A DNA stretch of 64,000 nt from the NCBI RefSeq assembly GCF_016093295.1, contig NZ_JAEDAL010000003.1, positions 248,001-312,000 on the forward strand, read 5' to 3'. The position numbers were made by a program, and so were the translations under genes. The stretch is from Inhella gelatinilytica. GTDB lineage: Bacteria > Pseudomonadota > Gammaproteobacteria > Burkholderiales > Burkholderiaceae_C. This document shows positions 1-64,000 of the stretch, piece after piece. The notes beneath the pieces were generated by a model, which saw only the letters and a program-made list of their open reading frames with translations, searched no databases and was not told the origin of the DNA. Within the stretch, counting starts at the first letter, position 1; each line of letters opens with the position of its first letter.

Positions 1-103
1 CTGGCAGCGCTATGGCCTGAGCCCGGTCTATGGCCCCGCCGGGCTGTTGGCGGCCCAGGCGCAGTACAGCTGGGCCGAGTTTCGGGACTGGCTCAGGTCT
101 TAG
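1..103 (+). CDS. C-terminal end of an unidentified protein (cut by window edge)
   Basis: An open frame enters from the left edge and ends at the TAG at 101-103. Only about 33 residues are visible, ending in a Trp/Arg-rich tail (FRDWLRS). The fragment is too short to assign to a family. Its last 11 bases overlap the 3' end of the convergent thioesterase gene, which fits the tight packing seen throughout. Confidence 0.5.
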   Translation, partial: WQRYGLSPVYGPAGLLAAQAQYSWAEFRDWLRS

Positions 104-656
104 GAAACACCAAGCAACTCGTGCTGGCGTGGGCGTAGAGCTTGCCGTCCGGTCCCACCAAGTCCGCCTCGGCCGTGGCCATTTGGCGGCCGCGGTGTCG
201 CACCCGGCCGATGGCTCGAACGCGGGCCGGCTCTTTGTCTTTGAGCGCGCGCACCAGGTTCAGCTTGAACTCCAGCGTCGTGTAGGTTTCTCCGGCTTTC
301 ATCGTGCTGTGCACGGCACACCCCAGGGCGGAATCCAACAGCGTGGCGAACCAACCGCCATGCACCGTGCCCAGGGGGTTGTAGTGGTGCCACAGGGGCT
401 CGCCCTGAAAGACCGCCTGACCCTCAGCCACGTCGACGAGGATGAAGTCCAGCGTGTGCGAAATGGGTGGGGCGGGGAAGCGGCCCGCCAGCATGCCTTG
501 CAGGATCTCGAGCCCTGTGAGCCCCCAGGCCTCTTCGGGCTTGACCAGTTCCCCAAAGGTGGGCTGAGCGTGCGCGCGCTGCCGCTGGCGCACGGCTTCT
601 TCGGCGGTCAGCCAGGTTTCGAGGGTGGATTGGGTCGTCACAGTCACGTCGGTCAT
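93..656 (-). CDS. PaaI-family hotdog acyl-CoA thioesterase
   Basis: This 187-residue protein has the PaaI/YdiI-type hotdog signature: YNPLGTVHGGWFATLLDSA at about residues 92-110 carries the HGG motif and the helix residue (Asp) used for thioester hydrolysis. A sheet-forming core follows (TTLEFKLNLVRAL) and the end resembles other PaaI proteins (YAHASTSCLVF). The family cleaves acyl- or aryl-CoA thioesters in the cytoplasm; the substrate cannot be read from sequence. The N-terminal extension of about 50 residues is longer than in minimal PaaI. It starts 1 base after the xthA stop, so the two are probably co-transcribed. Confidence 0.85.
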   Translation of the reverse strand: MTDVTVTTQSTLETWLTAEEAVRQRQRAHAQPTFGELVKPEEAWGLTGLEILQGMLAGRFPAPPISHTLDFILVDVAEGQAVFQGEPLWHHYNPLGTVHGGWFATLLDSALGCAVHSTMKAGETYTTLEFKLNLVRALKDKEPARVRAIGRVRHRGRQMATAEADLVGPDGKLYAHASTSCLVFPKT

Positions 657-657
657 C

Positions 658-1425
658 TCAGTCTTTCAGGGTCAGCACCACCGGGGCGTGGTCGCTGGGG
701 CGTTCGTTCTTGCGTGGGGCTTTGTCGATGGTGCAGGCCGCCACCTGGCCTTCCAGCGCCTGGGACACCAGGATGTGGTCGATGCGAAGCCCCTGGTTCT
801 TGCGAAAGGCCAGGTTGCGGTAGTCCCACCAGCTCCAGCTCTTGGGCGGCTGCTCGAAGAGGCGGAAGGCGTCCACCAGGCCCAGGCCTTGCAGCGCCTG
901 GAAGTGCGCCCGCTCCTCGGCGGTGCAGTGGATCTGGCCCGCCCAGGCCACCGGGTCGTAGACGTCGCGGTCTTCGGGCGCGATGTTGAAGTCACCCAGC
1001 AGCACCAGTTTGGGGTGCGCGGCCAGCTCTTGCTGCAGCCAGGCCTCCAGCGCGGCCAGCCAGGCCATCTTGTAGGCAAACTTCTCGCTGCCCGGCGCTT
1101 GACCGTTCGGAAAGTAGCCGCCCACCACGCGTACGCCGCCCACCGTGCCGGCAATGACGCGGGCTTGCTCGTCCGCAAAGCCGGGGATGTTCTTGATGAC
1201 GCCCTCGTGCGCGCTGCGGGTGAGCAGGGCGACGCCGTTGTAGGTTTTTTGACCGTGAAAGCTGGCGTGATATCCGGCCGCTTCAAGCTCAGCCGCCGGG
1301 AATTTTTCGTCCGTCAGCTTGGTTTCCTGCAGCACCAGCGCGTCCACGGGGTGGGCCTGCAGCCAGTCCAGCAGTTGGGGAAGGCGCACGGCCAGCGAGT
1401 TGACGTTCCAGGTGGCGATCTGCAT
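658..1425 (-). CDS. xthA: Exodeoxyribonuclease III (AP endonuclease)
   Basis: This 255-residue protein of the exonuclease III/APE1 fold processes abasic sites and 3'-blocked ends in base-excision repair. Visible motifs are the N-terminal [15 protein letters not shown], the metal ligand in LQETKL, the [15 protein letters not shown] loop and the C-terminal RIDHILVS and SDHAPVVL with the catalytic Asp-His. The start at 1425 ([10 protein letters not shown]) is the usual XthA start; an in-frame ATG three codons upstream (1434) is possible. It is divergent from pfp with about 80 bases between them. Confidence 0.95.
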
Positions 1426-1507
1426 GGTTCGCATGGTGCTTGCAGGGGGGGCAGGGCCGCCATTCTCCCCGCTAGGATGGGTTGACTGCACCAGGAAGGG
1501 GTACACC

Positions 1508-2722
1508 ATGTCCACCGGAAAAATCCTCGTCGCCCAAGGGGGCGGCCCCACCGCCGTCATCAACCAAAGCCTGGTGGGTGTGGTGCTGGAGGCCCGGCGC
1601 CACCACGGCATCCAGCGCGTGTACGGGGCCCGCCATGGGGTGCGGGGCATCGTGGGCGAAGACTTCGTCGATCTGACCCAGGAAACCAGCCACAACCTAG
1701 AGTTGGTGGCCAACACGCCTGCCGCCGCGCTGGGCAGCACGCGGGACAAGCCTGATCTCGCCTACTGCCAGGAGATGTTCAAGGTGCTGCGCGCCCATGG
1801 CATTGAGCACTTCTTCAACATCGGCGGCAACGACAGCTCGGACACCATCCGCATCGTGGCCGACGAGGCGCGCAAGGCGGGCTACCCGCTGCGCTGCATC
1901 CACATCCCCAAGACCATCGACAACGACCTGGTGCTCAACGACCACACGCCGGGCTTCCCGAGCGCCGCGCGCTTCGTCGCCCAAGCCTTCGCCGGCGCCA
2001 ACCTGGACAATGCCGCGCTGCCCGGGGTTTACATCGGCGTGGTCATGGGCCGGCATGCGGGCTTTTTGACCGCCGCCTCGGCCCTCGGTAAGAAGTTCGA
2101 CGACGACGGCCCGCACCTGATCTACCTGCCTGAGCGGGTGTTTGAGATCGACCGTTTCCTGCTCGATGTGAAGGCCACGATGGAGCGTTACGGGCGCTGC
2201 GTGGTGGCCGTCAGCGAGGGCATCCACGATGCCACCGGCACGCCCATGCTGGTCAAGCTGGCCAAGGACTTGGAGCGGGACGCGCACGGCAACGTGCAAC
2301 TTAGCGGCACCGGCGCCTTGGCCGATTTGCTCTGCGAAGAAATCAAGGCCAAGCTGGGGATCAAGCGCGTGCGTGGCGACACCTTCGGCTACCTGCAGCG
2401 CAGCTTTGTCGGCTGCGTCAGCGACGTGGACCAGCGCGAGGCCCGGGAGGTGGGCGAAAAAGCCGTGCAGTACGCCCTCTGGGGCAACCGCGACGGGTCC
2501 GTCGCCATCCAGCGCAGCGGCACCTACGCCGCCGACTACGCCCTCCTGCCGCTGGAGGCCGTGGCGGGCAAGACCCGCACCATGGAAGACGCTTTCATCA
2601 CAGCCAGCGGCACCGATGTCACCGACGCCTTCCGCCTCTACCTGCGCCCGCTGCTGGGCTCCGGCATGCCCGATGCCTTCCGCCTGCGACCGAACCCGGT
2701 GGAGAAGGTGCTCAATCGCTGA
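1508..2722 (+). CDS. pfp: Pyrophosphate-dependent 6-phosphofructokinase
   Basis: This 404-residue PPi-PFK interconverts fructose-6-phosphate and fructose-1,6-bisphosphate using pyrophosphate. Motifs are [16 protein letters not shown] near the start, [16 protein letters not shown] (catalytic Asp) and MGRHAGFL. The PKTIDND form and the GGNDS loop are typical of the PPi-linked branch, not the ATP-linked branch, which has GGDGS. The ATG at 1508 follows an AAGGGG Shine-Dalgarno sequence. It converges with the DUF4337 gene with 13 bases between stops, so termination must be close. Confidence 0.93.
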
Positions 2723-2735
2723 GCCCTGGCGCGCC

Positions 2736-3323
2736 TTAAACGTGCCCCCAGGCCAACCCCCCGAGCACCACGCCGACGCCGCCCAGGGCTAGGGTGCCCC
2801 ATTCCAGCCACTTGCGCTCGGTCAGCAGGGCGATGGCGGCCAGTGCGATGGCGACTTGCAGCGCCGTGGTGGCCTGCGCCCAGCGGTGGTGCTGGTGCAT
2901 TTGCTCGGCGCTTTGGCGGTCAAAGGCGACGGATTCCTTTTCCAGCGACTCGGCCTTGGCCTTGATGTCGTCCTTCTCGGCCTTGTAGCGCTCAATCTCC
3001 TTGCGGTAAGCATCGCGGCGCTCCCCTTCGGGCAGTAGGCTCACGCCGAGCTCGGCCAGGTTTTGTTTGCTGCTCTTGCTTTGGTAGTAGGCCCACTGGT
3101 TGGAGGCCTCGGTCTTTTTGATGGCGGCGTCGTTCTTGAAGAGCGCCGCATTGGCCTGGGTGGCACCACCCTGGTAGCTGAAGAGCGCGCCGATGGTGGC
3201 CAGCACGGCGGTGATGACGGCCAATTGCCCCTTCAGGCCGTCCGCCCCGTGGCCTTTGGCGTGGGCGGCGTGCTCCAGTTCGTGGTCGTGGGGGCCGTGG
3301 ACGTGAAAACCGTGTCCGCTCAT
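2736..3323 (-). CDS. DUF4337 membrane protein
   Basis: This 195-residue protein matches the DUF4337 layout: a His-rich cytoplasmic start (HGFHVHGPHDHELEHAAH), a transmembrane segment near residues 33-50, a charged coiled-coil middle (AEKDDIKAKAESLEKESVAF) and two C-terminal membrane segments ending GGLAWGHV. The function of the family is unknown. The His-rich head could bind metal, which is only inference; the neighbouring sodC is also His-rich. Confidence 0.8.
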   Translation of the reverse strand: MSGHGFHVHGPHDHELEHAAHAKGHGADGLKGQLAVITAVLATIGALFSYQGGATQANAALFKNDAAIKKTEASNQWAYYQSKSSKQNLAELGVSLLPEGERRDAYRKEIERYKAEKDDIKAKAESLEKESVAFDRQSAEQMHQHHRWAQATTALQVAIALAAIALLTERKWLEWGTLALGGVGVVLGGLAWGHV

Positions 3324-3367
3324 GGGGTTTGCTCCGAAATGTGCACTCAAGGGTTCCAGGAATAGCA

Positions 3368-3389
3368 ACGGGGCACCGCAGTGCCCCGT
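3368..3389. terminator. Hairpin between sodC and the DUF4337 gene
   Basis: A perfect 9-bp inverted repeat (ACGGGGCAC, loop CGCA, GTGCCCCGT) lies 42 bases past the sodC stop and about 45 bases upstream of the DUF4337 start. There is no clear T-tract on the minus strand, so it may be a weak or factor-assisted terminator for sodC or a structure in the DUF4337 leader. Confidence 0.45.
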
Positions 3390-3430
3390 CGCGTTCCGTC
3401 TGGCCCCGGATTGTGCCGAAGCGGCGGGTT

Positions 3431-3991
3431 TCAATGCCCGGCGATCACCCCGCAGGCGATACGCGGCCCCGAGTTGCCGGTGGGCTGGGTTTTGAAATCG
3501 TCGGCGTCCGCATGCACGATGAGGCCGCGGCCGATGATGCCTGCCCCACCCCGCAGGCTGAGCCCGTGCAGGTGCAGCTTTTGGTTGACCTTGCCCTGGG
3601 CATCGGCCGTGAGGTTGGGCAGGTCGCCGACGTGCCGCTCGCCCTCCTGCGGGCCATGGGGCTTGCCGGTGGGGTTGAAGTGCGGCCCGGCGCTGGTGAA
3701 GTCGGCGCTGGCGCAATTGCCCTTTTCGTGCACGTGGAAACCGTGGGTGGAGCCCGGGGCCAGGCCACTGAGCATGACGTGAGCCATCAGGTGGCCGTCA
3801 TGGGCATGGAACATCACCATGCCGCTGACCCCACTGGTGGCGGTGGGCGAGAGGGTGGCCATGGCCATTTTTTGGTGGTCCATGCCGCCATGGGCCTCAT
3901 GTCCGGCGTGTTTGCCTTGGGGGCCGGGGCCGGCACAGGCGCCGAGCAACAGGCTGGCGCAGGCCAGGGCGAGGGTGTGGATGCGGTTCAT
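3431..3991 (-). CDS. sodC: Periplasmic Cu,Zn superoxide dismutase, lipoprotein type
   Basis: This 186-residue SodC dismutes superoxide in the periplasm. Copper/zinc ligands are visible in HGFHVHEKGNC, GPHFNP, HVGDLPNL and IVHADADDF, and the active-site Arg lies in GPRIACGVI near the C-terminus. The N-terminus is a lipoprotein signal (LLLGAC lipobox at about residues 14-19). A His/Met-rich linker (KHAGHEAHGGMDHQKMAM) follows, of a kind that in some SodC proteins helps capture copper. Confidence 0.93.
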   Translation of the reverse strand: MNRIHTLALACASLLLGACAGPGPQGKHAGHEAHGGMDHQKMAMATLSPTATSGVSGMVMFHAHDGHLMAHVMLSGLAPGSTHGFHVHEKGNCASADFTSAGPHFNPTGKPHGPQEGERHVGDLPNLTADAQGKVNQKLHLHGLSLRGGAGIIGRGLIVHADADDFKTQPTGNSGPRIACGVIAGH

Positions 3992-4073
3992 GGCAGCTCT
4001 CCGAAAAGGAAGGCCGTCATCCTGCTCCCGTTTCAGGCGGGGCGCCCCCGTGGTTTCGTGGGGGATCCTGCAA

Positions 4074-4565
4074 TCAGGGGAGGGGGCGGCTGGCGGTCAG
4101 GAAGCGATAGCGAAGACCGCTCGCCGCGGTCTGCCAAGGTGCAGCAACCGTTTGCCAGTTCTCAGGCAAGGCCGGGAAGAAGCAGTCCGCCTGTGGGTAG
4201 TCCGCCGCGACCTCGGTCAACTCGATGCGCTGCGCCCGATCCAGGGCTTGGGCATAGACCTGGGCGCCGCCAATCACCCACAGCTCGGGCTCGCCGGCAC
4301 AGCGCGCCAGGGCTTCGTCCAGCGTGGCCACGGTTTCCGCGCCTGCGATGGCGGTGCCCCGTGTGAGCACGAGGTTGCGGCGGCCGGGCAGGGGGCGAAA
4401 CCGTGGGGGCAGGGATTCCCAGGTCTTGCGGCCCATGAGAACCGGCTTGCCCAGCGTGAGCTGCTTGAAGTGCGCCATGTCCTCGGGCAGGTGCCAAAGC
4501 AACTGGTTGTCGGCTCCGAGTTCGCGGTTGCGGCCTTGTGCCGCGATGAGCACGAGCGTGGTCAT
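4074..4565 (-). CDS. folA: Dihydrofolate reductase
   Basis: This 163-residue DHFR reduces dihydrofolate to tetrahydrofolate with NADPH. Motifs are the start [16 protein letters not shown], the substrate-loop [11 protein letters not shown] (with the catalytic acidic residue), [17 protein letters not shown] and the C-terminal YRFLTASRP. The start codon overlaps the thyA stop by 4 bases (ATGA), so the pair is translationally coupled; DHFR regenerates the folate oxidised by thymidylate synthase. Confidence 0.96.
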
Positions 4566-5368
4566 ACCGCGACAGGCGCCTTGATGAGAGGGTGGTGCTG
4601 GTAGTCCACCAACTCGAAGTCGTCGAATTCGTACTCAAAAAGGCTGGCCGGCTTGCGCTGGATGCGGAGCGTGGGGAAGGGGTAGGGCGCGCGCGCGAGC
4701 TGGGTTTCAACCTGCTCGGTGTGGTTGCTGTAGAGGTGGCAATCGCCGCCGGTCCAGATGAAGTCGCCCACGTCCAGGTTGCACTGCTGGGCCACCATGT
4801 GGGTCAGCAAGGCGTAGCTGGCGATGTTGAAGGGCACGCCCAAAAAGATGTCGGCGCTGCGCTGGTAGAGCTGGCAACTGAGCTTGCCGTCCGCCACGTA
4901 GAACTGGAACAGCGCATGGCAGGGCATGAGGGCCATCTTGGGCAGGTCGGCGACGTTCCAGGCGCTCACCACTAGGCGGCGGCTGTCGGGGTTGCTTTGG
5001 ATTTGGCGCAGGATGTCGCTGATTTGGTCGATGTGGCCGCCCTCGGGCGTGGGCCAGTTGCGCCACTGCACGCCGTAGACGGGGCCGAGCTCGCCGTCCT
5101 CGCGCGCCCACTCGTCCCAAATGCTGCAGCCGCGCTCCTGCAGCCACTTCACGTTGCTGTCGCCGCGCAGGAACCAGAGCAGTTCCAGAACGATGCTCTT
5201 CCAGTGCACCTTCTTGGTGGTCACTAGCGGAAAGCCCTCGCTCAAGGGGAAGCGCATTTGGTAGCCAAAGACCGAGCGGGTGCCGGTGCCCGTGCGGTCG
5301 GTCTTCAGGGCGCCCGTGGTGTGGACGTGGCGCATGAAGTCTTCGAAGGTGGAGCGGATGGGGTGCAT
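4562..5368 (-). CDS. thyA: Thymidylate synthase
   Basis: This 268-residue ThyA makes dTMP from dUMP and methylene-tetrahydrofolate. Diagnostic motifs are [12 protein letters not shown], the catalytic Cys in [12 protein letters not shown], the dUMP-binding [18 protein letters not shown] and [10 protein letters not shown]. The ATG at 5368 gives a length close to the 264 residues of E. coli ThyA. It is the upstream partner of folA and begins 5 bases after the ccdB stop, which places the toxin-antitoxin pair and thyA-folA in one direction. Confidence 0.96.
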
Positions 5369-5373
5369 GGCAA

Positions 5374-5685
5374 TCAGTGCCCGGTGAGGAGGAAATCGAG
5401 CGCGTCTTCGATGACGAAACGCTGCTCGCGCAAAGTCGCCACGGGCTGGCGCAACCATTGTTTGGGGAAGGTGCCGAGGTTGGAGGTGTCCGCAAAGAGC
5501 GAAACGCCGTCCACAACCACGATGGGGTTGAGCCGCTCAAACGGCCGCACCGAACCGATCCGGCACAGTGGCACCACCACGCGGGTGGCCAATTGGCTCA
5601 GGTGATCGGCCTGAACATCCAGCCAGTAAGGCGTGTGATGCCGCTCGTCATCCAGGGGCGAGCGGTACACGTCAAACCGGGCCAT
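5374..5685 (-). CDS. ccdB: CcdB-family toxin
   Basis: This 103-residue protein matches CcdB in length and pattern: a start like ARFDVYRSP, then [29 protein letters not shown] and a C-terminal helix. F-plasmid CcdB poisons DNA gyrase using a terminal Trp-Gly-Ile; here the end is LLTGH, so gyrase poisoning is uncertain. The gene overlaps its antitoxin by 14 bases, which supports a true toxin-antitoxin pair and decides the start at 5685. Confidence 0.85.
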
Positions 5686-5944
5686 TGTGGGCGTCCTGCT
5701 CGGCCAAGAAGCGCTGAATGCGCTGGCTGAAGGTGCCTTCGCGCTCAATGCGGGCGTTGTACTCCGCAATGGCTTCCTTGTTGTCCTCATTCCAGCGCTC
5801 CCAGTAGCGGCGCTGCACCTCGGCGGCCAGCAACTCGTCCACGGTGGCGGAGATGTTGAGCCCCAGCTCCTTGGCCAGATCCAGCACCTTGGCGTTCAGC
5901 GTTAGGTTGGTGGCCCGCTTGGGCCCGTCGTCAAATCTCGGCAT
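5672..5944 (-). CDS. ccdA: CcdA-family antitoxin
   Basis: This 90-residue protein has the CcdA arrangement: an N-terminal ribbon-helix-helix DNA-binding part (KRATNLTLNAKVLDLAKELGL) and a C-terminal toxin-wrapping part with the conserved WERWNEDNKEAIAEYN stretch. It would neutralise CcdB and autoregulate the pair. It is the first gene of the pair and lies 29 bases past the ABC exporter region. Confidence 0.87.
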   Translation of the reverse strand: MPRFDDGPKRATNLTLNAKVLDLAKELGLNISATVDELLAAEVQRRYWERWNEDNKEAIAEYNARIEREGTFSQRIQRFLAEQDAHNGPV

Positions 5945-5973
5945 GGTGAGCCTCCATTCGGTATGCGCATGAA

Positions 5974-7764
5974 TTATGCGCGTCCGAACTGCAGCGCCGC
6001 CAGGCGGGCGTAAGCGCCGCCGCGCGCAATCAGGGCCTCGTGCGTGCCGACCTCAACGACCCGGCCATGCTCCAACACCACGATGCGGGTGGCGTGCTGT
6101 ACGGTGGCCAAGCGGTGGGCGATGACCAGGGTCGAGCGCCCGGCCATGGCCGCATCCAGCGCCTGCTGCACCCAGCGCTCGCTTTCGGCGTCCAGGGCGC
6201 TGGTGGCCTCGTCCAGCAGCAAAAGCGGCGGGTTCTTCAAGATGGCGCGGGCAATGGCGATGCGTTGCCGCTGCCCACCTGAGAGCCGCACGCCGCGCTC
6301 CCCCAGGAAGGTGTTGTAGCCCTCGGGCAGGCGGCTCAAGAATTCGTGGGCATAGGCCGCCTTGGCGGCCTCGATCACCTCGGCTTCGCTGGCCTCGGGC
6401 CGGCCGTAGCGGATGTTCTCCAGCGCGTTGGTGCTGAAGATGGTGCTGTCTTGGGGGACGAAACCAATCCGGCCCCGCAGCTCCCCCAGGGCCAGGTCTT
6501 GGAGGGGCACGCCGTCCAATTCGATGCGTCCGCTCTCCGCTTCGTAAAAACGCTGCAAGAGCTGGAACACCGTGGTCTTGCCGGCCCCGCTGGCGCCCAC
6601 CAGGGCGACGGTTTCGCCTGGCGCCAGGTCCAGGTCGAAGTCCGCCAGGGCCAAGGTGTCGGGCCGCGAGGGGTAGCGGAAGCTGAGCCCCCGCACCTGC
6701 AGCCGCGCACCGCCCGCTGCCGCTGGCAGCGGGGTGGGGCGGGCCGGTTCTTGAACGGGGGACTCGCTGTTCAGCAGCTCCACCAGGCGCTCCGTGGCAC
6801 CCGCCGCGCGCATCACATCGCCCCAGACTTCGGCCAGCACAGCGACGCTGGAGAGCAGCAGCACCACGTAGACCACCGACTGCGCCAGATGCCCCGCGCT
6901 GATGCGCCCGGCAATCACCGCCTGCGTGCCCTGGTACAGGCCCCAGAGCAGGCCCGCGAAGTTGGCCACGATGACAAAGGCGATCAGCGCGGCGCGCAGC
7001 TTGGCGCGGCGGCGGGCCGTGTCAAAGGCGGCCTCGGTGGCCGCGGCAAAGCGCTGGGCCTCGCGCGGCTCTTGGCCATAGCTCTGCACCACGGGAATCG
7101 CGTTCAGCACCTCGCCCGCAATGGCGGAGGCATCGGCCATGCGGTCCTGGCTGGCGCGCGAGAGCTTGCGCACGCGCCGGCTCCACACCAGGGTGGGCAG
7201 CACCACCAGCAGCAAGAGCCCCAGCACCTGGGCCATGACTACGGGGTTGGTGACGACCAGCATCACCAGCGCCCCCAGCGCCATCAAGACATTGCGCAGC
7301 CCCATGCTGAGCGAGGAGCCGACCACGGTTTGCACCAGGGTGGTGTCCGTGGTCAGGCGCGAGAGCACCTCCCCCGTGCGCGTGGTTTCAAAGAACCCGG
7401 GGCTGTGGCCGATCACCCGGGCGTAAACCGCCGCCCGCACGTCCGCCGTGATGCGCTCGCCCAGCCAGGTCACCAGGTAGAAGCGCGAGGCCGAGAGCAC
7501 GCCCAGCAGGGCGCCCACGCCGAACAGTGCCAGGAAGTGACCCTGCAGGGCCATCAGCTGCGCGCTGCGGTCTTGTGGCAGCAGGCCGGCATCGACCAGG
7601 CGGCCCAGGGCGACCGGAAAAAGCAAGGTGGTGAGGGCCGCGCCCACCAGGAGCACCGCCGCCAGCGTCAAGCGCCCGCGGTAGGGCCGCAAGAAGGGCA
7701 TCAGGCCGCGCAAGGCGGCGGGGGAGTGGCCCTTGGGGCGTTCGGTCGAAGTGGCGGCAGACAT
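5974..7764 (-). CDS. ABC exporter, permease fused to ATPase (MsbA/LmrA type)
   Basis: This 596-residue half-transporter has an N-terminal six-helix ABC_membrane domain (about residues 25-310) and a C-terminal nucleotide-binding domain with Walker A GASGAGKTTV, signature LSGGQRQR, Walker B LLLLDEATSALD and the switch His in IAHRLATV. Such homodimeric exporters move lipids or hydrophobic compounds across the inner membrane; the substrate is not evident. The start at 7764 (MSAATSTERPKG) is chosen because the upstream extension is Arg/Ser-rich and unlike the family. Confidence 0.9.
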   Translation of the reverse strand: MSAATSTERPKGHSPAALRGLMPFLRPYRGRLTLAAVLLVGAALTTLLFPVALGRLVDAGLLPQDRSAQLMALQGHFLALFGVGALLGVLSASRFYLVTWLGERITADVRAAVYARVIGHSPGFFETTRTGEVLSRLTTDTTLVQTVVGSSLSMGLRNVLMALGALVMLVVTNPVVMAQVLGLLLLVVLPTLVWSRRVRKLSRASQDRMADASAIAGEVLNAIPVVQSYGQEPREAQRFAAATEAAFDTARRRAKLRAALIAFVIVANFAGLLWGLYQGTQAVIAGRISAGHLAQSVVYVVLLLSSVAVLAEVWGDVMRAAGATERLVELLNSESPVQEPARPTPLPAAAGGARLQVRGLSFRYPSRPDTLALADFDLDLAPGETVALVGASGAGKTTVFQLLQRFYEAESGRIELDGVPLQDLALGELRGRIGFVPQDSTIFSTNALENIRYGRPEASEAEVIEAAKAAYAHEFLSRLPEGYNTFLGERGVRLSGGQRQRIAIARAILKNPPLLLLDEATSALDAESERWVQQALDAAMAGRSTLVIAHRLATVQHATRIVVLEHGRVVEVGTHEALIARGGAYARLAALQFGRA

Positions 7765-7798
7765 GGGCGCGCATCCTGCCATGCCCCGAAAGATCCCC

Positions 7799-9481
7799 TT
7801 ATTCGCGCAGGAAGCGCAGCTCCCGCCCGGCCTGCTGCAGGCGCAGCGCCGGCGCAAGGCCGGCTTCGCCCTCGAAGCGGATTTCCAGCGGCGTGATGCG
7901 GGCAAAGAAATGGCGCACCCCCTTGCCAAACAGCTCGAACTCAGCCTGACCGGTGGCCTGCGCAAACAGCCGCTCGCCCTCGCTGCGCACGGTCAGCTTG
8001 AATGCAGGGCTCAGCGCATAGACCCCGCTCAGTTCTGCAAGGCTGGCCGCAGGCAGCTTGAGCGGTTCGGGATGTTCATCGCCCTCGCGTTGAAAGCGCA
8101 TTTCTCGCCCCCCCTGCAGCAGCAGCAGGCTGGGCGGCGCCGAGGCATCCCGCCGCGCGGGAAAGTGCACTTCCAATGCCGCCACCTTGGCATAGAACTG
8201 GTCCGGACTCTTGGCATGCAGCTCGAACTCCCCCTGCCCACTGGCCTGAGCAAACAACTGGTCGCCGCGCACACGCAGCGTGAGTTTGAACTGCGGGTTC
8301 AACGCATAAACCCCGGCGACCGAGGCCAATTGAGCGGGCGTGAGCTTGAGCACGGCGCGGCTTTGTGCGTCATTCAGTGCGCGCTGCTCGGCAGCCACGT
8401 CCCGCAGCGGGCTCTTGGGATCCATCAGGTGTCGCGCCAGATCGGCCACCACCACCTGGGCATTGGACAGAACCAGACCGGCCCGGCGCTCGGTCAAGTT
8501 CAACCACAGCGAACTTGAAAACCCCCCGGTGCCGCCGTCGTGATTGGCAAGCCGCTGGCCGTTCCGGTCTGCCAGCATCCAACCCAGGCCCATTCGCACA
8601 CCGGGTGCTGGGCCCAGTTCGCTGTGAACGGTGAAGGCCAGTGCAAACGCCGCCTGCAAGGGGTGCTCCCCCTGGGCGAGTGCGGATTGGGCATAGCGGG
8701 CCAATTGCGTGGCGCTGGCGCGCAACGCGCCCGCTCCGGCCAGAGCGTCGAACTGCCAAGCCGCCACCGGTTGGCCTTGGGCATCGTGTCCCTGCAGGGC
8801 CGTGGTCGAGCGACCCAGCGGTCCCATGCCGGTGGCGCCACCAAGCCCAATCGGCGTCAGCACCCGTTGCTCCAGCAATTGCGCGTAGGGCTGGGCCGCG
8901 CGCCGTGCCAGCAGCCATCCGAGCAAGCCGTAAGCGAAATTGCTGTACTCGAAGGCTTCGTCCCGCCGGCGCGTGGGCTGCCAGGATTGCAGCGCCGCCA
9001 ACAACGCCGCGCTGTCGAAATCCGCATACGGGTCGGACACCGTGCGCGGTACGAAATTCGGCGGCAAACGGGGCAGGCCGGAACGATGCGTGGCCAGGTC
9101 GACCCAGCGCAAGGGCTGGCCCGCGCTGTCGCGCAGCTTCACCCCGTTGGGCAGCTGCGTTTCGACCGCGTCCTCCAGTCGCAACTCGCCCCGCACCACG
9201 GCGTCGGCCAGCAGCAAGGCCGTAAAGGTCTTGGTAATGGATCCAATCTCGAACGCACTGCGTTCGGGGTCGGGCGTGTCGCTTGGCTTGCGGCTGGCGC
9301 TGGCCACCTTGAGATGGCCGCGCTCGTCGATTTGGGCCACGGCCAGCGCCACGCCCTCGCTTGCCAATCGGTGGTTCAGCAAAGCCGCCAGCGGTTCTGA
9401 CTCCCCACGCGCGGGCCATGCGCCAGCAAGCAGCGCAGCCAAGCTGACTCTCAGGAGAGGACGGCGTTGAATCGAATTCAT
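7799..9481 (-). CDS. Secreted serine hydrolase (beta-lactamase/PBP-like) with duplicated C-terminal domain
   Basis: This 560-residue protein has a signal peptide (residues 1-26), then a class C beta-lactamase-type domain with the S-x-x-K motif SITK (81-84), the Tyr motif YSN (179-181) and HDGGTGG (about 314-320). The last 180 residues hold two similar copies of a small beta domain, each starting near L(A)ELSGVYAL or LASVAGVYAL and ending REMRF or RELRF. The family includes D-aminopeptidases, esterases and PBP-like enzymes; the substrate is unknown. It overlaps the upstream ribbon-helix-helix gene by 4 bases (ATGA). Confidence 0.85.
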   Translation of the reverse strand: MNSIQRRPLLRVSLAALLAGAWPARGESEPLAALLNHRLASEGVALAVAQIDERGHLKVASASRKPSDTPDPERSAFEIGSITKTFTALLLADAVVRGELRLEDAVETQLPNGVKLRDSAGQPLRWVDLATHRSGLPRLPPNFVPRTVSDPYADFDSAALLAALQSWQPTRRRDEAFEYSNFAYGLLGWLLARRAAQPYAQLLEQRVLTPIGLGGATGMGPLGRSTTALQGHDAQGQPVAAWQFDALAGAGALRASATQLARYAQSALAQGEHPLQAAFALAFTVHSELGPAPGVRMGLGWMLADRNGQRLANHDGGTGGFSSSLWLNLTERRAGLVLSNAQVVVADLARHLMDPKSPLRDVAAEQRALNDAQSRAVLKLTPAQLASVAGVYALNPQFKLTLRVRGDQLFAQASGQGEFELHAKSPDQFYAKVAALEVHFPARRDASAPPSLLLLQGGREMRFQREGDEHPEPLKLPAASLAELSGVYALSPAFKLTVRSEGERLFAQATGQAEFELFGKGVRHFFARITPLEIRFEGEAGLAPALRLQQAGRELRFLRE

Positions 9482-9684
9482 GGTTGGGGTTCTTCTGGGT
9501 TGGAGGGGGTGGCCCGGGCTTGCAGGGGGGCCAGCTTGATGCCGCGCCGCGCCAGCGCTTCGCGCAGCAGCACTTCGGCCTGCGCGTTGGCGCTGCGCAG
9601 CTCTTGCGCGGCCAGGCGCTCGACCTCGGCCCACAGGGCAGGGTCCACGCGCAGCGGAAAGGCTTTTTTCCCCGGGCTGGCCAT
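9478..9684 (-). CDS. Arc-like ribbon-helix-helix DNA-binding protein
   Basis: This 68-residue protein reads KKAFPLRVDPALWAEVERLA then a second helix ANAQAEVLLREALARRGI, the standard Arc/MetJ fold with a beta strand of alternating residues (FPLRV). Proteins of this type bind short palindromes as dimers of dimers. It lies in an operon with the SPFH gene behind a palindrome at 11116, so autoregulation is a natural inference. No toxin-like partner is adjacent, so an antitoxin role is less likely. Confidence 0.8.
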   Translation of the reverse strand: MASPGKKAFPLRVDPALWAEVERLAAQELRSANAQAEVLLREALARRGIKLAPLQARATPSNPEEPQP

Positions 9685-9686
9685 GG

Positions 9687-10211
9687 CTATTCACCCGGGC
9701 GGCGGGGCCGTCGCGGCCCGGCCGCCGGAAGGTCGGCGTCCAGCGGCGGTTTCGGGAAGGCCCGCATCACGCGCACCATCCAGGCCGCCAACCACAGCAG
9801 CAGGGCGCCGGTCAGCGTGAAGGTCAGGAAGAGGCCGAGCTTGAGGCCCCACACCTGCTCGCCCGGGAAGTGCACCGCTGCTGACACGGCCAGCAGGAAC
9901 ACGGCCGTGACGCAGCCCACTTCCAGGTTGTAGGGCTCCAGGCGCTTGAGGCTCTCGGCACGGCGTTCGCCCTCGAACCAATACGCGGCATGCGGCAAGT
10001 TCACGCCGCCGCTGCCCATGCCGCGCAGCAGCCGCACCATGCCCGGGCCGACGATCCACGGCGTGGTCCACAGGGTGAAGCCCAGCAGGGCGATGTAGAA
10101 CAGGCGGGGCATTTCCTTGCCCGGGTCGCCCACCTGCTCGGGCAGCCAGGGGCTGCTGCCGAAGAACAGCAGTAGGCACCCCACCCAAACGACGTTGAAC
10201 ACGCGCTCCAT
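9687..10211 (-). CDS. Membrane protein of unknown function in the SPFH operon
   Basis: This 174-residue protein has four predicted membrane segments: near residues 4-20 (VFNVVWVGCLLLFFG), 38-60 (LFYIALLGFTLWTTPWIVG), 98-115 and 124-147, and a basic C-terminal tail (PRRPRRPGE). No family is recognised. Position between an SPFH gene (12 bases) and an Arc-like gene (2 bases) argues for a shared transcript and a role tied to the SPFH scaffold. Confidence 0.7.
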   Translation of the reverse strand: MERVFNVVWVGCLLLFFGSSPWLPEQVGDPGKEMPRLFYIALLGFTLWTTPWIVGPGMVRLLRGMGSGGVNLPHAAYWFEGERRAESLKRLEPYNLEVGCVTAVFLLAVSAAVHFPGEQVWGLKLGLFLTFTLTGALLLWLAAWMVRVMRAFPKPPLDADLPAAGPRRPRRPGE

Positions 10212-10223
10212 GGCGGTGCCCCT

Positions 10224-11093
10224 TTAGCTGTACAGCGTGCCGGCGTTGACGATGGGCTGGGTGTCCTTGTCCGAACACAGCACCACCAACAGGTTGCTCA
10301 CCATGGCTGCTTTGCGCTCGTCGTCCAGGTGCACGATCTCGCGCTCCGAAAGGCCTTTGAGCGCCGCCTCGACCATGCTGACGGCGCCGTGCACGATCTT
10401 CTGGCGGGCGCTGATGATGGCTTCGGCCTGCTGGCGGCGCAGCATCACCTGCGCAATTTCCGGAGCATAGGCCAAGTGGCTGATCTTGGCGTCCAGCACC
10501 TCAACCCCGGCGTCGGCAAAGCGAGCCTGCAGTTCGGTGATCAAGGCGCGGGCCACTTCGTCTTGGCCCGAGCGCAGCGTGATCGCGTTGTGCGGCAGGT
10601 CTTCGCCGTCGTCGTAGGCGTAGCTGGTGGCCAGGTGGCGGATGGCGGCTTCCGCCTGCACGCGCACATAAGCCTCGTAATCATCGACTTGGAAGAGTGC
10701 CTGGGCGCTGTCGCGCACCTGCCAGACCACGACCGCCGAAATCTCAATCGGGTTGCCGCGGGCGTCGTTGACCTTCAGGATGGGGGCATTCAGGTTGCGG
10801 GCGCGCAGGCTGATCTTGCGCTTGAAGGCCAAGGGGTTGGCCCAGCGCAGGCCGGCCTCGCGGTCGCTGCCGTTGTAGCGGCCGAACACCGTCAGCGCCG
10901 CCGCCTGGTTAGGGGCCAGCATGTACAGGCCCGCCAGCAGGGCCACGCCCAAAAGAAAGAAAGCGCCGGCGAGCAAAGGGTTGCCGGCCCGGGTCAGAAC
11001 GAAGAAGGCAAAGGCCACGAGCCCGAAGCCGGCGCCGGCCATCAGGTAGCCGTTGGTGCTGCGGGCGGGGGTTTCAACGATGGCATGGGACAT
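10224..11093 (-). CDS. SPFH (Band 7) domain membrane protein
   Basis: This 289-residue protein has two N-terminal membrane segments (about residues 18-33 and 41-60) and then an SPFH domain: [48 protein letters not shown] and the coiled-coil [16 protein letters not shown] region. SPFH proteins form ring-shaped scaffolds on membranes and often work with proteases or stress responses. It is the first gene of a four-gene minus-strand operon ending with the serine hydrolase. Confidence 0.9.
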
Positions 11094-11115
11094 GACTCAG
11101 CTCCGAAATGAAATC

Positions 11116-11131
11116 AAAGTGATATCACTTT
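11116..11131. promoter_or_regulatory. Perfect 16-bp palindrome, likely operator of the SPFH operon
   Basis: AAAGTGATATCACTTT is a perfect two-fold palindrome 22 bases upstream of the SPFH start codon. It is AT-rich in a GC-rich setting and placed where a repressor would block transcription. The ribbon-helix-helix protein of the same operon is a plausible binder; this is inference. Confidence 0.7.
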
Positions 11132-11175
11132 AAGGCGAGGACGCCATCCCTGCAAGCTTTTTTTGACGGGGGTTC

Positions 11176-12120
11176 TTAAACGAGCGTCTGAATGAGGCTC
11201 AGCACCCGCTGAGGCGCGTCCGGGGCTTGGGCCTCCACCGCGGTGCGATCGGGCATGCTGCGCAACCAAGTAATTTGGCGCTTGGCCAATTGGCGCGTGG
11301 CCGCCTGGGCGCGCTCGCGCATCCGGGGCAAATCGGGCGGGTCAGCTTCGTCCAGCGCCTCCCACGCTTGGCGGTAACCCACGCAGCGCATGGCGGGCAG
11401 GTCCAGGTGCAGGTCGCCGCGGGCACGGAGCTGGCGCACCTCGCCCAAAAAACCGGCGTCCAGCATGGCGTCAAAGCGGGCATTCAACCGTGCGTGCAAC
11501 CAGGCCCGGTCTTCGGTTTCGAGGCTGATGAGCGGCCAATCGACGCCTGGGCTCTTCGCGGCTTCGGCGTGCCACGCACTCAAGGGCCGTCCGCTGAGGC
11601 GGTAGACCTCCACCGCGCGCTGGATGCGCTGGCTGTCGGTGGGGTGCAGGCGCGCGGCGGTGGGTGGGTCGACCCGCTGCAACTCAGCATGCAGCGCCGG
11701 CCAGCCCAACGCGGCGGCTTCGCGGTCCACCTGCGCGCGCACCGCCGGGCTGCTGGGGGGCATGTCGGAAATGCCGTCTCGCAGCGCCTTCACGTACAGC
11801 ATGGTGCCGCCGACCAGCAGCGGCAAGCGTCCGCGGGCTTGGACTTCGCTGACCAGGCGCTGGGCATCCGCCACAAACTGCGCGGCGCTGTAGCTTTGTA
11901 GCGGGTCGAGGATGTCGATCAGGTGGTGCGGCACCGCCTGTTGCTCGGCCGCCGTCGGCTTGGCGCTGCCAATGTCCAGCCCGCGGTAGATCAGTGCCGA
12001 ATCGACGCTGATCACCTCCACCGGCAAGCGCTGCGCCACCGCCAAGGCCGCAGCCGTCTTGCCGCAGCCGGTGGGGCCGACCAAGAAGACGGGCTTCAAG
12101 CGAGGCCCAAGGCCACTCAA
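11176..12120 (-). CDS. miaA: tRNA dimethylallyltransferase
   Basis: MiaA adds the dimethylallyl group to A37 of tRNAs reading UNN codons. Visible are the P-loop [28 protein letters not shown], the HHLIDILDP motif, [10 protein letters not shown] and [12 protein letters not shown]. The TTG at 12120 gives 314 residues, close to the family's usual 316, overlaps the upstream stop by 4 bases (TTGA) and has GGGAGAA just before it. An ATG at 12150 would overlap the upstream gene by 34 bases and is the alternative start. Confidence 0.93.
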
Positions 12121-13937
12121 AACTTCTCCCACGGCGCCAAGTAACGCCATTGGCCCATGGGCAGCGCAGACAGGGGGATTCGCCCCATGCGGACGCGTTT
12201 CAGCGCCACCACCTTGAGGCCCACCAGCTCGCACATGCGGCGGATTTGGCGCTTGCGGCCCTCGCGCAGCACAAAGCGCAACTGGTCTTCATTGGCCCAG
12301 CTGACCTTGGCTTCGCGCAGTTGCACGCCATCCAATTCCAGCCCGTGGTTCAAGCGGGCCAACTGGGCCTCGGGGAAGGTGTGCATGGGGTGTTCACCTT
12401 CCGCCGCCCCTTCGACCGCCACGCGCACCAGGTATTCCTTCTCGACGTCGCTCTCATCGCCAATCAGGGCTTTGGCGATGCGCCCATCCTGGGTGAAGAC
12501 CAGCAAGCCGGTGGAGTCGATGTCCAGCCGGCCGGCGGGCGCCAGCCCGCGCAATTGCGCCGGGTTGAAGTCCACATGGCCTTGGGTGGGGTCTTCGGCC
12601 CAGCGGCTGTCCGCGCGGATCAGGCTCACGGCAGGCTCGTAACCGTCCTCGGGCTGGCCGCTGACCACGCCGATGGGTTTGTGCAGCAGGATGGTGACCT
12701 GCTTGGCCTGCTGCTTGTGGGCGGCCGGGTCGATTTCAATCACGGCATCGGGGCCGACGCGCTGGCCCAGCACGGCCATCTTGCCGTCGACCTTGACCCA
12801 GCCGGCGGCAATCCAATCGTCGGCTTCCCGGCGAGACGACTGACCGCGCTCGGCCATCACCTTGGAGAGGCGCTCGCCGTCGGCCGAGAAGTTCTGGCGT
12901 TCGGGCGCGACGCTCGGCCCACGGGGTTCGGGGGCGATGCGCTCGTTGTCCGCCCAGCGTTCGCGCGGGGCGCGGTCTTCACGGTGGGGGCGGTCGCCCC
13001 ACTGCGGACGCTCGTCCCGGCGCGGCCGGTCGTCAAAGCGCGAGCGGTCGCCGAAGTCGCGACGCTCGCCCCGGTCGGAGCGCTCCCCGCGTGGGCCGCC
13101 AAAGCCCTGACCCTCGGGGCGGCGGGGACGGTCGCCAAACGGGGCACGGTCCTCACGACGGGGGCGATCCCCAAACGGCGGGCGCTCGTCCCGGCGCGGC
13201 CGGTCGTCAAAGCGCGGGCGGTCGCCGAAGTCGCGACGCTCGCCCCGGTCGGTGCGTTCACCGCGCGGGCCGCCAAAGCCCTGACCCTCGGGGCGGCGGG
13301 GACGGTCGCCAAACGGGGCACGGTCCTCGCGACGGGGGCGATCGCCGAAGTCGCGACGCTCGCCCCGGTCGGTGCGTTCACCGCGGGGGCCACCAAAACC
13401 TTGGCCCTCGGGGCGGCGGGGGCGGTCGCCAAACGGGACACGGTCCTCGCGACGGGGGCGATCGCCGAATGGCGGGCGCTCGTCCCGGCGTGGCCGATCG
13501 TCAAAGCGCGGGCGGTCGCCGAAGTCGCGACGCTCGCCCCGGTCCCCTCGGTCGGAGCGCTCCCCGCGGGGGCCACCAAAACCTTGGCCCTCGGGGCGGC
13601 GGGGGCGGTCACCAAACGGAGCACGGTCCTCGCGACGGGGGCGATCCCCAAACGGCGCACGGTCTTCGCGGTGCGGACGGTCGCCGAAGTCGCGTCGATC
13701 CCCAAACGGCGCACGGTCTTCGCGGCGCGGGCCGCCAAAGCCGCCGCGTTCATCACGAGGGCGATCGCTGCGTTGCTGGCGGTCTTGACGGTCGCGGCGT
13801 TCGCGCTCGGCTTGGGCCTCGGCCAGCGTCGGGCGTTTCTTGGGGGTGTTGATGCCGCGCACAGGCGCGCGGTCATTGCGGGGTTTGGCCGCTATCTTGA
13901 GGGACAGCGTGGATTTCTTTTTGGTGTCGTCGGTCAT
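12117..13937 (-). CDS. rluB: RsuA/RluB-family rRNA pseudouridine synthase with long repetitive Arg/Asp/Gly-rich N-terminus
   Basis: The last 250 of 606 residues form a normal RluB-type enzyme: an S4 domain ([20 protein letters not shown], from about 355), the catalytic motif [14 protein letters not shown] (Asp near 472) and the C-terminal [11 protein letters not shown]. It converts uridine to pseudouridine, probably in 23S rRNA. The first 350 residues are a low-complexity tail made of repeated units such as [12 protein letters not shown] and [12 protein letters not shown] (the latter four times). Many Burkholderiales homologues have Arg-rich extensions, presumably for RNA binding; repeat number probably varies. 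Ends 4 bases into miaA. Confidence 0.9.
13060..13700. repeat. Imperfect tandem repeats inside the pseudouridine synthase gene
   Basis: On the plus strand the block CCAAAGCCCTGACCCTCGGG or its close variant recurs near 13097, 13274, 13394 and 13574, each followed by GGCGGTCGCCAAACGG-type sequence. The spacing is 120-180 bases and is a multiple of three, so unit gain or loss keeps the frame. The repeats encode the Arg/Asp/Gly-rich tail. Confidence 0.8.
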
Positions 13938-13970
13938 GTCAAACCCCAGGGAAAAAACAGCGGTGCGGGC

Positions 13971-15893
13971 TCAACGGCCGCGCAGAAAGAGCGTGTCCAG
14001 ATCGGCCATGCTGAGTTGACGCCAAGTGGGGCGTCCATGGTTGCATTGGTCGGCGCGTTCGGTGGCTTCCATGTCACGCAGCAGGGCATTCATTTCGGGC
14101 AGGCTCAAGGCGCGGTTGGCGCGCACGGCGGCGTGGCAGGCCATCGTGGCGAGCAAGTCATGCTGGGCTCGCTCCAGCACATTGGAGCCGCCCACTTGCG
14201 CCAAGTCGGCCAGCACCTGACGACACAACGCCACCAAATCAGCCCCCTCCAGGAGGGCCGGGCGACAGCGTAAGGCCAACTGTTGACGTCCGATGGGGCT
14301 GAGGTCCAGGCCGAGCTCAAGCAAAGCTTCGGCCTGTGATTCGGCCGTGGCCATTTCAGTTGCTGAGGCGGCGAACACCAGCGGAATCAGCAGGGGCTGG
14401 GCGTCCATGCGCCGCGCCAGAGCGGATTTCAGCCGTTCGTAGAGCACCCGCTCATGGGCCGCATGCATGTCCACCACCACCAGACCTTGGCGGTTCTCCG
14501 CCAGGATGTAGACCCCATGCACTTGGGCCACCGCGCGGCCGAGCGGCCATTCGGTCACGGGCGCGGTGTTTGGGGCAGGCGGCACGGCCGCCAGAGCGGC
14601 AGGGGCCGGGGCGGCTTCAAGCCGAGCCAACCAGGCGTCCCGCCGAGCTGGCGCTGGCTCAGGGGCTTGCCAGTTCAGGGCCGACTGCACACGCGGCATG
14701 GCAGTTGCGGCGACGGGCTCCTGCGCCGACCATGCCGGGGCGGGCGCCAGGGTGTAGCCGCTCGACCGCGTGTCAGTCGGCGCGTCTCCCCTGGCTGCTT
14801 CGGCCTGGGGCTCCAGCTCGGAGCGGGTGGCCTGCGAGGTGGCCAGGGCCTCAACGGCCAGCCGTCGCAACTGCTGGTGCAGCCCGCGGCTGTCGCGGAA
14901 GCGAACCTCAATTTTGGTGGGGTGAACGTTCACGTCGACTTGTTCGGGCTCGATGTCGATGCGAACGAAATAGGTGGGTTGGCGCTGGCCATGCAGCACA
15001 TCGTCAAAAGCCGAGCGCAGGGCATGGGCCAAGGTGCGGTCGCGCACAAAACGGCCGTTCACATACAGGTATTGGTGATCGGCGCGGCTGCGTGCGGCCT
15101 CCGGAAGCCCGAGCCGGCCTTGGACGCGCAAGGAGGGCACTTCCCACGCAAAGGCCCGGCTGGTGAGCAGGAAGTCGTCGCCGAGAACGTCTTGCAGCCG
15201 CTGATCGGCCGATGCGGCCCGCCAGTGTTCGAGGCGCATGCCCTCGCTCCACAGGGAGAACGCGACGCCCGGGTGCGCCAAGGCTTGGCGGCGCAGGGTC
15301 TCCACGCAATGGGCCTGTTCCGTGGCCTCGGTTTTCAGGAACTTGCGGCGGGCCGGCGTGTTGAAGAAGAGCTCGCGCACCTCCACGGTCGTGCCCACGG
15401 TGCGGGCGGCGGGCCGCAACTCGCCCGAGCGGGCGTCCAAGCGGGTGGCGTGCGCAGCATCGGTTGTGCGGCTCGTCACACTGAAATCGGACACCGATGC
15501 AATGGCAGCCAGCGCTTCACCCCGAAACCCCAGGCTGTGCACACTCTCCAACTCGTGCAGATCGCGGATCTTGCTCGTGGCGTGGCGCTTGAGGGCCAAA
15601 GGCAATTCCGACTCGGGAATGCCGGCGCCATCGTCTTCGACGGTGATGCCGCGGATGCCGCCGCCCAGAAGCCGCACGGTGATTTGGCTCGCGCCCGCAT
15701 CCAGGGCGTTGTCGACGAGCTCCCGCACGACGGACGCAGGCCGCTCCACCACCTCGCCCGCCGCGATTTGGCTGATCAATTCGTCGGGAAGTTCGGCGAT
15801 TGGGCGGCGGGTGGGGGCCGCAGGGGAGGGCTCAGGGCGTGTCGAGTGGTTGTTGTCGAACGCGCTCGCCCCGGCCGTTTGGGCATCGTGCAT
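13971..15893 (-). CDS. mutL: DNA mismatch repair protein MutL
   Basis: This 640-residue MutL couples MutS mismatch recognition to strand incision. The N-terminal GHKL ATPase shows EVVERPASVVRELVDNALDAGA, DDGAGIPESEL and HATSKI...LGFRGEALAAI. A Pro/Ala-rich linker spans about residues 350-430. The C-terminal domain has DMHAAHERVLYE, which matches the endonuclease motif DQHA-x2-E-x4-E except for Met in place of Gln, and CNHGRPT in place of CPHGRP. It is therefore probably an incising MutL with two unusual substitutions. Confidence 0.95.
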   Translation of the reverse strand: MHDAQTAGASAFDNNHSTRPEPSPAAPTRRPIAELPDELISQIAAGEVVERPASVVRELVDNALDAGASQITVRLLGGGIRGITVEDDGAGIPESELPLALKRHATSKIRDLHELESVHSLGFRGEALAAIASVSDFSVTSRTTDAAHATRLDARSGELRPAARTVGTTVEVRELFFNTPARRKFLKTEATEQAHCVETLRRQALAHPGVAFSLWSEGMRLEHWRAASADQRLQDVLGDDFLLTSRAFAWEVPSLRVQGRLGLPEAARSRADHQYLYVNGRFVRDRTLAHALRSAFDDVLHGQRQPTYFVRIDIEPEQVDVNVHPTKIEVRFRDSRGLHQQLRRLAVEALATSQATRSELEPQAEAARGDAPTDTRSSGYTLAPAPAWSAQEPVAATAMPRVQSALNWQAPEPAPARRDAWLARLEAAPAPAALAAVPPAPNTAPVTEWPLGRAVAQVHGVYILAENRQGLVVVDMHAAHERVLYERLKSALARRMDAQPLLIPLVFAASATEMATAESQAEALLELGLDLSPIGRQQLALRCRPALLEGADLVALCRQVLADLAQVGGSNVLERAQHDLLATMACHAAVRANRALSLPEMNALLRDMEATERADQCNHGRPTWRQLSMADLDTLFLRGR

Positions 15894-15927
15894 GGGGGGA
15901 TTTTAGGAAGCCCCGAGAATCCGCGCC

Positions 15928-16578
15928 ATGGAACTCCTTGCCCTGTTGATTGATTTCGTCCTCCACGTGGACCGGCACATTGCTGCGTTTGTGGGCGCTT
16001 ATGGCCCCTGGGTCTATGCCCTGTTGTTCGCCATTGTGTTTGTCGAGACCGGATTGGTGGTCATGCCCTTTCTGCCCGGCGACTCGCTGCTCTTCATCGC
16101 GGGGGCCTTGTGCGCAGCGGGGGCCATGAATTTCTCGGTCACGGTCGGCGTGCTGCTGGCAGCGGCCTGGCTGGGCAATCAGACCAATTACTGCATTGGA
16201 CGGTGGGTGGGCCCCCGGGTGTTTCAGTGGGAGGACAGCCGATTGTTCAACCGCAAGGCGTTTGACTCGGCCCATGCGTTCTATGAAAAGTACGGCGGCA
16301 TCACCATCATCGTGGCCCGGTTCCTGCCCTTTTTGCGCACCTTCGCGCCCTTTGTGGCGGGCGTTGCGGCCATGAGCCATCGCAAATTCACGGCCTTTGA
16401 CCTGTTTGGCGGCGCATTCTGGATTTTGAGCCTCACGAGCTTGGGCTACGCCTTTGGGAATGTGCCGGTGGTGAAGGAGAACATGGAAAAGGTGATCTGG
16501 GCCATGATTCTGATTCCAGGGGTGTTGGCCTTACTCGGTGCCTGGCGCGCCAAGCGTCGCGCGGCTTTGGCAAGCTAA
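15928..16578 (+). CDS. DedA-family membrane protein
   Basis: This 216-residue protein carries DedA features: FVETGLVVMPFLPGDSLLF, then GNQTNYCIGRWVGPRVF, a YEKYGG segment, and the conserved ARFLPFLRTFAPFVAGVAAM with its Arg residues. DedA proteins are inner-membrane proteins needed for envelope integrity and proposed to flip undecaprenyl phosphate or phospholipids. It is divergent from mutL with 34 bases between the start codons, so promoters must overlap. Confidence 0.9.
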   Translation: MELLALLIDFVLHVDRHIAAFVGAYGPWVYALLFAIVFVETGLVVMPFLPGDSLLFIAGALCAAGAMNFSVTVGVLLAAAWLGNQTNYCIGRWVGPRVFQWEDSRLFNRKAFDSAHAFYEKYGGITIIVARFLPFLRTFAPFVAGVAAMSHRKFTAFDLFGGAFWILSLTSLGYAFGNVPVVKENMEKVIWAMILIPGVLALLGAWRAKRRAALAS

Positions 16579-16588
16579 GGAGGCCGAG

Positions 16589-17701
16589 GTGAGCGTGAAT
16601 CTGGAATCGGCCACCGAATCCCTGGCCCAAGCCCTGGTGGTGGATGAACTGTCTCAAGCGGCCGCCGCCAACCCCGCGGAAACGGGGGGCGCACAGCGCG
16701 CGGCCCCCGCTTGCGCCAACTGTGGCGCCGCGCTACAGGGCGCTTTTTGCCACCGTTGTGGGCAAAAGGCGCACCTGCATCACTCGTTGTGGCACATGGC
16801 CGAAGAGTTTCTGCATGGGCTGCTGCACTTTGAAACCAAGGCCTGGCGAACGCTGCCGGCGCTGCTGTTCCGCCCCGGGGTGCTCACCCGCAACTACCTG
16901 GATGGCAAGCGGACGCGCTACGTCTCGCCGTTGGCGCTGTATTTGTTCTTGGTCTTTGTGCTGTTCATGGTGATCGCTGCGACCGGGAATGGTCCCTCGA
17001 TTCAAACTGGAGATCCCTCCGCCGAGTTGGCGCAGGCACGCGCCGAGTTGGCCCGGGCCGAGGCTCAAGCGGCAGCGAAGCGGCGCGACGCGGGTGCCAG
17101 CGCGCCCGATGACAGCGAGCTGCTGGGGGCCAAGATCAAGGTGCAGGCGCTGGAGGCGGCTGTCAAGCAGGCCCAGGCCGCCAGTGGGCTGGAGCCCAGT
17201 CCAAAGTCGGAGGCCACGAACCGTGACACGGGACGGGCGCTTTTTCGCGATTTGCGCGACGACATTCGGTGGCTCGACCACCCCGTGGTAGAACGCAAAA
17301 TCGTTCATGCTTTTGAGAACAAAGAACTGACGCTTTACAAAATCAAGTCGTCGTTTTCCAAGTTCGCGTTCTTGCTGTTGCCGCTGGCCTTGCCCTTCTT
17401 GTGGGTGCTCTTTGCCTGGCAGCGCCGTCACACGATGTTTGATCACGCGGTGTTTGCGTTGTATTCGCTCTCGGCGATGGCGCTGCTGGGGAGCGTGCTG
17501 CTGTTGGTGGCTGCCGCGGGGGCGGGGGGGATCGCTGCCGCGGCCTTCGTGCTGTTTCCCCCGTGGCACATGCACCAGCAGCTCAAGGGGACGTATCAGC
17601 TCGGGCGCTGGGGAGCACTGTGGCGAACGGTGGCTTTACTCGTGATCGCCTTGATGTCCCTGCTCTTTTACGTGATCTTGGTGGTGTTGCTGAGCATGTA
17701 A
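16589..17701 (+). CDS. DUF3667 membrane protein with N-terminal zinc ribbon
   Basis: The 370-residue protein starts with a CANC...CHRC zinc-ribbon-like element (about residues 36-55) and then the conserved DUF3667 stretch (HFETKAWRTLPALLFRPGVL, DGKRTRYVSPLALYLFL). A coiled-coil middle (AQARAELARAEAQAAAKRRD) and membrane segments near the C-terminus follow. The function is unknown. The GTG at 16589 is chosen because it follows a full AAGGAGG (16577-16583) by 5 bases; an upstream ATG at 16538 would overlap dedA. Confidence 0.85.
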   Translation: MSVNLESATESLAQALVVDELSQAAAANPAETGGAQRAAPACANCGAALQGAFCHRCGQKAHLHHSLWHMAEEFLHGLLHFETKAWRTLPALLFRPGVLTRNYLDGKRTRYVSPLALYLFLVFVLFMVIAATGNGPSIQTGDPSAELAQARAELARAEAQAAAKRRDAGASAPDDSELLGAKIKVQALEAAVKQAQAASGLEPSPKSEATNRDTGRALFRDLRDDIRWLDHPVVERKIVHAFENKELTLYKIKSSFSKFAFLLLPLALPFLWVLFAWQRRHTMFDHAVFALYSLSAMALLGSVLLLVAAAGAGGIAAAAFVLFPPWHMHQQLKGTYQLGRWGALWRTVALLVIALMSLLFYVILVVLLSM

Positions 17702-17713
17702 GCCCAGGCCGGC

Positions 17714-19054
17714 TCAGCTGACGGAGCGTGGCGGCACGGGCCGCTTGGCCAGGTGGCGCAAGAGTCCCTTGGCAAGCGCTTGCACCAATTCGGCTTGATA
17801 GTCCGGGTCGCGGAGCTTGGCTTCTTCTTCCGGGTTGGAGATGAAGGCGGTCTCCACCAAGATGGAAGGGATGTCCGGCGCCTTCAGGACGGCAAAGCGA
17901 GCTTGCTCGACCTTGGGTTTGTGCAACCGCCCAACTTTGCCCAATTGACCGAGGACTTCGCCACCCAGGCTCAGGCTGTCCTTGATTTGTGCCGTGGTGC
18001 TCATGTCCGCCAGAACCTGCAGCACGGTCGAGTCCTTGAGGCCGACGCGATTGAAACCCCCCACGTCGTCGGCCGCATTTTCCTTGTCAGCGAGCCATCG
18101 CGCGGCGGCACTACTGGCCGCCCCGTCGGCCAGCGCAAAGACCGAGGCCCCCCTCGCCTGAGGGCGAATGAAGGCGTCGGCGTGAATGGAGACAAACAAG
18201 TCGGCCCCCACCCGTCGGGCCTTGCGCACCCGCTCCTGCAGCGGAACGAAATAGTCTGCATCCCGTGTCATCAGGACGCGGATCTGGGGCTCTTGCAACA
18301 GGCGATCCCGCAACTGCTTGGCCACAGAGAGCACCACATCCTTCTCGCGCAGCCCGGTGGGGCCGATCGCGCCGGGGTCTTCGCCGCCATGGCCCGGGTC
18401 CAGCGCCACGACGATCAGACGCTCTATCTTTTTGGGGAGGGGCCCGGCTGGGGCCTGGCGGGTCGGTTCGATCGGGGCCGTCGGCTTGGATTCTGGGGCG
18501 CTTGCTCCTTGCGGCAACTTTTGAATCCATTGGCCCAACGCGTCATTGACGCTAGAGGCCGCCTGCTCCGCGGATCGCGCATGGGCCTCTCGCTCTTGAA
18601 TCAGGGCCAGCAGCGGATCCTTGTGCAGTTCCGGAACCGGGTACAGATCCAACACCAACCGGTGTTTGTAGGCCGCCACGGGGGCCAAGGTGAAGACCTG
18701 CGGTGCGACGGGCTGTTTCAGATCGAACACCAGTCGCACCACGCGCGGTCGATACTGGCCCACACGGACTGCGGCAATGTAGGGGTCGCCCGGCTGCAGT
18801 TTGGCGACCAACTCCTTCAATTCGGGGGACAGCGACAGTCCGTCGATGTCGATGATCAAGCGGTCGGGGTGTTGGGCCAGCGAATGCTTGGCCGACAAGG
18901 CCTGGTCGGACTCCAGCGTGACTCGGGTGTAGGCCTGAGCGGGCCACATCCGCACCGCCACCAACCGGGCTTCCAGAGGCGAACCCGTCGACGCCAAGGG
19001 CCACACCCAGGTGCTGGCACCGAACTGGAGCAACAAACGCCGCGCGTTGCTCAC
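17714..19054 (-). CDS. amiC: N-acetylmuramoyl-L-alanine amidase with AMIN domain
   Basis: This 446-residue amidase removes peptide stems from peptidoglycan at division. An N-terminal signal-like region is followed by an AMIN septal-targeting domain (about 30-145) and a C-terminal Amidase_3 domain with zinc ligands in VALDPGHGGEDPGA, REKDVVL, FVSIHADAF and the catalytic Glu in ILVETAFISN. The start is GTG at 19054, overlapping the tsaE stop by 4 bases (GTGA). Co-transcription of tsaE with an ami gene is common in proteobacteria. Confidence 0.93.
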   Translation of the reverse strand: MSNARRLLLQFGASTWVWPLASTGSPLEARLVAVRMWPAQAYTRVTLESDQALSAKHSLAQHPDRLIIDIDGLSLSPELKELVAKLQPGDPYIAAVRVGQYRPRVVRLVFDLKQPVAPQVFTLAPVAAYKHRLVLDLYPVPELHKDPLLALIQEREAHARSAEQAASSVNDALGQWIQKLPQGASAPESKPTAPIEPTRQAPAGPLPKKIERLIVVALDPGHGGEDPGAIGPTGLREKDVVLSVAKQLRDRLLQEPQIRVLMTRDADYFVPLQERVRKARRVGADLFVSIHADAFIRPQARGASVFALADGAASSAAARWLADKENAADDVGGFNRVGLKDSTVLQVLADMSTTAQIKDSLSLGGEVLGQLGKVGRLHKPKVEQARFAVLKAPDIPSILVETAFISNPEEEAKLRDPDYQAELVQALAKGLLRHLAKRPVPPRSVS

Positions 19055-19521
19055 GACTGAACGGCCTCAAGCAGTTGAGCACCCCGGGGCGTTAGGGCTT
19101 CCAGGTGCACCTGGCGAACGTCTTGCCCAGCAAGGCTCAGACGCAAATCCACGACCGGGAGCAAGCCGGGTGCTTTATCAGGCCACTCCACCAACTTCAG
19201 TCCAGGCCCGTCCAGCATGTCTCGAAACCCAGCGTCTTCCCACTCACGGGGATCGTCAAAGCGATAAAAGTCGAAGTGGTGAACGGGCCCCGTCGCGGTT
19301 TCATAACTTTCCACCACCGCGTAGCTGGGGCTTTTGATCCGGCCTTGGACCCCCAGCGCGCGCAGCAGGTACCGGACGAAGGTGGTTTTGCCGGCCCCAA
19401 GCCCCCCTTCCAAGGCCACCAAGGCCGGAAACAGCGTGGAACAACGGGCCAATGCCTGGGCAGTCGCCTCGGTTTGCGCTTCGGTAGGCCAGGAGCAGGT
19501 GGTTTCTAGAATGGCGGTCAT
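19051..19521 (-). CDS. tsaE: tRNA threonylcarbamoyladenosine biosynthesis ATPase TsaE
   Basis: This 156-residue TsaE has the Walker A GGLGAGKTTFVRYLLRALG, then SPSYAVVESYE and HHFDFYRFDDPREWEDAG. It energises TsaBD in making t6A37 of ANN-decoding tRNAs. The start at 19521 gives the family length (about 153 residues in E. coli). Its 5' end overlaps the divergent queG start region, so the two promoters lie inside each other's genes. Confidence 0.94.
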   Translation of the reverse strand: MTAILETTCSWPTEAQTEATAQALARCSTLFPALVALEGGLGAGKTTFVRYLLRALGVQGRIKSPSYAVVESYETATGPVHHFDFYRFDDPREWEDAGFRDMLDGPGLKLVEWPDKAPGLLPVVDLRLSLAGQDVRQVHLEALTPRGAQLLEAVQS

Positions 19522-20632
19522 GGTCACAGATGGGCCCAAGGGCACTCCACAGGTGCGGCCGGCAGGCGCCGAACTGTTTCAACGCATTCAGGGCTGGTCT
19601 CGGGCGCTGGGATTCTCCCAAATTGGCGTGGCGCCCATTGACCTCAAGGAGGCTGAGCCTGGACTGCTGGCGTGGTTGGCCGCCGGCTTCCATGGCGACA
19701 TGGACTACATGGCGGCGCATGGGCTCAAACGCGCGCGACCGGCCGAATTGGTGCCCGGCACGGTCAGCGTCTTGTCGGTGCGCATGGAGTACCTTCCGGC
19801 CGACACCCCCGATGCCTGGCAACGCATTGAATGGCATCGATTGCAGCAATCGGGAGAGGGTTACATCTCGCTCTATGCCCGGGGACGGGACTATCACAAG
19901 GTTCTTCGGACCCGTCTGCAGCACTTGGCCGATCGCATCCAGGCCGAGATTGGCCCGTTCGGCTACCGATGCTTCACAGACTCCGCACCACTGCTGGAAG
20001 TGGAACTGGCGACGCGCGCGGGTTTGGGTTGGCGCGGCAAGCACACGCTGACGCTCCAGCGGGATGGGGGGTCGATGGCCTTTTTGGGCGAAATCTTGTT
20101 GGATTTCGCGTTGCCTCCGTCGACGCCTGCTCCCAGCCACTGTGGCACCTGCCAAGCCTGCCTCGAGGTTTGCCCTACGCGTGCCATCGTGGCGCCGTAC
20201 CGTGTGGATGCCCGGCGTTGCATCTCGTACTTGACGATCGAGCACGACGATGACATTCCTGAATCGCTTCGACCGTTGATGGGCAACCGCATTTATGGAT
20301 GCGATGACTGCCAATTGGCTTGCCCATGGAACAAGTTTGCGCACCGCACGGAGTTGCCTGACTTTGACCCCCGTCCGCAACGTGTGGGTGTGAGCTTGTT
20401 GACCTACTGGGGCTGGGATGAGCCTCGATTTCTCAGCACCTTTGAGGGCAGCCCCATCCGTCGGATTGGTTACACGCGTTGGCGCCGCAATCTGGCGGTG
20501 GCCGCGGGCAATGCCTTGCGAGTCGCGCCCAATCCAGACTTGGTCCAGGCGCTGCTGGCGGCCCGGGACAGTGCCACGGACTTGGTGCGCCGTCATATTG
20601 ATTGGGCGGTGGCCCAAGGGGACGCCCCATGA
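19511..20632 (+). CDS. queG: Epoxyqueuosine reductase
   Basis: This 373-residue QueG performs the last step of queuosine synthesis, reducing epoxyqueuosine in tRNA with a cobalamin and two 4Fe-4S clusters. Cluster ligands are visible in CGTCQACLEVCPTRAI and CDDCQLACPWNKFA; the N-terminal domain has FSQIGVAPIDL and HGDMDYMA. ATGs at 19511 and 19520 are both possible. It overlaps the divergent tsaE by 11 bases and is coupled to xerD by a 4-base overlap. Confidence 0.95.
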   Translation: MAVMVTDGPKGTPQVRPAGAELFQRIQGWSRALGFSQIGVAPIDLKEAEPGLLAWLAAGFHGDMDYMAAHGLKRARPAELVPGTVSVLSVRMEYLPADTPDAWQRIEWHRLQQSGEGYISLYARGRDYHKVLRTRLQHLADRIQAEIGPFGYRCFTDSAPLLEVELATRAGLGWRGKHTLTLQRDGGSMAFLGEILLDFALPPSTPAPSHCGTCQACLEVCPTRAIVAPYRVDARRCISYLTIEHDDDIPESLRPLMGNRIYGCDDCQLACPWNKFAHRTELPDFDPRPQRVGVSLLTYWGWDEPRFLSTFEGSPIRRIGYTRWRRNLAVAAGNALRVAPNPDLVQALLAARDSATDLVRRHIDWAVAQGDAP

Positions 20633-21525
20633 CCGTCACGGTTGCGTGGTCGGGGATCGAGGCCTTCGTGCGCGCCTTGTGGTTGGAAGAGGGGCTGGCC
20701 GAAAAAACGCGCGCCGCCTATGCGAGTGATTTGGCGCATCTGGCTCGGTGGCTTCATGCGCAAGGCCGGGCCCTGGACGAGGCGCGGGAATCGGATTTGC
20801 TGGCCTACATCGTGAACCGCCACCCGATGTCCAAAGCCAGCAGCACCAACCGTCGCCTGGCGGTGTTTCGGCGGTATTTCCGCTGGGCCCTGCGCGAAGG
20901 TCGCGTGGTGAACGACCCCTGCTTGCGACTGACCCCCGCGAAGCAGGCGCCTCGGACCCCCAAGACCCTGACCGAAGCGCAAGTCGATGCCCTCTTGAAC
21001 GCGCCCGGCGAGGCGGGGCCCTTGGCGCTGCGAGACCGTGCCATGCTGGAGTTGCTGTACGCCAGCGGACTGCGCGTCAGCGAGTTGGTCGAGCTCTCCA
21101 GCGTGAACTGCAACTTGCGGGACGGACTGGTGCGCGTTCGGGGGAAGGGCGACAAGGAGCGACTTGTTCCGATGGGTGAGCCCGCTCGCGCGGCGATTGC
21201 CCGGTATGTCAGCGAGGCGCGGGGCTCGCTGCTGGCAGGCCGCCGCAGCGAGGCGCTGTTTGTGACGGTGCAGGGCACCGGAATGAGTCGGCAAATGTTT
21301 TGGAAGCTCATCAAACGCTATGCCGTGCAGGCCGGCGTTGTGGCCCCCTTGTCGCCTCACACGCTGCGTCATGCGTTTGCGACCCATTTGCTCAATCACG
21401 GCGCCGACCTGCGCGCTGTGCAGTTGCTGCTGGGGCACGCGGATTTGTCAACGACCCAGATTTACACCCACGTGGCCCGTGAACGCCTCAAGGTGCTGGT
21501 GCATCAGCACCATCCCCGCGGATGA
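20629..21525 (+). CDS. xerD: Site-specific tyrosine recombinase XerD
   Basis: This 298-residue protein has exactly the length of E. coli XerD, which with XerC resolves chromosome dimers at dif. Catalytic residues are Arg in YASGLRVSELVEL, Lys in RGKGDKERLVP, HTLRHAFATHLL, LGHADLSTTQIYTH with His and the Tyr nucleophile. The ATG at 20629 overlaps the queG stop (ATGA). It should not be confused with the integron integrase at 54184, which has an extra IntI patch. Confidence 0.93.
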   Translation: MTVTVAWSGIEAFVRALWLEEGLAEKTRAAYASDLAHLARWLHAQGRALDEARESDLLAYIVNRHPMSKASSTNRRLAVFRRYFRWALREGRVVNDPCLRLTPAKQAPRTPKTLTEAQVDALLNAPGEAGPLALRDRAMLELLYASGLRVSELVELSSVNCNLRDGLVRVRGKGDKERLVPMGEPARAAIARYVSEARGSLLAGRRSEALFVTVQGTGMSRQMFWKLIKRYAVQAGVVAPLSPHTLRHAFATHLLNHGADLRAVQLLLGHADLSTTQIYTHVARERLKVLVHQHHPRG

Positions 21526-22626
21526 TCACGCCCGCACCACCCGCACCAGGGACGAACCGCGTCGTCGGCCGGGGCGGTAGTCCACCGTAAACCCAGCCAA
21601 ATCCAGCATCCCAAGACCTTCTAGGGCCTGCAGGAGGGCGCGTCGGTCTAGAGGCCGTGTCGCGCGCTTCAATGCCGTCAGCATGACTTGGGTGCTGAGA
21701 AAACCCTCGAAGCTGATGGAGTCCGCACCGCCATCGCCATGGGCTCGCAGTGCAGCCTGGTAAGCCGCCGCAACGGGCAGCCGGGCATCGTCGGGATCCG
21801 GCACCACCTGCGAGACCGACACCCCATGCATCGCGCCACCCAGTGCGTCTCGCAACGGCTCCAGTCCGACAAACGACAGGGTGTAGAACCGGCCAGCGAA
21901 CCCGGCCGCCCGGGCCGCTTGGATGAAGGCGGCACAACTGCCATACGTGCTGACCATGAACAGGGCGTCCAAGGGTTCAGCCCGCACCAGCAATTCAACG
22001 GCGGCGGCAACCTCTACGGTGTTGCGCTTGACTGTGGCCAGGGCGCTCAGCCGGGGTCCGGGTTGCGCTTGCAGGGCCTCACGCATGGCTTCCAAGCCTG
22101 CCCGGCCAAACAAATCAGCTTGGTACAGCACGCCCAAGGTCTTGCAGCCATCGACACGCATGGCTTGGGCCAGCGTTTTCGCTTCGTCACGATAACTCGC
22201 TCGAACATTGAAGACCTGGGGGGTGCTGCGCTCCCACAAGGCGTCCGCGCCGGTAAACGGCCCCACAAACGCCATGCCGTGGCGCTTCACTACAGGCAGT
22301 GCCGCCATGCTGGTGGGCGTTCCGATGTAGCCAAGCAGTCCCACGACCTGCGGGTTCTGCACCAGGGCCTCGGTGTTGGCGACAGCCCGGTCGGCTTCGT
22401 AGGCGTCGTCCAGTCGCAGCAGTTGAACCGCCCGACCGTGAATGCCCCCGCTGAGATTGGCCGCCCGCAACGCGGCTTCGCTGCCCACGTGGTACCGCTG
22501 CCCAAGGAGGCGGGCCGGCCCACTCAGGGCAGCCGAAGCGCCCAAGACGATGCCAGGTTCTGCTGCCTGGGCATGCCATGCCAGGGCCGAAGCGGTCAGC
22601 AGCCAGTGACGTCGATGCAGTGCCAT
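21526..22626 (-). CDS. Periplasmic substrate-binding protein, branched-chain amino acid (LivJ) type
   Basis: This 366-residue protein has a signal peptide (MALHRRHWLLTASALAWHAQA) followed by the type I periplasmic-binding fold: IVLGASAALSGPARLLGQ, VVGLLGYIGTPTSMAALPV and YQADLFGRAGLEAM. It would bind an amino acid or other small ligand; no permease or ATPase genes are adjacent, so it may be an orphan receptor. It converges with xerD with no gap between stops. Confidence 0.85.
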   Translation of the reverse strand: MALHRRHWLLTASALAWHAQAAEPGIVLGASAALSGPARLLGQRYHVGSEAALRAANLSGGIHGRAVQLLRLDDAYEADRAVANTEALVQNPQVVGLLGYIGTPTSMAALPVVKRHGMAFVGPFTGADALWERSTPQVFNVRASYRDEAKTLAQAMRVDGCKTLGVLYQADLFGRAGLEAMREALQAQPGPRLSALATVKRNTVEVAAAVELLVRAEPLDALFMVSTYGSCAAFIQAARAAGFAGRFYTLSFVGLEPLRDALGGAMHGVSVSQVVPDPDDARLPVAAAYQAALRAHGDGGADSISFEGFLSTQVMLTALKRATRPLDRRALLQALEGLGMLDLAGFTVDYRPGRRRGSSLVRVVRA

Positions 22627-22757
22627 GCGGTCAAGTCCCAAGGTGGGCGCGTGAAGCCTGTGGGATCCTAGAGGGTCAGCCTACCCCTTTGATTGGGGAT
22701 CCGGCGGTGTTTTCCCACCTGGTTTGGCCTTTTGACACGGATTGGCGTGCTTTCACC

Positions 22758-23360
22758 ATGGACCACAATTTTTTGTCCGCTCTGATCTTGCTGCTTTTGG
22801 TGCTCGATCCTTTGGGGAGCTTGCCGATTTGCATTCCGATCATGCGCGAGGTGCCCAAGGAGCGCCGCGCGCGGGTCGCGGTGCGGGAAGTGGGTTTGGC
22901 GTTTCTCGTGCTGCTGGGCTTCATGTACACCGGTGAGGGCTTTCTCAGGGTGATGCACCTGAGTGAACGCTCGCTGGAGGTGGCCGGGGGCGTCATTCTG
23001 TTGATGGTGGCCATCCGGATGATCTTCTCGGGACATGGGGAGTCCGTTTACGGGGTGCCTGCCGGGCGGGAGCCGCTGATCTTCCCCCTCGCTGTTCCCC
23101 TGTTGGCGGGGCCCTCAGCGATGGCGACCGTGCTGTTGCTCGCCTCGCGCCAGCCGGAAAAGATGGGGCAGTGGGTGGCGGCTTTGGCCGTGGCAATGGG
23201 GTGCTGTGGCATCACCCTGATGCTGGCCGAGCGCATTCGCCAGTGGGTGGGGGATTCGGTGGTCTCCGCCCTGGAAAAACTCATGGGCCTGGTGCTCACG
23301 GCCATTGCGGTCGAGATGATTCTGGCAGGGCTCAAGCGTTACTTCGTTGGCGGTCTGTGA
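22758..23360 (+). CDS. MarC-family integral membrane protein
   Basis: This 200-residue protein has six membrane segments and MarC motifs: LLLVLDPLGSLPICIPIM near the start, FPLAVPLLAGPSAMATVLLL in the middle and EKLMGLVLTAIAVEMILAGL at the end. MarC proteins have no proven function despite the multiple-antibiotic-resistance name. The ATG at 22758 is chosen because residues encoded upstream do not look like a membrane protein start. Confidence 0.9.
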   Translation: MDHNFLSALILLLLVLDPLGSLPICIPIMREVPKERRARVAVREVGLAFLVLLGFMYTGEGFLRVMHLSERSLEVAGGVILLMVAIRMIFSGHGESVYGVPAGREPLIFPLAVPLLAGPSAMATVLLLASRQPEKMGQWVAALAVAMGCCGITLMLAERIRQWVGDSVVSALEKLMGLVLTAIAVEMILAGLKRYFVGGL

Positions 23361-23597
23361 TTTTCAAGATACGAAAAATCAATTTCACATCGTGAATTTT
23401 TAGCCGCCGACCGCTCGGTCGAATTTCTCAGGATGAAACGAATAACCTCATAATGTGAAACGTATGGTCTAACCCATTGATTAATAACGACTTTAAATCT
23501 TAGGGGGTGCTCCCCAATGTCAGCTCCAGTTGGCAATCGGTCCGTAGGCTTGAGCCTGTTCTCGCCTTTCGATTCCACCCTTTGAAAAGGAGCCACC
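23361..23597. promoter_or_regulatory. AT-richer aceA leader/promoter region with repeated TTTCACAT motif
   Basis: This gap between marC and aceA is clearly less GC-rich than its surroundings. TTTCACATCGTGAA (23383-23396) holds the inverted repeat TTCAC-ATC-GTGAA, and a similar motif in the opposite orientation (TTTCACATTATGAG on the minus strand) lies at 23447-23460. They may be regulator sites for aceA. An AAAAGGAG ribosome site sits directly before the aceA start. Confidence 0.5.
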
Positions 23598-24896
23598 ATG
23601 AGCACCCTCACCCGTGAACAACAAGCCGCCGCCCTGGAAAAAGACTGGGCTGAAAACCCCCGCTGGGCGGGCATCCAGCGCGGCTATACCGCTGCCGACG
23701 TGGTGCGTCTGCGCGGGTCCGTGCAGGTTGAACACACGCTGGCCAAGCGCGGCGCTGAAAAGCTGTGGGGCTTGGTGAACAACGAGCCCTTCGTCAACGC
23801 CTTGGGCGCCCTGACCGGCAACCAGGCCATGCAGCAGGTCAAAGCCGGCCTCAAAGCCATCTACCTGTCGGGCTGGCAAGTTGCGGGTGACGCCAACAGC
23901 AACGGCGAGATGTACCCCGACCAGTCGCTGTACTCGGTGGACTCGGTGCCCAAGGTCGTCAAGAAGATCAACGCCACCTTCGCCCGCGCGGACCAGATCC
24001 AGTGGAGCGAAGGCAAGAACGACATCGACTTCTTCGCCCCCATCGTGGCCGACGCCGAAGCCGGCTTTGGCGGTGTGCTGAACGCCTTCGAACTGATGAA
24101 GGCCATGATCGAAGCCGGCGCCGCTGGCGTGCACTTCGAAGACCAACTGGCCAGCGCCAAGAAATGCGGCCACATGGGCGGCAAGGTGCTGGTGCCGACC
24201 CGCGAGGCCGTGGCCAAGCTGGTGGCCGCCCGCCTGGCGGCCGACGTGATGGGCGTGCCCACGCTGTTGGTGGCCCGCACCGACGCCGAAGCCGGGGACC
24301 TGGTGACCAGCGACATCGACGACAACGACAAGCCGTTTTGCACGGGCGAGCGCACCGTCGAGGGCTTCTACCGCACCAAGAACGGCCTGGACCAGGCCAT
24401 CAGTCGCGGCCTGGCCTACGCGCCTTATGCCGACCTGATCTGGTGCGAGACCGGCAAGCCCGACCTGGCTTTTGCCAAGGCCTTTGCCGACGCCATCCAC
24501 GCCAAGTTCCCCGGCAAGCTGCTGGCCTACAACTGCTCGCCGTCCTTCAACTGGAAGAAGAACCTGGACGACGCCACCATCGCCAAGTTCCAGCGCGAGC
24601 TGGGTGCCATGGGCTACAAGTTCCAGTTCATCACCCTGGCCGGCTTCCACAGCCTGAACTACTCGATGTTCAACCTGGCCTACGGCTACGCCCGCAACCA
24701 GATGAGCGCCTTCGTGGAGCTGCAGGAGGCCGAGTTCGCCGCCGCCGAGAAGGGCTTCACTGCGGTGAAGCACCAGCGCGAGGTGGGCACGGGCTACTTT
24801 GACGCCATCACCACCACCATCGAGGCCAACGCCTCGACGGCGGCCTTGAAGGGTTCGACCGAGGACGAACAGTTCATGGACGGCACGCACCACTGA
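23598..24896 (+). CDS. aceA: Isocitrate lyase
   Basis: This 432-residue enzyme splits isocitrate into glyoxylate and succinate, the first step of the glyoxylate shunt for growth on acetate or fatty acids. The signature [11 protein letters not shown] with the catalytic Cys (about residue 190) is intact, along with [27 protein letters not shown] and [11 protein letters not shown]. The start has a strong AAAAGGAG Shine-Dalgarno. No malate synthase gene is in the window. Confidence 0.97.
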
Positions 24897-24911
24897 CCTC
24901 GACCGCCAGAG

Positions 24912-24940
24912 AAAAAACCGGCCTGCGCGCCGGTTTTTTT
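24912..24940. terminator. Rho-independent terminator after aceA (bidirectional)
   Basis: AAAAAACCGGC, a six-base loop and GCCGGTTTTTT form an 11-bp stem with T-tracts on both strands. It lies 15 bases past the aceA stop and 23 bases past the stop of the convergent zinc-ribbon gene, so it can end both transcripts. Confidence 0.9.
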
Positions 24941-24963
24941 AGGCAAAGCGGGTGCCCAGCGGC

Positions 24964-26070
24964 TTACACGCCCTCGGCCCAACCCAGCAGCAGCAAACCC
25001 AGCAGGGCCAAGGCTGCAAAGCCCAGCTTCCAGATGGACCAGGGCCGGGCGCCTTCCACGCGGCCGGTCTGGCCATTGACGACCACCGGCCAACTGCGCC
25101 CGTTCCAGCGATAGCTGGCCAGCCAGGCCGGCAGCAGCACGTGGCGGTAGTGCGGCTCACGGTACTCGCAGTCCACGGCGGTGATGCGCTGTTCGTCACC
25201 ACCGATGTCGCGTCGCACTTCGGCCTCCACCCGCGGAGCCCAAACCTGCTGGACCCGGGCCCAGGCGTCGGGCAGGTCGACCTGGTAGGCCTCGACGATG
25301 AAGCCGGCACTCAAGGCCTCGCTGCAAGGCTCGAGCGCGCTGAGGTTCACCCCTTGCAGCGCCCCCTCGCCGAGGGCCGGAAGGCTGTGAGAGGCGGGGA
25401 TGAGCTCATCGTCCAGCCGCAATTCGAAGTGGCCACCGACGGCCCGCCAATCCATCACGTGGCCTTGTTGCACCGAATGTGCCGGGTCGCCTGCCCGCGC
25501 TTCGCGGCGGTCCCCGCGTTCGCCTTGGTAGCGCACCACCGCGCGGGCGTCAAAGGTCCAGGCCGGGAGATAAACGCCTTGCAGGGCCTCGGTGTCACGC
25601 ACCAGGCGGCGCAGCGCATTCGGCGCGAACCACAAGCCCCGTAGCCAGGCGCGAAAGCGCTCGCGCGCCGCCGGGGCGTCGAGCGCAAACGGCAATTGGC
25701 CGCTGGGGCGGATGAGGCGCCGTCGCTCAGCATCGCCCAGGCGAAGGGGCGTGGCGCAAAACGGGCAGGGGGCCTGCACCTGATGGGCCGGCAACTCGGT
25801 CTGCGCGCCGCACTGGTGGCAGGACACCAGGGCGGGCGTCCAGGTCTCGCCCTCCGTGCGGGTTGCCCAATCGCCCGGAAGCGGCGCTTCCGCCGCTGCG
25901 GCAGCCCGTGCTTGCGTACTGGGCCGAGAACGCGGTTGTTCGCCGGCGCACTGGGTACAGCGCAACCGCCCGCTGCGGGGCTCAAACCTGAGGAGGCCCC
26001 CGCAGTGGGGGCAGACGGTCGTGGGACCGGAGTGGGGCGGCAGAACCGGGGGCGTTGGGTCCGTAGGCAT
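24964..26070 (-). CDS. Protein with two zinc ribbons and a C-terminal membrane anchor
   Basis: This 368-residue protein has two CxxC zinc ribbons (CPHCGG...CTQC at about residues 19-40 and CHQC...CPFC at about 84-107), a large unrecognised domain with many Trp and Tyr, and one C-terminal membrane segment (WKLGFAALALLGLLLLGW). Similar proteins are annotated as TFIIB-type or primosomal-like zinc-ribbon proteins, without known function. The start at 26070 is chosen because upstream residues are low-complexity. Confidence 0.7.
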   Translation of the reverse strand: MPTDPTPPVLPPHSGPTTVCPHCGGLLRFEPRSGRLRCTQCAGEQPRSRPSTQARAAAAAEAPLPGDWATRTEGETWTPALVSCHQCGAQTELPAHQVQAPCPFCATPLRLGDAERRRLIRPSGQLPFALDAPAARERFRAWLRGLWFAPNALRRLVRDTEALQGVYLPAWTFDARAVVRYQGERGDRREARAGDPAHSVQQGHVMDWRAVGGHFELRLDDELIPASHSLPALGEGALQGVNLSALEPCSEALSAGFIVEAYQVDLPDAWARVQQVWAPRVEAEVRRDIGGDEQRITAVDCEYREPHYRHVLLPAWLASYRWNGRSWPVVVNGQTGRVEGARPWSIWKLGFAALALLGLLLLGWAEGV

Positions 26071-26195
26071 GGGGCCAGTGTCAACCCGTTTGGGGCAGTC
26101 GTTGGCACCATCCCAGGATTTGAACCCCCGCTGGGTTGGGCGGTCGCGCGGGAAAATCGCCGTCCGCATCGCGGGGGAGGGAAGGAGTGCGGCGC

Positions 26196-27059
26196 ATGGA
26201 ATTTCAACCGAGCTGCCCAGGCCAGAGTGCCCAGCGCTCTCGAGCGCAGGGACGCCTGTGGGTCGGCGTTTTGGCAGCATGGCTGGGGACTTCTGCTGGG
26301 GTGTGGGCGGACCCTCCGGGGGCCGAAACCGCCAGTGTGGGCGTGTGCTTCGATGAGGCGGACCACACGCCCTACCTGTACCGCGACAGCGAACAGCAGT
26401 GGCGAGGGGCTGCGCTGGATCTGACCCGACTGGCGTTGGAGCGTGCCGGCTACACCGTGCGTTGGTTGCCCATGCCTTGGGTGCGGTGTGTGCGGGAGGT
26501 GGAATCCTTTGGAAGCCGGGGCCAAGCGGAAGTGCTGCTCTACGCCAGCCTCAACGCCGAACGGGAGGCGCAATTCCTGTCAACCCGGCCCTTGCATCGG
26601 GTGCAGGGCGGCCTTTGGTATTCACGTCGGTATTGGCCCCGCCCGCCGGCGCTGAGCAACATGAAGGGCTTGTTCAGCAGTCGCTTGTGCGGGATGCACG
26701 GTCACAACTACGCCTGGTTGGCGGAATTTGGAATTACGCGGGTGGACAGCGGCGCTCGCGATTTGCGAGCGGCTGTTGAAAAATTGGAGCGCGGACGCTG
26801 TGACTTCGTGCTGTCCGCGTTGGAGCCCGTGCGGGGGGCGGGCCAACTGGGATTTGTCAGTTTGCCGGACGAGTTGGCCTTTATCCCCTACCCGGGCCGT
26901 GGTCCGGTCAATCAACATGTGTTGATTACCCGCCAGTCAGGGCGGTCCGCCGAGCTCCACCAGCGACTGAACCAGGCGTTGGCGGAATTGCAGCAGAACG
27001 GCGTTGCGGAGCAGACCTACCGCGTCTACTTGCCCGACGGCACCGGCCTGAAGCCCTAA
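26196..27059 (+). CDS. Secreted solute-binding-like protein (type II periplasmic fold)
   Basis: This 287-residue protein has a signal sequence (RLWVGVLAAWLGTSAGVWA, cleaved about residue 38) and then the pattern of extracellular solute-binding family 3: VGVCFDEADHTPYLYRD, GAALDLTRLALERAGYTVRW, PMPWVRCVREVE and a C-terminal LNQALAELQQNGV helix. No transporter partner is next to it. It starts after GGAGGGAAGGAG. A second protein of similar general type (28857) lies on the other side of the AmpG-like gene. Confidence 0.75.
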   Translation: MEFQPSCPGQSAQRSRAQGRLWVGVLAAWLGTSAGVWADPPGAETASVGVCFDEADHTPYLYRDSEQQWRGAALDLTRLALERAGYTVRWLPMPWVRCVREVESFGSRGQAEVLLYASLNAEREAQFLSTRPLHRVQGGLWYSRRYWPRPPALSNMKGLFSSRLCGMHGHNYAWLAEFGITRVDSGARDLRAAVEKLERGRCDFVLSALEPVRGAGQLGFVSLPDELAFIPYPGRGPVNQHVLITRQSGRSAELHQRLNQALAELQQNGVAEQTYRVYLPDGTGLKP

Positions 27060-27131
27060 GGGCAAGCCCCGCCTTGGGGGAGCTCTGGGGCGGGCGGACA
27101 ATCCCGCCCCACTTTCGTCCTTGGATCGCCT

Positions 27132-28811
27132 GTGCTCCCCAACCTCTTAGCCAGCCGAAATGGCCGCTTGGGCGCGTTTTTTGCGCTGTATGTCACCGAA
27201 GGGATCCCCCTCGGTTTTGCGGTCACCGCCATTGCGACCTACCTGCGTCGTTTGGGCGTGGGGCCTGCGGAGATCGGGGCGTTCGTGGGATCGTTTTACA
27301 TCCCCTGGGCCTTCAAGTGGGCCTTTGGGCCGCTGGTGGACGTGTTCCGCTCCCAACGGTTCGGCCATCGGCGGGCTTGGATCTTGGGGACCCAGTTCTT
27401 GATGGCACTGACCTTGGCAAGCCTGGTGTTTCTGGATTTGCCGCAACAACTGGGCTTGTTCACCGGCATTCTTCTCGTCCACAACACGTTTTCTGCGATG
27501 CAAGACGTGGCCATCGACTCGCTGGCCTGTAACACCTTGAAGCAGGACGAACGGGGTTTGGGCAACGGTTTGATGTTCGCCGGGGCCAACATCGGGCAGG
27601 CCATTGGCGGCTCCGGTGTTCTCTTTCTCACCCCGTACACCGGCTTTCAACCCACGTTTTTCTTTGTGGCGGGGGCCATCTTGGCCGTCAGCACTTTCAT
27701 TGTGCTGCCGATGAAAGAGGCGGTGGTTGTGGCCGCCGCCGATGCTGCGGGAGTCGCGGGACGGGGACTCCGACACGCGGTGGGCGAAATGAAGGCGTTC
27801 TCCGTAGAAGCGTTTAGGTCTTTCCTGGGCAGCCGTGGCGCATATGTGGGCCTGTGGTCGTCCCTGTTGCCGGCCGGGGCGATGTCTTTGGGCCTGGCCC
27901 TGCAGTCCAACCTGTCGGTGGAGTTGGGACTGAGCGACAAGCAAGTGGCCACACTGCAGTTGTGGTCCAACATCCTCGGCGCCGGTGCCATGGTGCTGGG
28001 GGGCTGGATGTCCGACCGGTATGGACGACGGCAAACACTGGCCATCTTTTTTGCACTCCAAAGTATTCCGGTGTTTTATTTGGCCCAGGCGCTGCAGGCT
28101 CACGGGTACGTGATGCCGCGCGCTGCCGACGCCAAAGGCGTGATCGAACCCGCCCTGATCGTGGCACTGTGGGTGACGACCTTGAGCTTCAGCGTATTCA
28201 TGGGCCTTCAATACGGCGTGCGCACGGCCATCATGATGGACGTGACCAACCCAAAGGTGGCAGCCACCCAGTTCACGGCCTACATGGCGGTTTCCAACCT
28301 GGCCATTGCGCTGTCTGCGACGTGGCAGGGGCAAGCCATCGAAGCCTGGGGGTATCCGGTGACCTTGCTGATTGACGCCTGCGTTGGGTTGTTCGTCATC
28401 CTGACCTTGCCCATGCTGAAGCCCGCCACCCCGGACGAACCGGACCGCTCGGTGGAGCGCGCGCGTACGCTGTGCGCCATCTTGGCCGTGCTGTGTGCGT
28501 CGTGGGTGCCGTTTCAGGCCTGGGGCGAGTGGCTGGGCGGCGGTCGTGAGATTGTGGGCATCTTCTACACCCTGATCTTTGTGGGGGGGGCACTCGTTCT
28601 GTTGGCGGGCTCGGCCATCGTGCCGCGAGATGGCCTGACCCGATTCTTCCCGTGGGTGGCCCTGCTGCTGCTCGCGCTGTATGCCCGCCGCTGGGTGCCA
28701 GCCGAATGGTTGAGCCTGGCGCAGTGGGCCATGGCGGGGGTTGCGTTGGCGGGTACGTTCTGCCTGACGCTGTTGGCCCATCGCGATTGGTCCAGCCTGC
28801 GACGCGCCTGA
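27132..28811 (+). CDS. AmpG-like MFS permease
   Basis: This 559-residue protein has 12 or more membrane segments. The N-terminal half reads YVTEGIPLGFAVTAIATYLR and GSFYIPWAFKWAFGPLVD, as in AmpG, which imports anhydro-muropeptides for cell-wall recycling; AmpG controls ampC induction in some bacteria. The C-terminal extension after about residue 440 adds extra hydrophobic segments. The start is GTG at 27132. The specific substrate is inferred from family resemblance only. Confidence 0.8.
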   Translation: MLPNLLASRNGRLGAFFALYVTEGIPLGFAVTAIATYLRRLGVGPAEIGAFVGSFYIPWAFKWAFGPLVDVFRSQRFGHRRAWILGTQFLMALTLASLVFLDLPQQLGLFTGILLVHNTFSAMQDVAIDSLACNTLKQDERGLGNGLMFAGANIGQAIGGSGVLFLTPYTGFQPTFFFVAGAILAVSTFIVLPMKEAVVVAAADAAGVAGRGLRHAVGEMKAFSVEAFRSFLGSRGAYVGLWSSLLPAGAMSLGLALQSNLSVELGLSDKQVATLQLWSNILGAGAMVLGGWMSDRYGRRQTLAIFFALQSIPVFYLAQALQAHGYVMPRAADAKGVIEPALIVALWVTTLSFSVFMGLQYGVRTAIMMDVTNPKVAATQFTAYMAVSNLAIALSATWQGQAIEAWGYPVTLLIDACVGLFVILTLPMLKPATPDEPDRSVERARTLCAILAVLCASWVPFQAWGEWLGGGREIVGIFYTLIFVGGALVLLAGSAIVPRDGLTRFFPWVALLLLALYARRWVPAEWLSLAQWAMAGVALAGTFCLTLLAHRDWSSLRRA

Positions 28812-28856
28812 GCAGGTCTCTGGCATCATGGGCGTCGCTTGCTGAACAGGACGCCC

Positions 28857-29768
28857 ATGCTTCGACGGTCTCGCTTCTTGCGCCGGTGGGGTGACGCTTT
28901 CGTCGTTGCGATTGCGCTGGCGTTGAGCCTGCCCACCAGCGCCCGGGCCGAGCCGCAGATTCGGTGGGGCATCGTGGACTGGCCTCCGGGCTTCATCCTG
29001 ACGGCCAACCTTCGCCCCCAGAACCTGGCGGATTTGGGGGATGGGCAGTTTGACCGCATGATTTCGGAACTGGCCGAGCGCATGCCGCAGTACACCCACC
29101 GGCTGGAGTTGATGAATTCGACCCGCCTGTGGAGCGCGATTTCGCAAGGGGAACCGGTTTGCTCGGGCCCGGTGCGCAAAACCCCTGAACGCTCGGAGCG
29201 GTCCCACCTGACGTCCGCGGTTCGGGTCGCACCGCTGAGCTTGGTTGTGCGAACCGCTGAGGCCTCGGCCTTCCTGGGGCCAGATGGACGAGCCTCCTTG
29301 GCCTGGCTGCGAAACCAGACGGGATTGCAAGGGCGTTTGGAGCGAGAGCGCAGCTATGGTGCCGCATTGGATGCGCTGGTGGGGGGTGAGCGAGCGGTGC
29401 CCCGCGAAGCCGCCGTGCGGCTGGGGCAGGCCACGGAATGGGTGGCTGCGGGGCGCTCCGACTACACCCTGGAATACGCGCACGTGGTGGAGTATTTGCG
29501 GCGCACGGGTCGCCTGCGGGGAGAGCTTTCCACGTTGCCGCTCAAGGAGGCGGGCGAATGGGAGACCGCCTATATGGTGTGTCCGCGCACACCTTGGGGC
29601 CGGGCCGCCATTGCGGCGATCGACCAAGCCATTCGCCAAGCTTCGGGAGGGCGCACGTTCCGGGAGGCTTACCTGCGCTGGATGCCGGCGTCCATTCGCC
29701 AGGCCCAACAAGGGCCGATGAACGCGTTTTACGACGAGCGCGCCAGCGGCGGGCCTCAGATCGAGTGA
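28857..29768 (+). CDS. TIGR02285-like secreted protein
   Basis: This 303-residue protein has a signal peptide (residues 1-30, ending TSARA) and a periplasmic-binding-like body: IRWGIVDWPPGFIL, then LAERMPQYTHRLELMNSTRLW and CSGPVRKTPERSERSHLTSA. This matches the conserved hypothetical family TIGR02285, related to solute-binding family 3, with no known ligand. The ATG at 28857 is preferred to an upstream TTG at 28839. Confidence 0.75.
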   Translation: MLRRSRFLRRWGDAFVVAIALALSLPTSARAEPQIRWGIVDWPPGFILTANLRPQNLADLGDGQFDRMISELAERMPQYTHRLELMNSTRLWSAISQGEPVCSGPVRKTPERSERSHLTSAVRVAPLSLVVRTAEASAFLGPDGRASLAWLRNQTGLQGRLERERSYGAALDALVGGERAVPREAAVRLGQATEWVAAGRSDYTLEYAHVVEYLRRTGRLRGELSTLPLKEAGEWETAYMVCPRTPWGRAAIAAIDQAIRQASGGRTFREAYLRWMPASIRQAQQGPMNAFYDERASGGPQIE

Positions 29769-29772
29769 GCCT

Positions 29773-29793
29773 GCCCGCAAAATGCGGGCCTTT
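29773..29793 (+). terminator. Rho-independent terminator after the TIGR02285-like gene
   Basis: GCCCGC, loop AAAAT, GCGGGC followed by CTTT begins 4 bases past the stop codon. The stem is short but GC-rich and correctly placed, 20 bases before the next start. Confidence 0.65.
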
Positions 29794-29811
29794 GCATCCT
29801 TCGGCCCCGCC

Positions 29812-30738
29812 ATGCTCACCGCCCGCATGACCGAGCTGTTGTCGCGCATCCACCGCGCGAACCGGCCCGCCTTCCACGCCATGAGTCCGCAGCAGGCCCG
29901 CACGGCCTACTTGATGGGGGCGGAAATTCTGGACTTGCCCCGAGCGCCCTTGGCGCGGGTGGACGACTTGACGCTCCCCGGGCCGGGCGGTGTGCTTCCG
30001 GCGCGACTTTATGCCCCGAGTGACGAGCGCCTGCCCGTGTTGCTGTATTTGCACGGGGGGGGCTTCACGATTGGGGGGATCGAGACTCACGACAGCCTGT
30101 GTCGTCAGCTCGCCCTGCGCGCCGGATGTGCGGTTCTGTCGTTGGACTACCGCCTCGCCCCCGAGCACCGGTTTCCTGCCGCGGTGGAGGATACGCAGGC
30201 GGCGCTGCGCTGGCTCGCATGCCACGCGGACACGCTGGGTCTGGATGGCGAACAGCTGGCGGTGGGCGGGGACAGCGCCGGGGGAACGCTGGCGGCGGTG
30301 GCAGCGCTGACGGCGCGTGACGAGGGGTTGCCGCTCAAGCTTCAGTTGCTCATCACGCCCGGAACTTGCGCCCGGGCGGATACCGAAAGCCATGCACGCT
30401 TTGCCAAGGGCTATTTGTTGGATGCCGAGGCCATTGCTTGGTTCTTCGACCACTACATCGATGACGCGCAGAAAGACGATTGGCGCTTTGCGCCGCTCCA
30501 CGCCGATGACCATGGCGGCTTGGCGCCCGCCTGCATCTTGTTGGCGGAGGCCGACCCCTTGGTCGACGAGGGCGTGGCCTACGGCGACGCCTTGCGAATG
30601 GCGGGGACACCGGTTCAATTGGAGTTGTACCGCGGTGTCACCCATGATTTCATCAAAATGGGCCGCATGATCCCTGAAGCCCTGGCGGCGCAAGCTGCGG
30701 CCGCCCATGCCCTGCGTCAAGCATTCGGGTTGGCGTGA
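29812..30738 (+). CDS. Alpha/beta hydrolase of the hormone-sensitive lipase family
   Basis: This 308-residue esterase has the HSL-family oxyanion motif HGGGFTIGG, the nucleophile elbow GDSAGG, the acid in EADPLVDEG and the catalytic His in GVTHDFIKMGRM. Such enzymes hydrolyse short-chain acyl esters or acetylated compounds; the substrate is unknown. It is followed 22 bases later by the thioesterase-GNAT fusion gene. Confidence 0.9.
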   Translation: MLTARMTELLSRIHRANRPAFHAMSPQQARTAYLMGAEILDLPRAPLARVDDLTLPGPGGVLPARLYAPSDERLPVLLYLHGGGFTIGGIETHDSLCRQLALRAGCAVLSLDYRLAPEHRFPAAVEDTQAALRWLACHADTLGLDGEQLAVGGDSAGGTLAAVAALTARDEGLPLKLQLLITPGTCARADTESHARFAKGYLLDAEAIAWFFDHYIDDAQKDDWRFAPLHADDHGGLAPACILLAEADPLVDEGVAYGDALRMAGTPVQLELYRGVTHDFIKMGRMIPEALAAQAAAAHALRQAFGLA

Positions 30739-30760
30739 CGGGCCCTACGATAAGGCCACC

Positions 30761-31639
30761 ATGACGAACAATCCCGTCGCTCTGCCTCCCCATCCCTGTC
30801 GTCACTGGGAAGATTGGCGTGTCCGCTGGAGCGAGGTCGATGCCCAGGGCATCGTTTTCAATGCCCATTACCTCAGCGCTCTGGACACCGCGAGTACCGG
30901 CTATTGGCGGGCTCTGGGCTTGCCTTATCCCAGCGCTTTTGAGTTGATGGGCGCTGACCTGGTGTTGCGCGCGAGCCAGCTGGACTACCTGTCGCCGGCT
31001 CGCTTCGATGACCTGCTGCGTTGCGGTGTGCGCTTTGTGTCGGCGGGGCGAACCAGCCTGAGTTTTGCCGCCGAAATTCGCAGGGCGGGGCAGACGCTGT
31101 TGAAGGCGGACTTGCGCTATGTGATGGTGGAGCGGGAGGCGCTGGTCCCCACGCCGGTTCCGGACGCGCTGCGCAAGGCCCTGGAAGCGTTTGAAGCGGG
31201 CGAATCCATGGTGGCCGTACGGGTGGGAACGTGGGAGGCGCTGGGGGCGGAAGCCCAACCGATTCGCCAAGCGGTGTTTGTGCGGGAGCAGGGCATCCCG
31301 GCGGAACTGGAATGGGATGAGGCCGATCGCCATTGCACCCACGCCGTCGCGTTCAATCGATTGGGGCAGGCCCTGGCCACGGGGCGACTGATCGAACACG
31401 TGCCGGGAACGGCAAAAATCGGTCGCATGGCCGTGCGAGCGGCGGCCCGGGGAACGGGCATTGGTGCCCAAGTTCTGGACGCCTTGATGCAGGCCGCACG
31501 TCAGCAGGGCTACCGGCAGGTGCTTTTACACGCGCAGGCCAGTGCCATCGGCTTTTACCGACGAGCAGGGTTTACCGCGCGTGGAGCACCGTTCGAAGAG
31601 GCGGGCATCGAGCACCAAGAGATGACCAAGGGCTTGTGA
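30761..31639 (+). CDS. Fusion of a YbgC/FadM-type acyl-CoA thioesterase and a GNAT acetyltransferase
   Basis: Residues 1-140 form a 4-hydroxybenzoyl-CoA thioesterase-like hotdog domain: WRVRWSEVDAQGIVFNAHYL with the catalytic Asp, then FDDLLRCGVRFV. Residues about 147-292 form an ElaA/YjdJ-like GNAT domain: PIRQAVFVREQGIPAELEWDE, IGRMAVRAAARGTGIGAQVL (acetyl-CoA-binding R/GxxG/A) and AIGFYRRAGF. Both domains use CoA thioesters, but in opposite ways. The junction is clean in one frame, with no sign of sequencing error. Confidence 0.88.
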   Translation: MTNNPVALPPHPCRHWEDWRVRWSEVDAQGIVFNAHYLSALDTASTGYWRALGLPYPSAFELMGADLVLRASQLDYLSPARFDDLLRCGVRFVSAGRTSLSFAAEIRRAGQTLLKADLRYVMVEREALVPTPVPDALRKALEAFEAGESMVAVRVGTWEALGAEAQPIRQAVFVREQGIPAELEWDEADRHCTHAVAFNRLGQALATGRLIEHVPGTAKIGRMAVRAAARGTGIGAQVLDALMQAARQQGYRQVLLHAQASAIGFYRRAGFTARGAPFEEAGIEHQEMTKGL

Positions 31640-31681
31640 ACCCGCTGTGTTGGGGTGCGCAACCCGTCGCCTCTGAGGCTT

Positions 31682-31705
31682 GATACCTGGGATTAACCCG
31701 GTATC
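31682..31705. promoter_or_regulatory. Inverted repeat upstream of the bufferin-like cluster
   Basis: GATACCTGGG and CCCGGTATC flank a 5-base loop (ATTAA), a 9-bp stem with one bulged T. It is 43 bases past the stop of the fusion gene and 100 bases before the precursor gene. It has no T-tract, so it may be an operator or a weak terminator. Confidence 0.45.
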
Positions 31706-31804
31706 GCCCGTGGCGGACAAAAAAACTTGTCAGGTTCGGGGCCAGACCTACGACATTGCGCTTGTGCACGCCGTGTGCATCCTCCTTTTAACCAGGATTG
31801 ACCC

Positions 31805-32155
31805 ATGAACTTGAAGACCATTGCCTCGCTGGCCGCCGGCCTGATCGCCGCCTCCGCCCATGCCGCCCCCGCCGCAGACGCCAAGTGCGGTGCCGGCACT
31901 TGCGGCAAGAAAGAAGCCGCCTCCAAGCCCGCAGGCGCCGCCTCAGACGCCAAAGCCGACAAGAAAGACGCGGCATGCGGCAAGAAAGACGGCAAGAAAG
32001 ACGCCGCCTGTGGCAAGAAGGATGCGGCCTGCGGCAAAAAGGAGGGCAAGAAAGACGCCGCGTGCAGCAAGAAAGATGCCAAGGCCGACAGCAAGGACGA
32101 CGCGAAAAAGGACGCGGCTTGCAGCAAGAAAGACGCCTCTTGCAGCAAAAAGTGA
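31805..32155 (+). CDS. Bufferin-like RiPP precursor, secreted Cys/Lys repeat peptide
   Basis: This 116-residue peptide has an N-terminal signal (MNLKTIASLAAGLIAASAHA) and a body built almost only of Lys, Asp, Ala, Gly and eight Cys. Cys occurs as KCGAGTCGKK (residues 27-36), then four-residue repeats ACGKK at 57, 68 and 75 and ACSKK/SCSKK at 86, 105 and 112. Peptides of this kind beside DUF692 genes (bufferins, HvfA-type) carry post-translationally modified Cys, oxazolone/thioamide or similar, and bind copper. The stop overlaps the maturase start (GTGA). Confidence 0.85.
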   Translation: MNLKTIASLAAGLIAASAHAAPAADAKCGAGTCGKKEAASKPAGAASDAKADKKDAACGKKDGKKDAACGKKDAACGKKEGKKDAACSKKDAKADSKDDAKKDAACSKKDASCSKK

Positions 32156-32964
32156 ACCAGGCCGCACCCGCCGCGGTTCTGCGCGGCTGGGGGCTCGGTT
32201 ACCGGCGAGAGATGGCGGACTGGGACGTGTCCGCCATCCCCGCCGACTTCTTTGAGGTCGCCCCCGAGAACTGGCTGCGCCGGGACCGGGAGCGGCTGCA
32301 CGAGCTTCGCGCCGGGGGCCGAGCGGTCCACCTGCACGGAGTGAGTCTGAATCTGGGCGGCACCAGCCCCGTGCCGGTTGATTTCCTGCGTCAGGTGCGG
32401 CACTTGATGGCGGAGCTGGGGACGCCCCATTACTCCGATCATTTGGCCGCCAGCGGCGATGCCCACCAGCTGTACGACCTCTTTCCCATTCCGTTCACCG
32501 AAACCGAGGCCGACCGCGTGGCCGATCGAATCCGCGCAGCGCAAGATGTTTTGGGGTGCCGCATGGCGGTCGAGAACGCCACTTGGTACACGAATGTGGG
32601 GGGAATGGGCGAAGCGGAGTTCGTCGCTCGGGTGCTGGACCGTGCCGACTGCCAGATGCTGCTGGACGTGAACAACCTGGCGGTCAATCACAAAAACCAC
32701 GGCGGTTTGACGGCCAGCGAATTTGTGGCCACGGTTGACCCCCGCCGGGTGAGTTATGTGCACGTTGCGGGCCATGAATTCGACGAACGTTTTGGCCTGC
32801 ACATTGACACCCACAGCCAGCCGGTGGAGCCCCCAACGGCGGAGTTGGCGCGCCGACTGCGCCGCGAATGGGGCTGCCCGGTACTGCTGGAATGGGACAA
32901 CGATGTGCCAGACCTCCCCACGCTCAAACGAGAACTGCAATGGCTGGCTTCTACGACTACGTGA
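32152..32964 (+). CDS. bufB: DUF692/MNIO maturase (BufB/HvfB-type)
   Basis: This 270-residue multinuclear non-haem iron enzyme would modify Cys residues of the adjacent precursor. Family motifs in order: GLGYRREM (15-21), PEN (38-40), HGVSLNLGG (62-70), SDHLA (95-99), VENATWY (140-146), LLDVNNLAVNH (170-180), HVAGHE (204-209), IDTHSQPV (218-225) and LLEWDND (245-251). His, Asp and Glu within these are the usual iron ligands. The GTG at 32152 overlaps the precursor stop by 4 bases and gives the usual family length. Confidence 0.92.
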   Translation: MNQAAPAAVLRGWGLGYRREMADWDVSAIPADFFEVAPENWLRRDRERLHELRAGGRAVHLHGVSLNLGGTSPVPVDFLRQVRHLMAELGTPHYSDHLAASGDAHQLYDLFPIPFTETEADRVADRIRAAQDVLGCRMAVENATWYTNVGGMGEAEFVARVLDRADCQMLLDVNNLAVNHKNHGGLTASEFVATVDPRRVSYVHVAGHEFDERFGLHIDTHSQPVEPPTAELARRLRREWGCPVLLEWDNDVPDLPTLKRELQWLASTTT

Positions 32965-33209
32965 GGGGCCGAACCGACGAACTGCCCGAGGGCTACAGCG
33001 AGCCCGGCCTTCGCGCCTACCGCCATTTGGTGCTGCTGGGGGCCACGCAAATGGTGGAGGCCCATCACCCTGAGCTCCGGGCCCAACTGGGGGAAGAAGC
33101 ATGGCTGGCCTTGATGCGTGCCTTTGTGCGGGACTCGGCGTGGGACTCTCCTTTTTATGGTGACGTGTATGACGAATTTGTGGCGTTCCTGGCACGCACG
33201 AGCGCTTGA
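32940..33209 (+). CDS. bufC: Short DUF2063 (BufC/HvfC N-terminal) partner protein
   Basis: This 89-residue protein has the DUF2063 opening pattern: FYDYVRGRTDELPEGYSEPGLRAYRHL, then GEEAWLALMRAFVRDSAWDSPFYGDVYDEFVAFL. BufC/HvfC proteins usually run to about 250 residues and present the precursor to the MNIO enzyme; here only the N-terminal domain is present. It overlaps the DUF692 gene by 25 bases and the DoxX gene by 41, so truncation by mutation is not obvious and the short form looks native. Confidence 0.82.
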   Translation: MAGFYDYVRGRTDELPEGYSEPGLRAYRHLVLLGATQMVEAHHPELRAQLGEEAWLALMRAFVRDSAWDSPFYGDVYDEFVAFLARTSA

Positions 33210-33660
33210 GGCGGTGGACGGCCTGGGCCTCTTGGCCTTGCGGCTGTGGCTGGCTCAGGAGTTTGTGCAAGCGGGCTGGATGAAAGTGGCAGCCGGCCCC
33301 AATGCGCCCGAGTGGTTTGCAGGGCTGAGTTTTCCGCTTCCGCTGGCCTTGCTGGGGCCCGACTGGAACTGGCGGCTGGCTGGGTGGGGAGAGCTCGTCT
33401 TGGGCGGTCTCTTGGCTGTGGGGCTGGCCACCCGTTTTTCTGCGCTTGGATTGGGCGTGGTCACGCTCGTGGCGGTGAACACGGTGCACTTTGCTTTGGG
33501 CTGGAGCGGTTGGAATCAGATTGAAACCGAGGCCGGGCAAGGCTTCAAATTGCCCTTGATGATGGGGGTGATGCTGCTGGCCTTGGCGACACAAGGCGGC
33601 GGCCGCTGGTCCTTGGATACGCTGGGGGCCCGTTACCGATCCAAGCCCTCGAGCGGTTGA
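33169..33660 (+). CDS. DoxX-family membrane protein
   Basis: This 163-residue protein has four membrane segments with the DoxX pattern: LLALRLWLAQEFVQAGWMKV near the start, GWGELVLGGLLAVGLATRF in the middle and LPLMMGVMLLALATQGGG near the end. DoxX proteins are often found in DUF692/DUF2063 clusters; their role is unclear, perhaps redox or quinone-linked. The ATG at 33169 lies inside bufC, and the ECF sigma gene starts 9 bases after its stop. Confidence 0.85.
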   Translation: MTNLWRSWHARALEAVDGLGLLALRLWLAQEFVQAGWMKVAAGPNAPEWFAGLSFPLPLALLGPDWNWRLAGWGELVLGGLLAVGLATRFSALGLGVVTLVAVNTVHFALGWSGWNQIETEAGQGFKLPLMMGVMLLALATQGGGRWSLDTLGARYRSKPSSG

Positions 33661-33669
33661 CGGCGTCGC

Positions 33670-34248
33670 ATGAGCGTCCAAGCCACCTCGGTATCCGAGC
33701 ATCCCGCCCTTGCGACCTGGCACGGCCCGCTGTTACGGTTCGCACGCCTGCACTTGAGCCCCCTGGAGGAGGCGGAGGATGCGGTACAGGAAACGTTTTT
33801 GGCGGCGGTCAGCGCTGAAAGCCCGGAGCATGCGGCCAACCCCCGTGCCTACCTGTTTGGCATCCTGAAGCACAAGATCACCGATCGTTTGCGGCGCCGC
33901 TACAAAGCCGGTGCGGAAGTTTTGCCCGACGACCCGGACGAGCTGGATGCGCTGCTGTTTGATGGGCGCGGGCACTGGTTGCCGGGGGTCGCGGTCAACC
34001 GCTGGGCCGATCCGGTGGCGAGCTTAGAAAGCGACCAGTTTTTTCAAGTGGTGGACGCCTGCGTCAGCCGCCTGCCGCTCAAAGTGGCCCGGGTGTTCAG
34101 CATGAAAGAGTTGTTGGAGTGCGACGCCTCAGAGGTCTGCAGCACCTTGGGAATGACCCAGGCCGATTACTGGCAGTGCATGAGCCGCGCACGCAAGCAA
34201 CTGCAGTTGTGCCTCAGTCAGCGTTGGTTTGACGGGAGATCGTCATGA
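33670..34248 (+). CDS. ECF-type RNA polymerase sigma factor of the bufferin-like cluster
   Basis: This 192-residue sigma factor has region 2 (LLRFARLHLSPLEEAEDAVQETFLAAV, with RAYLFGILKHKITDRLRRR) and region 4 (LPLKVARVFSMKELLECDASEV, ADYWQCMSRARKQLQLCL). It probably directs transcription of the upstream cluster. The stop overlaps the anti-sigma start (ATGATG, 34245-34250). In the Caulobacter bufferin operon an ECF sigma/anti-sigma pair also controls the genes, which supports the assignment. Confidence 0.85.
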   Translation: MSVQATSVSEHPALATWHGPLLRFARLHLSPLEEAEDAVQETFLAAVSAESPEHAANPRAYLFGILKHKITDRLRRRYKAGAEVLPDDPDELDALLFDGRGHWLPGVAVNRWADPVASLESDQFFQVVDACVSRLPLKVARVFSMKELLECDASEVCSTLGMTQADYWQCMSRARKQLQLCLSQRWFDGRSS

Positions 34249-34475
34249 TGCCCTGCCGAGAGTTTGTTGAAACCATCACCACGGAGCCGGTGGGAGCGCT
34301 GAGTTGGAGCCGCCGCTTGGCGCTGGGTTCGCACCGTCTGATTTGCCACCGCTGCCGGGCGTTCGAGGCCAACAACCGGGCTCTAGACAACCTGCTACAG
34401 GTTCATCGACAGCGGCTGGAAGAGCCGGCGCCACCGGCTGACGAGCCGCTGAAGACGCGCGTTAACCGGCCTTAA
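34245..34475 (+). CDS. Small zinc-finger (zf-HC2) anti-sigma factor
   Basis: This 76-residue protein has HRLICHRC, which is the H-x3-C-x2-C core of zinc-binding anti-sigma proteins, plus an N-terminal Cys (MPCREF). It lacks a membrane segment, so it would act in the cytoplasm, with metal or redox release of the sigma factor as a reasonable inference. It overlaps the sigma gene by 4 bases, and its 3' end overlaps the convergent DUF4936 gene by 14 bases. Confidence 0.8.
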   Translation: MMPCREFVETITTEPVGALSWSRRLALGSHRLICHRCRAFEANNRALDNLLQVHRQRLEEPAPPADEPLKTRVNRP

Positions 34476-34764
34476 ACGTTTCAACAAACACCTCGCGGTG
34501 ACGCTCTGCGTTCAAGGCCTGTAGGGCGCGGGCCATGTGGGCCTCGCCCGCGGCCATGACGGCGGGGCTGGCGCCGCGATAGCTTTCCATCCAGGTCATC
34601 TCCTCTTCCGGACGCTCACTGAGCACGATTTGCAGCCCCGGCACTGACTCCGCCGTTTGCTTGGCGGCTTGACGCCAGCGCTCACGCCACGACTCGGCAT
34701 CCGTCAGTGGCAACTTGAAGTAGACGAACAGCCGTACCGGGCTCGGGGCGGTGTTGTTGGTCAT
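34462..34764 (-). CDS. DUF4936 family protein
   Basis: This 100-residue cytoplasmic protein matches DUF4936: RLFVYFKLPL at the start, VLSERPEEEMTWMESYRG in the middle and HREVFVETFKAG at the end. It is restricted to beta-proteobacteria and regularly found beside ygfZ, as here, with a 4-base overlap (ATGA). It looks like a ferredoxin-fold monooxygenase-type domain; its function is unknown. Confidence 0.8.
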   Translation of the reverse strand: MTNNTAPSPVRLFVYFKLPLTDAESWRERWRQAAKQTAESVPGLQIVLSERPEEEMTWMESYRGASPAVMAAGEAHMARALQALNAERHREVFVETFKAG

Positions 34765-35636
34765 TCCGGAGCCTTGATCAGGTAGGGCAGGGCGGCGCGG
34801 GTGAGGGCACGGCCGTCTGCAAGGTGCAGAGGTTGCTCAGACTCCCACGCCGAGAGTTGGACCTCAGCCAGAACCGCCGATTGGCCGTCCCATTGGGCAC
34901 CGGCCACCACCTCGCCCACGGCTTGCTCGCGGTCTTCGCCGGCAAAAATTTCCGTCGCAGGCGCCGCCTGGGCGCCCGTGAGCAGCTGAGTGCGCCGTTT
35001 CACCGTGCCCCGGTACTGGCTGCGCGCCACCACCTCTTGGCCCGGGTAACAGCCCTTCTTGAAATTGACGCCGTCCAGCAGTTCCCAATTGATCATTTGG
35101 GGCACAAAGTGCTCGGCAGTGGCCTGGCGCACCCAGGGCAGACCGGCGTGCACCTCGGCCCATTCCCACGCGCCGTGGGGCAGGGCGGGCAGCGCTTCGG
35201 GCGGCGATCCGAAAACCCAGGCGCGACGTTGGCCCAGGCTGTCGGGCAGCCGCAAAAGCCCGGCCTGGAGGGACCAGACGGGCTGCTCGGCGGGCACGGC
35301 ATTACCAAGCAGTCCGTATAGGGCGGTTTCCGCACTGGCATCCCGCAGCTTGGCCTTGGCGCGAAGCACGAACATCGTGAGGCGCTTGGCCAAGCCGGTC
35401 GCCAATTCGCGAGGCAGGATGAGCGCAAAGTGGTCAGGGCTCTCGCGCAACAGCACCGGATTGGCCATCAAACGGCCTTTGGCCGAGCAGTAACCGGCCA
35501 ACCGGGCTTGCTGCTCCGGCAGATCGGTCACGGACTGAGTCAATTGGCCATGCAAAAAGGCGGCTGCGTCGGCGCCTTCGGCGCGGACGAGTCCCCATTC
35601 GGGGAGCGGCGTGATGCCGTGGGGGAGGGTGCTCAT
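34761..35636 (-). CDS. ygfZ: CAF17/YgfZ folate-binding protein for Fe-S cluster assembly
   Basis: This 291-residue protein has the family signature KGCYPGQEVVARSQYRG in the C-terminal half and a glycine-cleavage T-like N-terminal domain (FLHGQLTQSVTDL, GYCSAKGRLMANP). YgfZ binds tetrahydrofolate and helps assemble or repair a subset of Fe-S enzymes. It is divergent from mltG with 46 bases between start codons. Confidence 0.94.
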   Translation of the reverse strand: MSTLPHGITPLPEWGLVRAEGADAAAFLHGQLTQSVTDLPEQQARLAGYCSAKGRLMANPVLLRESPDHFALILPRELATGLAKRLTMFVLRAKAKLRDASAETALYGLLGNAVPAEQPVWSLQAGLLRLPDSLGQRRAWVFGSPPEALPALPHGAWEWAEVHAGLPWVRQATAEHFVPQMINWELLDGVNFKKGCYPGQEVVARSQYRGTVKRRTQLLTGAQAAPATEIFAGEDREQAVGEVVAGAQWDGQSAVLAEVQLSAWESEQPLHLADGRALTRAALPYLIKAPE

Positions 35637-35682
35637 GCCGGCATTATCCGAACGCCGGAAAATCCCCGATGATGCGCGCCCC

Positions 35683-36678
35683 ATGCTGAAACGTTTTGTG
35701 CTCTTCCTGCTAGTTCTGGCCCTGCTGGCGGGGGGATTGGCTGCGGGCGCTTGGCAGTGGTGGCGCAGCCCTTTGCCACTGGCACAGGCAGAAATTGAAC
35801 TCACCATTGAACCCGGGCGGAGCGTTCGGGGGGTGGCCGACGATTGGGTGGCTGCGGGCGTGCAGGTGTCTGCTGATTGGCTGGTGTGGGCTTGGCGCGT
35901 GAGCGGCCAGGCCCCGCGCATTCGAGCCGGGAGCTATCTGCTCGTGCAAGGGGACAGCCCGGAGCGACTGCTGCAAAAGATGGTGCGCGGTGAAGAAACG
36001 CTGGAATCGCTGCGGCTGATCGAAGGGTGGACGTTTGCCCAAGCGCGTGCGGCGCTCGCCCAGGCACCGGGGCTCAAGCAAACGCTGGCCGGTGTGCCCG
36101 ACGCAGAGCTGATGGCTCGGCTCGGTTTGCCGGGCCGGGCGCCCGAGGGGCAGTTTTTCCCCGATACCTATCGCTACGGTCGGGGCGTTAGCGATCTCTT
36201 TGTCCTCAAGCAGGCCCACAGGGCCTTGCAGCGGGAACTGGAACGCGCTTGGGCGGAGCGAGCCGCCGATTCCGTGTTGAAAGCGCCCTATGACGCCCTG
36301 ATCCTGGCGTCCATTGTCGAAAAGGAAACCGGGCGGGCCAGTGATCGCCCCAGCATCTCGGCCGTGTTCCACAACCGGTTGCGTATCGGCATGCCGCTCC
36401 AGACCGATCCCACGGTCATTTATGGCTTGGGGGCGCAATTCGATGGCAATTTGCGCAAGCGCGATTTGTTGGCGGATACCCCATTCAACACCTACACGCG
36501 CCGCGGCCTGCCGCCCACGCCGATTGCCCTGGTGGGCAAGGAATCGCTCCGGGCTGCGGTACGGCCGGCCGCCAGTTCCGCGCTGTACTTCGTTGCGCGT
36601 GGTGACGGCAGTTCAGAATTCAGCGCCACGCTCGAAGCCCACAACCGGGCGGTGCAGCGCTTTCAGTTGAAGAAGTGA
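35683..36678 (+). CDS. mltG: Endolytic murein transglycosylase MltG
   Basis: This 331-residue inner-membrane protein has an N-terminal anchor (FVLFLLVLALLAGGLAAG), then the YceG domain. The catalytic Glu is in ILASIVEKETG, with PTVIYGLG and FNTYTRRGLPPTPIALVG further on. It cuts nascent glycan strands and limits their length. It overlaps tmk by 4 bases and starts a run of five closely spaced genes. Confidence 0.95.
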   Translation: MLKRFVLFLLVLALLAGGLAAGAWQWWRSPLPLAQAEIELTIEPGRSVRGVADDWVAAGVQVSADWLVWAWRVSGQAPRIRAGSYLLVQGDSPERLLQKMVRGEETLESLRLIEGWTFAQARAALAQAPGLKQTLAGVPDAELMARLGLPGRAPEGQFFPDTYRYGRGVSDLFVLKQAHRALQRELERAWAERAADSVLKAPYDALILASIVEKETGRASDRPSISAVFHNRLRIGMPLQTDPTVIYGLGAQFDGNLRKRDLLADTPFNTYTRRGLPPTPIALVGKESLRAAVRPAASSALYFVARGDGSSEFSATLEAHNRAVQRFQLKK

Positions 36679-37298
36679 CCCCCGTGAACCGACCGCAGTT
36701 CATCAGTTTTGAAGGCATCGATGGGGCTGGCAAGTCCACCCATCTAGCCGCCACCGAGGCCCGCTTGCGGGCCACGGGCGCCACAGTCGTCCGCACCCGG
36801 GAACCGGGGGGGACGGTGTTGGCCGAAACCCTGAGAGAGTTGGTGCTACACCAGCGCATGGACGCCCTGAGCGAGGCGCTGTTGGTGTTCGCGGCCCGCC
36901 GCGAGCACTGGCTCGACGTGGTGCAACCTGCACTGCAGCGCTCAGAGGTGGTGTTGTGTGACCGCTTTGCGGACGCCAGCTTTGCCTACCAGGGCGGGGG
37001 GCGGGGCGTGGCGTGGGAGCAGTTGCAGGTGCTTGAACGTTGGACGGTGGGCGGCCGAACCCCCGACCTGACGCTGTGGTTCACGCTGGACCCCGCGGAG
37101 GCCGCGCGTCGCCGCGCCGCCGCCCGCGAAGCGGATCGGTTTGAAGCCCAGGAATTGGACTTTTTTCACCGCGTTCACGCCGCCTACGAGCGCCGCCGGC
37201 AGGAATCGCCCGATCGATTTGAGTGCATCGACGCGGCCCCCTCCGTTCAGGCCGTGGGCGAGCAGTTGGCGGCCGCGTTGCAGCGCCGAGGCTGGTGA
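36675..37298 (+). CDS. tmk: Thymidylate kinase
   Basis: This 207-residue enzyme phosphorylates dTMP to dTDP. Visible are the P-loop FEGIDGAGKSTHL, the DRY/DRF-type motif CDRFADASFAYQGGGRG and the lid region (ARRRAAAREADRFE). The GTG at 36675 overlaps the mltG stop (GTGA); a second GTG nine bases later is possible. The mltG-tmk-holB-pilZ-tatD order is widespread in proteobacteria. Confidence 0.95.
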   Translation: MTPVNRPQFISFEGIDGAGKSTHLAATEARLRATGATVVRTREPGGTVLAETLRELVLHQRMDALSEALLVFAARREHWLDVVQPALQRSEVVLCDRFADASFAYQGGGRGVAWEQLQVLERWTVGGRTPDLTLWFTLDPAEAARRRAAAREADRFEAQELDFFHRVHAAYERRRQESPDRFECIDAAPSVQAVGEQLAAALQRRGW

Positions 37299-38299
37299 TG
37301 CTGCCCAGTTTTTTGCAGCCTGCACTGCGGCAAGCCCTCAGCCTGGACAAAGCCCATGCCGTGTTGCTCAGTGGGCCGCCGGGGCTCGGCCAATGGGAAC
37401 TCGCCCAGGCTTTGGCGCAAGCGTGGCTCTGTGAAAACAACCAAGCCGGTGAACCCGCGTGCGGGCAGTGTGCGGCCTGCCATTTGGTGGACCAGCGCAG
37501 CCACCCGGACCAGCGCTGGTGTGTGCCGGCGGCCCTGCGGGTGGCCTGGGGCTGGGAGGAGGGACCGAGCGAAGGCAAGGCCAAGCCCAGCCAGGAAATT
37601 CGTATCGACGAAATCCGCGCGCTGGCCAGCTTCACTCAGTCCACCACCGCGCGGGGGCAGGGCAAGGTGCTGGGGCTGCATCCGGCGGAAGCCATGAACA
37701 CGGTCGCGGCCAACGCCCTGCTGAAGACCCTGGAAGAGCCCGGTGGACGGTTGCGCTTCGTGCTCAGTTGCAGCGCGCCCCATGAGTTGCTGCCGACCAT
37801 CCGATCGCGCTGTCAGTCGGTTGAGCTCACGCCCCCCAGTGAGTCCGACGCCTTGCTCTGGCTCACTCAGAGCGGTGTGGCGGTGGATGAAGCCCCGGTG
37901 CTGTTGAGGCTCGCGGGCGGTCTTCCCGGGCTGGCTTTGCGGTGGCATGGGGCAGGCATGCGACGGGCCTTGGTCGAGGCATTACCCGGTGGCCTGCAAA
38001 AAGGCGAGTTGGGCCCCGCTGAAGCGTGGGGCCTGTCGACAGTCATCGACGTGCTCGGGCGTTTGGCTCACGATCAATTGCGAAGGACGCATGGCGCTTT
38101 GCCGCGGTATTTCCCCTTGGACTGTCTGCCCGTGCCCAGTGCGCCGGCTCGCTTGCAACGCTGGGCCGCCGAATTGCGCGCCGCGCGTGCCAAAGGTGAC
38201 CACCCCCTGACTCCGGGGCTCTGGATGGAAACCCTTGCCGCTCAAGCCCAACGGGGCTTGCATGTCCCTGCGGCTCGGGCACTACACTCGCGACCGTGA
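37298..38299 (+). CDS. holB: DNA polymerase III delta-prime subunit
   Basis: This 333-residue clamp-loader subunit has a degenerate P-loop (SGPPGLGQWELA), the zinc module CGQCAACHLVDQRSHPD and AANALLKTLEEPGGRLRFVL with the sensor-like SRCQS. As in other delta-prime proteins the ATP-binding Lys/Thr are lost. It starts within TGATG at the tmk stop. Confidence 0.93.
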   Translation: MLPSFLQPALRQALSLDKAHAVLLSGPPGLGQWELAQALAQAWLCENNQAGEPACGQCAACHLVDQRSHPDQRWCVPAALRVAWGWEEGPSEGKAKPSQEIRIDEIRALASFTQSTTARGQGKVLGLHPAEAMNTVAANALLKTLEEPGGRLRFVLSCSAPHELLPTIRSRCQSVELTPPSESDALLWLTQSGVAVDEAPVLLRLAGGLPGLALRWHGAGMRRALVEALPGGLQKGELGPAEAWGLSTVIDVLGRLAHDQLRRTHGALPRYFPLDCLPVPSAPARLQRWAAELRAARAKGDHPLTPGLWMETLAAQAQRGLHVPAARALHSRP

Positions 38300-38703
38300 G
38301 TGAACCTTCCTCCAAGTCTTTTGCCGCCAGCACCCTGGCTCCCCCTGGCTCATCGCCGGGTGGGGGACGTGCGGGCGTGGTCCAACTGAACTTCAAAGAA
38401 AAGGGCGCGCTGTATGCGGCCTACATCTCCGTCTTTGCGGATGGAGGTTTGTTCATGCCGACGTCGCGGGATTACAAACTCGGCGATGACGTTTTCCTCT
38501 TGGTTCAGCTGCCCGATGACCAGTCTCGGTATCCCGTGGCGGGCAAAGTGGCTTGGATCACGCCCCCCAATGCGGCGGGTGGCCGCACCCAGGGTGTGGG
38601 TGTGAAGTTCCCCAGCGACGAAAAAACGCGCCAAATCAAACACAAGATTGAAGAGATTCTGGGCACCAGCATCTCCTCTTCCAAGCCGACCCAAACCCTT
38701 TGA
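38296..38703 (+). CDS. pilZ: PilZ-domain protein (type IV pilus assembly type)
   Basis: This 135-residue protein has the YcgR-like PilZ fold with GLFMPTSRDYKLGDDVFLLVQL and KVAWITPP. It lacks the RxxxR and D/NxSxxG motifs that bind cyclic-di-GMP, as in the non-binding PilZ of Xanthomonas and Pseudomonas that supports pilus biogenesis. The start is GTG at 38296, overlapping the holB stop. Its place between holB and tatD is conserved. Confidence 0.92.
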   Translation: MSEPSSKSFAASTLAPPGSSPGGGRAGVVQLNFKEKGALYAAYISVFADGGLFMPTSRDYKLGDDVFLLVQLPDDQSRYPVAGKVAWITPPNAAGGRTQGVGVKFPSDEKTRQIKHKIEEILGTSISSSKPTQTL

Positions 38704-38728
38704 TCGGGTGGGGCGGCCGCCAGACCGC

Positions 38729-39523
38729 ATGTTCATTGATTCCCACTGCCATTTGAGCTTTCCTGAGCTCTCGGAACGCTTGCCGGACGTGTTGGCTGCC
38801 ATGCGAGCAGCCCAGGTGGACCAGGCCTTGTGCATCTGCACCACGCTGGAAGAGTCCTCGCAAGTCCTCCTCTTGGCCCACCGTCATGAACCGCTGTGGG
38901 CGAGCGTGGGCGTGCACCCAGACAACGAAGGCGTCCAAGAGCCGTCAGTCGAGGATTTGTTGCGCCTTGCCGAGCAGCCCAAGGTGGTCGCCATCGGTGA
39001 AACGGGTTTGGATTACTACCGCCTCAATGGTCGAAGCGTCGCCGATATGGCCTGGCAGCGGGATCGCTTTCGGGTGCACATTCAGGCGGCCAAAACCTGC
39101 AACAAGCCTCTGGTGATTCACACCCGCTCCTCGGCTGACGACACGCTGGGCATCCTCAGAGAAGAGGGGGCCGAGGCCGCTGGGGGCGTGTTTCACTGCT
39201 TCACCGAAGAACTTTCCGTTGCCCGGGCCGCCGTTGACATGGGGTTTTACATCTCCTTCAGCGGCATCCTGACCTTCCGCAACGCCGTGGACCTCTGTGA
39301 AGTGGCGCGCCGTCTGCCGCGCGATCGGGTTTTGATTGAGACGGACAGCCCCTATCTCGCTCCGGTTCCGTACCGCGGCAAAGTGAACCAACCCGGCTAC
39401 GTGCCGCATGTGGCGTCCAAGTTGGCCGACCTTTGGGGGATTTCGCTCGAAAAGGTGGCCGAGATCACGACGGCCAACACCCGTCGACTGTTTCGGCTGC
39501 CCACGCCCGTCACGCCATGCTGA
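38729..39523 (+). CDS. tatD: TatD-family metal-dependent DNase
   Basis: This 264-residue TIM-barrel protein has the metal ligands DSHCHLSF, the Glu in IGETGLDYY, the His in LVIHTRSS, HCFTE and IETDSPYLAPVP. TatD proteins act as 3'-5' exonucleases or general metal-dependent hydrolases. The stop overlaps the ankyrin gene start (ATGCTGA). Confidence 0.93.
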   Translation: MFIDSHCHLSFPELSERLPDVLAAMRAAQVDQALCICTTLEESSQVLLLAHRHEPLWASVGVHPDNEGVQEPSVEDLLRLAEQPKVVAIGETGLDYYRLNGRSVADMAWQRDRFRVHIQAAKTCNKPLVIHTRSSADDTLGILREEGAEAAGGVFHCFTEELSVARAAVDMGFYISFSGILTFRNAVDLCEVARRLPRDRVLIETDSPYLAPVPYRGKVNQPGYVPHVASKLADLWGISLEKVAEITTANTRRLFRLPTPVTPC

Positions 39524-40185
39524 TCCGCCGCGTTTTTTTGAGCAGCCTTGTTGCCTTGCCGATGGGCGGCCGCGCCGCCCCGTCGTCCTTGGAGCAGCAA
39601 CTGTTCAAGACCATTGAATTGGATCAGGGCCACTTTGTCCTGAAGCTCCTTTTGGATGGCGTGGATCCCAATGCCGTGGGGCCGCAGGGGCAACGTCCAC
39701 TGCATTGGGCTTTGATGCACGAGGCCGGAAAGGCTGTCGATGCCTTGTTGGCCGACCCGCGCACCCAGGTTGAGAGCGAAAACGACGCCGGGGAGCGTCC
39801 GATGATGCTCGCTGCGTTGCGCGGGCGGATGGAATGGGTCAAAGCGCTACATCGGCGGGGGGCGCACGTTGAACCCAAGCGCGGCCAAAAGGCGTGGGGA
39901 GCGCTGCATTACGCCTGTAGCGGTCCCGATGAAGGGGTCAGCGCGTGGCTGTTGGCCCAGGGCGCAGACCCCAATGCGCGCAGCGAGAACGGCACCACGC
40001 CGTTGATGATGGCCTTGGGCTACGGTCGGATCGACTCGGCCGCTGTGCTTCTTAAACACGGGGCGGACGGCCAGGCGGTGAATGACCTCGGGCTCGGGGC
40101 CTGGGAGTTTGCCAAGCGCGCCGGACGGCCCGAGGCCGCGGAAAAACTGGGGCTGAAACCGACGACGGTGTCAGACAAAACCTGA
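39517..40185 (+). CDS. Secreted ankyrin-repeat protein
   Basis: This 222-residue protein has a signal peptide (MLIRRVFLSSLVALPMGGRA) followed by about five ankyrin repeats: LLLDGVDPNAVGPQGQRPLH, LHYACSGPDEGVSAWLLAQG, and PLMMALGYGRIDSAAVLLKH. Ankyrin repeats bind proteins; the partner is unknown. It follows tatD with a 7-base overlap, which suggests co-transcription, a linkage seen in related genomes. Confidence 0.87.
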   Translation: MLIRRVFLSSLVALPMGGRAAPSSLEQQLFKTIELDQGHFVLKLLLDGVDPNAVGPQGQRPLHWALMHEAGKAVDALLADPRTQVESENDAGERPMMLAALRGRMEWVKALHRRGAHVEPKRGQKAWGALHYACSGPDEGVSAWLLAQGADPNARSENGTTPLMMALGYGRIDSAAVLLKHGADGQAVNDLGLGAWEFAKRAGRPEAAEKLGLKPTTVSDKT

Positions 40186-40264
40186 CAGACCTTCGCGGCG
40201 GGAGTCCACTGGAACCCCCTCAAGTGAGTGCCTAGAGTGGAACCCATCCGATCAGGAGGTTCCC

Positions 40265-40492
40265 ATGCAAGTCAATCCCGCCGCGATCCATGCGTTCAGT
40301 CTGTTGGTTGAGCCGGACCGGGTGTGCCAAGCCGTGGCGCGCTCCGAGCGTTTGGCCCGTTTGCGCAGTCGGGTCTTTCGACCGCTGGACCGTCCGCTGA
40401 TCCCGACCCGCGTCGCGGCCATTTCTGACTGGGACGAGGTGGATATCGACCTTGACGATTTGGAGTCTGAATTCGAGCCCGATCCGACGTGA
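40265..40492 (+). CDS. Small acidic hypothetical protein
   Basis: This 75-residue protein has a neutral N-terminal helix (AIHAFSLLVEPDRVCQAVARSE) and a very acidic C-terminus (DEVDIDLDDLESEFEPDPT). It has an excellent ribosome site: AGGAGG (40254-40259) five bases before the ATG. No family is recognised. The codon use and the strong hairpin after it support expression. Confidence 0.65.
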   Translation: MQVNPAAIHAFSLLVEPDRVCQAVARSERLARLRSRVFRPLDRPLIPTRVAAISDWDEVDIDLDDLESEFEPDPT

Positions 40493-40523
40493 GTGGATGC
40501 CGGACAGCCTCCGGCCCCCACTC
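40491..40523 (+). terminator. Two-step hairpin after the small acidic protein gene
   Basis: GAGTGG pairs with CCACTC, and inside them GCCGGA pairs with TCCGGC around a 5-base loop. It begins at the stop codon. There is no T-tract, so it is a candidate factor-dependent terminator or RNA-stabilising structure. Confidence 0.5.
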
Positions 40524-40629
40524 ATTGAGATGTTGACAATGTGCGTTATGTAAACCAATCGGTGCGTGCACTCGACATCCACCGCGGCTGTGAATGGGAT
40601 ACTGCATCCCTCTTTGTGAGGATGCCGCT

Positions 40630-41346
40630 GTGACCCCCATTCGCCCGCTGCCGGATTTCATCGAGGTTTACGAAAACGCACTGTCGCCCGTTTTCTGTCA
40701 ACAGCTGATCCAGCAGTTTGATCAAAGCCCCCACCGCGTTCAGGGTCGCACGGGCGGCGGGGTGGATGTTGAGAAAAAGCTCAGCTCTGACCTTTACCTC
40801 AAGGATCACCCCGAGTGGCGGCCTGCGTTGGCCGAGATTCAGAAGGTCACCACGTACATCGCGGCGGAATACTTCCGCAAGTACCACTTTGCACTCATCG
40901 CACCGTTCGGTCTGACCGTCGGCCATCCGGAAACGGGCGAGCCGGTTGCCGTCACGCACGACAACTTTGCCCAAATCGGCGATCCGCAGGCCCTGGATCT
41001 GATGCGAACGCTCTACCGCTTGGGGCCAGTGCAAATGCAGAAGTACGACCGCGGCCAGGGCAATTACAACTACTGGCACTGTGAAACGTATCCCGGCCAG
41101 CCCGATTGCGAAACGCTTCACCGGGCGCTGCTCTTCATGTTCTATTTGAACGATGTGGAAGACGGCGGTGAAACCGAGTTCTATTACCAGGCCCGCTCCC
41201 TCAAACCCCGGGCCGGCACCATGGTCATCGCGCCAGCCGGTTTTACCCACACCCATCGGGGATGCACGCCCCGATCGGGTGACAAGTACATCCTCACGAG
41301 TTGGATCTTGTTCCAGCGCGCGGAAAAGCTTTACGGCTCCGCTTGA
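40630..41346 (+). CDS. 2OG-Fe(II) oxygenase (prolyl-4-hydroxylase-like)
   Basis: This 238-residue protein has a P4H-like double-stranded beta helix: FIEVYENALSPVFCQQLIQQF at the start, YNYWHCETYPGQPDC with the first metal His and an acidic residue, LLFMFYLNDVEDGGETEFYY, and TMVIAPAGFTHTHRG with the distal His. Such enzymes hydroxylate proteins or small molecules using 2-oxoglutarate; the substrate is unknown. The start is GTG at 40630 after GAGGA; an ATG at 40594 is an alternative. Confidence 0.85.
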   Translation: MTPIRPLPDFIEVYENALSPVFCQQLIQQFDQSPHRVQGRTGGGVDVEKKLSSDLYLKDHPEWRPALAEIQKVTTYIAAEYFRKYHFALIAPFGLTVGHPETGEPVAVTHDNFAQIGDPQALDLMRTLYRLGPVQMQKYDRGQGNYNYWHCETYPGQPDCETLHRALLFMFYLNDVEDGGETEFYYQARSLKPRAGTMVIAPAGFTHTHRGCTPRSGDKYILTSWILFQRAEKLYGSA

Positions 41347-41537
41347 GATTGCGACGGGGGCTGAGAACTGCCCTCAGCCACACCCCACTGTTCCCAACCG
41401 GGGCCGAAGGTCTCCACGGGATGCTGCGTCCGATCGCTGCCGTTGCCGCAACGCAGGTCGTGGGCGGCGCAATATTGATCGCAGCCCCAGCAGGTTCGCT
41501 CGGGGTGCGCTGGGTTGATGGGAAAGCGTTTGGCCAC
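41331..41537 (-). CDS. DUF3079 protein
   Basis: This 68-residue protein fits the DUF3079 pattern: AKRFPINPAHPERTCWGCDQYC followed by LRCGNGSDRTQHPVETFG. The CWGC-x3-C and later Cys suggest a metal-binding site. Function is unknown. It starts with GTG and converges on the oxygenase gene with a 16-base overlap of the 3' ends. Confidence 0.82.
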   Translation of the reverse strand: MAKRFPINPAHPERTCWGCDQYCAAHDLRCGNGSDRTQHPVETFGPGWEQWGVAEGSSQPPSQSQAEP

Positions 41538-41610
41538 GGGCGTTAGCCTGCCAATGACCGCGACTTCGGGCCTTGAACTGGCGCAAGCGACGCCGCTTTT
41601 GCCCTTTCCC

Positions 41611-42222
41611 TCAGGCCCCCGTCTTCACTTCAATCGAATAGGTGGCCCATGGGCAGAGCGCAAAGCGCTCATTCAGGGGTTTGCTGGCCAGGTCTGGAAA
41701 TCGGTCGGCATCAAACACCGCCCAGACGGGCCCCAGTCCTCCGAGTGGCATGGGGCTCCCGTCCAGCCGCAGCGCCAGGATGAAGCGTCGCTCCTGAAGT
41801 TGAGCCAAGGACAATTGCACGGCGTAACCATCAATGGCTCGGATCAGCACCGAAGTGGATGGGGTCAAGCGAGCGCCCGCGACGTTCAGCACGTCGATCA
41901 GCAAGGGGCCAGTCAGCTCATGGACCTTCTGGTCGTATTCCAGCGTCGGCTTGATCGTGACTGCTGGCAGGGTTTGCAGGGCGGCATAGTCGAACGTGTG
42001 GGCGCGGCTAAAACTCAACTTTTGCTTGACCATCAACTGATCCAGCGCGGTGTCCAGCGGACCGCGGTTGCCCGTGCCGATCGCGCCGCTGACGGTGAGC
42101 ACGGCTGGCCCACGGCTCATGCCACCCTTGGCGCGCGATGGCGTTCCCCTCTCGGCGTTCGCCGGCTGGGCGGGAAGCCAGGCAGCCGTGGCCGCCCCCA
42201 TCAATAGGTCTCGCTTGTTCAT
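41611..42222 (-). CDS. Secreted molybdopterin-oxidoreductase-like domain protein
   Basis: This 203-residue protein has an N-terminal signal-like segment (KRDLLMGAATAAWLPAQPANA), then the sulfite-oxidase-type Oxidored_molyb pattern: VLTVSGAIG, FDYAALQTLP, LTGPLLIDVLNVAGA, SVLIRAIDGYAVQLSLAQL and GGLGPVWAVFD. Only one Cys is present (near residue 190) and it is not where the molybdenum ligand normally lies, so it probably binds no active Mo cofactor. The DUF1801 gene ends 6 bases upstream. Confidence 0.78.
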   Translation of the reverse strand: MNKRDLLMGAATAAWLPAQPANAERGTPSRAKGGMSRGPAVLTVSGAIGTGNRGPLDTALDQLMVKQKLSFSRAHTFDYAALQTLPAVTIKPTLEYDQKVHELTGPLLIDVLNVAGARLTPSTSVLIRAIDGYAVQLSLAQLQERRFILALRLDGSPMPLGGLGPVWAVFDADRFPDLASKPLNERFALCPWATYSIEVKTGA

Positions 42223-42228
42223 GATGTT

Positions 42229-42654
42229 TCAGTCGGGGTCCGGGTACCGGCGCGACAACTCGTTCAGCGCGCCCTTCACTAGCAATTCGAGCACGCCCAA
42301 GTCAATATCGGACAGGCGTTTGAAGTACAGGCAGGATTTGCTCATTTTGTGTCGTCCCAAACGCGAAAGCAGCTCACCCTGCGCGGGGCCTTCCGCCAGC
42401 AGATACACCACCAAATCTTTGCCTCGCACCGCAAATCCTGAGCGGCACCACTCGCCTGCATGCCCACTGGCATACCGATAGCGGTAGCGGCCATAGCCCA
42501 CGATGCTGGGACCCCACATTTTCGGTGGCGCACCGGTCAGGCGCTGCAACAAGGCCATCAAAACCTCGCAATCGGCGTGCTGCTCGGGGCTGGCCCGAGC
42601 GGCCAAGTAGTCCGCCACACTGGCCTCATTGGGCTGGGTTTTCAAGGTCGCCAT
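42229..42654 (-). CDS. DUF1801 protein (chromosomal copy)
   Basis: This 141-residue protein shows the DUF1801 core MWGPSIVGYGRYRYRYASG, GKDLVVYLLAEG and SKSCLYFKRLSDIDLGVL. Function is unknown; the fold is beta-rich and similar to YdhG-type frataxin-like proteins. It aligns without gaps and with well over half identical residues to the integron-cassette DUF1801 protein at 52087-52503. No attC sites flank this copy. Confidence 0.87.
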   Translation of the reverse strand: MATLKTQPNEASVADYLAARASPEQHADCEVLMALLQRLTGAPPKMWGPSIVGYGRYRYRYASGHAGEWCRSGFAVRGKDLVVYLLAEGPAQGELLSRLGRHKMSKSCLYFKRLSDIDLGVLELLVKGALNELSRRYPDPD

Positions 42655-42767
42655 GTCGGGTTCTCCTGATTCAGAACCGGGAGCAACCTCCATCCAAAGT
42701 CAGGTCTCTCACCGTTGATAGGCCTAGCATCCCCCAGTCCCTTTGAGCCTCACAGAGGATCAACACC

Positions 42768-43949
42768 ATGAGCGAGCAGGTTTTTGTCACCGGGGTCGGC
42801 ATGATCCCCTTCACCAAGCCCGGTGCCAGCGAGCCCTACCCCCAGATGGCCGCGCGGGCGGTTCAGGCGGCGCTGCAAGACGCGGGGCTGGACTACAGCC
42901 AAGTGCAGCAGGCCTATGTCGGCTATGTGTACGGCGACTCCTGCGCCGGCCAGCGGGCGCTTTATGAGGTGGGGCTGAGCGGCATCCCCATCCTCAACGT
43001 CAACAACAACTGCTCCACGGGGTCCACCGCCCTGTTTCTAGCCCGCCAGGCCGTTCAAAGTGGCGCCGCCGACTGCGTCCTGGCCCTGGGCTTTGAACAA
43101 ATGGCCCCTGGCGCACTGGGCAGTGTGTTCACCGACCGCCCCACCGCCTTTGACCGCTTTGACACGCTGACGAACGAACTGGTGGACGTCGAGCTGCCCT
43201 TGGCGCTGCGCTACTTTGGTGGGGCGGGCTTGGCCCACATGCAGCAGTACGGCACGGAGTTGCGCACTTTTGCTCAGATCCGCGCCAAAGCCAGCCGCCA
43301 CGCGGCCCACAACCCGCTCGCCCTGTTTCGCACCGTGGTCACCGAGGACGAGGTGCTGGCCGCCCCCACGATCTGGCCCGGCGTCATGACCCGGCTGATG
43401 GCCTGCCCGCCCACCTGCGGGGCCGCCGCCGCCCTGCTCTGCTCGGAATCCTTCGCGAAACGGCACGGTCTGAGCACCGCGGTCCGCATCAAGGCCCAAG
43501 CCATGACAACGGACCGCCCCGCCACCTTTGAAGCCCGCGACATGCGCGAGCTCGTGGGCTTCAGCATGGCGCGCAGCGCCGCCCTGCAGGTGTACGAGCA
43601 GGCCGGGGTGTCGCCGCAGGAAGTGCAGGTGGTCGAACTGCACGACTGCTTTGCCCAGAATGAGTTGCTCAGCTATGAGGCCCTGGGGCTGTGCCCAGTC
43701 GGCGGCGCCGAGGCCTTTGTGCGCGCCGGTGACAACACCTACGGCGGCCGCGTGGTGACCAACCCCTCGGGCGGCCTCCTGTCCAAGGGCCACCCGCTGG
43801 GCGCCACGGGTCTCGCCCAGTGCACAGAGCTGGTTCAACAGCTGCGGGGCCAGGCCGAGCGCCGCCAAGTCGAAGGCGCCCGCTTGGCGTTGCAGCACAA
43901 CCTGGGCCTGGGTGGGGCTTGTGTTGTCACCCTCTACGAGCGCACCTGA
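42768..43949 (+). CDS. Thiolase-like lipid-transfer protein (SCP-x type)
   Basis: This 393-residue thiolase-fold protein has a reactive Cys in NNNCSTGSTALFLARQA, HDCFAQNELLSYEALGLC with His, and SKGHPLGATGLAQCTELV. Proteins of this branch act in beta-oxidation or sterol side-chain breakdown and often lack the second Cys of normal thiolases, as here (the end is LGLGGACVVTLY, which has a Cys). The acyl-CoA dehydrogenase gene follows 48 bases later, so they probably form one pathway. Confidence 0.87.
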   Translation: MSEQVFVTGVGMIPFTKPGASEPYPQMAARAVQAALQDAGLDYSQVQQAYVGYVYGDSCAGQRALYEVGLSGIPILNVNNNCSTGSTALFLARQAVQSGAADCVLALGFEQMAPGALGSVFTDRPTAFDRFDTLTNELVDVELPLALRYFGGAGLAHMQQYGTELRTFAQIRAKASRHAAHNPLALFRTVVTEDEVLAAPTIWPGVMTRLMACPPTCGAAAALLCSESFAKRHGLSTAVRIKAQAMTTDRPATFEARDMRELVGFSMARSAALQVYEQAGVSPQEVQVVELHDCFAQNELLSYEALGLCPVGGAEAFVRAGDNTYGGRVVTNPSGGLLSKGHPLGATGLAQCTELVQQLRGQAERRQVEGARLALQHNLGLGGACVVTLYERT

Positions 43950-43997
43950 ACCTCCCTCCCTGCCCTCCTGCCCTCCTGCCCTTCAAAAGAGCCACCC

Positions 43998-45164
43998 ATG
44001 AACGACCTCGGCCTGCCCCCGCCCCGCTGGATGAACCCCGATTTGGCGCTGTACCGTGACATGGTGCGGCGCTTCGTTCAAACCGAAGTGGAGCCCCATG
44101 AGGAACGGTGGGCCCAGCAGCAGCATGTGGACCGCGAGACCTGGCAAAAGGCTGGCGCCCTGGGCCTGCTGCTGGCCGATGTGCCCGAAGCCTTCGGCGG
44201 CGCCGGGGGCGACTTCAGCCACATGGCCGTCCTGTTCGAAGAACTGGCCCTGGCCGGCGACCGCGCCTTCGGGGTGCACGTGCACGCCATTGCCGCGCAT
44301 TACCTGCTGAACCAGGGCACGCCGGAGCAAAAGGCGCGCTACCTGCCCCAACTGGCCAGCGGCGAGATGATTGGCGCCATCGCCATGAGCGAGCCTGCAG
44401 CGGGCTCCGACCTGCAGGGCATTCGCACCCGCGCGCTGCTGGAAGACGACGGACAGCATTACCGCATCACCGGCTCCAAGATCTTCATCTCCAACGGCTA
44501 CCTGGCGGACCTGATCGTCGTCGTGGCCCGCACCGACCCGCGTCCCGAAGCCGGCTCGCGGGGCCTCTCCCTCTTCTTGGTGGAGACCCGGCAGGTTCAG
44601 GGGTTTCGGGTGGGCCGCATCCTGGACAAGCTGGGGCAAAAGGGCCAAGACACCTGCGAGCTTTACTTTGACGACGTGCGCGTTCCCGCCAACGGCCTGC
44701 TGGGCGGTGTCGAGGGACGGGGCATGGCCCACCTGATGAGCGAGCTGCCGTACGAGCGCACCATGCTCGCCGTCAGCGCGCAGGCCAGCATCGAGCGAGC
44801 GCTACGCCTCACGGTGGAGCACGTCAAACAGCGCAAAGCCTTTGGAAAGGCTTTGATCGAACTGCAGAACACCCGCTTCAAGCTGGCCGAGGTCAAAACC
44901 CAGGCCGTTGTGGGGCGCGCCCTGGTGGACGACTGCATCTGCCGCCTCGTGGCCGGCACCATGGACACCACGACCGCTTCCATTGCCAAGCTTTGGCTCT
45001 CTGAAGCCGAGGGGCGCGTCATCGACGAATGCCTGCAGCTCTTTGGCGGCTACGGCTACATGACCGAATACCCCATCGCCCGCATGTACGCCGACGCCCG
45101 GGTTCAGCGCATCTACGGCGGCACCAGCGAAATCATGAAAGAAATCATCGCCCGCTCGCTCTGA
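43998..45164 (+). CDS. Acyl-CoA dehydrogenase
   Basis: This 388-residue flavoprotein introduces the alpha,beta double bond in acyl-CoA. Signature sequences are GAIAMSEPAAGSDLQGIRT, ITGSKIFISNGYLADLI, RKAFGKALIELQNTRFKLAE, FGGYGYMTEYPIARMYADAR and IYGGTSEIMKEIIAR, which includes the catalytic Glu. Chain-length specificity is not evident. It is downstream of the thiolase-like gene. Confidence 0.94.
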   Translation: MNDLGLPPPRWMNPDLALYRDMVRRFVQTEVEPHEERWAQQQHVDRETWQKAGALGLLLADVPEAFGGAGGDFSHMAVLFEELALAGDRAFGVHVHAIAAHYLLNQGTPEQKARYLPQLASGEMIGAIAMSEPAAGSDLQGIRTRALLEDDGQHYRITGSKIFISNGYLADLIVVVARTDPRPEAGSRGLSLFLVETRQVQGFRVGRILDKLGQKGQDTCELYFDDVRVPANGLLGGVEGRGMAHLMSELPYERTMLAVSAQASIERALRLTVEHVKQRKAFGKALIELQNTRFKLAEVKTQAVVGRALVDDCICRLVAGTMDTTTASIAKLWLSEAEGRVIDECLQLFGGYGYMTEYPIARMYADARVQRIYGGTSEIMKEIIARSL

Positions 45165-45170
45165 GCCGCC

Positions 45171-45434
45171 TCACCGCCACCAGCCGAAGCCAGGCCAGGC
45201 CTTGCGCACCTCGCGCAGGCACTGCTGAACCCAATCCTGTTGGGGGGCGGTTAGGGGGCGGCAGTCCCGGCGCACCGCCAGCACGACCTGCCCCAACTCA
45301 CCCAAGAGCTCGGTCGACGTGGTCCAGACGCCGTCCAGCACCGCCTCCAAGCGCGCGCCATGCGCCGGGAAGCCACTCGCGCGCAAGGACGCGGCAAGCA
45401 TCCGAAAAGGCTGAGAGCTGATGGGCTCGGACAT
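45171..45434 (-). CDS. Small hypothetical protein
   Basis: This 87-residue protein begins MSEPISSQPFRMLAASLRAS and ends with a Trp-rich tail (WPGFGWWR). It looks helical and soluble, with no recognised domain. It converges on the acyl-CoA dehydrogenase gene with 6 bases between stops and is divergent from the DUF3034 gene. It is kept because its frame has normal codon bias and fits between its neighbours. Confidence 0.55.
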   Translation of the reverse strand: MSEPISSQPFRMLAASLRASGFPAHGARLEAVLDGVWTTSTELLGELGQVVLAVRRDCRPLTAPQQDWVQQCLREVRKAWPGFGWWR

Positions 45435-45504
45435 GGCCGCTCCTGATTTGCATCCAAACGGTGGCGCACAGCGTATGGCTAGAAGTGTCACCCCTTCAAT
45501 CGCC

Positions 45505-46398
45505 ATGAAACCCACGATCCTGAGCCTTCTAACCCTGACCCTGCTCAGCGCTGCCGCCCACGCGGCCGACGGCAAGCTGCTGCTGACGGGCGGTGTTTCC
45601 ACCATCGACGGGGCCGCAGGCGGCGGCCTCAGCCCCTGGGCCCTGACCGGCACCTACGCCAGTGAAGGCCAATGGGGCGCCAGCGCCTTTGTCACCCACC
45701 TTCGCGCCCCCGACTACCGCTTGACCGTCGCCGGCGCGGCCCTGGCCTGGGACGAGCGCCTGGAGCTGTCCCTCGCCCGCCAACGCTTGGACACCCGGCA
45801 GAACTTGGCTCCGCTCGGCCTGGGAGGCTTGCAGCTGCGCCAGGACATCGTGGGCGTCAAATGGCGCTTTGCCGGCGAAGCCATCTTGGACGCCGACCGC
45901 TGGATGCCCCAGCTCGCCCTGGGCGCCCTGCACAAGCGGGCCCACGCGGGGGCCTTCGCCCCCACGCTCTTTGGGCCCTTGGGTGCGCGCCGCTCGGACA
46001 CCGAGCTGTACCTGGCGGCCACCAAGCTGTGGCTGGCCCAAAGCCTGCTCACCAATGTGACCCTGCGCGCCAGCCGGGCGAATCAAAACGGTTTGCTGGG
46101 CTTTGGTGGTGCGCAGGACCGCCGCTGGGAGGTCCGCCCCGAGGTTTCAGCGGCCCTGCTGCTTGCCCCGGAATGGGCGCTCGGCTTCGAAGCCCGTGCC
46201 AAGCCCAACAAGCTGGAGCGCAGTGTCCTGGGGGACGGCGCGCTGCGCGAACGCGACTGGTTCGACGTCTTCGTCGCCTACGCGCCCAACAAGCGGGCCT
46301 CTCTCACCGCCGCCTGGGTCGATGTGGGCGCGATTGCTCCGGCCCTCAATCCCAAGCGCCAACGCGGCGCCTACCTCTCCCTGCAACTCAGCCACTGA
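45505..46398 (+). CDS. DUF3034 outer-membrane beta-barrel-like protein
   Basis: This 297-residue protein has a signal peptide (ILSLLTLTLLSAAAHA) and beta-strand rich sequence with alternating aromatic residues, as in outer-membrane barrels: GTYASEGQWGASAFVTH, LTVAGAALAWDERLELSLAR, and a final strand RGAYLSLQLSH. It matches DUF3034. The function is unknown, but it is the first of a run of genes (haemoglobin, sigma factor, cupin) on the same strand. Confidence 0.83.
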   Translation: MKPTILSLLTLTLLSAAAHAADGKLLLTGGVSTIDGAAGGGLSPWALTGTYASEGQWGASAFVTHLRAPDYRLTVAGAALAWDERLELSLARQRLDTRQNLAPLGLGGLQLRQDIVGVKWRFAGEAILDADRWMPQLALGALHKRAHAGAFAPTLFGPLGARRSDTELYLAATKLWLAQSLLTNVTLRASRANQNGLLGFGGAQDRRWEVRPEVSAALLLAPEWALGFEARAKPNKLERSVLGDGALRERDWFDVFVAYAPNKRASLTAAWVDVGAIAPALNPKRQRGAYLSLQLSH

Positions 46399-46404
46399 TC
46401 TCCC

Positions 46405-46839
46405 ATGCAACGCCTCACGCTCCCCTTCGCGCTGGCCCTCGCGCTGATGCTCCTTGCCCTCCCCGTCCACCCCGCCCGTGCGGACGACAGCCTCTACCGC
46501 GCCTGGGGCGGGAAAGCGGGCATCCGGGCCGTCATGGACGACTTTGTGGCTCGCCTCCCGGCCCACCCACGGATCGGCCGCCGATTTCAAGGCGTGGATG
46601 CCCAGCACCTCAGCAGCCAGCTGACCGACCAACTCTGCGAACTGGCTGGGGGCCCCTGCCAGTACAACGGCCCGGATATGGCGGCCGCTCACGAGGGCAT
46701 GGGTTTGAAAAAGCCCGAGTTCACCGCCCTGGTGGAGGTGCTTCAAGAGGCCATGGCCGCCCGCGGCATCGCTTTCTCCGACCAAAACCGCATGCTCGCG
46801 CGGCTGGCCCCCATGCACCGAGACCTGCTGGAGAAGTGA
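46405..46839 (+). CDS. Secreted group 1 truncated haemoglobin
   Basis: This 144-residue protein begins with a signal peptide (LALALMLLALPVHPARA) and then a short globin: LYRAWGGKAGIRAVMDDFVARL, LTDQLCELAGGPCQYNGPDM and AAAHEGMGLKKPEFTALVEVL, where the His is the likely proximal haem ligand. A secreted location is unusual for group 1 globins, which are normally cytoplasmic and detoxify nitric oxide or bind oxygen. It is 6 bases after the DUF3034 stop. Confidence 0.87.
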   Translation: MQRLTLPFALALALMLLALPVHPARADDSLYRAWGGKAGIRAVMDDFVARLPAHPRIGRRFQGVDAQHLSSQLTDQLCELAGGPCQYNGPDMAAAHEGMGLKKPEFTALVEVLQEAMAARGIAFSDQNRMLARLAPMHRDLLEK

Positions 46840-46928
46840 ACCACAATGGCGGCTTCGCCATGACCGCCCTGATGGCTTGTGAGGGGCTGCGGCCTCAGCC
46901 GCGCCCGCTGTGCCGGGGGCCTCTTTTG

Positions 46929-47588
46929 ATGGACGATCCCGCTGGCCTGTCCGCCTCCGGGCTTGCGGCTGAGCCCCAAGCGGCCTCGGCCCAAGCCAGG
47001 CTGCGGCCGGCCGACTCCGCCCAGCTCCAGGCCTGGTTGATAGCCGTGGCCGAGCAGGACGCCGCGGCTGAAGCCGCCTTCGCCCAGCTCTATCGCTGCT
47101 TGGCCCCGCGCGTGCATGCGCTAACGCTGCGCATCCTGCGGGATGCTGCGGCCGCAGAGGAAGCGGTGGAAGACTGCTTTTGGCAAATCTGGCGCCAGGC
47201 CGCCCGCTTTGACCCCGCCCGAGGTCCAGCCGAGGCGTGGGTGCTGACCCTCGCGCGCAGCCGTGCACTCGACGCCTACCGCGCGAACCAGCGTGCCCGT
47301 GCGGATGTGCTCTCCCTCGAAGCCCTGCAGGACTGCGGGCAGGCCCCGCCAGACGAGGTGGAGCGGGACACCGCCACCTTGCTTGATGCGGCTCGCCATC
47401 ACGCGGCCCTGCATCAGGCCCTGCTCCAGCTGGCGGCGCTGCCCCGTCAGTTGCTGGCCTTGGCCTTCTTCCGCGGGCTCACGCACGACGAAATCGCGCT
47501 TCAAACCGGCTTGCCCCTGGGCACCGTCAAATCGCACATCAAGCGAGCGCTGACCGCCCTCAAGCCTCACCTCAGGGGCCCCGAATGA
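46929..47588 (+). CDS. ECF sigma factor paired with a ChrR-like cupin
   Basis: This 219-residue sigma factor has region 2 (FAQLYRCLAPRVHALTLRIL, EEAVEDCFWQIWRQAARFD) and region 4 (LAFFRGLTHDEIALQTGLPLGTVKSHIKRAL). The arrangement with a cupin-type anti-sigma (ATGA overlap) resembles RpoE-ChrR of Rhodobacter, which responds to singlet oxygen or organic hydroperoxides. ATG at 46929 is taken; an ATG at 46860 is an alternative. Confidence 0.85.
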   Translation: MDDPAGLSASGLAAEPQAASAQARLRPADSAQLQAWLIAVAEQDAAAEAAFAQLYRCLAPRVHALTLRILRDAAAAEEAVEDCFWQIWRQAARFDPARGPAEAWVLTLARSRALDAYRANQRARADVLSLEALQDCGQAPPDEVERDTATLLDAARHHAALHQALLQLAALPRQLLALAFFRGLTHDEIALQTGLPLGTVKSHIKRALTALKPHLRGPE

Positions 47589-48430
47589 ACACCGCACCCC
47601 TTCCCACCGACGCGCTGAGCGAAGCCCCGCCGCACGCCCATGCCCGCGCTCCGGAGCCCGGTCCTGCGGCCGAGCTGCTGCTGGCCCTGGCGAGCGAGGG
47701 CTTACCGCCGCCGCTGGGCCTGAGCGAGCGCCTGAGCGCTCGCATCGCTGCGCAGCGCGCTGCCAACGCGCCACTGGTGACGCTGCACCAGCCCCTGCAG
47801 CGCCGGTCGCTCCAGCCCTGGGGGCCCGGGGTGAGGGCCTGCGCGCTGCACGGCAACAGCTGGTTGGTGGAGGCCGAGGCCGGCAGCGCCTTGCCGGCCC
47901 CGACGGCGCCGCTGGAACTGCTCGTTCTGGCCGGCTCAGTGGCCGTGGCGGGCCAGCCCTTGAGCTTAAGCACCGCCGGGTACGCCCTGCTGCCGGCTGG
48001 GCAGGCCCTCACCGCCCTCGGCGCGGTGCGCCTCTATTGGCGGGAGCACCGCGCGGGCCCCTTCAGCGCCCCGGACCAAGCCTTGCTGCGCACGCCGCAG
48101 GACTGGCAGCCCCTGCGCGACGGCGTGTCCATCTGCCCGCTTCACGGCGAGGGGGCGGCGGTTTCGCTGCTGGCGCGCCTGCAACCGGGTGCGCGCGTGC
48201 CGGCACACCCGCACGGCATCGACGAGGAATGCCTGATGGTCGAGGGCGATCTCTTCCTCGGCGATGTGCTGCTGCGCGAGGGGGAATACCAATTCGCCCC
48301 CGCCGGCTCCCAGCATGGCGACTTGTTCGCCGATGCGCCCTGCCTGCTCTTCTTTCATGGCGCCATTGAGGCGGCCGCCATCGACAACCCGCATCGTGTC
48401 AGCCTGGGCTGGCCCCCCTTGGGGGGCTGA
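47585..48430 (+). CDS. Cupin-domain ChrR-like anti-sigma factor
   Basis: This 281-residue protein has an N-terminal anti-sigma-like region, then two cupin-like domains. The second is clear: PAHPHGIDEECLMVEGDLFL with His/Glu metal ligands and QFAPAGSQHGDLF. The N-terminal zinc-binding motif of ChrR (H-x3-C-x2-C) is not present, since there is no CxxC, so it may use another release mechanism. It overlaps the sigma gene by 4 bases. Confidence 0.78.
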   Translation: MNTAPLPTDALSEAPPHAHARAPEPGPAAELLLALASEGLPPPLGLSERLSARIAAQRAANAPLVTLHQPLQRRSLQPWGPGVRACALHGNSWLVEAEAGSALPAPTAPLELLVLAGSVAVAGQPLSLSTAGYALLPAGQALTALGAVRLYWREHRAGPFSAPDQALLRTPQDWQPLRDGVSICPLHGEGAAVSLLARLQPGARVPAHPHGIDEECLMVEGDLFLGDVLLREGEYQFAPAGSQHGDLFADAPCLLFFHGAIEAAAIDNPHRVSLGWPPLGG

Positions 48431-48450
48431 GCCCCGAGCTGGGCCGAGGC

Positions 48451-49125
48451 TTAGTAGATGTCTTGCGGCTGCTGAAACGCCGCCTTGGCGCGGCGCGGCA
48501 GCACCTGGGTCGAAACCCGCACCGGCGCCATGCCCTCCGCCACCACCACCGTCTGCACCGGCGTTTCAACCAGCTCATCGCCGTGCCAAACACGCAGCCG
48601 CGCCGAGCCCGGCGGCACCTGCGACAGTTTGGCATTCCCGTCCGCCGCCGAGACCGCCGCCCACGGCGAATCCGTCACATACAAATGCCCCCGCATGGAA
48701 CCATGCAGGTGGCACCCCAGCAAGTGCGGCCCGGTTTCCGTGAACACGCGCTGCTGGCTGGAGGGTTCGGCCCCCGCCTTGCGCCCTGAGAGCCGGAAGG
48801 CATAGCCCTGGTTCGGGTCCAAATACTGCCCGCCCGGCGCCGACAGCCCGCCTCGCACATGGTGGTCCCAGCGGTCCAGGTTGGTGAACTTCACCTTGGT
48901 GCTGGTGTGCACCAAGCTGACCGTGGGGACGAACTTCATCTTTTCCTGCGCGATCGTGACCTCGGCTTTGGGCACCGGCCGCGGGCCCGGAACCGTGGTC
49001 TCCAGCACCACCACGGCATCGGCCAAAGGCTTGCCTTCGCGGTCGAGCACCAAGACCTCCAAATCGGCTGTCCATCCTGCCATGGAGAACGCAGCCAAAC
49101 ACAGACCCAGACCCACTGCTTTCAT
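48451..49125 (-). CDS. Secreted cupredoxin (plastocyanin-like) protein
   Basis: This 224-residue protein has a signal peptide (KAVGLGLCLAAFSMAGWTA) and a type 1 copper site: VKFTNLDRWDHHVRGG gives the first His, and GPHLLGCHLHGSMRGHLYV gives the Cys, His and Met ligands. Proteins of this type are often labelled methylamine-utilisation-like. It is convergent with the sigma/cupin pair (20 bases between stops) and divergent from nothing near. It probably carries electrons in the periplasm. Confidence 0.83.
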   Translation of the reverse strand: MKAVGLGLCLAAFSMAGWTADLEVLVLDREGKPLADAVVVLETTVPGPRPVPKAEVTIAQEKMKFVPTVSLVHTSTKVKFTNLDRWDHHVRGGLSAPGGQYLDPNQGYAFRLSGRKAGAEPSSQQRVFTETGPHLLGCHLHGSMRGHLYVTDSPWAAVSAADGNAKLSQVPPGSARLRVWHGDELVETPVQTVVVAEGMAPVRVSTQVLPRRAKAAFQQPQDIY

Positions 49126-49243
49126 GCAACCTCCGATGCGGTGAAGCGGCCCATGATGCCAGAGGACATCTGTTTTCCCCATGGCGAAAAGCCCACCCTC
49201 CCCCTGCGGCCCACCGCGGGCAATCGCCCCCTGAAACACCCGT

Positions 49244-49726
49244 TCAGGGCAGCCGACTGAAGTAGTTCTTTCGCACCACCGGTCGGCCATCTGCTGTGAA
49301 GTGCGCCACCGTTTCCACCATGGTTTGGCCCCCAGGCTCCACGGTGTAGATCCGCGTGGAGGCGGGAGCGCCATTCTTTGCCAACTGCATGATCAAAACC
49401 TCGGGTCGAGGCATGGTGGTGGCCGACATGTCCGCTTCAAAGTTCGCCTTTACTGCCGTTGGCGTTCCGTCCAGTGGCGTGACGCCTTCGGCCTCCAGAC
49501 GTGCCCCGGCCGGGTCCACCACCTCCACCCGCAAACGCAATTGCTGGGCGTCGGCTTGGGCAAAGGTCAGCGTCACGCTCCGCGGGCGCGCCGCCGGCGG
49601 CATGGGTAAACGCGAGGTATCAACAGCCCATGCCCCCATAAGGGTCTCGCTGGGTGCGGATTCGGCACGGACTGCACCCAAAACCACCCCCAACCCAATC
49701 AGCCAACAAATCACCGAACGCCTCAT
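49244..49726 (-). CDS. Secreted hypothetical protein
   Basis: This 160-residue protein has a signal peptide (RRSVICWLIGLGVVLGAVRA), then a beta-rich body (PRSVTLTFAQADAQQLRLRV, ETVAHFTADGRPVVRKNYF). No family is recognised. It overlaps the upstream GNAT gene by 4 bases (ATGA), so the two are probably translated together. Confidence 0.65.
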   Translation of the reverse strand: MRRSVICWLIGLGVVLGAVRAESAPSETLMGAWAVDTSRLPMPPAARPRSVTLTFAQADAQQLRLRVEVVDPAGARLEAEGVTPLDGTPTAVKANFEADMSATTMPRPEVLIMQLAKNGAPASTRIYTVEPGGQTMVETVAHFTADGRPVVRKNYFSRLP

Positions 49727-50226
49727 GCAGTGGTCCTCCAAACGTCTCTGTGGGATCGGATCAGGGGGGGCAATCGCTTGCCCAGACAAACCGCCTCGGG
49801 TCGACCCACGTACCGCCCGAAGTTGGGGATGACACGGTAACCATGCCGCTCATAGAAGGCAATCGCCCGGGTGTTCACCCGGCGAGTCTCCAGCCAGATC
49901 TGCTCGTAGCCCCACGCCGTGGCTTTGCGCTCCAAAAACGCCAGCAAGGCTGCCCCTGCCCCTTTTGTCCCAGGCGCTGCGAACATGCGCTTCAACTCGG
50001 CCACGCCGGGCTCCAGCGGGCGCAAGGCGCCGCAAGCCACGGCCACGCCATTGCCCGCACGCCCCAAGGCGAACCCCGCCCTGGCGACTCGAACGTCTTC
50101 GGCATCGAACGAAGCCGCGCCGCTGCTGCCCGTGATGGTGGCCAACGTGGCACCCAACTGAGCCAAGAGGGCTTGCGCCTCCGCCCCGTCGGGATCCGTG
50201 AGTTCAATGTGAAGTTCGATCGACAT
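49723..50226 (-). CDS. GNAT-family N-acetyltransferase
   Basis: This 167-residue protein has the GNAT acetyl-CoA-binding part ELKRMFAAPGTKGAGAALLAFL and the C-terminal ETRRVNTRAIAFYERHGYR with conserved Tyr. The substrate is unknown. It is not flanked by attC sites, unlike the GNAT gene at 51044-51532, and is coupled to the secreted protein gene by a 4-base overlap. Confidence 0.87.
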   Translation of the reverse strand: MSIELHIELTDPDGAEAQALLAQLGATLATITGSSGAASFDAEDVRVARAGFALGRAGNGVAVACGALRPLEPGVAELKRMFAAPGTKGAGAALLAFLERKATAWGYEQIWLETRRVNTRAIAFYERHGYRVIPNFGRYVGRPEAVCLGKRLPPLIRSHRDVWRTTA

Positions 50227-50273
50227 GGGGATGACCACTCAAGGCCAAAGATCCAATCCAAAGGTCCAGGGTT

Positions 50274-50627
50274 TCAAGGCGCATTCGCCCGCATGGTCGC
50301 CAGTGCCTTGAGGCACTGAGCGCGGTTCGCATAAATCAAATATTCGCTGCTGGGCGATGCCCGGCACTGGTGGTAGGCCCCCTGCAAGCCAAAGGCGGCG
50401 CCGCTTGCATGAAATTCACACCTCTGAAACCCATCGAGATCCCTCAGCCGAATCACGCGGCACTGGGCCTCCTCAGGCTTCAGCCAGTCGAATCCCACAC
50501 CGCCGACCACCTTGAACTCACCGGCGTTGGCCGCGCCGACCGCCAGCCCGGTCAGCCACGCCAACGCCAGCCGGCGCCAGGCTGCAGAGGGCGGAGCAAA
50601 GCCTGGCACGGCGTTAAAACCAAACAT
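50274..50627 (-). CDS. Small secreted hypothetical protein with cysteines
   Basis: This 117-residue protein has a signal peptide (RLALAWLTGLAVGAANA) and four Cys in the mature part (EAQCRVIRL, FQRCEFHAS, AYHQCRASP, AQCLKALA), which probably form two disulfides. No family is recognised. Its 5' end overlaps the GFA gene by 14 bases. Confidence 0.6.
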   Translation of the reverse strand: MFGFNAVPGFAPPSAAWRRLALAWLTGLAVGAANAGEFKVVGGVGFDWLKPEEAQCRVIRLRDLDGFQRCEFHASGAAFGLQGAYHQCRASPSSEYLIYANRAQCLKALATMRANAP

Positions 50628-51003
50628 CCTTGATGCACTTGCCGTCCGAAGGCAAGTCTTCCCACCGGTCCAGGCCATCGAAGTGGTCAATGCGCACCTG
50701 CGCAATCGGCCCGGGCTCCGTCATCCGCAGGTTCACGGCCATCCGCCGTCCACCCTGGGCATCCGGCTGCAACGACCGCCAGTGCGTGACGCCGCCACAC
50801 CTTGGGCAAAAGTTGAAACTGAGTGCAGCGCCCCGAACGTAGGGCGTGGTCTCGCCCTCGACCCGGATGTTCTCCCCTTCATAACCGTAGGCCCACAACA
50901 CCCCGTATCGGCGGCAGGCCGTGCAGTTGCAGGCGGTCGCGGACTCTGGCACCTCATCAAGCTGCCAACGAGCCGATCCGCAGTGACAAGTTCCTTCCAG
51001 CAT
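50614..51003 (-). CDS. GFA-family (glutathione-dependent formaldehyde-activating-like) zinc protein
   Basis: This 129-residue protein has the GFA zinc ligands: GTCHCGSARWQL at the start, CNCTACRRYG in the middle and FCPRCGGVTHW later. Such proteins bind two zinc ions; the original glutathione-formaldehyde role has been questioned for many homologues. The gene follows the GNAT gene by 41 bases, with no attC between. Confidence 0.88.
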   Translation of the reverse strand: MLEGTCHCGSARWQLDEVPESATACNCTACRRYGVLWAYGYEGENIRVEGETTPYVRGAALSFNFCPRCGGVTHWRSLQPDAQGGRRMAVNLRMTEPGPIAQVRIDHFDGLDRWEDLPSDGKCIKDVWF

Positions 51004-51043
51004 CGGTTGCTCCTTTTCTTTCTCGGTAACAAAGCCAACCGCT

Positions 51044-51532
51044 TCAGCTACGCCTCGCCACAAAGCCGGTCTTGCCCTCACGACTGAAGCCCGCACCCTC
51101 ATAAAAGCGCAGCGTCGCGGCGTCCTTTCGGCCCGTGAGCAACATCACCTTGTAGCAGTTGTTCGCCCAGGCAAAACCAAGGGCTTCTTGCAACAACCTC
51201 GTTCCCCAGCCCTTGCCACGCGAGGAGGCTCGGGTCACCACATTCTCAATAAGGGCGTAGGGGCGGCACCCACGCGTGAGGTTGGGCACCAGCACGATCG
51301 TGCAACTGGACACGAGCAGATCCCCCTCGTAGCCGCCGAAGTACCGGATTCGAGGGTTCTGGAGCGCCTCGCGCCATACCGCCTCGGCGTTCGCCCGATC
51401 AGGCGGCGGGTCGTTCTCGTGCAGGTGGGCATACAGCCCAAGCAGGGCCTCAAGATCCGACTCGTGAAGCTCACGAACCCCCAAGGCAGCAGCAACCGTT
51501 TCAGCTGAACGGCCAGTGGGGCTCGGACTCAC
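51044..51532 (-). CDS. GNAT-family N-acetyltransferase at the distal end of the integron array
   Basis: This 162-residue protein has LIENVVTRASSRGKGWGTRLLQEALGFA (acetyl-CoA site) and GRKDAATLRFYEGAGFSREGK, typical of GNAT. The GTG at 51532 is preferred, since an upstream TTG at 51544 lies inside the recombination core GTTGGGC. The gene begins 8 bases after that core but has no recognisable attC after its stop, so it is either the last gene of the array, with a lost attC, or chromosomal DNA next to the insertion. Confidence 0.82.
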   Translation of the reverse strand: MSPSPTGRSAETVAAALGVRELHESDLEALLGLYAHLHENDPPPDRANAEAVWREALQNPRIRYFGGYEGDLLVSSCTIVLVPNLTRGCRPYALIENVVTRASSRGKGWGTRLLQEALGFAWANNCYKVMLLTGRKDAATLRFYEGAGFSREGKTGFVARRS

Positions 51533-51539
51533 TTTGATG

Positions 51540-51608
51540 CCCAACGTTGGACTTCAGCCGACCGGACGGCGCAGCCGGCCAGGGTCGGCTGCAATGACGG
51601 GTTGGGCC
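51540..51608 (-). other. attC site 5 (69 bp)
   Basis: On the minus strand it starts with GCCCAAC (R'') and ends with GTTGGGC (R'), with long complementary arms between (CAGCCGACC pairs with GGTCGGCTG). It ends the lipoprotein cassette and joins it to the GNAT gene. Class-typical attC architecture with imperfect hairpin. Confidence 0.88.
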
Positions 51609-52016
51609 TCATTGCTGCTGTCTCGGTAAATAAACGAACCACTCTCCGACTCTTTCGGACTTTATATATTGCAATGGGGCAAAGGCCGGTCGATGACGAT
51701 GAAAGAACGCCTCTGAGGTTTCTGGCGCGGAACTTGTTGATTGGCCCGCATGCGGAGTGAACTCAATTCGCCTCTCGATGACGCGCCATGTTCCAGTGAA
51801 GGCCTCCGAATCTGAGCCAAGGTGTCCGTCCACTGTCCTTAGGTAAGTTCCATCGGCACCAAGCACAAGCGTCTCGGTAAATCCGTGATGCCCGAAGTCA
51901 TAAGCCCCAACTAGCTCCGCCGCGGTTGGCGGTCGATCCGGACCGTGAATAAATGATGCACATGCCGTCAGGAGCACCACGGCAGCAGCAAATAGTAGGC
52001 ATCGAACGGCGTTCAT
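51609..52016 (-). CDS. Cassette 5: small lipoprotein of unknown function
   Basis: This 135-residue protein has a lipoprotein signal (LLFAAAVVLLTACASF, lipobox LTAC). The body contains a lipocalin-like pattern (LVGAYDF, GTYLRTVDG, EAFTGTWRVIERRIEF). It is an integron cassette gene, framed by attC 4 upstream and attC 5 downstream, with the start 10 bases after the core site. No resistance function is evident. Confidence 0.8.
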   Translation of the reverse strand: MNAVRCLLFAAAVVLLTACASFIHGPDRPPTAAELVGAYDFGHHGFTETLVLGADGTYLRTVDGHLGSDSEAFTGTWRVIERRIEFTPHAGQSTSSAPETSEAFFHRHRPAFAPLQYIKSERVGEWFVYLPRQQQ

Positions 52017-52019
52017 GAG

Positions 52020-52080
52020 GCCCAACGTTCGAGCTGAGCGGCCTGCCGTGGACAGTCCGCTCTCGAGCGAGGGGTTAGGC
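52020..52080 (-). other. attC site 4 (61 bp)
   Basis: On the minus strand it runs from GCCTAAC to GTTGGGC. The arms GAGCGG and CCGCTC and the outer GCTCGAG/CGAGC parts pair. It ends the DUF1801 cassette. Confidence 0.87.
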
Positions 52081-52086
52081 GTCGCT

Positions 52087-52503
52087 TCAGCCATACCTGG
52101 CTTTGAGCTGCGCCAGTGAGCCAACAACCAACTGCTCCAGGACCTTCATGTCGATGTCTGCGAGTCGCTTGATGTACAGGCACGACTTACCCATCTTGTG
52201 CTTGCCCAGCTGCTCAAGCAGTTCCTCTTGTCCCCCGCCTTCACCAACCAGATAAACGACAAGTTCCTTGCCCCGGATTGCAAACCCGGTTCGGCACATC
52301 TCACCCGTTCTGCCGCTCTCATAGGTGTACCGGTAGAGACCGTACCCAACGATGCTGGGCCCCCACATCTGCGGCTTCTCTTTCGTGATTCGCTTCAGCA
52401 GGGCCATCAGGCTCTTGCAGTCGGCCTTCTGCTCTTCATTGGCCCGTGACGCGATGTATTCATCGACGCTCGCATCGGTAGCCTTGGTCTTCAGTTCAGC
52501 CAT
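52087..52503 (-). CDS. Cassette 4: DUF1801 protein
   Basis: This 138-residue protein has MWGPSIVGYGLYRYTYESG, GKELVVYLVGEG and GKSCLYIKRLADIDMKVL, as in DUF1801. It is the cassette counterpart of the chromosomal protein at 42229-42654, aligned without gaps. The ATG at 52503 has GGAGG eight bases upstream. DUF1801 is common among mobile cassettes, but the role is unknown. Confidence 0.87.
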   Translation of the reverse strand: MAELKTKATDASVDEYIASRANEEQKADCKSLMALLKRITKEKPQMWGPSIVGYGLYRYTYESGRTGEMCRTGFAIRGKELVVYLVGEGGGQEELLEQLGKHKMGKSCLYIKRLADIDMKVLEQLVVGSLAQLKARYG

Positions 52504-52536
52504 TGCGATGACCTCCAATGGTGGGTCCCCAGCGAC

Positions 52537-52600
52537 GCCTAACGATTGAGCTCAGGCCGCGGCCCGTCAAGGCCGTCGCGCCTGCAGCCAATGGTTATGC
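52537..52600 (-). other. attC site 3 (64 bp)
   Basis: On the minus strand it starts GCATAAC and ends GTTAGGC. The internal arms GCAGGC/GCCTGAGC and GGCC-rich parts pair imperfectly. It ends the DUF4279 cassette. Confidence 0.83.
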
Positions 52601-52611
52601 CGCACCACTGG

Positions 52612-53034
52612 TTACTCCGAGTCTTCGCCGTCATCAGTTGGGTAGACAGATAGCTCAAGCGAGACTCCGACCAAACCGATAGCAGCGGCGAGTGCGGCCG
52701 GAAAACAGAAACAAGACCACCCAGGTGGACGTATTTCAGCGCCGAAGTCTGCCACAGCCCATTCGACTCCAGGGTGACTGACAATTCGCTCGATTCTCTC
52801 TCGATGCTCTTGAAAGAACTTCAAAGCGTCATCCATCTGCGCCGAGATATCTGACATATCAGATTCGCTTACTAAAATCCGTAGACCGCTCGAGTCATTT
52901 ACCTTGGTATTCGAATCACTGCTTGGAAAGCGTCTCTCGCCCTTCTTCCAGAAAGAATCAACTTCAAGCTCAGTTGAATCCATGAGCGTATCAATATCAA
53001 GGTTGTGACCACCAACCCTCAGAATGCATGTCAT
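52612..53034 (-). CDS. Cassette 3: DUF4279 protein
   Basis: This 140-residue protein starts TCILRVGGHNLDIDTLMDST, has FWKKGERRF and SGLRILVSESDMSDISAQMD and ends with an acidic tail (PTDDGEDSE). It fits the DUF4279 family, whose function is unknown. The ATG at 53034 is chosen because the family begins this way; a GTG at 53064 is possible. The GC content is lower than that of the surrounding genes, as expected for a foreign cassette. Confidence 0.78.
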   Translation of the reverse strand: MTCILRVGGHNLDIDTLMDSTELEVDSFWKKGERRFPSSDSNTKVNDSSGLRILVSESDMSDISAQMDDALKFFQEHRERIERIVSHPGVEWAVADFGAEIRPPGWSCFCFPAALAAAIGLVGVSLELSVYPTDDGEDSE

Positions 53035-53079
53035 GTGTATGGATATCCCTTTTGAACGCTGCACGATGACTGCTGTGCG

Positions 53080-53149
53080 GCATAACGTTGGAGCTCAGCC
53101 GACCAAGCCCGCGCAGCGGGCTCGGTTCGGCTGCAGTGAGAAGTTATGG
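53080..53149 (-). other. attC site 2 (70 bp)
   Basis: On the minus strand it runs from CCATAAC to GTTATGC. Long arms, GCAGCCGAACCGAGCCCGC and GCGGGCTTGGTCGGCTG, pair well. It ends cassette 2, and the cassette stop codon lies inside its first bases. Confidence 0.87.
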
Positions 53150-53563
53150 CTTGAACAGCTCGCACTGCAGAAGGCCACCAGGCTTCGAAGTGCACTTCTT
53201 GACGTTCGCCGGAAGTGCCCGAACGAATTGAATTCGAGTTTCATGGTAGTGACATGCCATGTAAATCAGGGGTGTCCCAGGCGGAGCCTTCACGAAGCTC
53301 CAGCTTGGATTTCGTGCCATCTCGCTGTCAGGCTTCAGTTCGGCAATTTCCTCTGGATCACCATAGTAGATGGATATGCCAGATGCATAGGAGTAGGTAT
53401 CTACACTCCCTTTTCCATTCGGTCTAACAAATTCTTTCCACCCTGCTGCTTGGCCGTCGAGCTTCTGCGTGGTCAATATCTTCTCAGGGCAAACGATATC
53501 GAGTGCGTGGCTTGTTGAAGCAGCCAACTGAAGCGCACCAAGAGTCACAGCAATACGAAGCAT
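53144..53563 (-). CDS. Cassette 2: secreted hypothetical protein
   Basis: This 139-residue protein has a signal peptide (RIAVTLGALQLAASTSHA) and four Cys in the mature part, at DIVCPEK, YMACHYH, KKCTSKP and LQCELFKP. It looks like an extracellular disulfide-bonded protein of unknown function. It begins 8 bases after the core site of attC 1. Confidence 0.75.
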   Translation of the reverse strand: MLRIAVTLGALQLAASTSHALDIVCPEKILTTQKLDGQAAGWKEFVRPNGKGSVDTYSYASGISIYYGDPEEIAELKPDSEMARNPSWSFVKAPPGTPLIYMACHYHETRIQFVRALPANVKKCTSKPGGLLQCELFKP

Positions 53564-53570
53564 CTTTGAG

Positions 53571-53628
53571 CCATAACGTGTGAATTAAGGGGCGCGCTTT
53601 GCGCGTCCCCTTGAATGATAGGTTAGGC
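53571..53628 (-). other. attC site 1 (58 bp)
   Basis: On the minus strand it starts GCCTAAC and ends GTTATGG. Strong central hairpin: AAGGGGACGCGC pairs with GCGCGCCCCTT, loop AAA, with one extrahelical base as in typical attC sites. It ends cassette 1. Confidence 0.9.
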
Positions 53629-53633
53629 AATAT

Positions 53634-53969
53634 TTACTTTTCATCATATGTGAATGGAGTGAAGTTAATGTCATAACCATATGGTTTTTCACCTGGAGGA
53701 TCTTCAGGTTCTGTTTCCCAAACTTGAGTATTACCAGTAACAGTAAAACCTATACGGCCTCCAATTACTCTGAGCATATCAATTGATTGGTCAGATGATA
53801 AAGCCCAAGCTTTCATGCCCATAAAAGCAGGCCCTTGTGGGCATGAAAATTCGGGTGCAAGAACACCCACTATACCTTCACCAATTAGAGTGTAGTGTTG
53901 AAATGGCGTAGTGAGCTTTCCATAGCGGAGTTTTAGTTTCCAATCTTTTTTATTTTCTGTTTCCGACAT
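53634..53969 (-). CDS. Cassette 1: AT-rich hypothetical protein
   Basis: This 111-residue protein begins MSETENKKDWKLKLRYGKL and has GEGIVGVLAPEFSCPQGPAF and a beta-rich body (GRIGFTVTGNTQVWETEPED). No family is recognised. It is strikingly AT-rich compared with the rest of the window, which points to recent arrival from another organism. As the cassette next to attI it is likely the most recently inserted and the most highly expressed. Confidence 0.75.
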   Translation of the reverse strand: MSETENKKDWKLKLRYGKLTTPFQHYTLIGEGIVGVLAPEFSCPQGPAFMGMKAWALSSDQSIDMLRVIGGRIGFTVTGNTQVWETEPEDPPGEKPYGYDINFTPFTYDEK

Positions 53970-53976
53970 TTTGATT

Positions 53977-54060
53977 GCCTAACGTGTTGTAGGGCTCATC
54001 AGCCTGCCGCTTATCACGGCGCCTGTGCCCCGAATCGGGTGCGGCACCCAGCAGGCAAGT
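53977..54060 (-). other. attI recombination region
   Basis: The minus-strand core GTTAGGC (53977-53983) marks the junction between the integrase side and cassette 1. Unlike the attC sites it has no matching R'' and L arms on the integrase side, as expected for attI. The exact extent is inferred; further integrase-binding repeats were not identified with certainty. Confidence 0.65.
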
Positions 54061-54088
54061 GCTTGTCGCATTGTGCTTATCTCCCTCA

Positions 54089-54117
54089 TTGACTGTTTTT
54101 TCATACAGTACTAAATT
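54089..54117 (+). promoter_or_regulatory. intI promoter with embedded LexA box
   Basis: The -35 TTGACT (54089-54094) and -10 TAAATT (54112-54117) are separated by 17 bases. Inside lies CTGTTTTTTCATACAG (54093-54108), which matches the SOS LexA-box form CTG-N10-CAG with outer CTGT/ACAG. LexA would cover the promoter, so integrase expression is expected to rise on DNA damage, as shown for other integrons. Confidence 0.85.
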
Positions 54118-54183
54118 TCCTGACAAAAGCGGCGCCAGTTACAAAGTCCTCGAACACGGGGCGCGGGCTGCCAGGGAGCTGTC

Positions 54184-55272
54184 ATGTTGCCACACCCACC
54201 AAGGGCCCAGCCGAGTTTGGTTCGCCCGCGCCCAGCCCCGGCTTCGGTGGCGGAGTTGCCGCCGCTCAAGGCGCTGCGTTTGTTGGATCGCGTGCGGGAG
54301 CGCATTCGCACCCTGCACTACAGCCTGCGCACCGAGGAGGCCTATGTGTATTGGTGCCGGGCTTTCATTCGCTTTCACCGGCTGCGGCACCCAGCTGAGA
54401 TGGGCGGGGCGGAGGTTGAGGCGTTCTTGACACATCTGGCCGCTGACCGGGGCGTGGCGCCCTCAACGCACCGGCAGGCGCTGTCGGCCTTGCTGTCTTT
54501 GTACGGCAAGGTGCTCGGCCACCAACTGCCGTGGATGGAGGAGATTGGGCGCCCCGTGCCCAAACGGCGCTTGCCCGTGGTGCTGAGCCGCGACGAAGTG
54601 CTCGCGGTGCTGGCCCGGTTGGAGGGTGTGCATGCGCTTTTAGCACGCTTGCTGTACGGCACGGGGTTGCGCATCACCGAGGCGCTGCAACTGCGCGTGA
54701 AGGACTTGGACTTCGCCCAACACGCGGTTTATGTGCGCGCCGGCAAGGGCGGTAAAGACCGGGTGGTGATGTTGCCCGCCACGCTGCTGGGCGAGCTGCG
54801 GCAGCAACTGGGCGCGGCGCGCTCACTGTGGGCGCGGGATGTGCAGGAGCAGCGCAGCGGGGTGGAGTTGCCGCATGCGCTGGAGCGCAAATACCCGCGC
54901 GCGGGGCACACCTGGGCCTGGTTTTGGCTGTTCCCCCAGGCGCAACACGCCACGGACCCGCGCAGCGGGGAGGTGCGCCGCCACCATCTGTATGACCAGA
55001 CTTTTCAGCGGGCCTTCAAACGGGCTGTGCAGGCTGCTGGTATCGCCAAGCCGGCCACACCGCACACGCTGCGCCACTCATCTGCCACGCATTTGCTGCA
55101 AGCGGGGTCGGACATCCGCACGGTGCAAGAGCTGCTGGGGCACTCGGATGTTTCCACCACGATGATCTACACCCACGTGCTCAAACTCGGGGGCCTGGGC
55201 GTGCGCAGCCCGCTGGCTGCCCTTCCCCTAGCCCTGTCCACCCCCCTCACACCCACTCAAAGCTGGCCGTGA
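54184..55272 (+). CDS. intI: Integron integrase IntI
   Basis: This 362-residue tyrosine recombinase inserts and excises gene cassettes. Catalytic residues are Arg163 ([12 protein letters not shown]), Lys188 (AGKGGKDR), His294 and Arg297 ([13 protein letters not shown]), His320 (LGHSDVS) and Tyr329 (MIYTHVL). The IntI-only insertion ([20 protein letters not shown], residues 229-248) separates it from XerC/XerD. Judged from memory it resembles class 1 IntI strongly ([24 protein letters not shown]). The N-terminus is slightly extended. Its 3' end overlaps the tryptophanase gene by 26 bases. Confidence 0.95.
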
Positions 55273-56617
55273 AGTGCCTCAGGAACGGTGGTTGCTGGAC
55301 GATGCGCACGCCGCGAATGCTGCGGGCGGCTTGTTTGCATTCGGCGATGGCTTCGGCCGCGTAGTCGAAGTGGGACTGGGTGTACATGCGGCGCGGGAAG
55401 GCCAGGCGCACCAGTTCCATGGTGTGAAAGGTCTCTTGCCCGTCCGGCAGCCGTTTGCCGAACATGACGGAGCCAATTTCGCAGGCGCGGATGCCGCCTT
55501 CCAGGTAGAGCGCGTTGCTGAGTGCCCAGCCGGGGTAGTGCGCCACCGGCATGTCGGGCAGCACGCTGCGGGCGTCGATGTAGACGGCGTGGCCACCCGT
55601 GGGCCGCACAAAAGCAATGCCGGCTTCAGCCAGGCGCTCGCCCAGGTATTCGGCGGTGCGCAGGCGGTAGCGCAGGTAGTCTTCATCCAGGCCTTCTTCG
55701 ATGCCTACGGCCAGGGCTTCCAGGTCCCGCCCGGCCAGGCCGCCGTAGGTCGGAAACCCTTCGCTCAGGATCAGGCCATTGCGCACGCCGTCCAGCCATT
55801 CGCTGCTGCGCAGCAGGATGAAGCCGCCCATGTTGACCATGCCGTCCTTCTTGGCGCTCATGGTGCAGGCGTCGGCCAGGTCGAACATTTCGCGCACGAT
55901 GGTCTTGATGGGCGTGTGCTCGTAGCCGGCCTCGCGCATCTTGATGAACATGGCGTTCTCGGCAAAGCGGCACACGTCCATGACCAGGGGTTTGCCAAAG
56001 CGCTTCAGCAGCGCTTTGTAGGCGCGCAGGTTTTCCAGCGAGACGGGCTGGCCACCGCCGGTGTTGTTGGTGAGGGTGATCATCCCAAAGGGCACGCGTG
56101 CGCCTTCGGTCTGCAGCAGGTGTTCCACCCGCGCGAGGTCGATGTTGCCTTTGAAGGGGTGCGGCAGCATGGGCTGCAGGCCTTCGGGGATGACGAGATC
56201 CCGCGCCTCCACGCCCAGCACTTCCAGGTTGGCGCGGGTGGTGTCGAAGTGGCAGTTGTTGGGCACCAGTTGTCCGGCTTGGCACACGGCCCCAAACAGC
56301 ACTTTCTCGGCAGCGCGGCCTTGGTGGGTGGGGATCAGGTGGGGCAAGCCAGTGATGTTCTGCAGCACCTTTTCCAAGCGATAAAAGCTGCGAGCGCCGG
56401 CGTAGCTTTCATCGCCCTCCATGATGGCGCCCCACTGGCGGCTGGACATGGCGCCCGTGCCGGAGTCGGTGAGCCAGTCGATCAGCACGTCGTCCGCACG
56501 CAGTTTGAAGGGGTTGAGGGTGGCGGCTTCCAGCAAGGCCACGCGCTCGGCGCGGGTGGTCATGCGGATGGGCTCAACGGATTTGATGCGGAAGGGTTCG
56601 ATCAGGGTCTTGGGCAT
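55247..56617 (-). CDS. tnaA: Tryptophanase
   Basis: This 456-residue PLP enzyme splits tryptophan to indole, pyruvate and ammonia. The PLP Lys is in MSAKKDGMV (256/257). Tyrosine phenol-lyase is a close alternative and parts of the sequence resemble it, but three positions point to tryptophanase: Asp125 in HFDTT (Thr in TPL), Ile in CEIGS (Arg in TPL) and His448 in LRHFTA (Phe in TPL). No tnaC-like leader or tnaB permease is adjacent. The 3' end overlaps intI. Confidence 0.92.
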
Positions 56618-56708
56618 GGCGGCGTCCGGGTGGGAACAGGGAACGGCCGCGAGCGTAGAAATGCCACCGGGGGCGTGGTGTCGGTTTTTTCAGACGACCC
56701 ACGGAAAA

Positions 56709-56732
56709 AGGGGCACCACGGTGGGTGCCCCT
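56709..56732 (-). terminator. Rho-independent terminator of the SMC operon
   Basis: A 9-bp stem AGGGGCACC/GGTGCCCCT with a six-base loop is followed on the minus strand by TTTTT. It lies 32 bases past the mksB-like stop and ends that operon before tnaA. Confidence 0.88.
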
Positions 56733-56763
56733 GACGCAGATCAAAGTGGGTGGGGCCGACGGG

Positions 56764-59577
56764 TCAGCCGTAGATCTCGTTCTCGCGCCGGCGTTGGATC
56801 ACCCCAATGGGCGGGGCCCAGCGCTCGCCGCGGGTCTTTTTGCTGGTGACCAAGGTGATGTCCGAGGGTTCGAACACCTCCACGTTGTGGGTAATGGGGG
56901 TGGTCAGCAGGTACTGGGCGCGGGTGCTCTTGAGGAAGTGGCCAACGAGCTGGATGTTGCGCACATCCAGGTGGGCAAAGGGTTCGTCGATGAAGACAAA
57001 GCCGCCTGGGGCGTCGTCGTCCTTCATCAGACCCACGAGCAGGATCAAGCTCTTGAGCACTTGCTGGCCGCCACTGGCCTCGCCGTCGTTCAAACCGACC
57101 TCGCCCTTGCCGTCGAAGCTGAAGCGCACGTGAAGGCCGGCTTGGGCCAGCACGGTGTCGTCGTTGTCCAGGTGCGGCAGGTCAGCCAGGGCCACCACGC
57201 CCGCGAGCTCGCCCAGCTCTTGCACGTTTTTGCGGTAGCGCCGAAGCGTGGCGCGCAGCACCTCGATGTAACGCTCGCGGGCGTTGCGGCTGGCGATGCG
57301 GGCGGCCTCGTTGCTGGCGCGGCGGTCATCCAGCATGCGCTGCTGCTCCCGCACCTGCAGGTCCATGCGGACGTGGCGGTCGATGACCTGGTGGTCGGTT
57401 TCCCAAGTGCCGCTCTCGAGTTCGCGCTCGACATGGTGCAGGGCCAGTTTGGCCTGCTGAATGGAACCGAATTCCTCCCGCAGGGCGGCGATACGCGGGG
57501 GCGTCACCCAGCCGGCCGGGAAAGCGGCACGGGCCTCGCGCGAGGCGCGGCTGGCCGCGCGCAGCTGCCCGCGGCGCTCTTCAAAGCCCTGCCGCAGCGC
57601 CTGCATGTGGTCGAGTGAGGCCTTGAGCCGCTGCTGCAGCGCCTGGTAGTCACGTTCGGCACGGTCGGCGTCTTTCACGGCTTGCGCGTGGGCCTGGTCC
57701 AGTTGGGTCCAGCGGCTGCTGGCCTCCACCCGCGCGGCGCGCAGCTGGGGCAGGCGCTCGCGGGCCTCGCTGAACTCGGCAGCTTTCTCGCCCAGCTCTT
57801 GGGCGGCCTTGTGGCCCGCGGCGGCCTTTTGGGCATCCTTGAGCTGGCGGTCCACCTCGGCCTGTTCCCGCGCGATGCGGGCCAACTCAGCGTCCGCCCG
57901 TCCCCACTCCCCTTCCAGGGCTTTGCGGCGCGCATCCGTAGCTGCCGTACCGAACTGGTGTTCGGCGGGGGGCACAAAGAGGCTGCGGCCCCCGCGGGGG
58001 TCGCGGTAATACGCATCAGGGGTGATCCAGTCCACCCCGCTGCCGTCCGCCGTGCTGGCGACACAGCGGATGCTGGCCAGCGCCCGCAAGAGCCAGGTGG
58101 GCAAGGGCTGGCTGACGCGCAGCGCCGCGAGCAGGCTGCCTTTGGGCCCCTGGGCAGGGGCCGCTTCACTGTCGGCCACCACGTAGTGGCGGAAGCGCTC
58201 CTTGGCGGCCAGGGCATAGGCTTCGCGCTCCTGGCTGGGGTTTTGCAGCACCACGACCCAGCGGGAGCCTCGCAGGTAACCCTCGGCTGCCGCACGCCAG
58301 GCTTCGTCGGCGATGTCGATGGCATCCGCCACCAAGTGGTGGGCAATGCCGGCTTCTTGCAAGACACGGCGGAAGCGACTGACCTCGGGCGGCGGCGGCG
58401 GCACAGGTTGGCCCTTGAGTGCCGCGAGCTGGGCTTGCGCCTTGCTGCTGGCGTCGTGGGCCCGGGTGTACTCGGCCCGCAGCTGCCGCTGGCGGTCGGC
58501 CAGTGTGGTGAGCAGCGCTTGCAGGTCGGCGGTGTCACCCTCCACGGCCGCTAGGGCCTGGAGGGCTTCGGCGTGCTTGACCACATCTTCCAGCGGGCGC
58601 TCAGCGTCGCGGGTTTCGTCGAAAGCCTTGCGGGCAGCGGTGCGTTGTTCGGCCAAGCTGCCCAGCTCGCGCCGCGCCGCCTCGGCCGCCTCAAAGGTGT
58701 CGTGCAAGGCCTTGCGGGCGTCGGCTTGCAGGTGCTCTTCGCCCGCCAACTGGAGGCGCTGGCGGTGCAGTTCGCGGGCCTCGCGCGCGGTGGCGGCACG
58801 GGCATCGGCCCACTGCAGCACGGGCAGGACTTCGGTGGAAAAGCGCTCACGCTCGGAAACGCGCATCTGCCAGCTCTTGTACAGGTTGACGCGTTGCGAG
58901 AGCTCCGCCAACTGAGCCTGGGCGTGGGCCAGCTCCTGTTGGCCTTGAACGACTTCCTTCTCCAGCTGCTGTTGGTGGCTCTTGGCCAGGTCGTAGCGGT
59001 CCAGCACTTCTTGGTCGCCAAAGACCTCGAACACCAATCGCAACAGCTCGCGCGGGCTGAGCTCACACAGGCGGTCGGTCTGCCCTTGTTCCAGCGCCAA
59101 GACGCGGCCAATGGCGCGGGTCAGGCCGGCAGCTTCGAGCCGGCGCTTCCAGCCTTCGATGCCCATGGCGTCTTTGTCCGGCCGCTCGGCCAGTTGCTCG
59201 ATGGTCTGAACGCCATCGACCAAGAGGTAGCGCCGCTGCCAATCCCCGCCGTGGCGCTCAATGCGGCAGGCAATGGTGACGTGGTCGTCATAGAGGAGCG
59301 AGCTGGCGAAGGGCCGGCTGCTGTTCTGGCGGTGGCGCGGTCGGTTGTCCACGGTGGCGCGCAGCCAGGCGGTTTCGGCGTTGGCGTGCCGCGCGTAGGT
59401 TTTGTAGGTGCGCCCACCCGAGCATTCCAGGCCTAACAGGGTGCGCAAGGCATCCAGCAAGGTGGTCTTGCCCGAGCCATTGGGGCCCGCGATGGTGATG
59501 ATGGCCGCATCCAGCGGCATGCTGACGCGCTGGCAGTAATCCCAGTGCAGCAGTTCCAGATCTTGCAGGTGGAACAT
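56764..59577 (-). CDS. SMC-like ATPase of a MukBEF/MksBEF/JetABC-type complex
   Basis: This 937-residue protein has an N-terminal Walker A GPNGSGKTTLLDALRT (31-38), long coiled coils (about 200-380 and 540-760) separated by a hinge-like region, and C-terminal signature EASGGQQVL (about 833-841) and Walker B GGFVFIDEPFAHLD (about 858-871). The head fits MukB/MksB. The length matches MksB (about 940), not MukB (about 1,490) or most JetC. It is the last gene of the operon, with 1 base between it and the MukE-like gene. Confidence 0.87.
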   Translation of the reverse strand: MFHLQDLELLHWDYCQRVSMPLDAAIITIAGPNGSGKTTLLDALRTLLGLECSGGRTYKTYARHANAETAWLRATVDNRPRHRQNSSRPFASSLLYDDHVTIACRIERHGGDWQRRYLLVDGVQTIEQLAERPDKDAMGIEGWKRRLEAAGLTRAIGRVLALEQGQTDRLCELSPRELLRLVFEVFGDQEVLDRYDLAKSHQQQLEKEVVQGQQELAHAQAQLAELSQRVNLYKSWQMRVSERERFSTEVLPVLQWADARAATAREARELHRQRLQLAGEEHLQADARKALHDTFEAAEAARRELGSLAEQRTAARKAFDETRDAERPLEDVVKHAEALQALAAVEGDTADLQALLTTLADRQRQLRAEYTRAHDASSKAQAQLAALKGQPVPPPPPEVSRFRRVLQEAGIAHHLVADAIDIADEAWRAAAEGYLRGSRWVVVLQNPSQEREAYALAAKERFRHYVVADSEAAPAQGPKGSLLAALRVSQPLPTWLLRALASIRCVASTADGSGVDWITPDAYYRDPRGGRSLFVPPAEHQFGTAATDARRKALEGEWGRADAELARIAREQAEVDRQLKDAQKAAAGHKAAQELGEKAAEFSEARERLPQLRAARVEASSRWTQLDQAHAQAVKDADRAERDYQALQQRLKASLDHMQALRQGFEERRGQLRAASRASREARAAFPAGWVTPPRIAALREEFGSIQQAKLALHHVERELESGTWETDHQVIDRHVRMDLQVREQQRMLDDRRASNEAARIASRNARERYIEVLRATLRRYRKNVQELGELAGVVALADLPHLDNDDTVLAQAGLHVRFSFDGKGEVGLNDGEASGGQQVLKSLILLVGLMKDDDAPGGFVFIDEPFAHLDVRNIQLVGHFLKSTRAQYLLTTPITHNVEVFEPSDITLVTSKKTRGERWAPPIGVIQRRRENEIYG

Positions 59578-59578
59578 C

Positions 59579-60319
59579 TCAGCGGCCCTCCTCGTCGTGC
59601 TCGGTAGCGGCCTGTTCCTCCGCCTCGTCTCGGGCACGGCGGGCATCCTGCATGACCTTGAAGGCGGGGCCGGCCTCGGGGTCGCTGCTGCGCCCCATGA
59701 CCTCGGCCAGTGCGCCTTCCAGCACGCGGGGGGCCAGCACGTCGTAATCCAGCAGCAAGTCCAGCAAGGGGCCCTCGGCAATGTCTTCGCCTTTGCGGGT
59801 GATGAAACCCTGGCGCTCCAGCAGCTTGAGGTGGGTGTTGATGCGCAAGGTCCCGCCCAATTGCTTGCCAAAGTCCGCCATCAGGCTCTTGTAGGAGAGC
59901 AGCGGTGCGGATTTGTCAGCGCTGGGCAGGGGTTTGTCGCCCACGAACATCTCGGACTGACCGGCTTCATGGGCCTCTGCCCGAGCCAGTTGGCGTTGGC
60001 GTTTGGGCAAGACGATCAAGGCCCAGACGACCACCAGCAGCGCCACGCCGTCCCGCGGGAGATCGAAGTTGTTGTTGGCGCCCAGCGCGGTTTCAGCGAA
60101 CACGGCGTTCTCGGCCGGTCGCAAAAGGGCCAAGGTGATGTGGTCGGCGTGCACGTTGTCTACGACGCGCAGGCCGACGCCGGCGGCGCGTTCTTCCAGG
60201 CGGCGCCAGACCTCGGTATCAATCAAGGCTTTGCGCACCAGCGGGTGGGTGCGCGGCAACCAGCGACGGGCCAGCAGGTGCGCCATCAGCTGGGCGGATT
60301 CGTCAAACAGCGGGTTCAT
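59579..60319 (-). CDS. MukE/MksE-like winged-helix subunit
   Basis: This 246-residue protein begins PLFDESAQLMAHLLARRWLP, has AENAVFAETALGANNNFDLPRD and a winged helix (LRINTHLKLLERQGFITRKG) and an acidic C-terminus. Length and order fit MksE/JetB (about 230-250), which links the kleisin to the SMC heads. Overlaps the kleisin-like gene by 17 bases. Confidence 0.78.
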   Translation of the reverse strand: MNPLFDESAQLMAHLLARRWLPRTHPLVRKALIDTEVWRRLEERAAGVGLRVVDNVHADHITLALLRPAENAVFAETALGANNNFDLPRDGVALLVVVWALIVLPKRQRQLARAEAHEAGQSEMFVGDKPLPSADKSAPLLSYKSLMADFGKQLGGTLRINTHLKLLERQGFITRKGEDIAEGPLLDLLLDYDVLAPRVLEGALAEVMGRSSDPEAGPAFKVMQDARRARDEAEEQAATEHDEEGR

Positions 60320-61640
60320 CGGATGGCGGCGTGGCAGGTTGGAGGGAAGCGTCCAGACGGATGAAGCGACCGTCGCTCATCCACCGCACGTGCGGGTCAT
60401 CAACAGGGCCTTGGCCGACCGCAAAGCGCGCCCGCCACGGTTGGCGTGCGAGTTCTCCAGTGGCGCCCGCGAGGTCGGCCGATTGGGGGTCGCCCATCAG
60501 CGGCAGCAGCTGGGCGCGGTAGGCCGCCTTGGCATAACCGCCCCCAAGCACCGCCGGCGCCAGAGGACGCTCGGGCTGCGGGTCGTCGCGCCAGCGCTCC
60601 AACAGGGCGCGCAACACGCCCAGCTCCGGCGGGAAGTCCTCGACCTCCAGCCGGCCAGGGGGCGCAGGGCGCGCGCCGGGCAGGGCTTCGCCGCTGCGGC
60701 TGGGCGGCTTGAGGCGCTCGAACTCGCCTTCGGTGCTGTCCAACAATTCGTGTTGGGCCACAAAAACGGGGCTGACTGGCGTGGAAAACGCCCCGTCTAG
60801 CAGGCGCTCCAAGGCGCCCTGCCCTTGCAGCCAGCGGCGGACATCCGTGGTGGTGATGCCCGTGGAGCCCAGACTGATGCGCTGTCGGTCGGCCTGCTGC
60901 AAGGCCCGGTTGAATTGGCTGGCCATGGCCAGCAGGCGCGCCTGGGCCAGCCCCAGGTCGCGGGCCAAACGCTCCAGACGCGCGTCGTTGCGGTTTTCGG
61001 CACCGCGAATGATGGCCGTCAGGGCATCGGAAGCCTTGTCGACCAGGCCCAGGGCACGCTCAAACCGGCCGCGCGCTTTGCGCAGTCGGAACTCCGAGCC
61101 GCTGGCAATGGCGTCCGCAAACTCGTCGTTGAGCCGGGTGAGTTGGGCCTGAAGGCTTTGCAGCTGCCCGGCCTGCAGGGTACCCAGTTGCTGAGCGCCG
61201 GCAACGCCGGCCAGCAGGGTGGCCAGTTCATCATCTGGCGCGGGCGCGGCGGTCAGCGGGGCGAGCAGGCCCAGCAGTTGTTGGGCCAGGGGCGTGGCGC
61301 TGTAGTGCTGGTCGCCCGCGTCCCAAACCAGAAGATCCACCTCGCGCAGGCGCCGCAGTGCCAGTTCGAGCGCGTCGTCATGCAGGACGTGGAAGTGGCG
61401 GTTGAGTTGGTCGCGGCTCCAGCGCCCCTCGGGCAAAGCCATGAGTGTCAAAAACACCCACAGACGCAGGCGTACGGCGCTGGCAGGGCCTTGATGTATG
61501 GCGCGCAAGGCTTCCAGCAAGGGCGCTTGCGCGTCCAAATGCCACCACAAGCCGCCTTCCGCTGGCGGTTCGCCATCACGGAAATACTCGCCGAACTGCG
61601 GCGTTTCCGATTCAATCTGATATTCGAATCGCTCTGCCAT
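60303..61640 (-). CDS. MukF/MksF-like kleisin subunit
   Basis: This 445-residue protein has an N-terminal winged-helix-like domain (LWVFLTLMALPEGRWSRDQL, LELALRRLREVDLLVWD), a helical middle (SLQAQLTRLNDEFADAIASG, RLARDLGLAQARLLAMASQF) and a Pro-rich linker leading to a C-terminal domain. It matches the JetA/MksF type in length and place as first gene. A terminator lies 18 bases upstream, so the operon promoter must lie in a very short space or downstream of the tRNA genes. Confidence 0.75.
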   Translation of the reverse strand: MAERFEYQIESETPQFGEYFRDGEPPAEGGLWWHLDAQAPLLEALRAIHQGPASAVRLRLWVFLTLMALPEGRWSRDQLNRHFHVLHDDALELALRRLREVDLLVWDAGDQHYSATPLAQQLLGLLAPLTAAPAPDDELATLLAGVAGAQQLGTLQAGQLQSLQAQLTRLNDEFADAIASGSEFRLRKARGRFERALGLVDKASDALTAIIRGAENRNDARLERLARDLGLAQARLLAMASQFNRALQQADRQRISLGSTGITTTDVRRWLQGQGALERLLDGAFSTPVSPVFVAQHELLDSTEGEFERLKPPSRSGEALPGARPAPPGRLEVEDFPPELGVLRALLERWRDDPQPERPLAPAVLGGGYAKAAYRAQLLPLMGDPQSADLAGATGELARQPWRARFAVGQGPVDDPHVRWMSDGRFIRLDASLQPATPPSDEPAV

Positions 61641-61657
61641 GGCCCAAACAAAACAAA

Positions 61658-61681
61658 AGGGGCCTGCTCGCGCAGGCCCCT
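61658..61681 (-). terminator. Rho-independent terminator after tRNA cluster 2
   Basis: AGGGGCCTGC, loop TCGC, GCAGGCCCCT, with TTTTGTTTTGTTT following on the minus strand. It is 9 bases past the tRNA-Asp end and 18 bases before the mksF-like start codon. Confidence 0.9.
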
Positions 61682-61689
61682 CGAATTAT

Positions 61690-61766
61690 TGGCGGAGTGG
61701 ACGGGACTCGAACCCGCGACCCCCGGCGTGACAGGCCGGTATTCTAACCGACTGAACTACCACTCC
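61690..61766 (-). tRNA. tRNA-Asp(GUC), copy 2
   Basis: 77 bases including CCA. The acceptor stem is GGAGTGG/CCACTCC with discriminator G, the anticodon loop is CTGTCAC and the T-arm is GGGTTCGAGTCCC. Identical to the copy at 62161-62237. Confidence 0.97.
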
Positions 61767-61828
61767 GCGTCGGTAACGATATTCTGGATTAACTCCAAGG
61801 CTGTCGTCAAGCCATTTTTCTAATTTTT

Positions 61829-61904
61829 TGGCGTCCCCTAGGGGATTCGAACCCCTGTTACAACCGTGAAAGGGTCGTGTCCTAGGCCTCTAGACGAAGG
61901 GGAC
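61829..61904 (-). tRNA. tRNA-Glu(UUC), copy 2
   Basis: 76 bases including encoded CCA. The acceptor stem starts GTCCCCT, the anticodon loop is CTTTCAC and the T-arm is GGGTTCGAATCCC. Identical to the copy at 62305-62380. Confidence 0.97.
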
Positions 61905-61939
61905 TTAACTTTTCACTGACCTAAACCGCGCACTTAACT

Positions 61940-62015
<76 letters not shown>

Positions 62016-62049
62016 GAAAGTGGAAGCACGCTGCTTAAGCCATGTTGAA

Positions 62050-62077
62050 ACTATATCGCAATTTTCTAATTTACCAA
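62050..62077 (-). promoter_or_regulatory. Promoter of tRNA cluster 2
   Basis: On the minus strand, -35 TTGGTA (62072-62077), 16-base spacer and -10 TATAGT (62050-62055) lie in an AT-rich spacer, with transcription expected about 28 bases before tRNA-Ala. Confidence 0.65.
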
Positions 62078-62124
62078 CTATTGCCAGTAACTTCAAAAAT
62101 CACAGTCTCACACTTATAAAAGAA

Positions 62125-62152
62125 AAATGGCCTGCTATTTAGCAGGCCATTT
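62125..62152 (-). terminator. Rho-independent terminator after tRNA cluster 1
   Basis: A 12-bp stem AAATGGCCTGCT/AGCAGGCCATTT with loop ATTT is followed on the minus strand by a run of T (TTTCTTTT). It begins 9 bases past the first tRNA-Asp. Confidence 0.9.
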
Positions 62153-62160
62153 AAAAGTTT

Positions 62161-62237
62161 TGGCGGAGTGGACGGGACTCGAACCCGCGACCCCCGGCGT
62201 GACAGGCCGGTATTCTAACCGACTGAACTACCACTCC
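62161..62237 (-). tRNA. tRNA-Asp(GUC), copy 1
   Basis: 77 bases including CCA; the same sequence as the copy at 61690-61766. It is the third gene of the first Ala-Glu-Asp cluster. Confidence 0.97.
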
Positions 62238-62304
62238 GCGTCGGTGATAAGTTTATCAAAAACTTTTTACAGTTATTGAATGGTTTATCAAACCGTTCTA
62301 ATTG

Positions 62305-62380
62305 TGGCGTCCCCTAGGGGATTCGAACCCCTGTTACAACCGTGAAAGGGTCGTGTCCTAGGCCTCTAGACGAAGGGGAC
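62305..62380 (-). tRNA. tRNA-Glu(UUC), copy 1
   Basis: 76 bases including CCA; the same sequence as the copy at 61829-61904. It lies close to gltX, which encodes its charging enzyme. Confidence 0.97.
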
Positions 62381-62411
62381 TAAACCTTCGGGCTTGATCG
62401 ACGCACTTGCT

Positions 62412-62487
<76 letters not shown>

Positions 62488-62518
62488 GAAGAAAGTACGC
62501 CGTTCAAGCGAGACCGAG

Positions 62519-62548
62519 AGTATAGAACGGTTTTTATAGCCCTTGCAA
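62519..62548 (-). promoter_or_regulatory. Promoter of tRNA cluster 1
   Basis: On the minus strand -35 TTGCAA (62543-62548), 18-base spacer and -10 TATACT (62519-62524). It overlaps the last codons of gltX, so the tRNA genes can be transcribed independently of gltX. Confidence 0.65.
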
Positions 62549-63928
62549 GCGGTCAAGCAGAATTTTTCGGTCAAACAGCGCCAGCACTTGATCGATGGCC
62601 GGCGTCTGCGGGCGCCCGCAGGCTTGGACCCGGAGCGGGATCGCCAGCTGCGGCATCTTCAAACCGGTTGCGGCCAACGTGGTCTTCATGGCCGCGCCAA
62701 TCGCGGGCGCTGTCCATTCGGGCAGCGCCACCAGCGCCTCGCGCAATTGCGCCAAGGCGGCCTTGGCCCCTTCGGTCAGATGCTGGGCCACGTCCGCTTC
62801 GGCCGGCTGAACCGGGCCGAAGAACATCGCCAACCAGTCCGCCAGGGCTTCCAGCGTGGTGCACCGATCCTTGAAAAGGGCGCACATGCCGGGCAAGGGA
62901 GCGTCAGGTGCCACCGTCAAGCCGCGTCGCAGCAGGCGCGGCCGCACCAGCTCGGCCAAGCGCGCATCGTCGGCGGCCTTGATGTACTGGGCATTGACCC
63001 ACTCCAGCTTGGCCGGGTCCCACTGCGATGGACTCTTCGACAGGTGCTCCCCGTCGAACCAACTCACCATTTGGTCGCGGCTGAAGATCTCATCGTCGCC
63101 GTGGCTCCAGCCCAGGCGCGCCAGGTAGTTCAGCATCGCCTCGGGCAAATAGCCGGCCTCCTCGTATGCCGTCACTGACACCGCACCGCGACGCTTGGAG
63201 AGCTTCAGGCCATCGTCACCCAAGATGATGGGCAGGTGGCCGAACTGCGGCAGCGGGGCGCCCAGCGCCTCAAACAGATTGATCTGCCAGGGTGTGTTGT
63301 TGATGTGCTCATCGCCGCGAAAGACGTGGGTGATGGCCATGTCCCAATCGTCGACCACCACCGCGAAGTTGTAGGTGGGCACCCCATCCGGGCGCACCAG
63401 GATCAGATCGTCGAACTCCTTGTTGCCAATGCGGATGGGACCCTTGCAGAGGTCGTTCCAGACCACCTCGCCGTCCTGCGGGTTGGCGAAACGAATCACC
63501 GGCTTCACCCCCTCGGGAATGGCAGGCAGGGTCTTTCCCGGCGCGGGGCGCCACCGGCCGTCGTAGCCGGTCTTTTCACCGCGCGCCTTCTGACTTTCTC
63601 GCATCGCGTCCAACTCTTCTGGCGTGCAGTAACAGAGGTACGCCTTGCCCTCGGCGATCAGTTGCTGCGCCACAGCCTGATAGCGCTCCAGGCGCTGCAT
63701 TTGGTAGATCGGGCCCTCGTCGTACGCCAGTCCCAGCCAGTGCATCGAGGCCAGGATCTGCTCCACCGAATCTTGGGTGGAGCGAGCCACGTCGGTGTCC
63801 TCGATCCGCAGCACGAATTGGCCACCATGATGGCGGGCATAGGCCCAGGAGAACAGCGCGGTGCGGGCGGTACCCAGGTGCAGGAAGCCGGTGGGCGACG
63901 GGGCAATACGGGTGCGGACTTGGCTCAT
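62534..63928 (-). CDS. gltX: Glutamyl-tRNA synthetase
   Basis: This 464-residue class I synthetase has the HIGH-type motif [17 protein letters not shown] and the KMSKS-type motif [45 protein letters not shown] and WVNAQYIK follow the GluRS pattern. ATG at 63928 is chosen; an upstream TTG overlaps the preceding stop. It charges the tRNA-Glu genes next to it. Confidence 0.97.
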
Positions 63929-63942
63929 GGTTTTCTTGTTCG

Positions 63943-64000
63943 TCAAACGGCGGCCAACATGGCCTTCAGGTCGTTCTGCAGATCGCGCCCATCTTCCAGG
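63943..64000 (-). CDS. C-terminal end of an unidentified protein (cut by window edge)
   Basis: A minus-strand frame enters from the right edge and stops at the TGA at 63943-63945. Only about 18 residues (ending [12 protein letters not shown]) are visible, a likely terminal helix. The family cannot be assigned. It ends 15 bases before the gltX start. Confidence 0.5.

Follow-up and report, generated by a model that had tools for sequence, protein, structure and literature searches.

Among the closest described systems is the rpoE operon of Neisseria (NMB2140-2145, the gonophorin cluster in N. gonorrhoeae), which has the same six gene types as the locus described here and which in N. meningitidis is autoregulated, with a published -35 element GTMAGBWTT and -10 element CGTCTAAH (PMC2893595, in the portion available). 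The HvfABCX system of Haemophilus influenzae (oxazolin) and the fontiphorin cluster fonABC (captophorins of the Lys-Cys group) have a signal-peptide precursor with Cys repeats, and the FonBC, HvfBC and gonococcal enzymes produce 5-thiooxazoles (PMC12668002, as excerpted). According to the passages available of PMC12452194, the PME-type 1 (DUF2063) partners of such maturases vary little in size, most having 250-260 residues made up of DUF2063 and an RRE, and are tied to Sec-signal precursors; PME-type 2 proteins are in many cases not long enough to hold a full RRE. HvfC makes the mixed-valent diiron state possible (PMC13419390, in part). The Buf1 (DUF2282) and Buf2 (6 or 12 Cys) bufferins include gig of C. 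metallidurans, where the partner is 258 aa long and the DUF2282 precursor, with four Cys, 94 aa.

Our locus comes from Inhella gelatinilytica (GCF_016093295.1, contig NZ_JAEDAL010000003.1, positions 248,001-312,000 of the forward strand), and the whole of this 64,000-nt stretch is referred to as the window. ORF reading and profile searches identify six co-directional genes on the plus strand at 31805-34475: a secreted Cys/Lys-rich RiPP precursor of 116 aa with eight Cys (31805-32155 including the stop), a 270-aa MNIO (DUF692) maturase (32152-32964) whose GTG start overlaps the precursor stop as GTGA, an 89-aa DUF2063 protein (32940-33209) that overlaps the MNIO gene by 25 nt, a DoxX/HvfX-family membrane protein (33169-33660, or from an alternative start at 33157), a 192-aa ECF sigma factor (33670-34248) and a 76-aa ZAS anti-sigma factor (34245-34475). 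Pfam gave PF05114 for the MNIO (238.1 bits, E 1.3e-70), PF09836 for the partner (47.9 bits, E 1.6e-12), PF07681 for DoxX (62.5 bits) and matches to sigma regions 2 and 4 (Sigma70_r2, r4_2); the DoxX protein lies above the NCBIfam HvfX cut-off (94.2 bits against 80) and the anti-sigma below that of NF052368 (37.4 against 50). The same cassette was found in 48 further loci, 49 with the window and after removal of 10 copies of named loci (L033-L041, L044), and the gene grouping is thus more than chance. The first-pass annotation had described the six coupled genes with these identities, down to the eight Cys of the precursor, the GTGA start, the 89-residue partner and the H-x3-C-x2-C of the anti-sigma, and all of it was recovered on re-reading. 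Since the named-genome scan used short peptide patterns and kept 80 of 517 relatives, the family must be larger than 49. One of the 13 genomes found, G053, is HvfA-like and not of the present kind.

We put the chance at roughly two in three that the cluster is an oxidant-responsive, captophorin-type metallophore RiPP operon of the HvfABCX kind that is matured without an RRE, where chemistry, inducer and copper binding are what we infer, while gene content, MNIO clade, the missing C-terminal half of the partner, the match of promoter to sigma and the regulon of the relatives are shown by sequence. The likeness to Neisseria extends to an MNIO that is 38.4% identical in N. gonorrhoeae, to a ZAS anti-sigma likewise with C4, H30, C34 and C37, and to a similar promoter (GTCAG...CGTC in the gonococcal locus, L147), but Neisseria has EGKCG repeats, a full-length DUF2063-RRE partner (NGO1945, PDB 3DEE) and DoxX as the first gene instead of the fourth. 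HvfABCX and fonABC have MNIOs of a sister clade, and the window DoxX scores as HvfX; they differ from the window, which has C-x-K-K for EGKCG repeats, no [ND]PF segment and a partner without RRE. The bufferins share a bufABC-like gene order, a Sec precursor and DoxX, and the Buf1 clusters also ECF genes and Asn250 in 12 of 14 MNIOs, but the window precursor is unlike either type, the MNIO falls outside both groups and the partner has about a third of the length. PME-type 2 partners and MbnC have a helical N-terminal domain like that of the window partner; PME-type 2 proteins however lack the DUF2063 signature and serve precursors without signal peptides, whereas the window partner matches PF09836 and accompanies a Sec precursor.

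The precursor gene lies immediately upstream of the MNIO gene. Its product begins with a Sec signal peptide recognised by inspection (MNLKTIASLAAGLIAASAHA, 31805-31864), followed by a first motif KCGAGTCGKK (C-x4-C, 31883-31912) that is conserved among the aligned precursors and by a repeat region (31967-32152) whose translation has six C-[GS]-K-K units, three AACGKK, two AACSKK and one ASCSKK. Precursors could be counted in 44 loci; L053, L066, L083 and L089 have none because the contig is short or the gene broken, and L067 has no start codon. They are 58-121 aa long with 4-10 Cys and 2-8 C-x-K-K units, 34 of the 44 start with M-[NTKS]-[ILV]-[KRP], and the repeat Cys is followed by S, G or A and then Lys-Lys. 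C28, C33, K35 and K36 are invariant in the 40 precursors of the alignment (the alignments also take in 34 of 49 partners, A1, and 37 of 49 MNIOs, A2). The C-[SGA]-KK repeat type is a conserved family, and the first-pass annotation was right that EGKCG is missing. Its label ‘bufferin-like’ is not supported as it stands. When the precursors were searched against the bufferin and HvfA families, as it had proposed, none of the 40 matched the NCBIfam HvfA models NF050137/NF050188 (EGKCG repeats), which recognised both HvfA controls, or the BufA2 model NF050166, which gave 91.1 bits for the Buf2 control L010 (cut-off 60). Nor did any match the Buf1-relevant Pfam or NCBIfam models; NCBIfam also missed both Buf1 controls and Pfam had none, so what speaks against Buf1 is only the different Cys pattern as judged by eye and the absence of any Pfam match. 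The stretch from the signal peptide to the first Cys contains an [ND]PF segment in six of seven HvfA-like loci and in 0 of the 44 precursors. CGAG[ST]C is a C-x4-C motif as in the ‘CxxxxC’ precursor family, which we could compare by description only and which has a Sec signal, an authentic PME-type 1 partner and a Lactamase_B_2 gene in 54% of its clusters (PMC12452194, in part); in our 13 genomes PF12706 (Lactamase_B_2) gave no match within 5 kb of the cluster, the nearest being about 9 kb away (G836). The strings CGAGTCGKK, CGAGSCGKK, ACSKKEA, ASCSKK, CGAGSCSKK and CSKKDASCSKK were not found in the literature searched, as far as its text was available.

By its sequence, the most unusual part of the cluster is the partner, reduced to the helical DUF2063 domain. 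It covers only positions 5-88 of the 237 in NCBIfam HvfC, and at most 14 residues follow the domain in all 49 loci (L083 is broken), against 150-227 residues, which we take to be the RRE, in 63 of 63 control loci (Buf1, Buf2, HvfA and five unassigned). A PME1 partner with DUF2063 and RRE is one of the marks of captophorin-type clusters; here the DUF2063 half is there and the C-terminal half is absent in 49 of 49. The first-pass annotation gave the length correctly and did not remark on the missing half. The AlphaFold2 model of the window partner has a pLDDT of 93.7; Foldseek returned nothing under E 0.001 with this model, the best match being 3dee, and the best VIA-align matches were to residues 1-86 of MbnC and 31-96 of NGO1945, both of them proteins known to partner MNIOs; their Z of 7.9 and 6.5 is moderate for a helical domain. 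No paper on MNIO partners without RRE was among the matches listed for the MNIO, RRE and DUF2063 literature, in the text available.

The MNIO itself is a member of the known enzyme family. NCBIfam HvfB and BufB models match it with scores under their cut-offs (239.2 bits for HvfB, cut-off 360), its AlphaFold2 model has a pLDDT of 88.8, and it keeps every residue that at least 90% of 91 MNIOs share, including E35, H62, H97, E141, D172, H204, H208, D219, H221, E247 and D249, which are read as metal ligands and base, with D249 at the site where Asp249 of FonB precedes Phe250. In a tree that omitted 20 of 32 alphaproteobacterial Buf1 MNIOs and L102, the 49 short-partner MNIOs form one clade (support 0.746) whose sister is the HvfB clade (joint node 1.0) and not BufB, and a loss of the C-terminal half of the partner on that branch is the simplest history. 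The branch appears to be patchily spread within a known family.

A predicted ECF promoter, TGTCAGG-N16-CGAC (31728-31754, plus strand), is common to the sigma-linked relatives. In loci that combine a linked ZAS-type ECF sigma with a readable precursor start it lies upstream of the precursor, with N15 or N16, in 23 of 23 cases (26 loci are sigma-linked in all; L066, L083 and L089 could not be checked for the promoter); it does so in six of the 15 loci where no sigma was seen (absent in nine) and in none of the six with a divergent sigma, which have GTAACC-N16-CG[AT]A instead, close to the published sigmaF motif GTAACC-N16-CGAA (PMC3511200, as excerpted). Control of the operon by its own ECF factor, as the first-pass annotation had proposed, gains support from the promoter, whose presence follows that of the sigma factor. 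This exchange between ECF switches of ZAS and SigF/NrsF type, which are unrelated and each come with a matching promoter, illustrates the rewiring of one RiPP cassette. In a small search confined to the gonococcal locus, the window sigma picked out the sigma of the N. gonorrhoeae cluster at 101.4 bits. C-x25-H-x3-C-x2-C occurs in 25 of 27 anti-sigmas, the window one included (L055 has one residue more, L054 is mis-parsed), and C4/H30/C34/C37 are the positions given for N. meningitidis MseR (PMC2893595, in part), and these motifs place the switch with the SigE/MseR type of Neisseria. Directly downstream of the -10 lies an inverted repeat or hairpin of the 5' leader, TGTGCAC-GCC-GTGTGCA (31763-31779, plus strand), which we regard as a minor feature. 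A leader stem of at least six Watson-Crick pairs is present in 13 of 24 non-redundant leaders, against a mean of 1.8 and a maximum of 6 in 200 mononucleotide shuffles; no structure emerged from a consensus RNA fold of the leader alignment.

In the 3.5-Mb genome of I. gelatinilytica the only exact match to TGTCAGGWWN13-14CGAC is the operon site (0 in the reversed-pattern control), and with one mismatch there are five sites against ten in the control. One of these, in the window at 40161-40187 on the minus strand across the end of an opposite-strand ORF that looks ankyrin-like by eye, was judged to be chance. As sites in its own genome are not above control, we infer the oxidative regulon from the relatives, where off-operon sites in eight genomes stand, in seven of eight cases, at most 130 nt before MsrAB, Oxidored_molyb, DsbD or AhpC-TSA genes; this gives a concrete prediction of the inducing stress. 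Published results from two species also count against an oxidant-inducible operon: in N. meningitidis, where MsrAB is under the related sigma, it showed no response to H2O2, diamide or singlet oxygen (PMC2893595), and an rpoE2 mutant of H. influenzae resisted oxidants normally in vitro (PMC7907618).

The short partner could belong to an ordinary bufferin or oxazolin cluster in which maturation is RRE-dependent and an RRE-bearing full-length partner is borrowed from another MNIO cluster in the cell. I. gelatinilytica does have another MNIO locus, some 25 kb beyond the window, whose DUF2063 partner has 259 aa. Six genomes that are 90-100% complete (G400, G305, G367, G130, G363, G101) however have a single MNIO, of the short-partner kind and with a short partner only, so that no second system lends an RRE there, and G181 has two MNIOs, each with a short partner. 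The short partner is itself conserved, with 20 invariant columns in 34 sequences, and we think borrowing quite improbable. That the short gene is a remnant of a normal partner in the course of decay hardly deserves belief, although the partner and precursor of L083 (Pelistega indica) are visibly broken: the length is uniform (89-101 aa in the 38 loci with a called start), the protein is conserved across Beta- and Gammaproteobacteria and confidently folded by AlphaFold2, and DoxX begins inside the partner gene in the window, which leaves no room for an RRE remnant.

The clade also has its own MNIO residues, Asn250 and Ala100 (each in 46 of 49, the latter for Trp, Tyr or Phe), Ser222 (47 of 49) and Met21 and Trp24 (48 of 49), and Asn250 and Ala100 could alter the chemistry. 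If the surroundings of the active site and the substrate, with Cys followed by S, G or A and then Lys-Lys, changed together, the enzyme might install something other than a 5-thiooxazole, for instance on only some Cys or involving the neighbouring Lys, and the neighbours of Cys do matter, as motifs in which a charged residue comes straight after it were left unprocessed by FonBC (PMC12668002, in part). We nevertheless find this unlikely. The near-invariant residues are all retained; position 250 is Phe in FonB and Asp in BufB2, and FonB variants there still made 5-thiooxazole, by the portion of the work available; and most of the Buf1 MNIOs share Asn250, while Buf1 of Caulobacter has thiooxazoles (PMC12452194, in part). 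More weight, if still a minor one, goes to the possibility that the peptide is chiefly a sacrificial buffer against hypochlorite or thiol stress and not a copper binder, its exported modified Cys and many Lys soaking up oxidant. That agrees with the methionine-sulfoxide and disulfide repair genes (MsrAB, MsrP-like, DsbD, AhpC-TSA) behind the promoter sites of the relatives and with the related RpoE2 of H. influenzae, which drives an hvf-type operon after HOCl (PMC7907618, as excerpted), but those Sec-signal relatives that have been characterised (Buf1, oxazolin, captophorins) bind copper or protect against it (PMC12452194 and PMC12668002, in part). Since copper stress in the periplasm overlaps with oxidant stress, the regulon cannot separate a copper binder from an oxidant buffer.

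For the captophorin-type operon that we favour, the ZAS anti-sigma would hold its sigma factor until periplasmic thiol-oxidant or copper stress inactivates it, and the freed sigma would read the promoter and thereby the whole operon, its own gene and that of the anti-sigma included. The MNIO would mature the precursor in the cytoplasm, most likely turning Cys of KCGAGTCGKK and of the C-x-K-K repeats into 5-thiooxazoles, and the peptide, exported by Sec, would be a periplasmic copper binder, with DoxX as an accessory. The lone DUF2063 domain may still form the MNIO complex and tune the iron centre, and since the RRE, the leader binder of other partners, is absent, the substrate would have to be bound by this domain together with the MNIO, with the signal peptide as the probable handle. 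HvfA without its signal is poorly modified (PMC13419390, in part). Extra conservation of the signal peptide was considered as evidence of docking and rejected, as at 60-69% MNIO identity it is 0.49 in the precursors of this clade, 0.53 in Buf1 and 0.50 in Buf2, which lends docking no special support. Whether an MNIO system truly dispenses with the RRE here, an 89-residue DUF2063 protein activating the enzyme and Sec-targeted C-x-K-K precursors being recognised, we regard as an even bet. If it does, the two tasks recently assigned to HvfC, tuning the iron centre and binding the leader, have been separated in nature, and the peptide would form a new subclass of captophorins within a periplasmic methionine- and thiol-repair regulon. 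The clade, having kept the DUF2063 half alone, makes the question of which half does what testable with small natural proteins.

Around the cassettes, 73 of 160 flanking proteins were scanned, and ten further proteins in a separate scan. Of the 25 commonest among the 66 Pfam families matched by the 73, 12 recurred in two or three members, which was the maximum. PMSR and SelR each matched one flanking neighbour.

The six-gene cluster described in the first-pass annotation is borne out, with all six genes on the + strand at 31805-34475 of the window. A precursor ORF without a Pfam or NCBIfam match (31805-32155) is followed by five genes that these databases name: the DUF692 maturase (MNIO; 32152-32964, with a GTG start within GTGA), a short DUF2063 partner (32940-33209), DoxX (ending at 33660), an ECF sigma factor (33670-34248) and an anti-sigma (34245-34475). 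The product is most likely a periplasmic 5-thiooxazole peptide, which would be matured by an MNIO whose partner most likely is without an RRE, and the operon is most likely autoregulated and responsive to thiol-oxidant or copper stress. We infer the modification, the metal and the inducer from relatives. The cluster fails one defining captophorin feature, the RRE in the partner, and because of this we call it a variant of the captophorin kind, which probably works like a captophorin.

The short partner is a feature of the whole cassette family. It ends at most 14 residues past the DUF2063 domain in all 49 loci kept (L083, where it is broken, among them), against 150-227 residues past the domain in all 63 control loci (34 Buf1, 18 Buf2, 6 HvfA and 5 unassigned). 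In NGO1945, the full-length gonococcal partner (PDB 3DEE), the RRE is located where the control partners carry these extra residues, a region that the short partners are without. All 34 short partners tested match the HvfC profile, the one in the window at positions 5-88 of 237. Its 89 residues are predicted to form five helices (pLDDT 93.7), and the best structural match of the prediction is residues 1-86 of MbnC (Z 7.9, 3.4 Å, 82 aligned), followed by residues 31-96 of NGO1945 (Z 6.5, 2.3 Å, 66 aligned). Both are MNIO partners.

An alternative is that the RRE is borrowed from elsewhere in the cell. The genome of Inhella gelatinilytica does have two MNIOs, that of the window and that of L001 (G000:C17:222097-222918), a locus some 25 kb ahead of the window that has a precursor that looks Buf1-like and a full-length DUF2063 partner of 259 aa. 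Six other genomes with the cassette have only one MNIO. The two MNIOs of G181 both belong to the cassette kind, each with a short partner. In these six and in G181 the HvfC profile retrieves the short protein only, and it does retrieve long partners in G301, G836 and G1090. The argument against a borrowed RRE rests mainly on the MNIO count, since the profile does not detect the Buf1-type partner encoded at L001.

In 45 of the 49 loci the MNIO is preceded by an ORF that encodes C-x-K-K units. The 44 precursors with a start codon are 58-121 aa long and have 4-10 Cys and 2-8 C-x-K-K units, in which the Cys is followed by S (146), G (46), A (32) or C (1). Of these precursors, 31 have CGAG[ST]C[GS]KK as their first motif, and the other 13 have a variant of it. 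The search against bufferin and HvfA families that the first-pass annotation proposed gave no match for any of 40 precursors to HvfA, BufA2 or other relevant models, which matched the HvfA and BufA2 controls but missed two Buf1 controls as well. In 6 of 7 HvfA-like precursors an [ND]PF segment separates the signal from the repeats, versus none of the 44 cassette precursors, and that it is absent together with the RRE is no more than suggestive.

In a midpoint-rooted FastTree phylogeny of 91 MNIOs, the 49 cassette enzymes form one clade (local support 0.746). The adjoining clade (0.997) consists of L004 and six HvfB (EGKCG) enzymes; a node with support 1.0 joins both clades, and the Buf2 and Buf1 enzymes fall outside it. 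Every near-invariant MNIO residue is retained, and D249, mapped by motif, should be in the place of the base FonB-Asp249 of PMC12668002. The following position is, according to that paper, Phe in Lys-Cys enzymes and Asp in Cys-Lys enzymes; it is Asn in 46 of the 49 cassette MNIOs, and likewise in 12 of 14 Buf1 enzymes compared. At position 100, Ala replaces Trp, Tyr or Phe in 46 of the 49. Six Buf2- or HvfA-like loci (L004, L013, L025, L027, L030 and L032) have MNIO reading frames of 564-648 aa that look like natural MNIO-partner fusions; the HvfBC fusion described in PMC13419390 is an artificial counterpart.

The anti-sigma has C4, H30, C34 and C37, the same positions as those given for Neisseria meningitidis MseR in PMC2893595, and the spacing is kept in 25 of 27 anti-sigmas. 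With the window sigma as query, its counterpart in the N. gonorrhoeae cluster was retrieved (101.4 bits). In the gonococcal cluster the repeats are of the EGKCG type, the partner is long and the promoter reads GTCAG...CGTC. TGTCAGG-N15/16-CGAC lies 5' of the precursor in all 23 sigma-linked loci where the start is readable, in 6 of 15 without a visible sigma (two of these, L060 and L078, on contigs that end too early to show one) and in none of six with a divergent sigma. The latter have GTAACC-N16-CG[AT]A in the same place, close to the sigmaF motif given in PMC3511200, and in the one checked (L058) an NrsF gene adjoins the sigma. Since the motif differs by sigma type and L058 encodes NrsF, the cassette has, judged by sequence, come under two ECF switches that are unrelated to each other and use different predicted promoters. 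An inverted repeat of varying sequence directly 3' of the -10 element, in the window (31763-31779) and in leaders of relatives, may serve as an operator or form a hairpin in the mRNA.

A scan for TGTCAGGWWN13-14CGAC in eight genomes, picked for carrying the cassette, gave 16 sites versus 1 for the reversed control. Eight are at the operon, one per genome, and seven of the other eight lie directly before genes for MsrA+MsrB (3), Oxidored_molyb (2, which we read as MsrP-like), DsbD (1) and AhpC-TSA (1); the remaining one (L128) is by no gene of those kinds. These sites agree with the SigE regulon of Neisseria (PMC2893595) and the RpoE2 regulon of Haemophilus (PMC7907618). In the own genome the only site is at the operon.

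The cassette is patchily distributed and self-contained, as it is rare in wider samples (3 of 399 genomes from the order and 1 of 369 from the class, own included in each) and no Pfam family recurs in more than 3 of 73 flanking proteins scanned. The best MNIO identity in another genome was 46% in a first sample of 100 relatives. Among 399 genomes of the family, 13 pass E <= 1e-48, own included, ten of them at 61-72% identity, G137 at 48% and G053 at 46%; G053 was rejected as a carrier, its locus being HvfA-like. None of five same-genus genomes passes this threshold. Among the best 80 of 517 relatives in a named collection are 46 loci at 56-74% MNIO identity from Beta- and Gammaproteobacteria (including Aquabacterium, Macromonas, Comamonas, Bordetella, Methylophilus, Methylobacillus, Thauera, Undibacterium and Thalassolituus) and 33 at 34-38%, mostly from Alphaproteobacteria and with Buf1 precursors. 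DoxX is found in 41 of the 49 loci, a linked sigma in 26 and a linked anti-sigma in 27, with some contigs cut.

Macromonas nakdongensis has two clusters of the family (L049 and L085), and DoxX, sigma and anti-sigma are absent from the 4.7 kb 3' of the partner gene in the second. The cluster of Pelistega indica (L083) is apparently decaying, with partner, DoxX and precursor broken and the MNIO frame intact. An 11-kb Moraxella sp. plasmid (L148) carries genes for an MNIO, DoxX, a sigma factor and a DUF2063-type protein labelled "putative DNA-binding domain", and an IS4 transposase separates MNIO from partner. Two N. gonorrhoeae records of 2.17 Mb in the plasmid collection (NZ_CP119142.1 and NZ_CP119140.1) are labelled plasmids and are, judged by their size, chromosomes.
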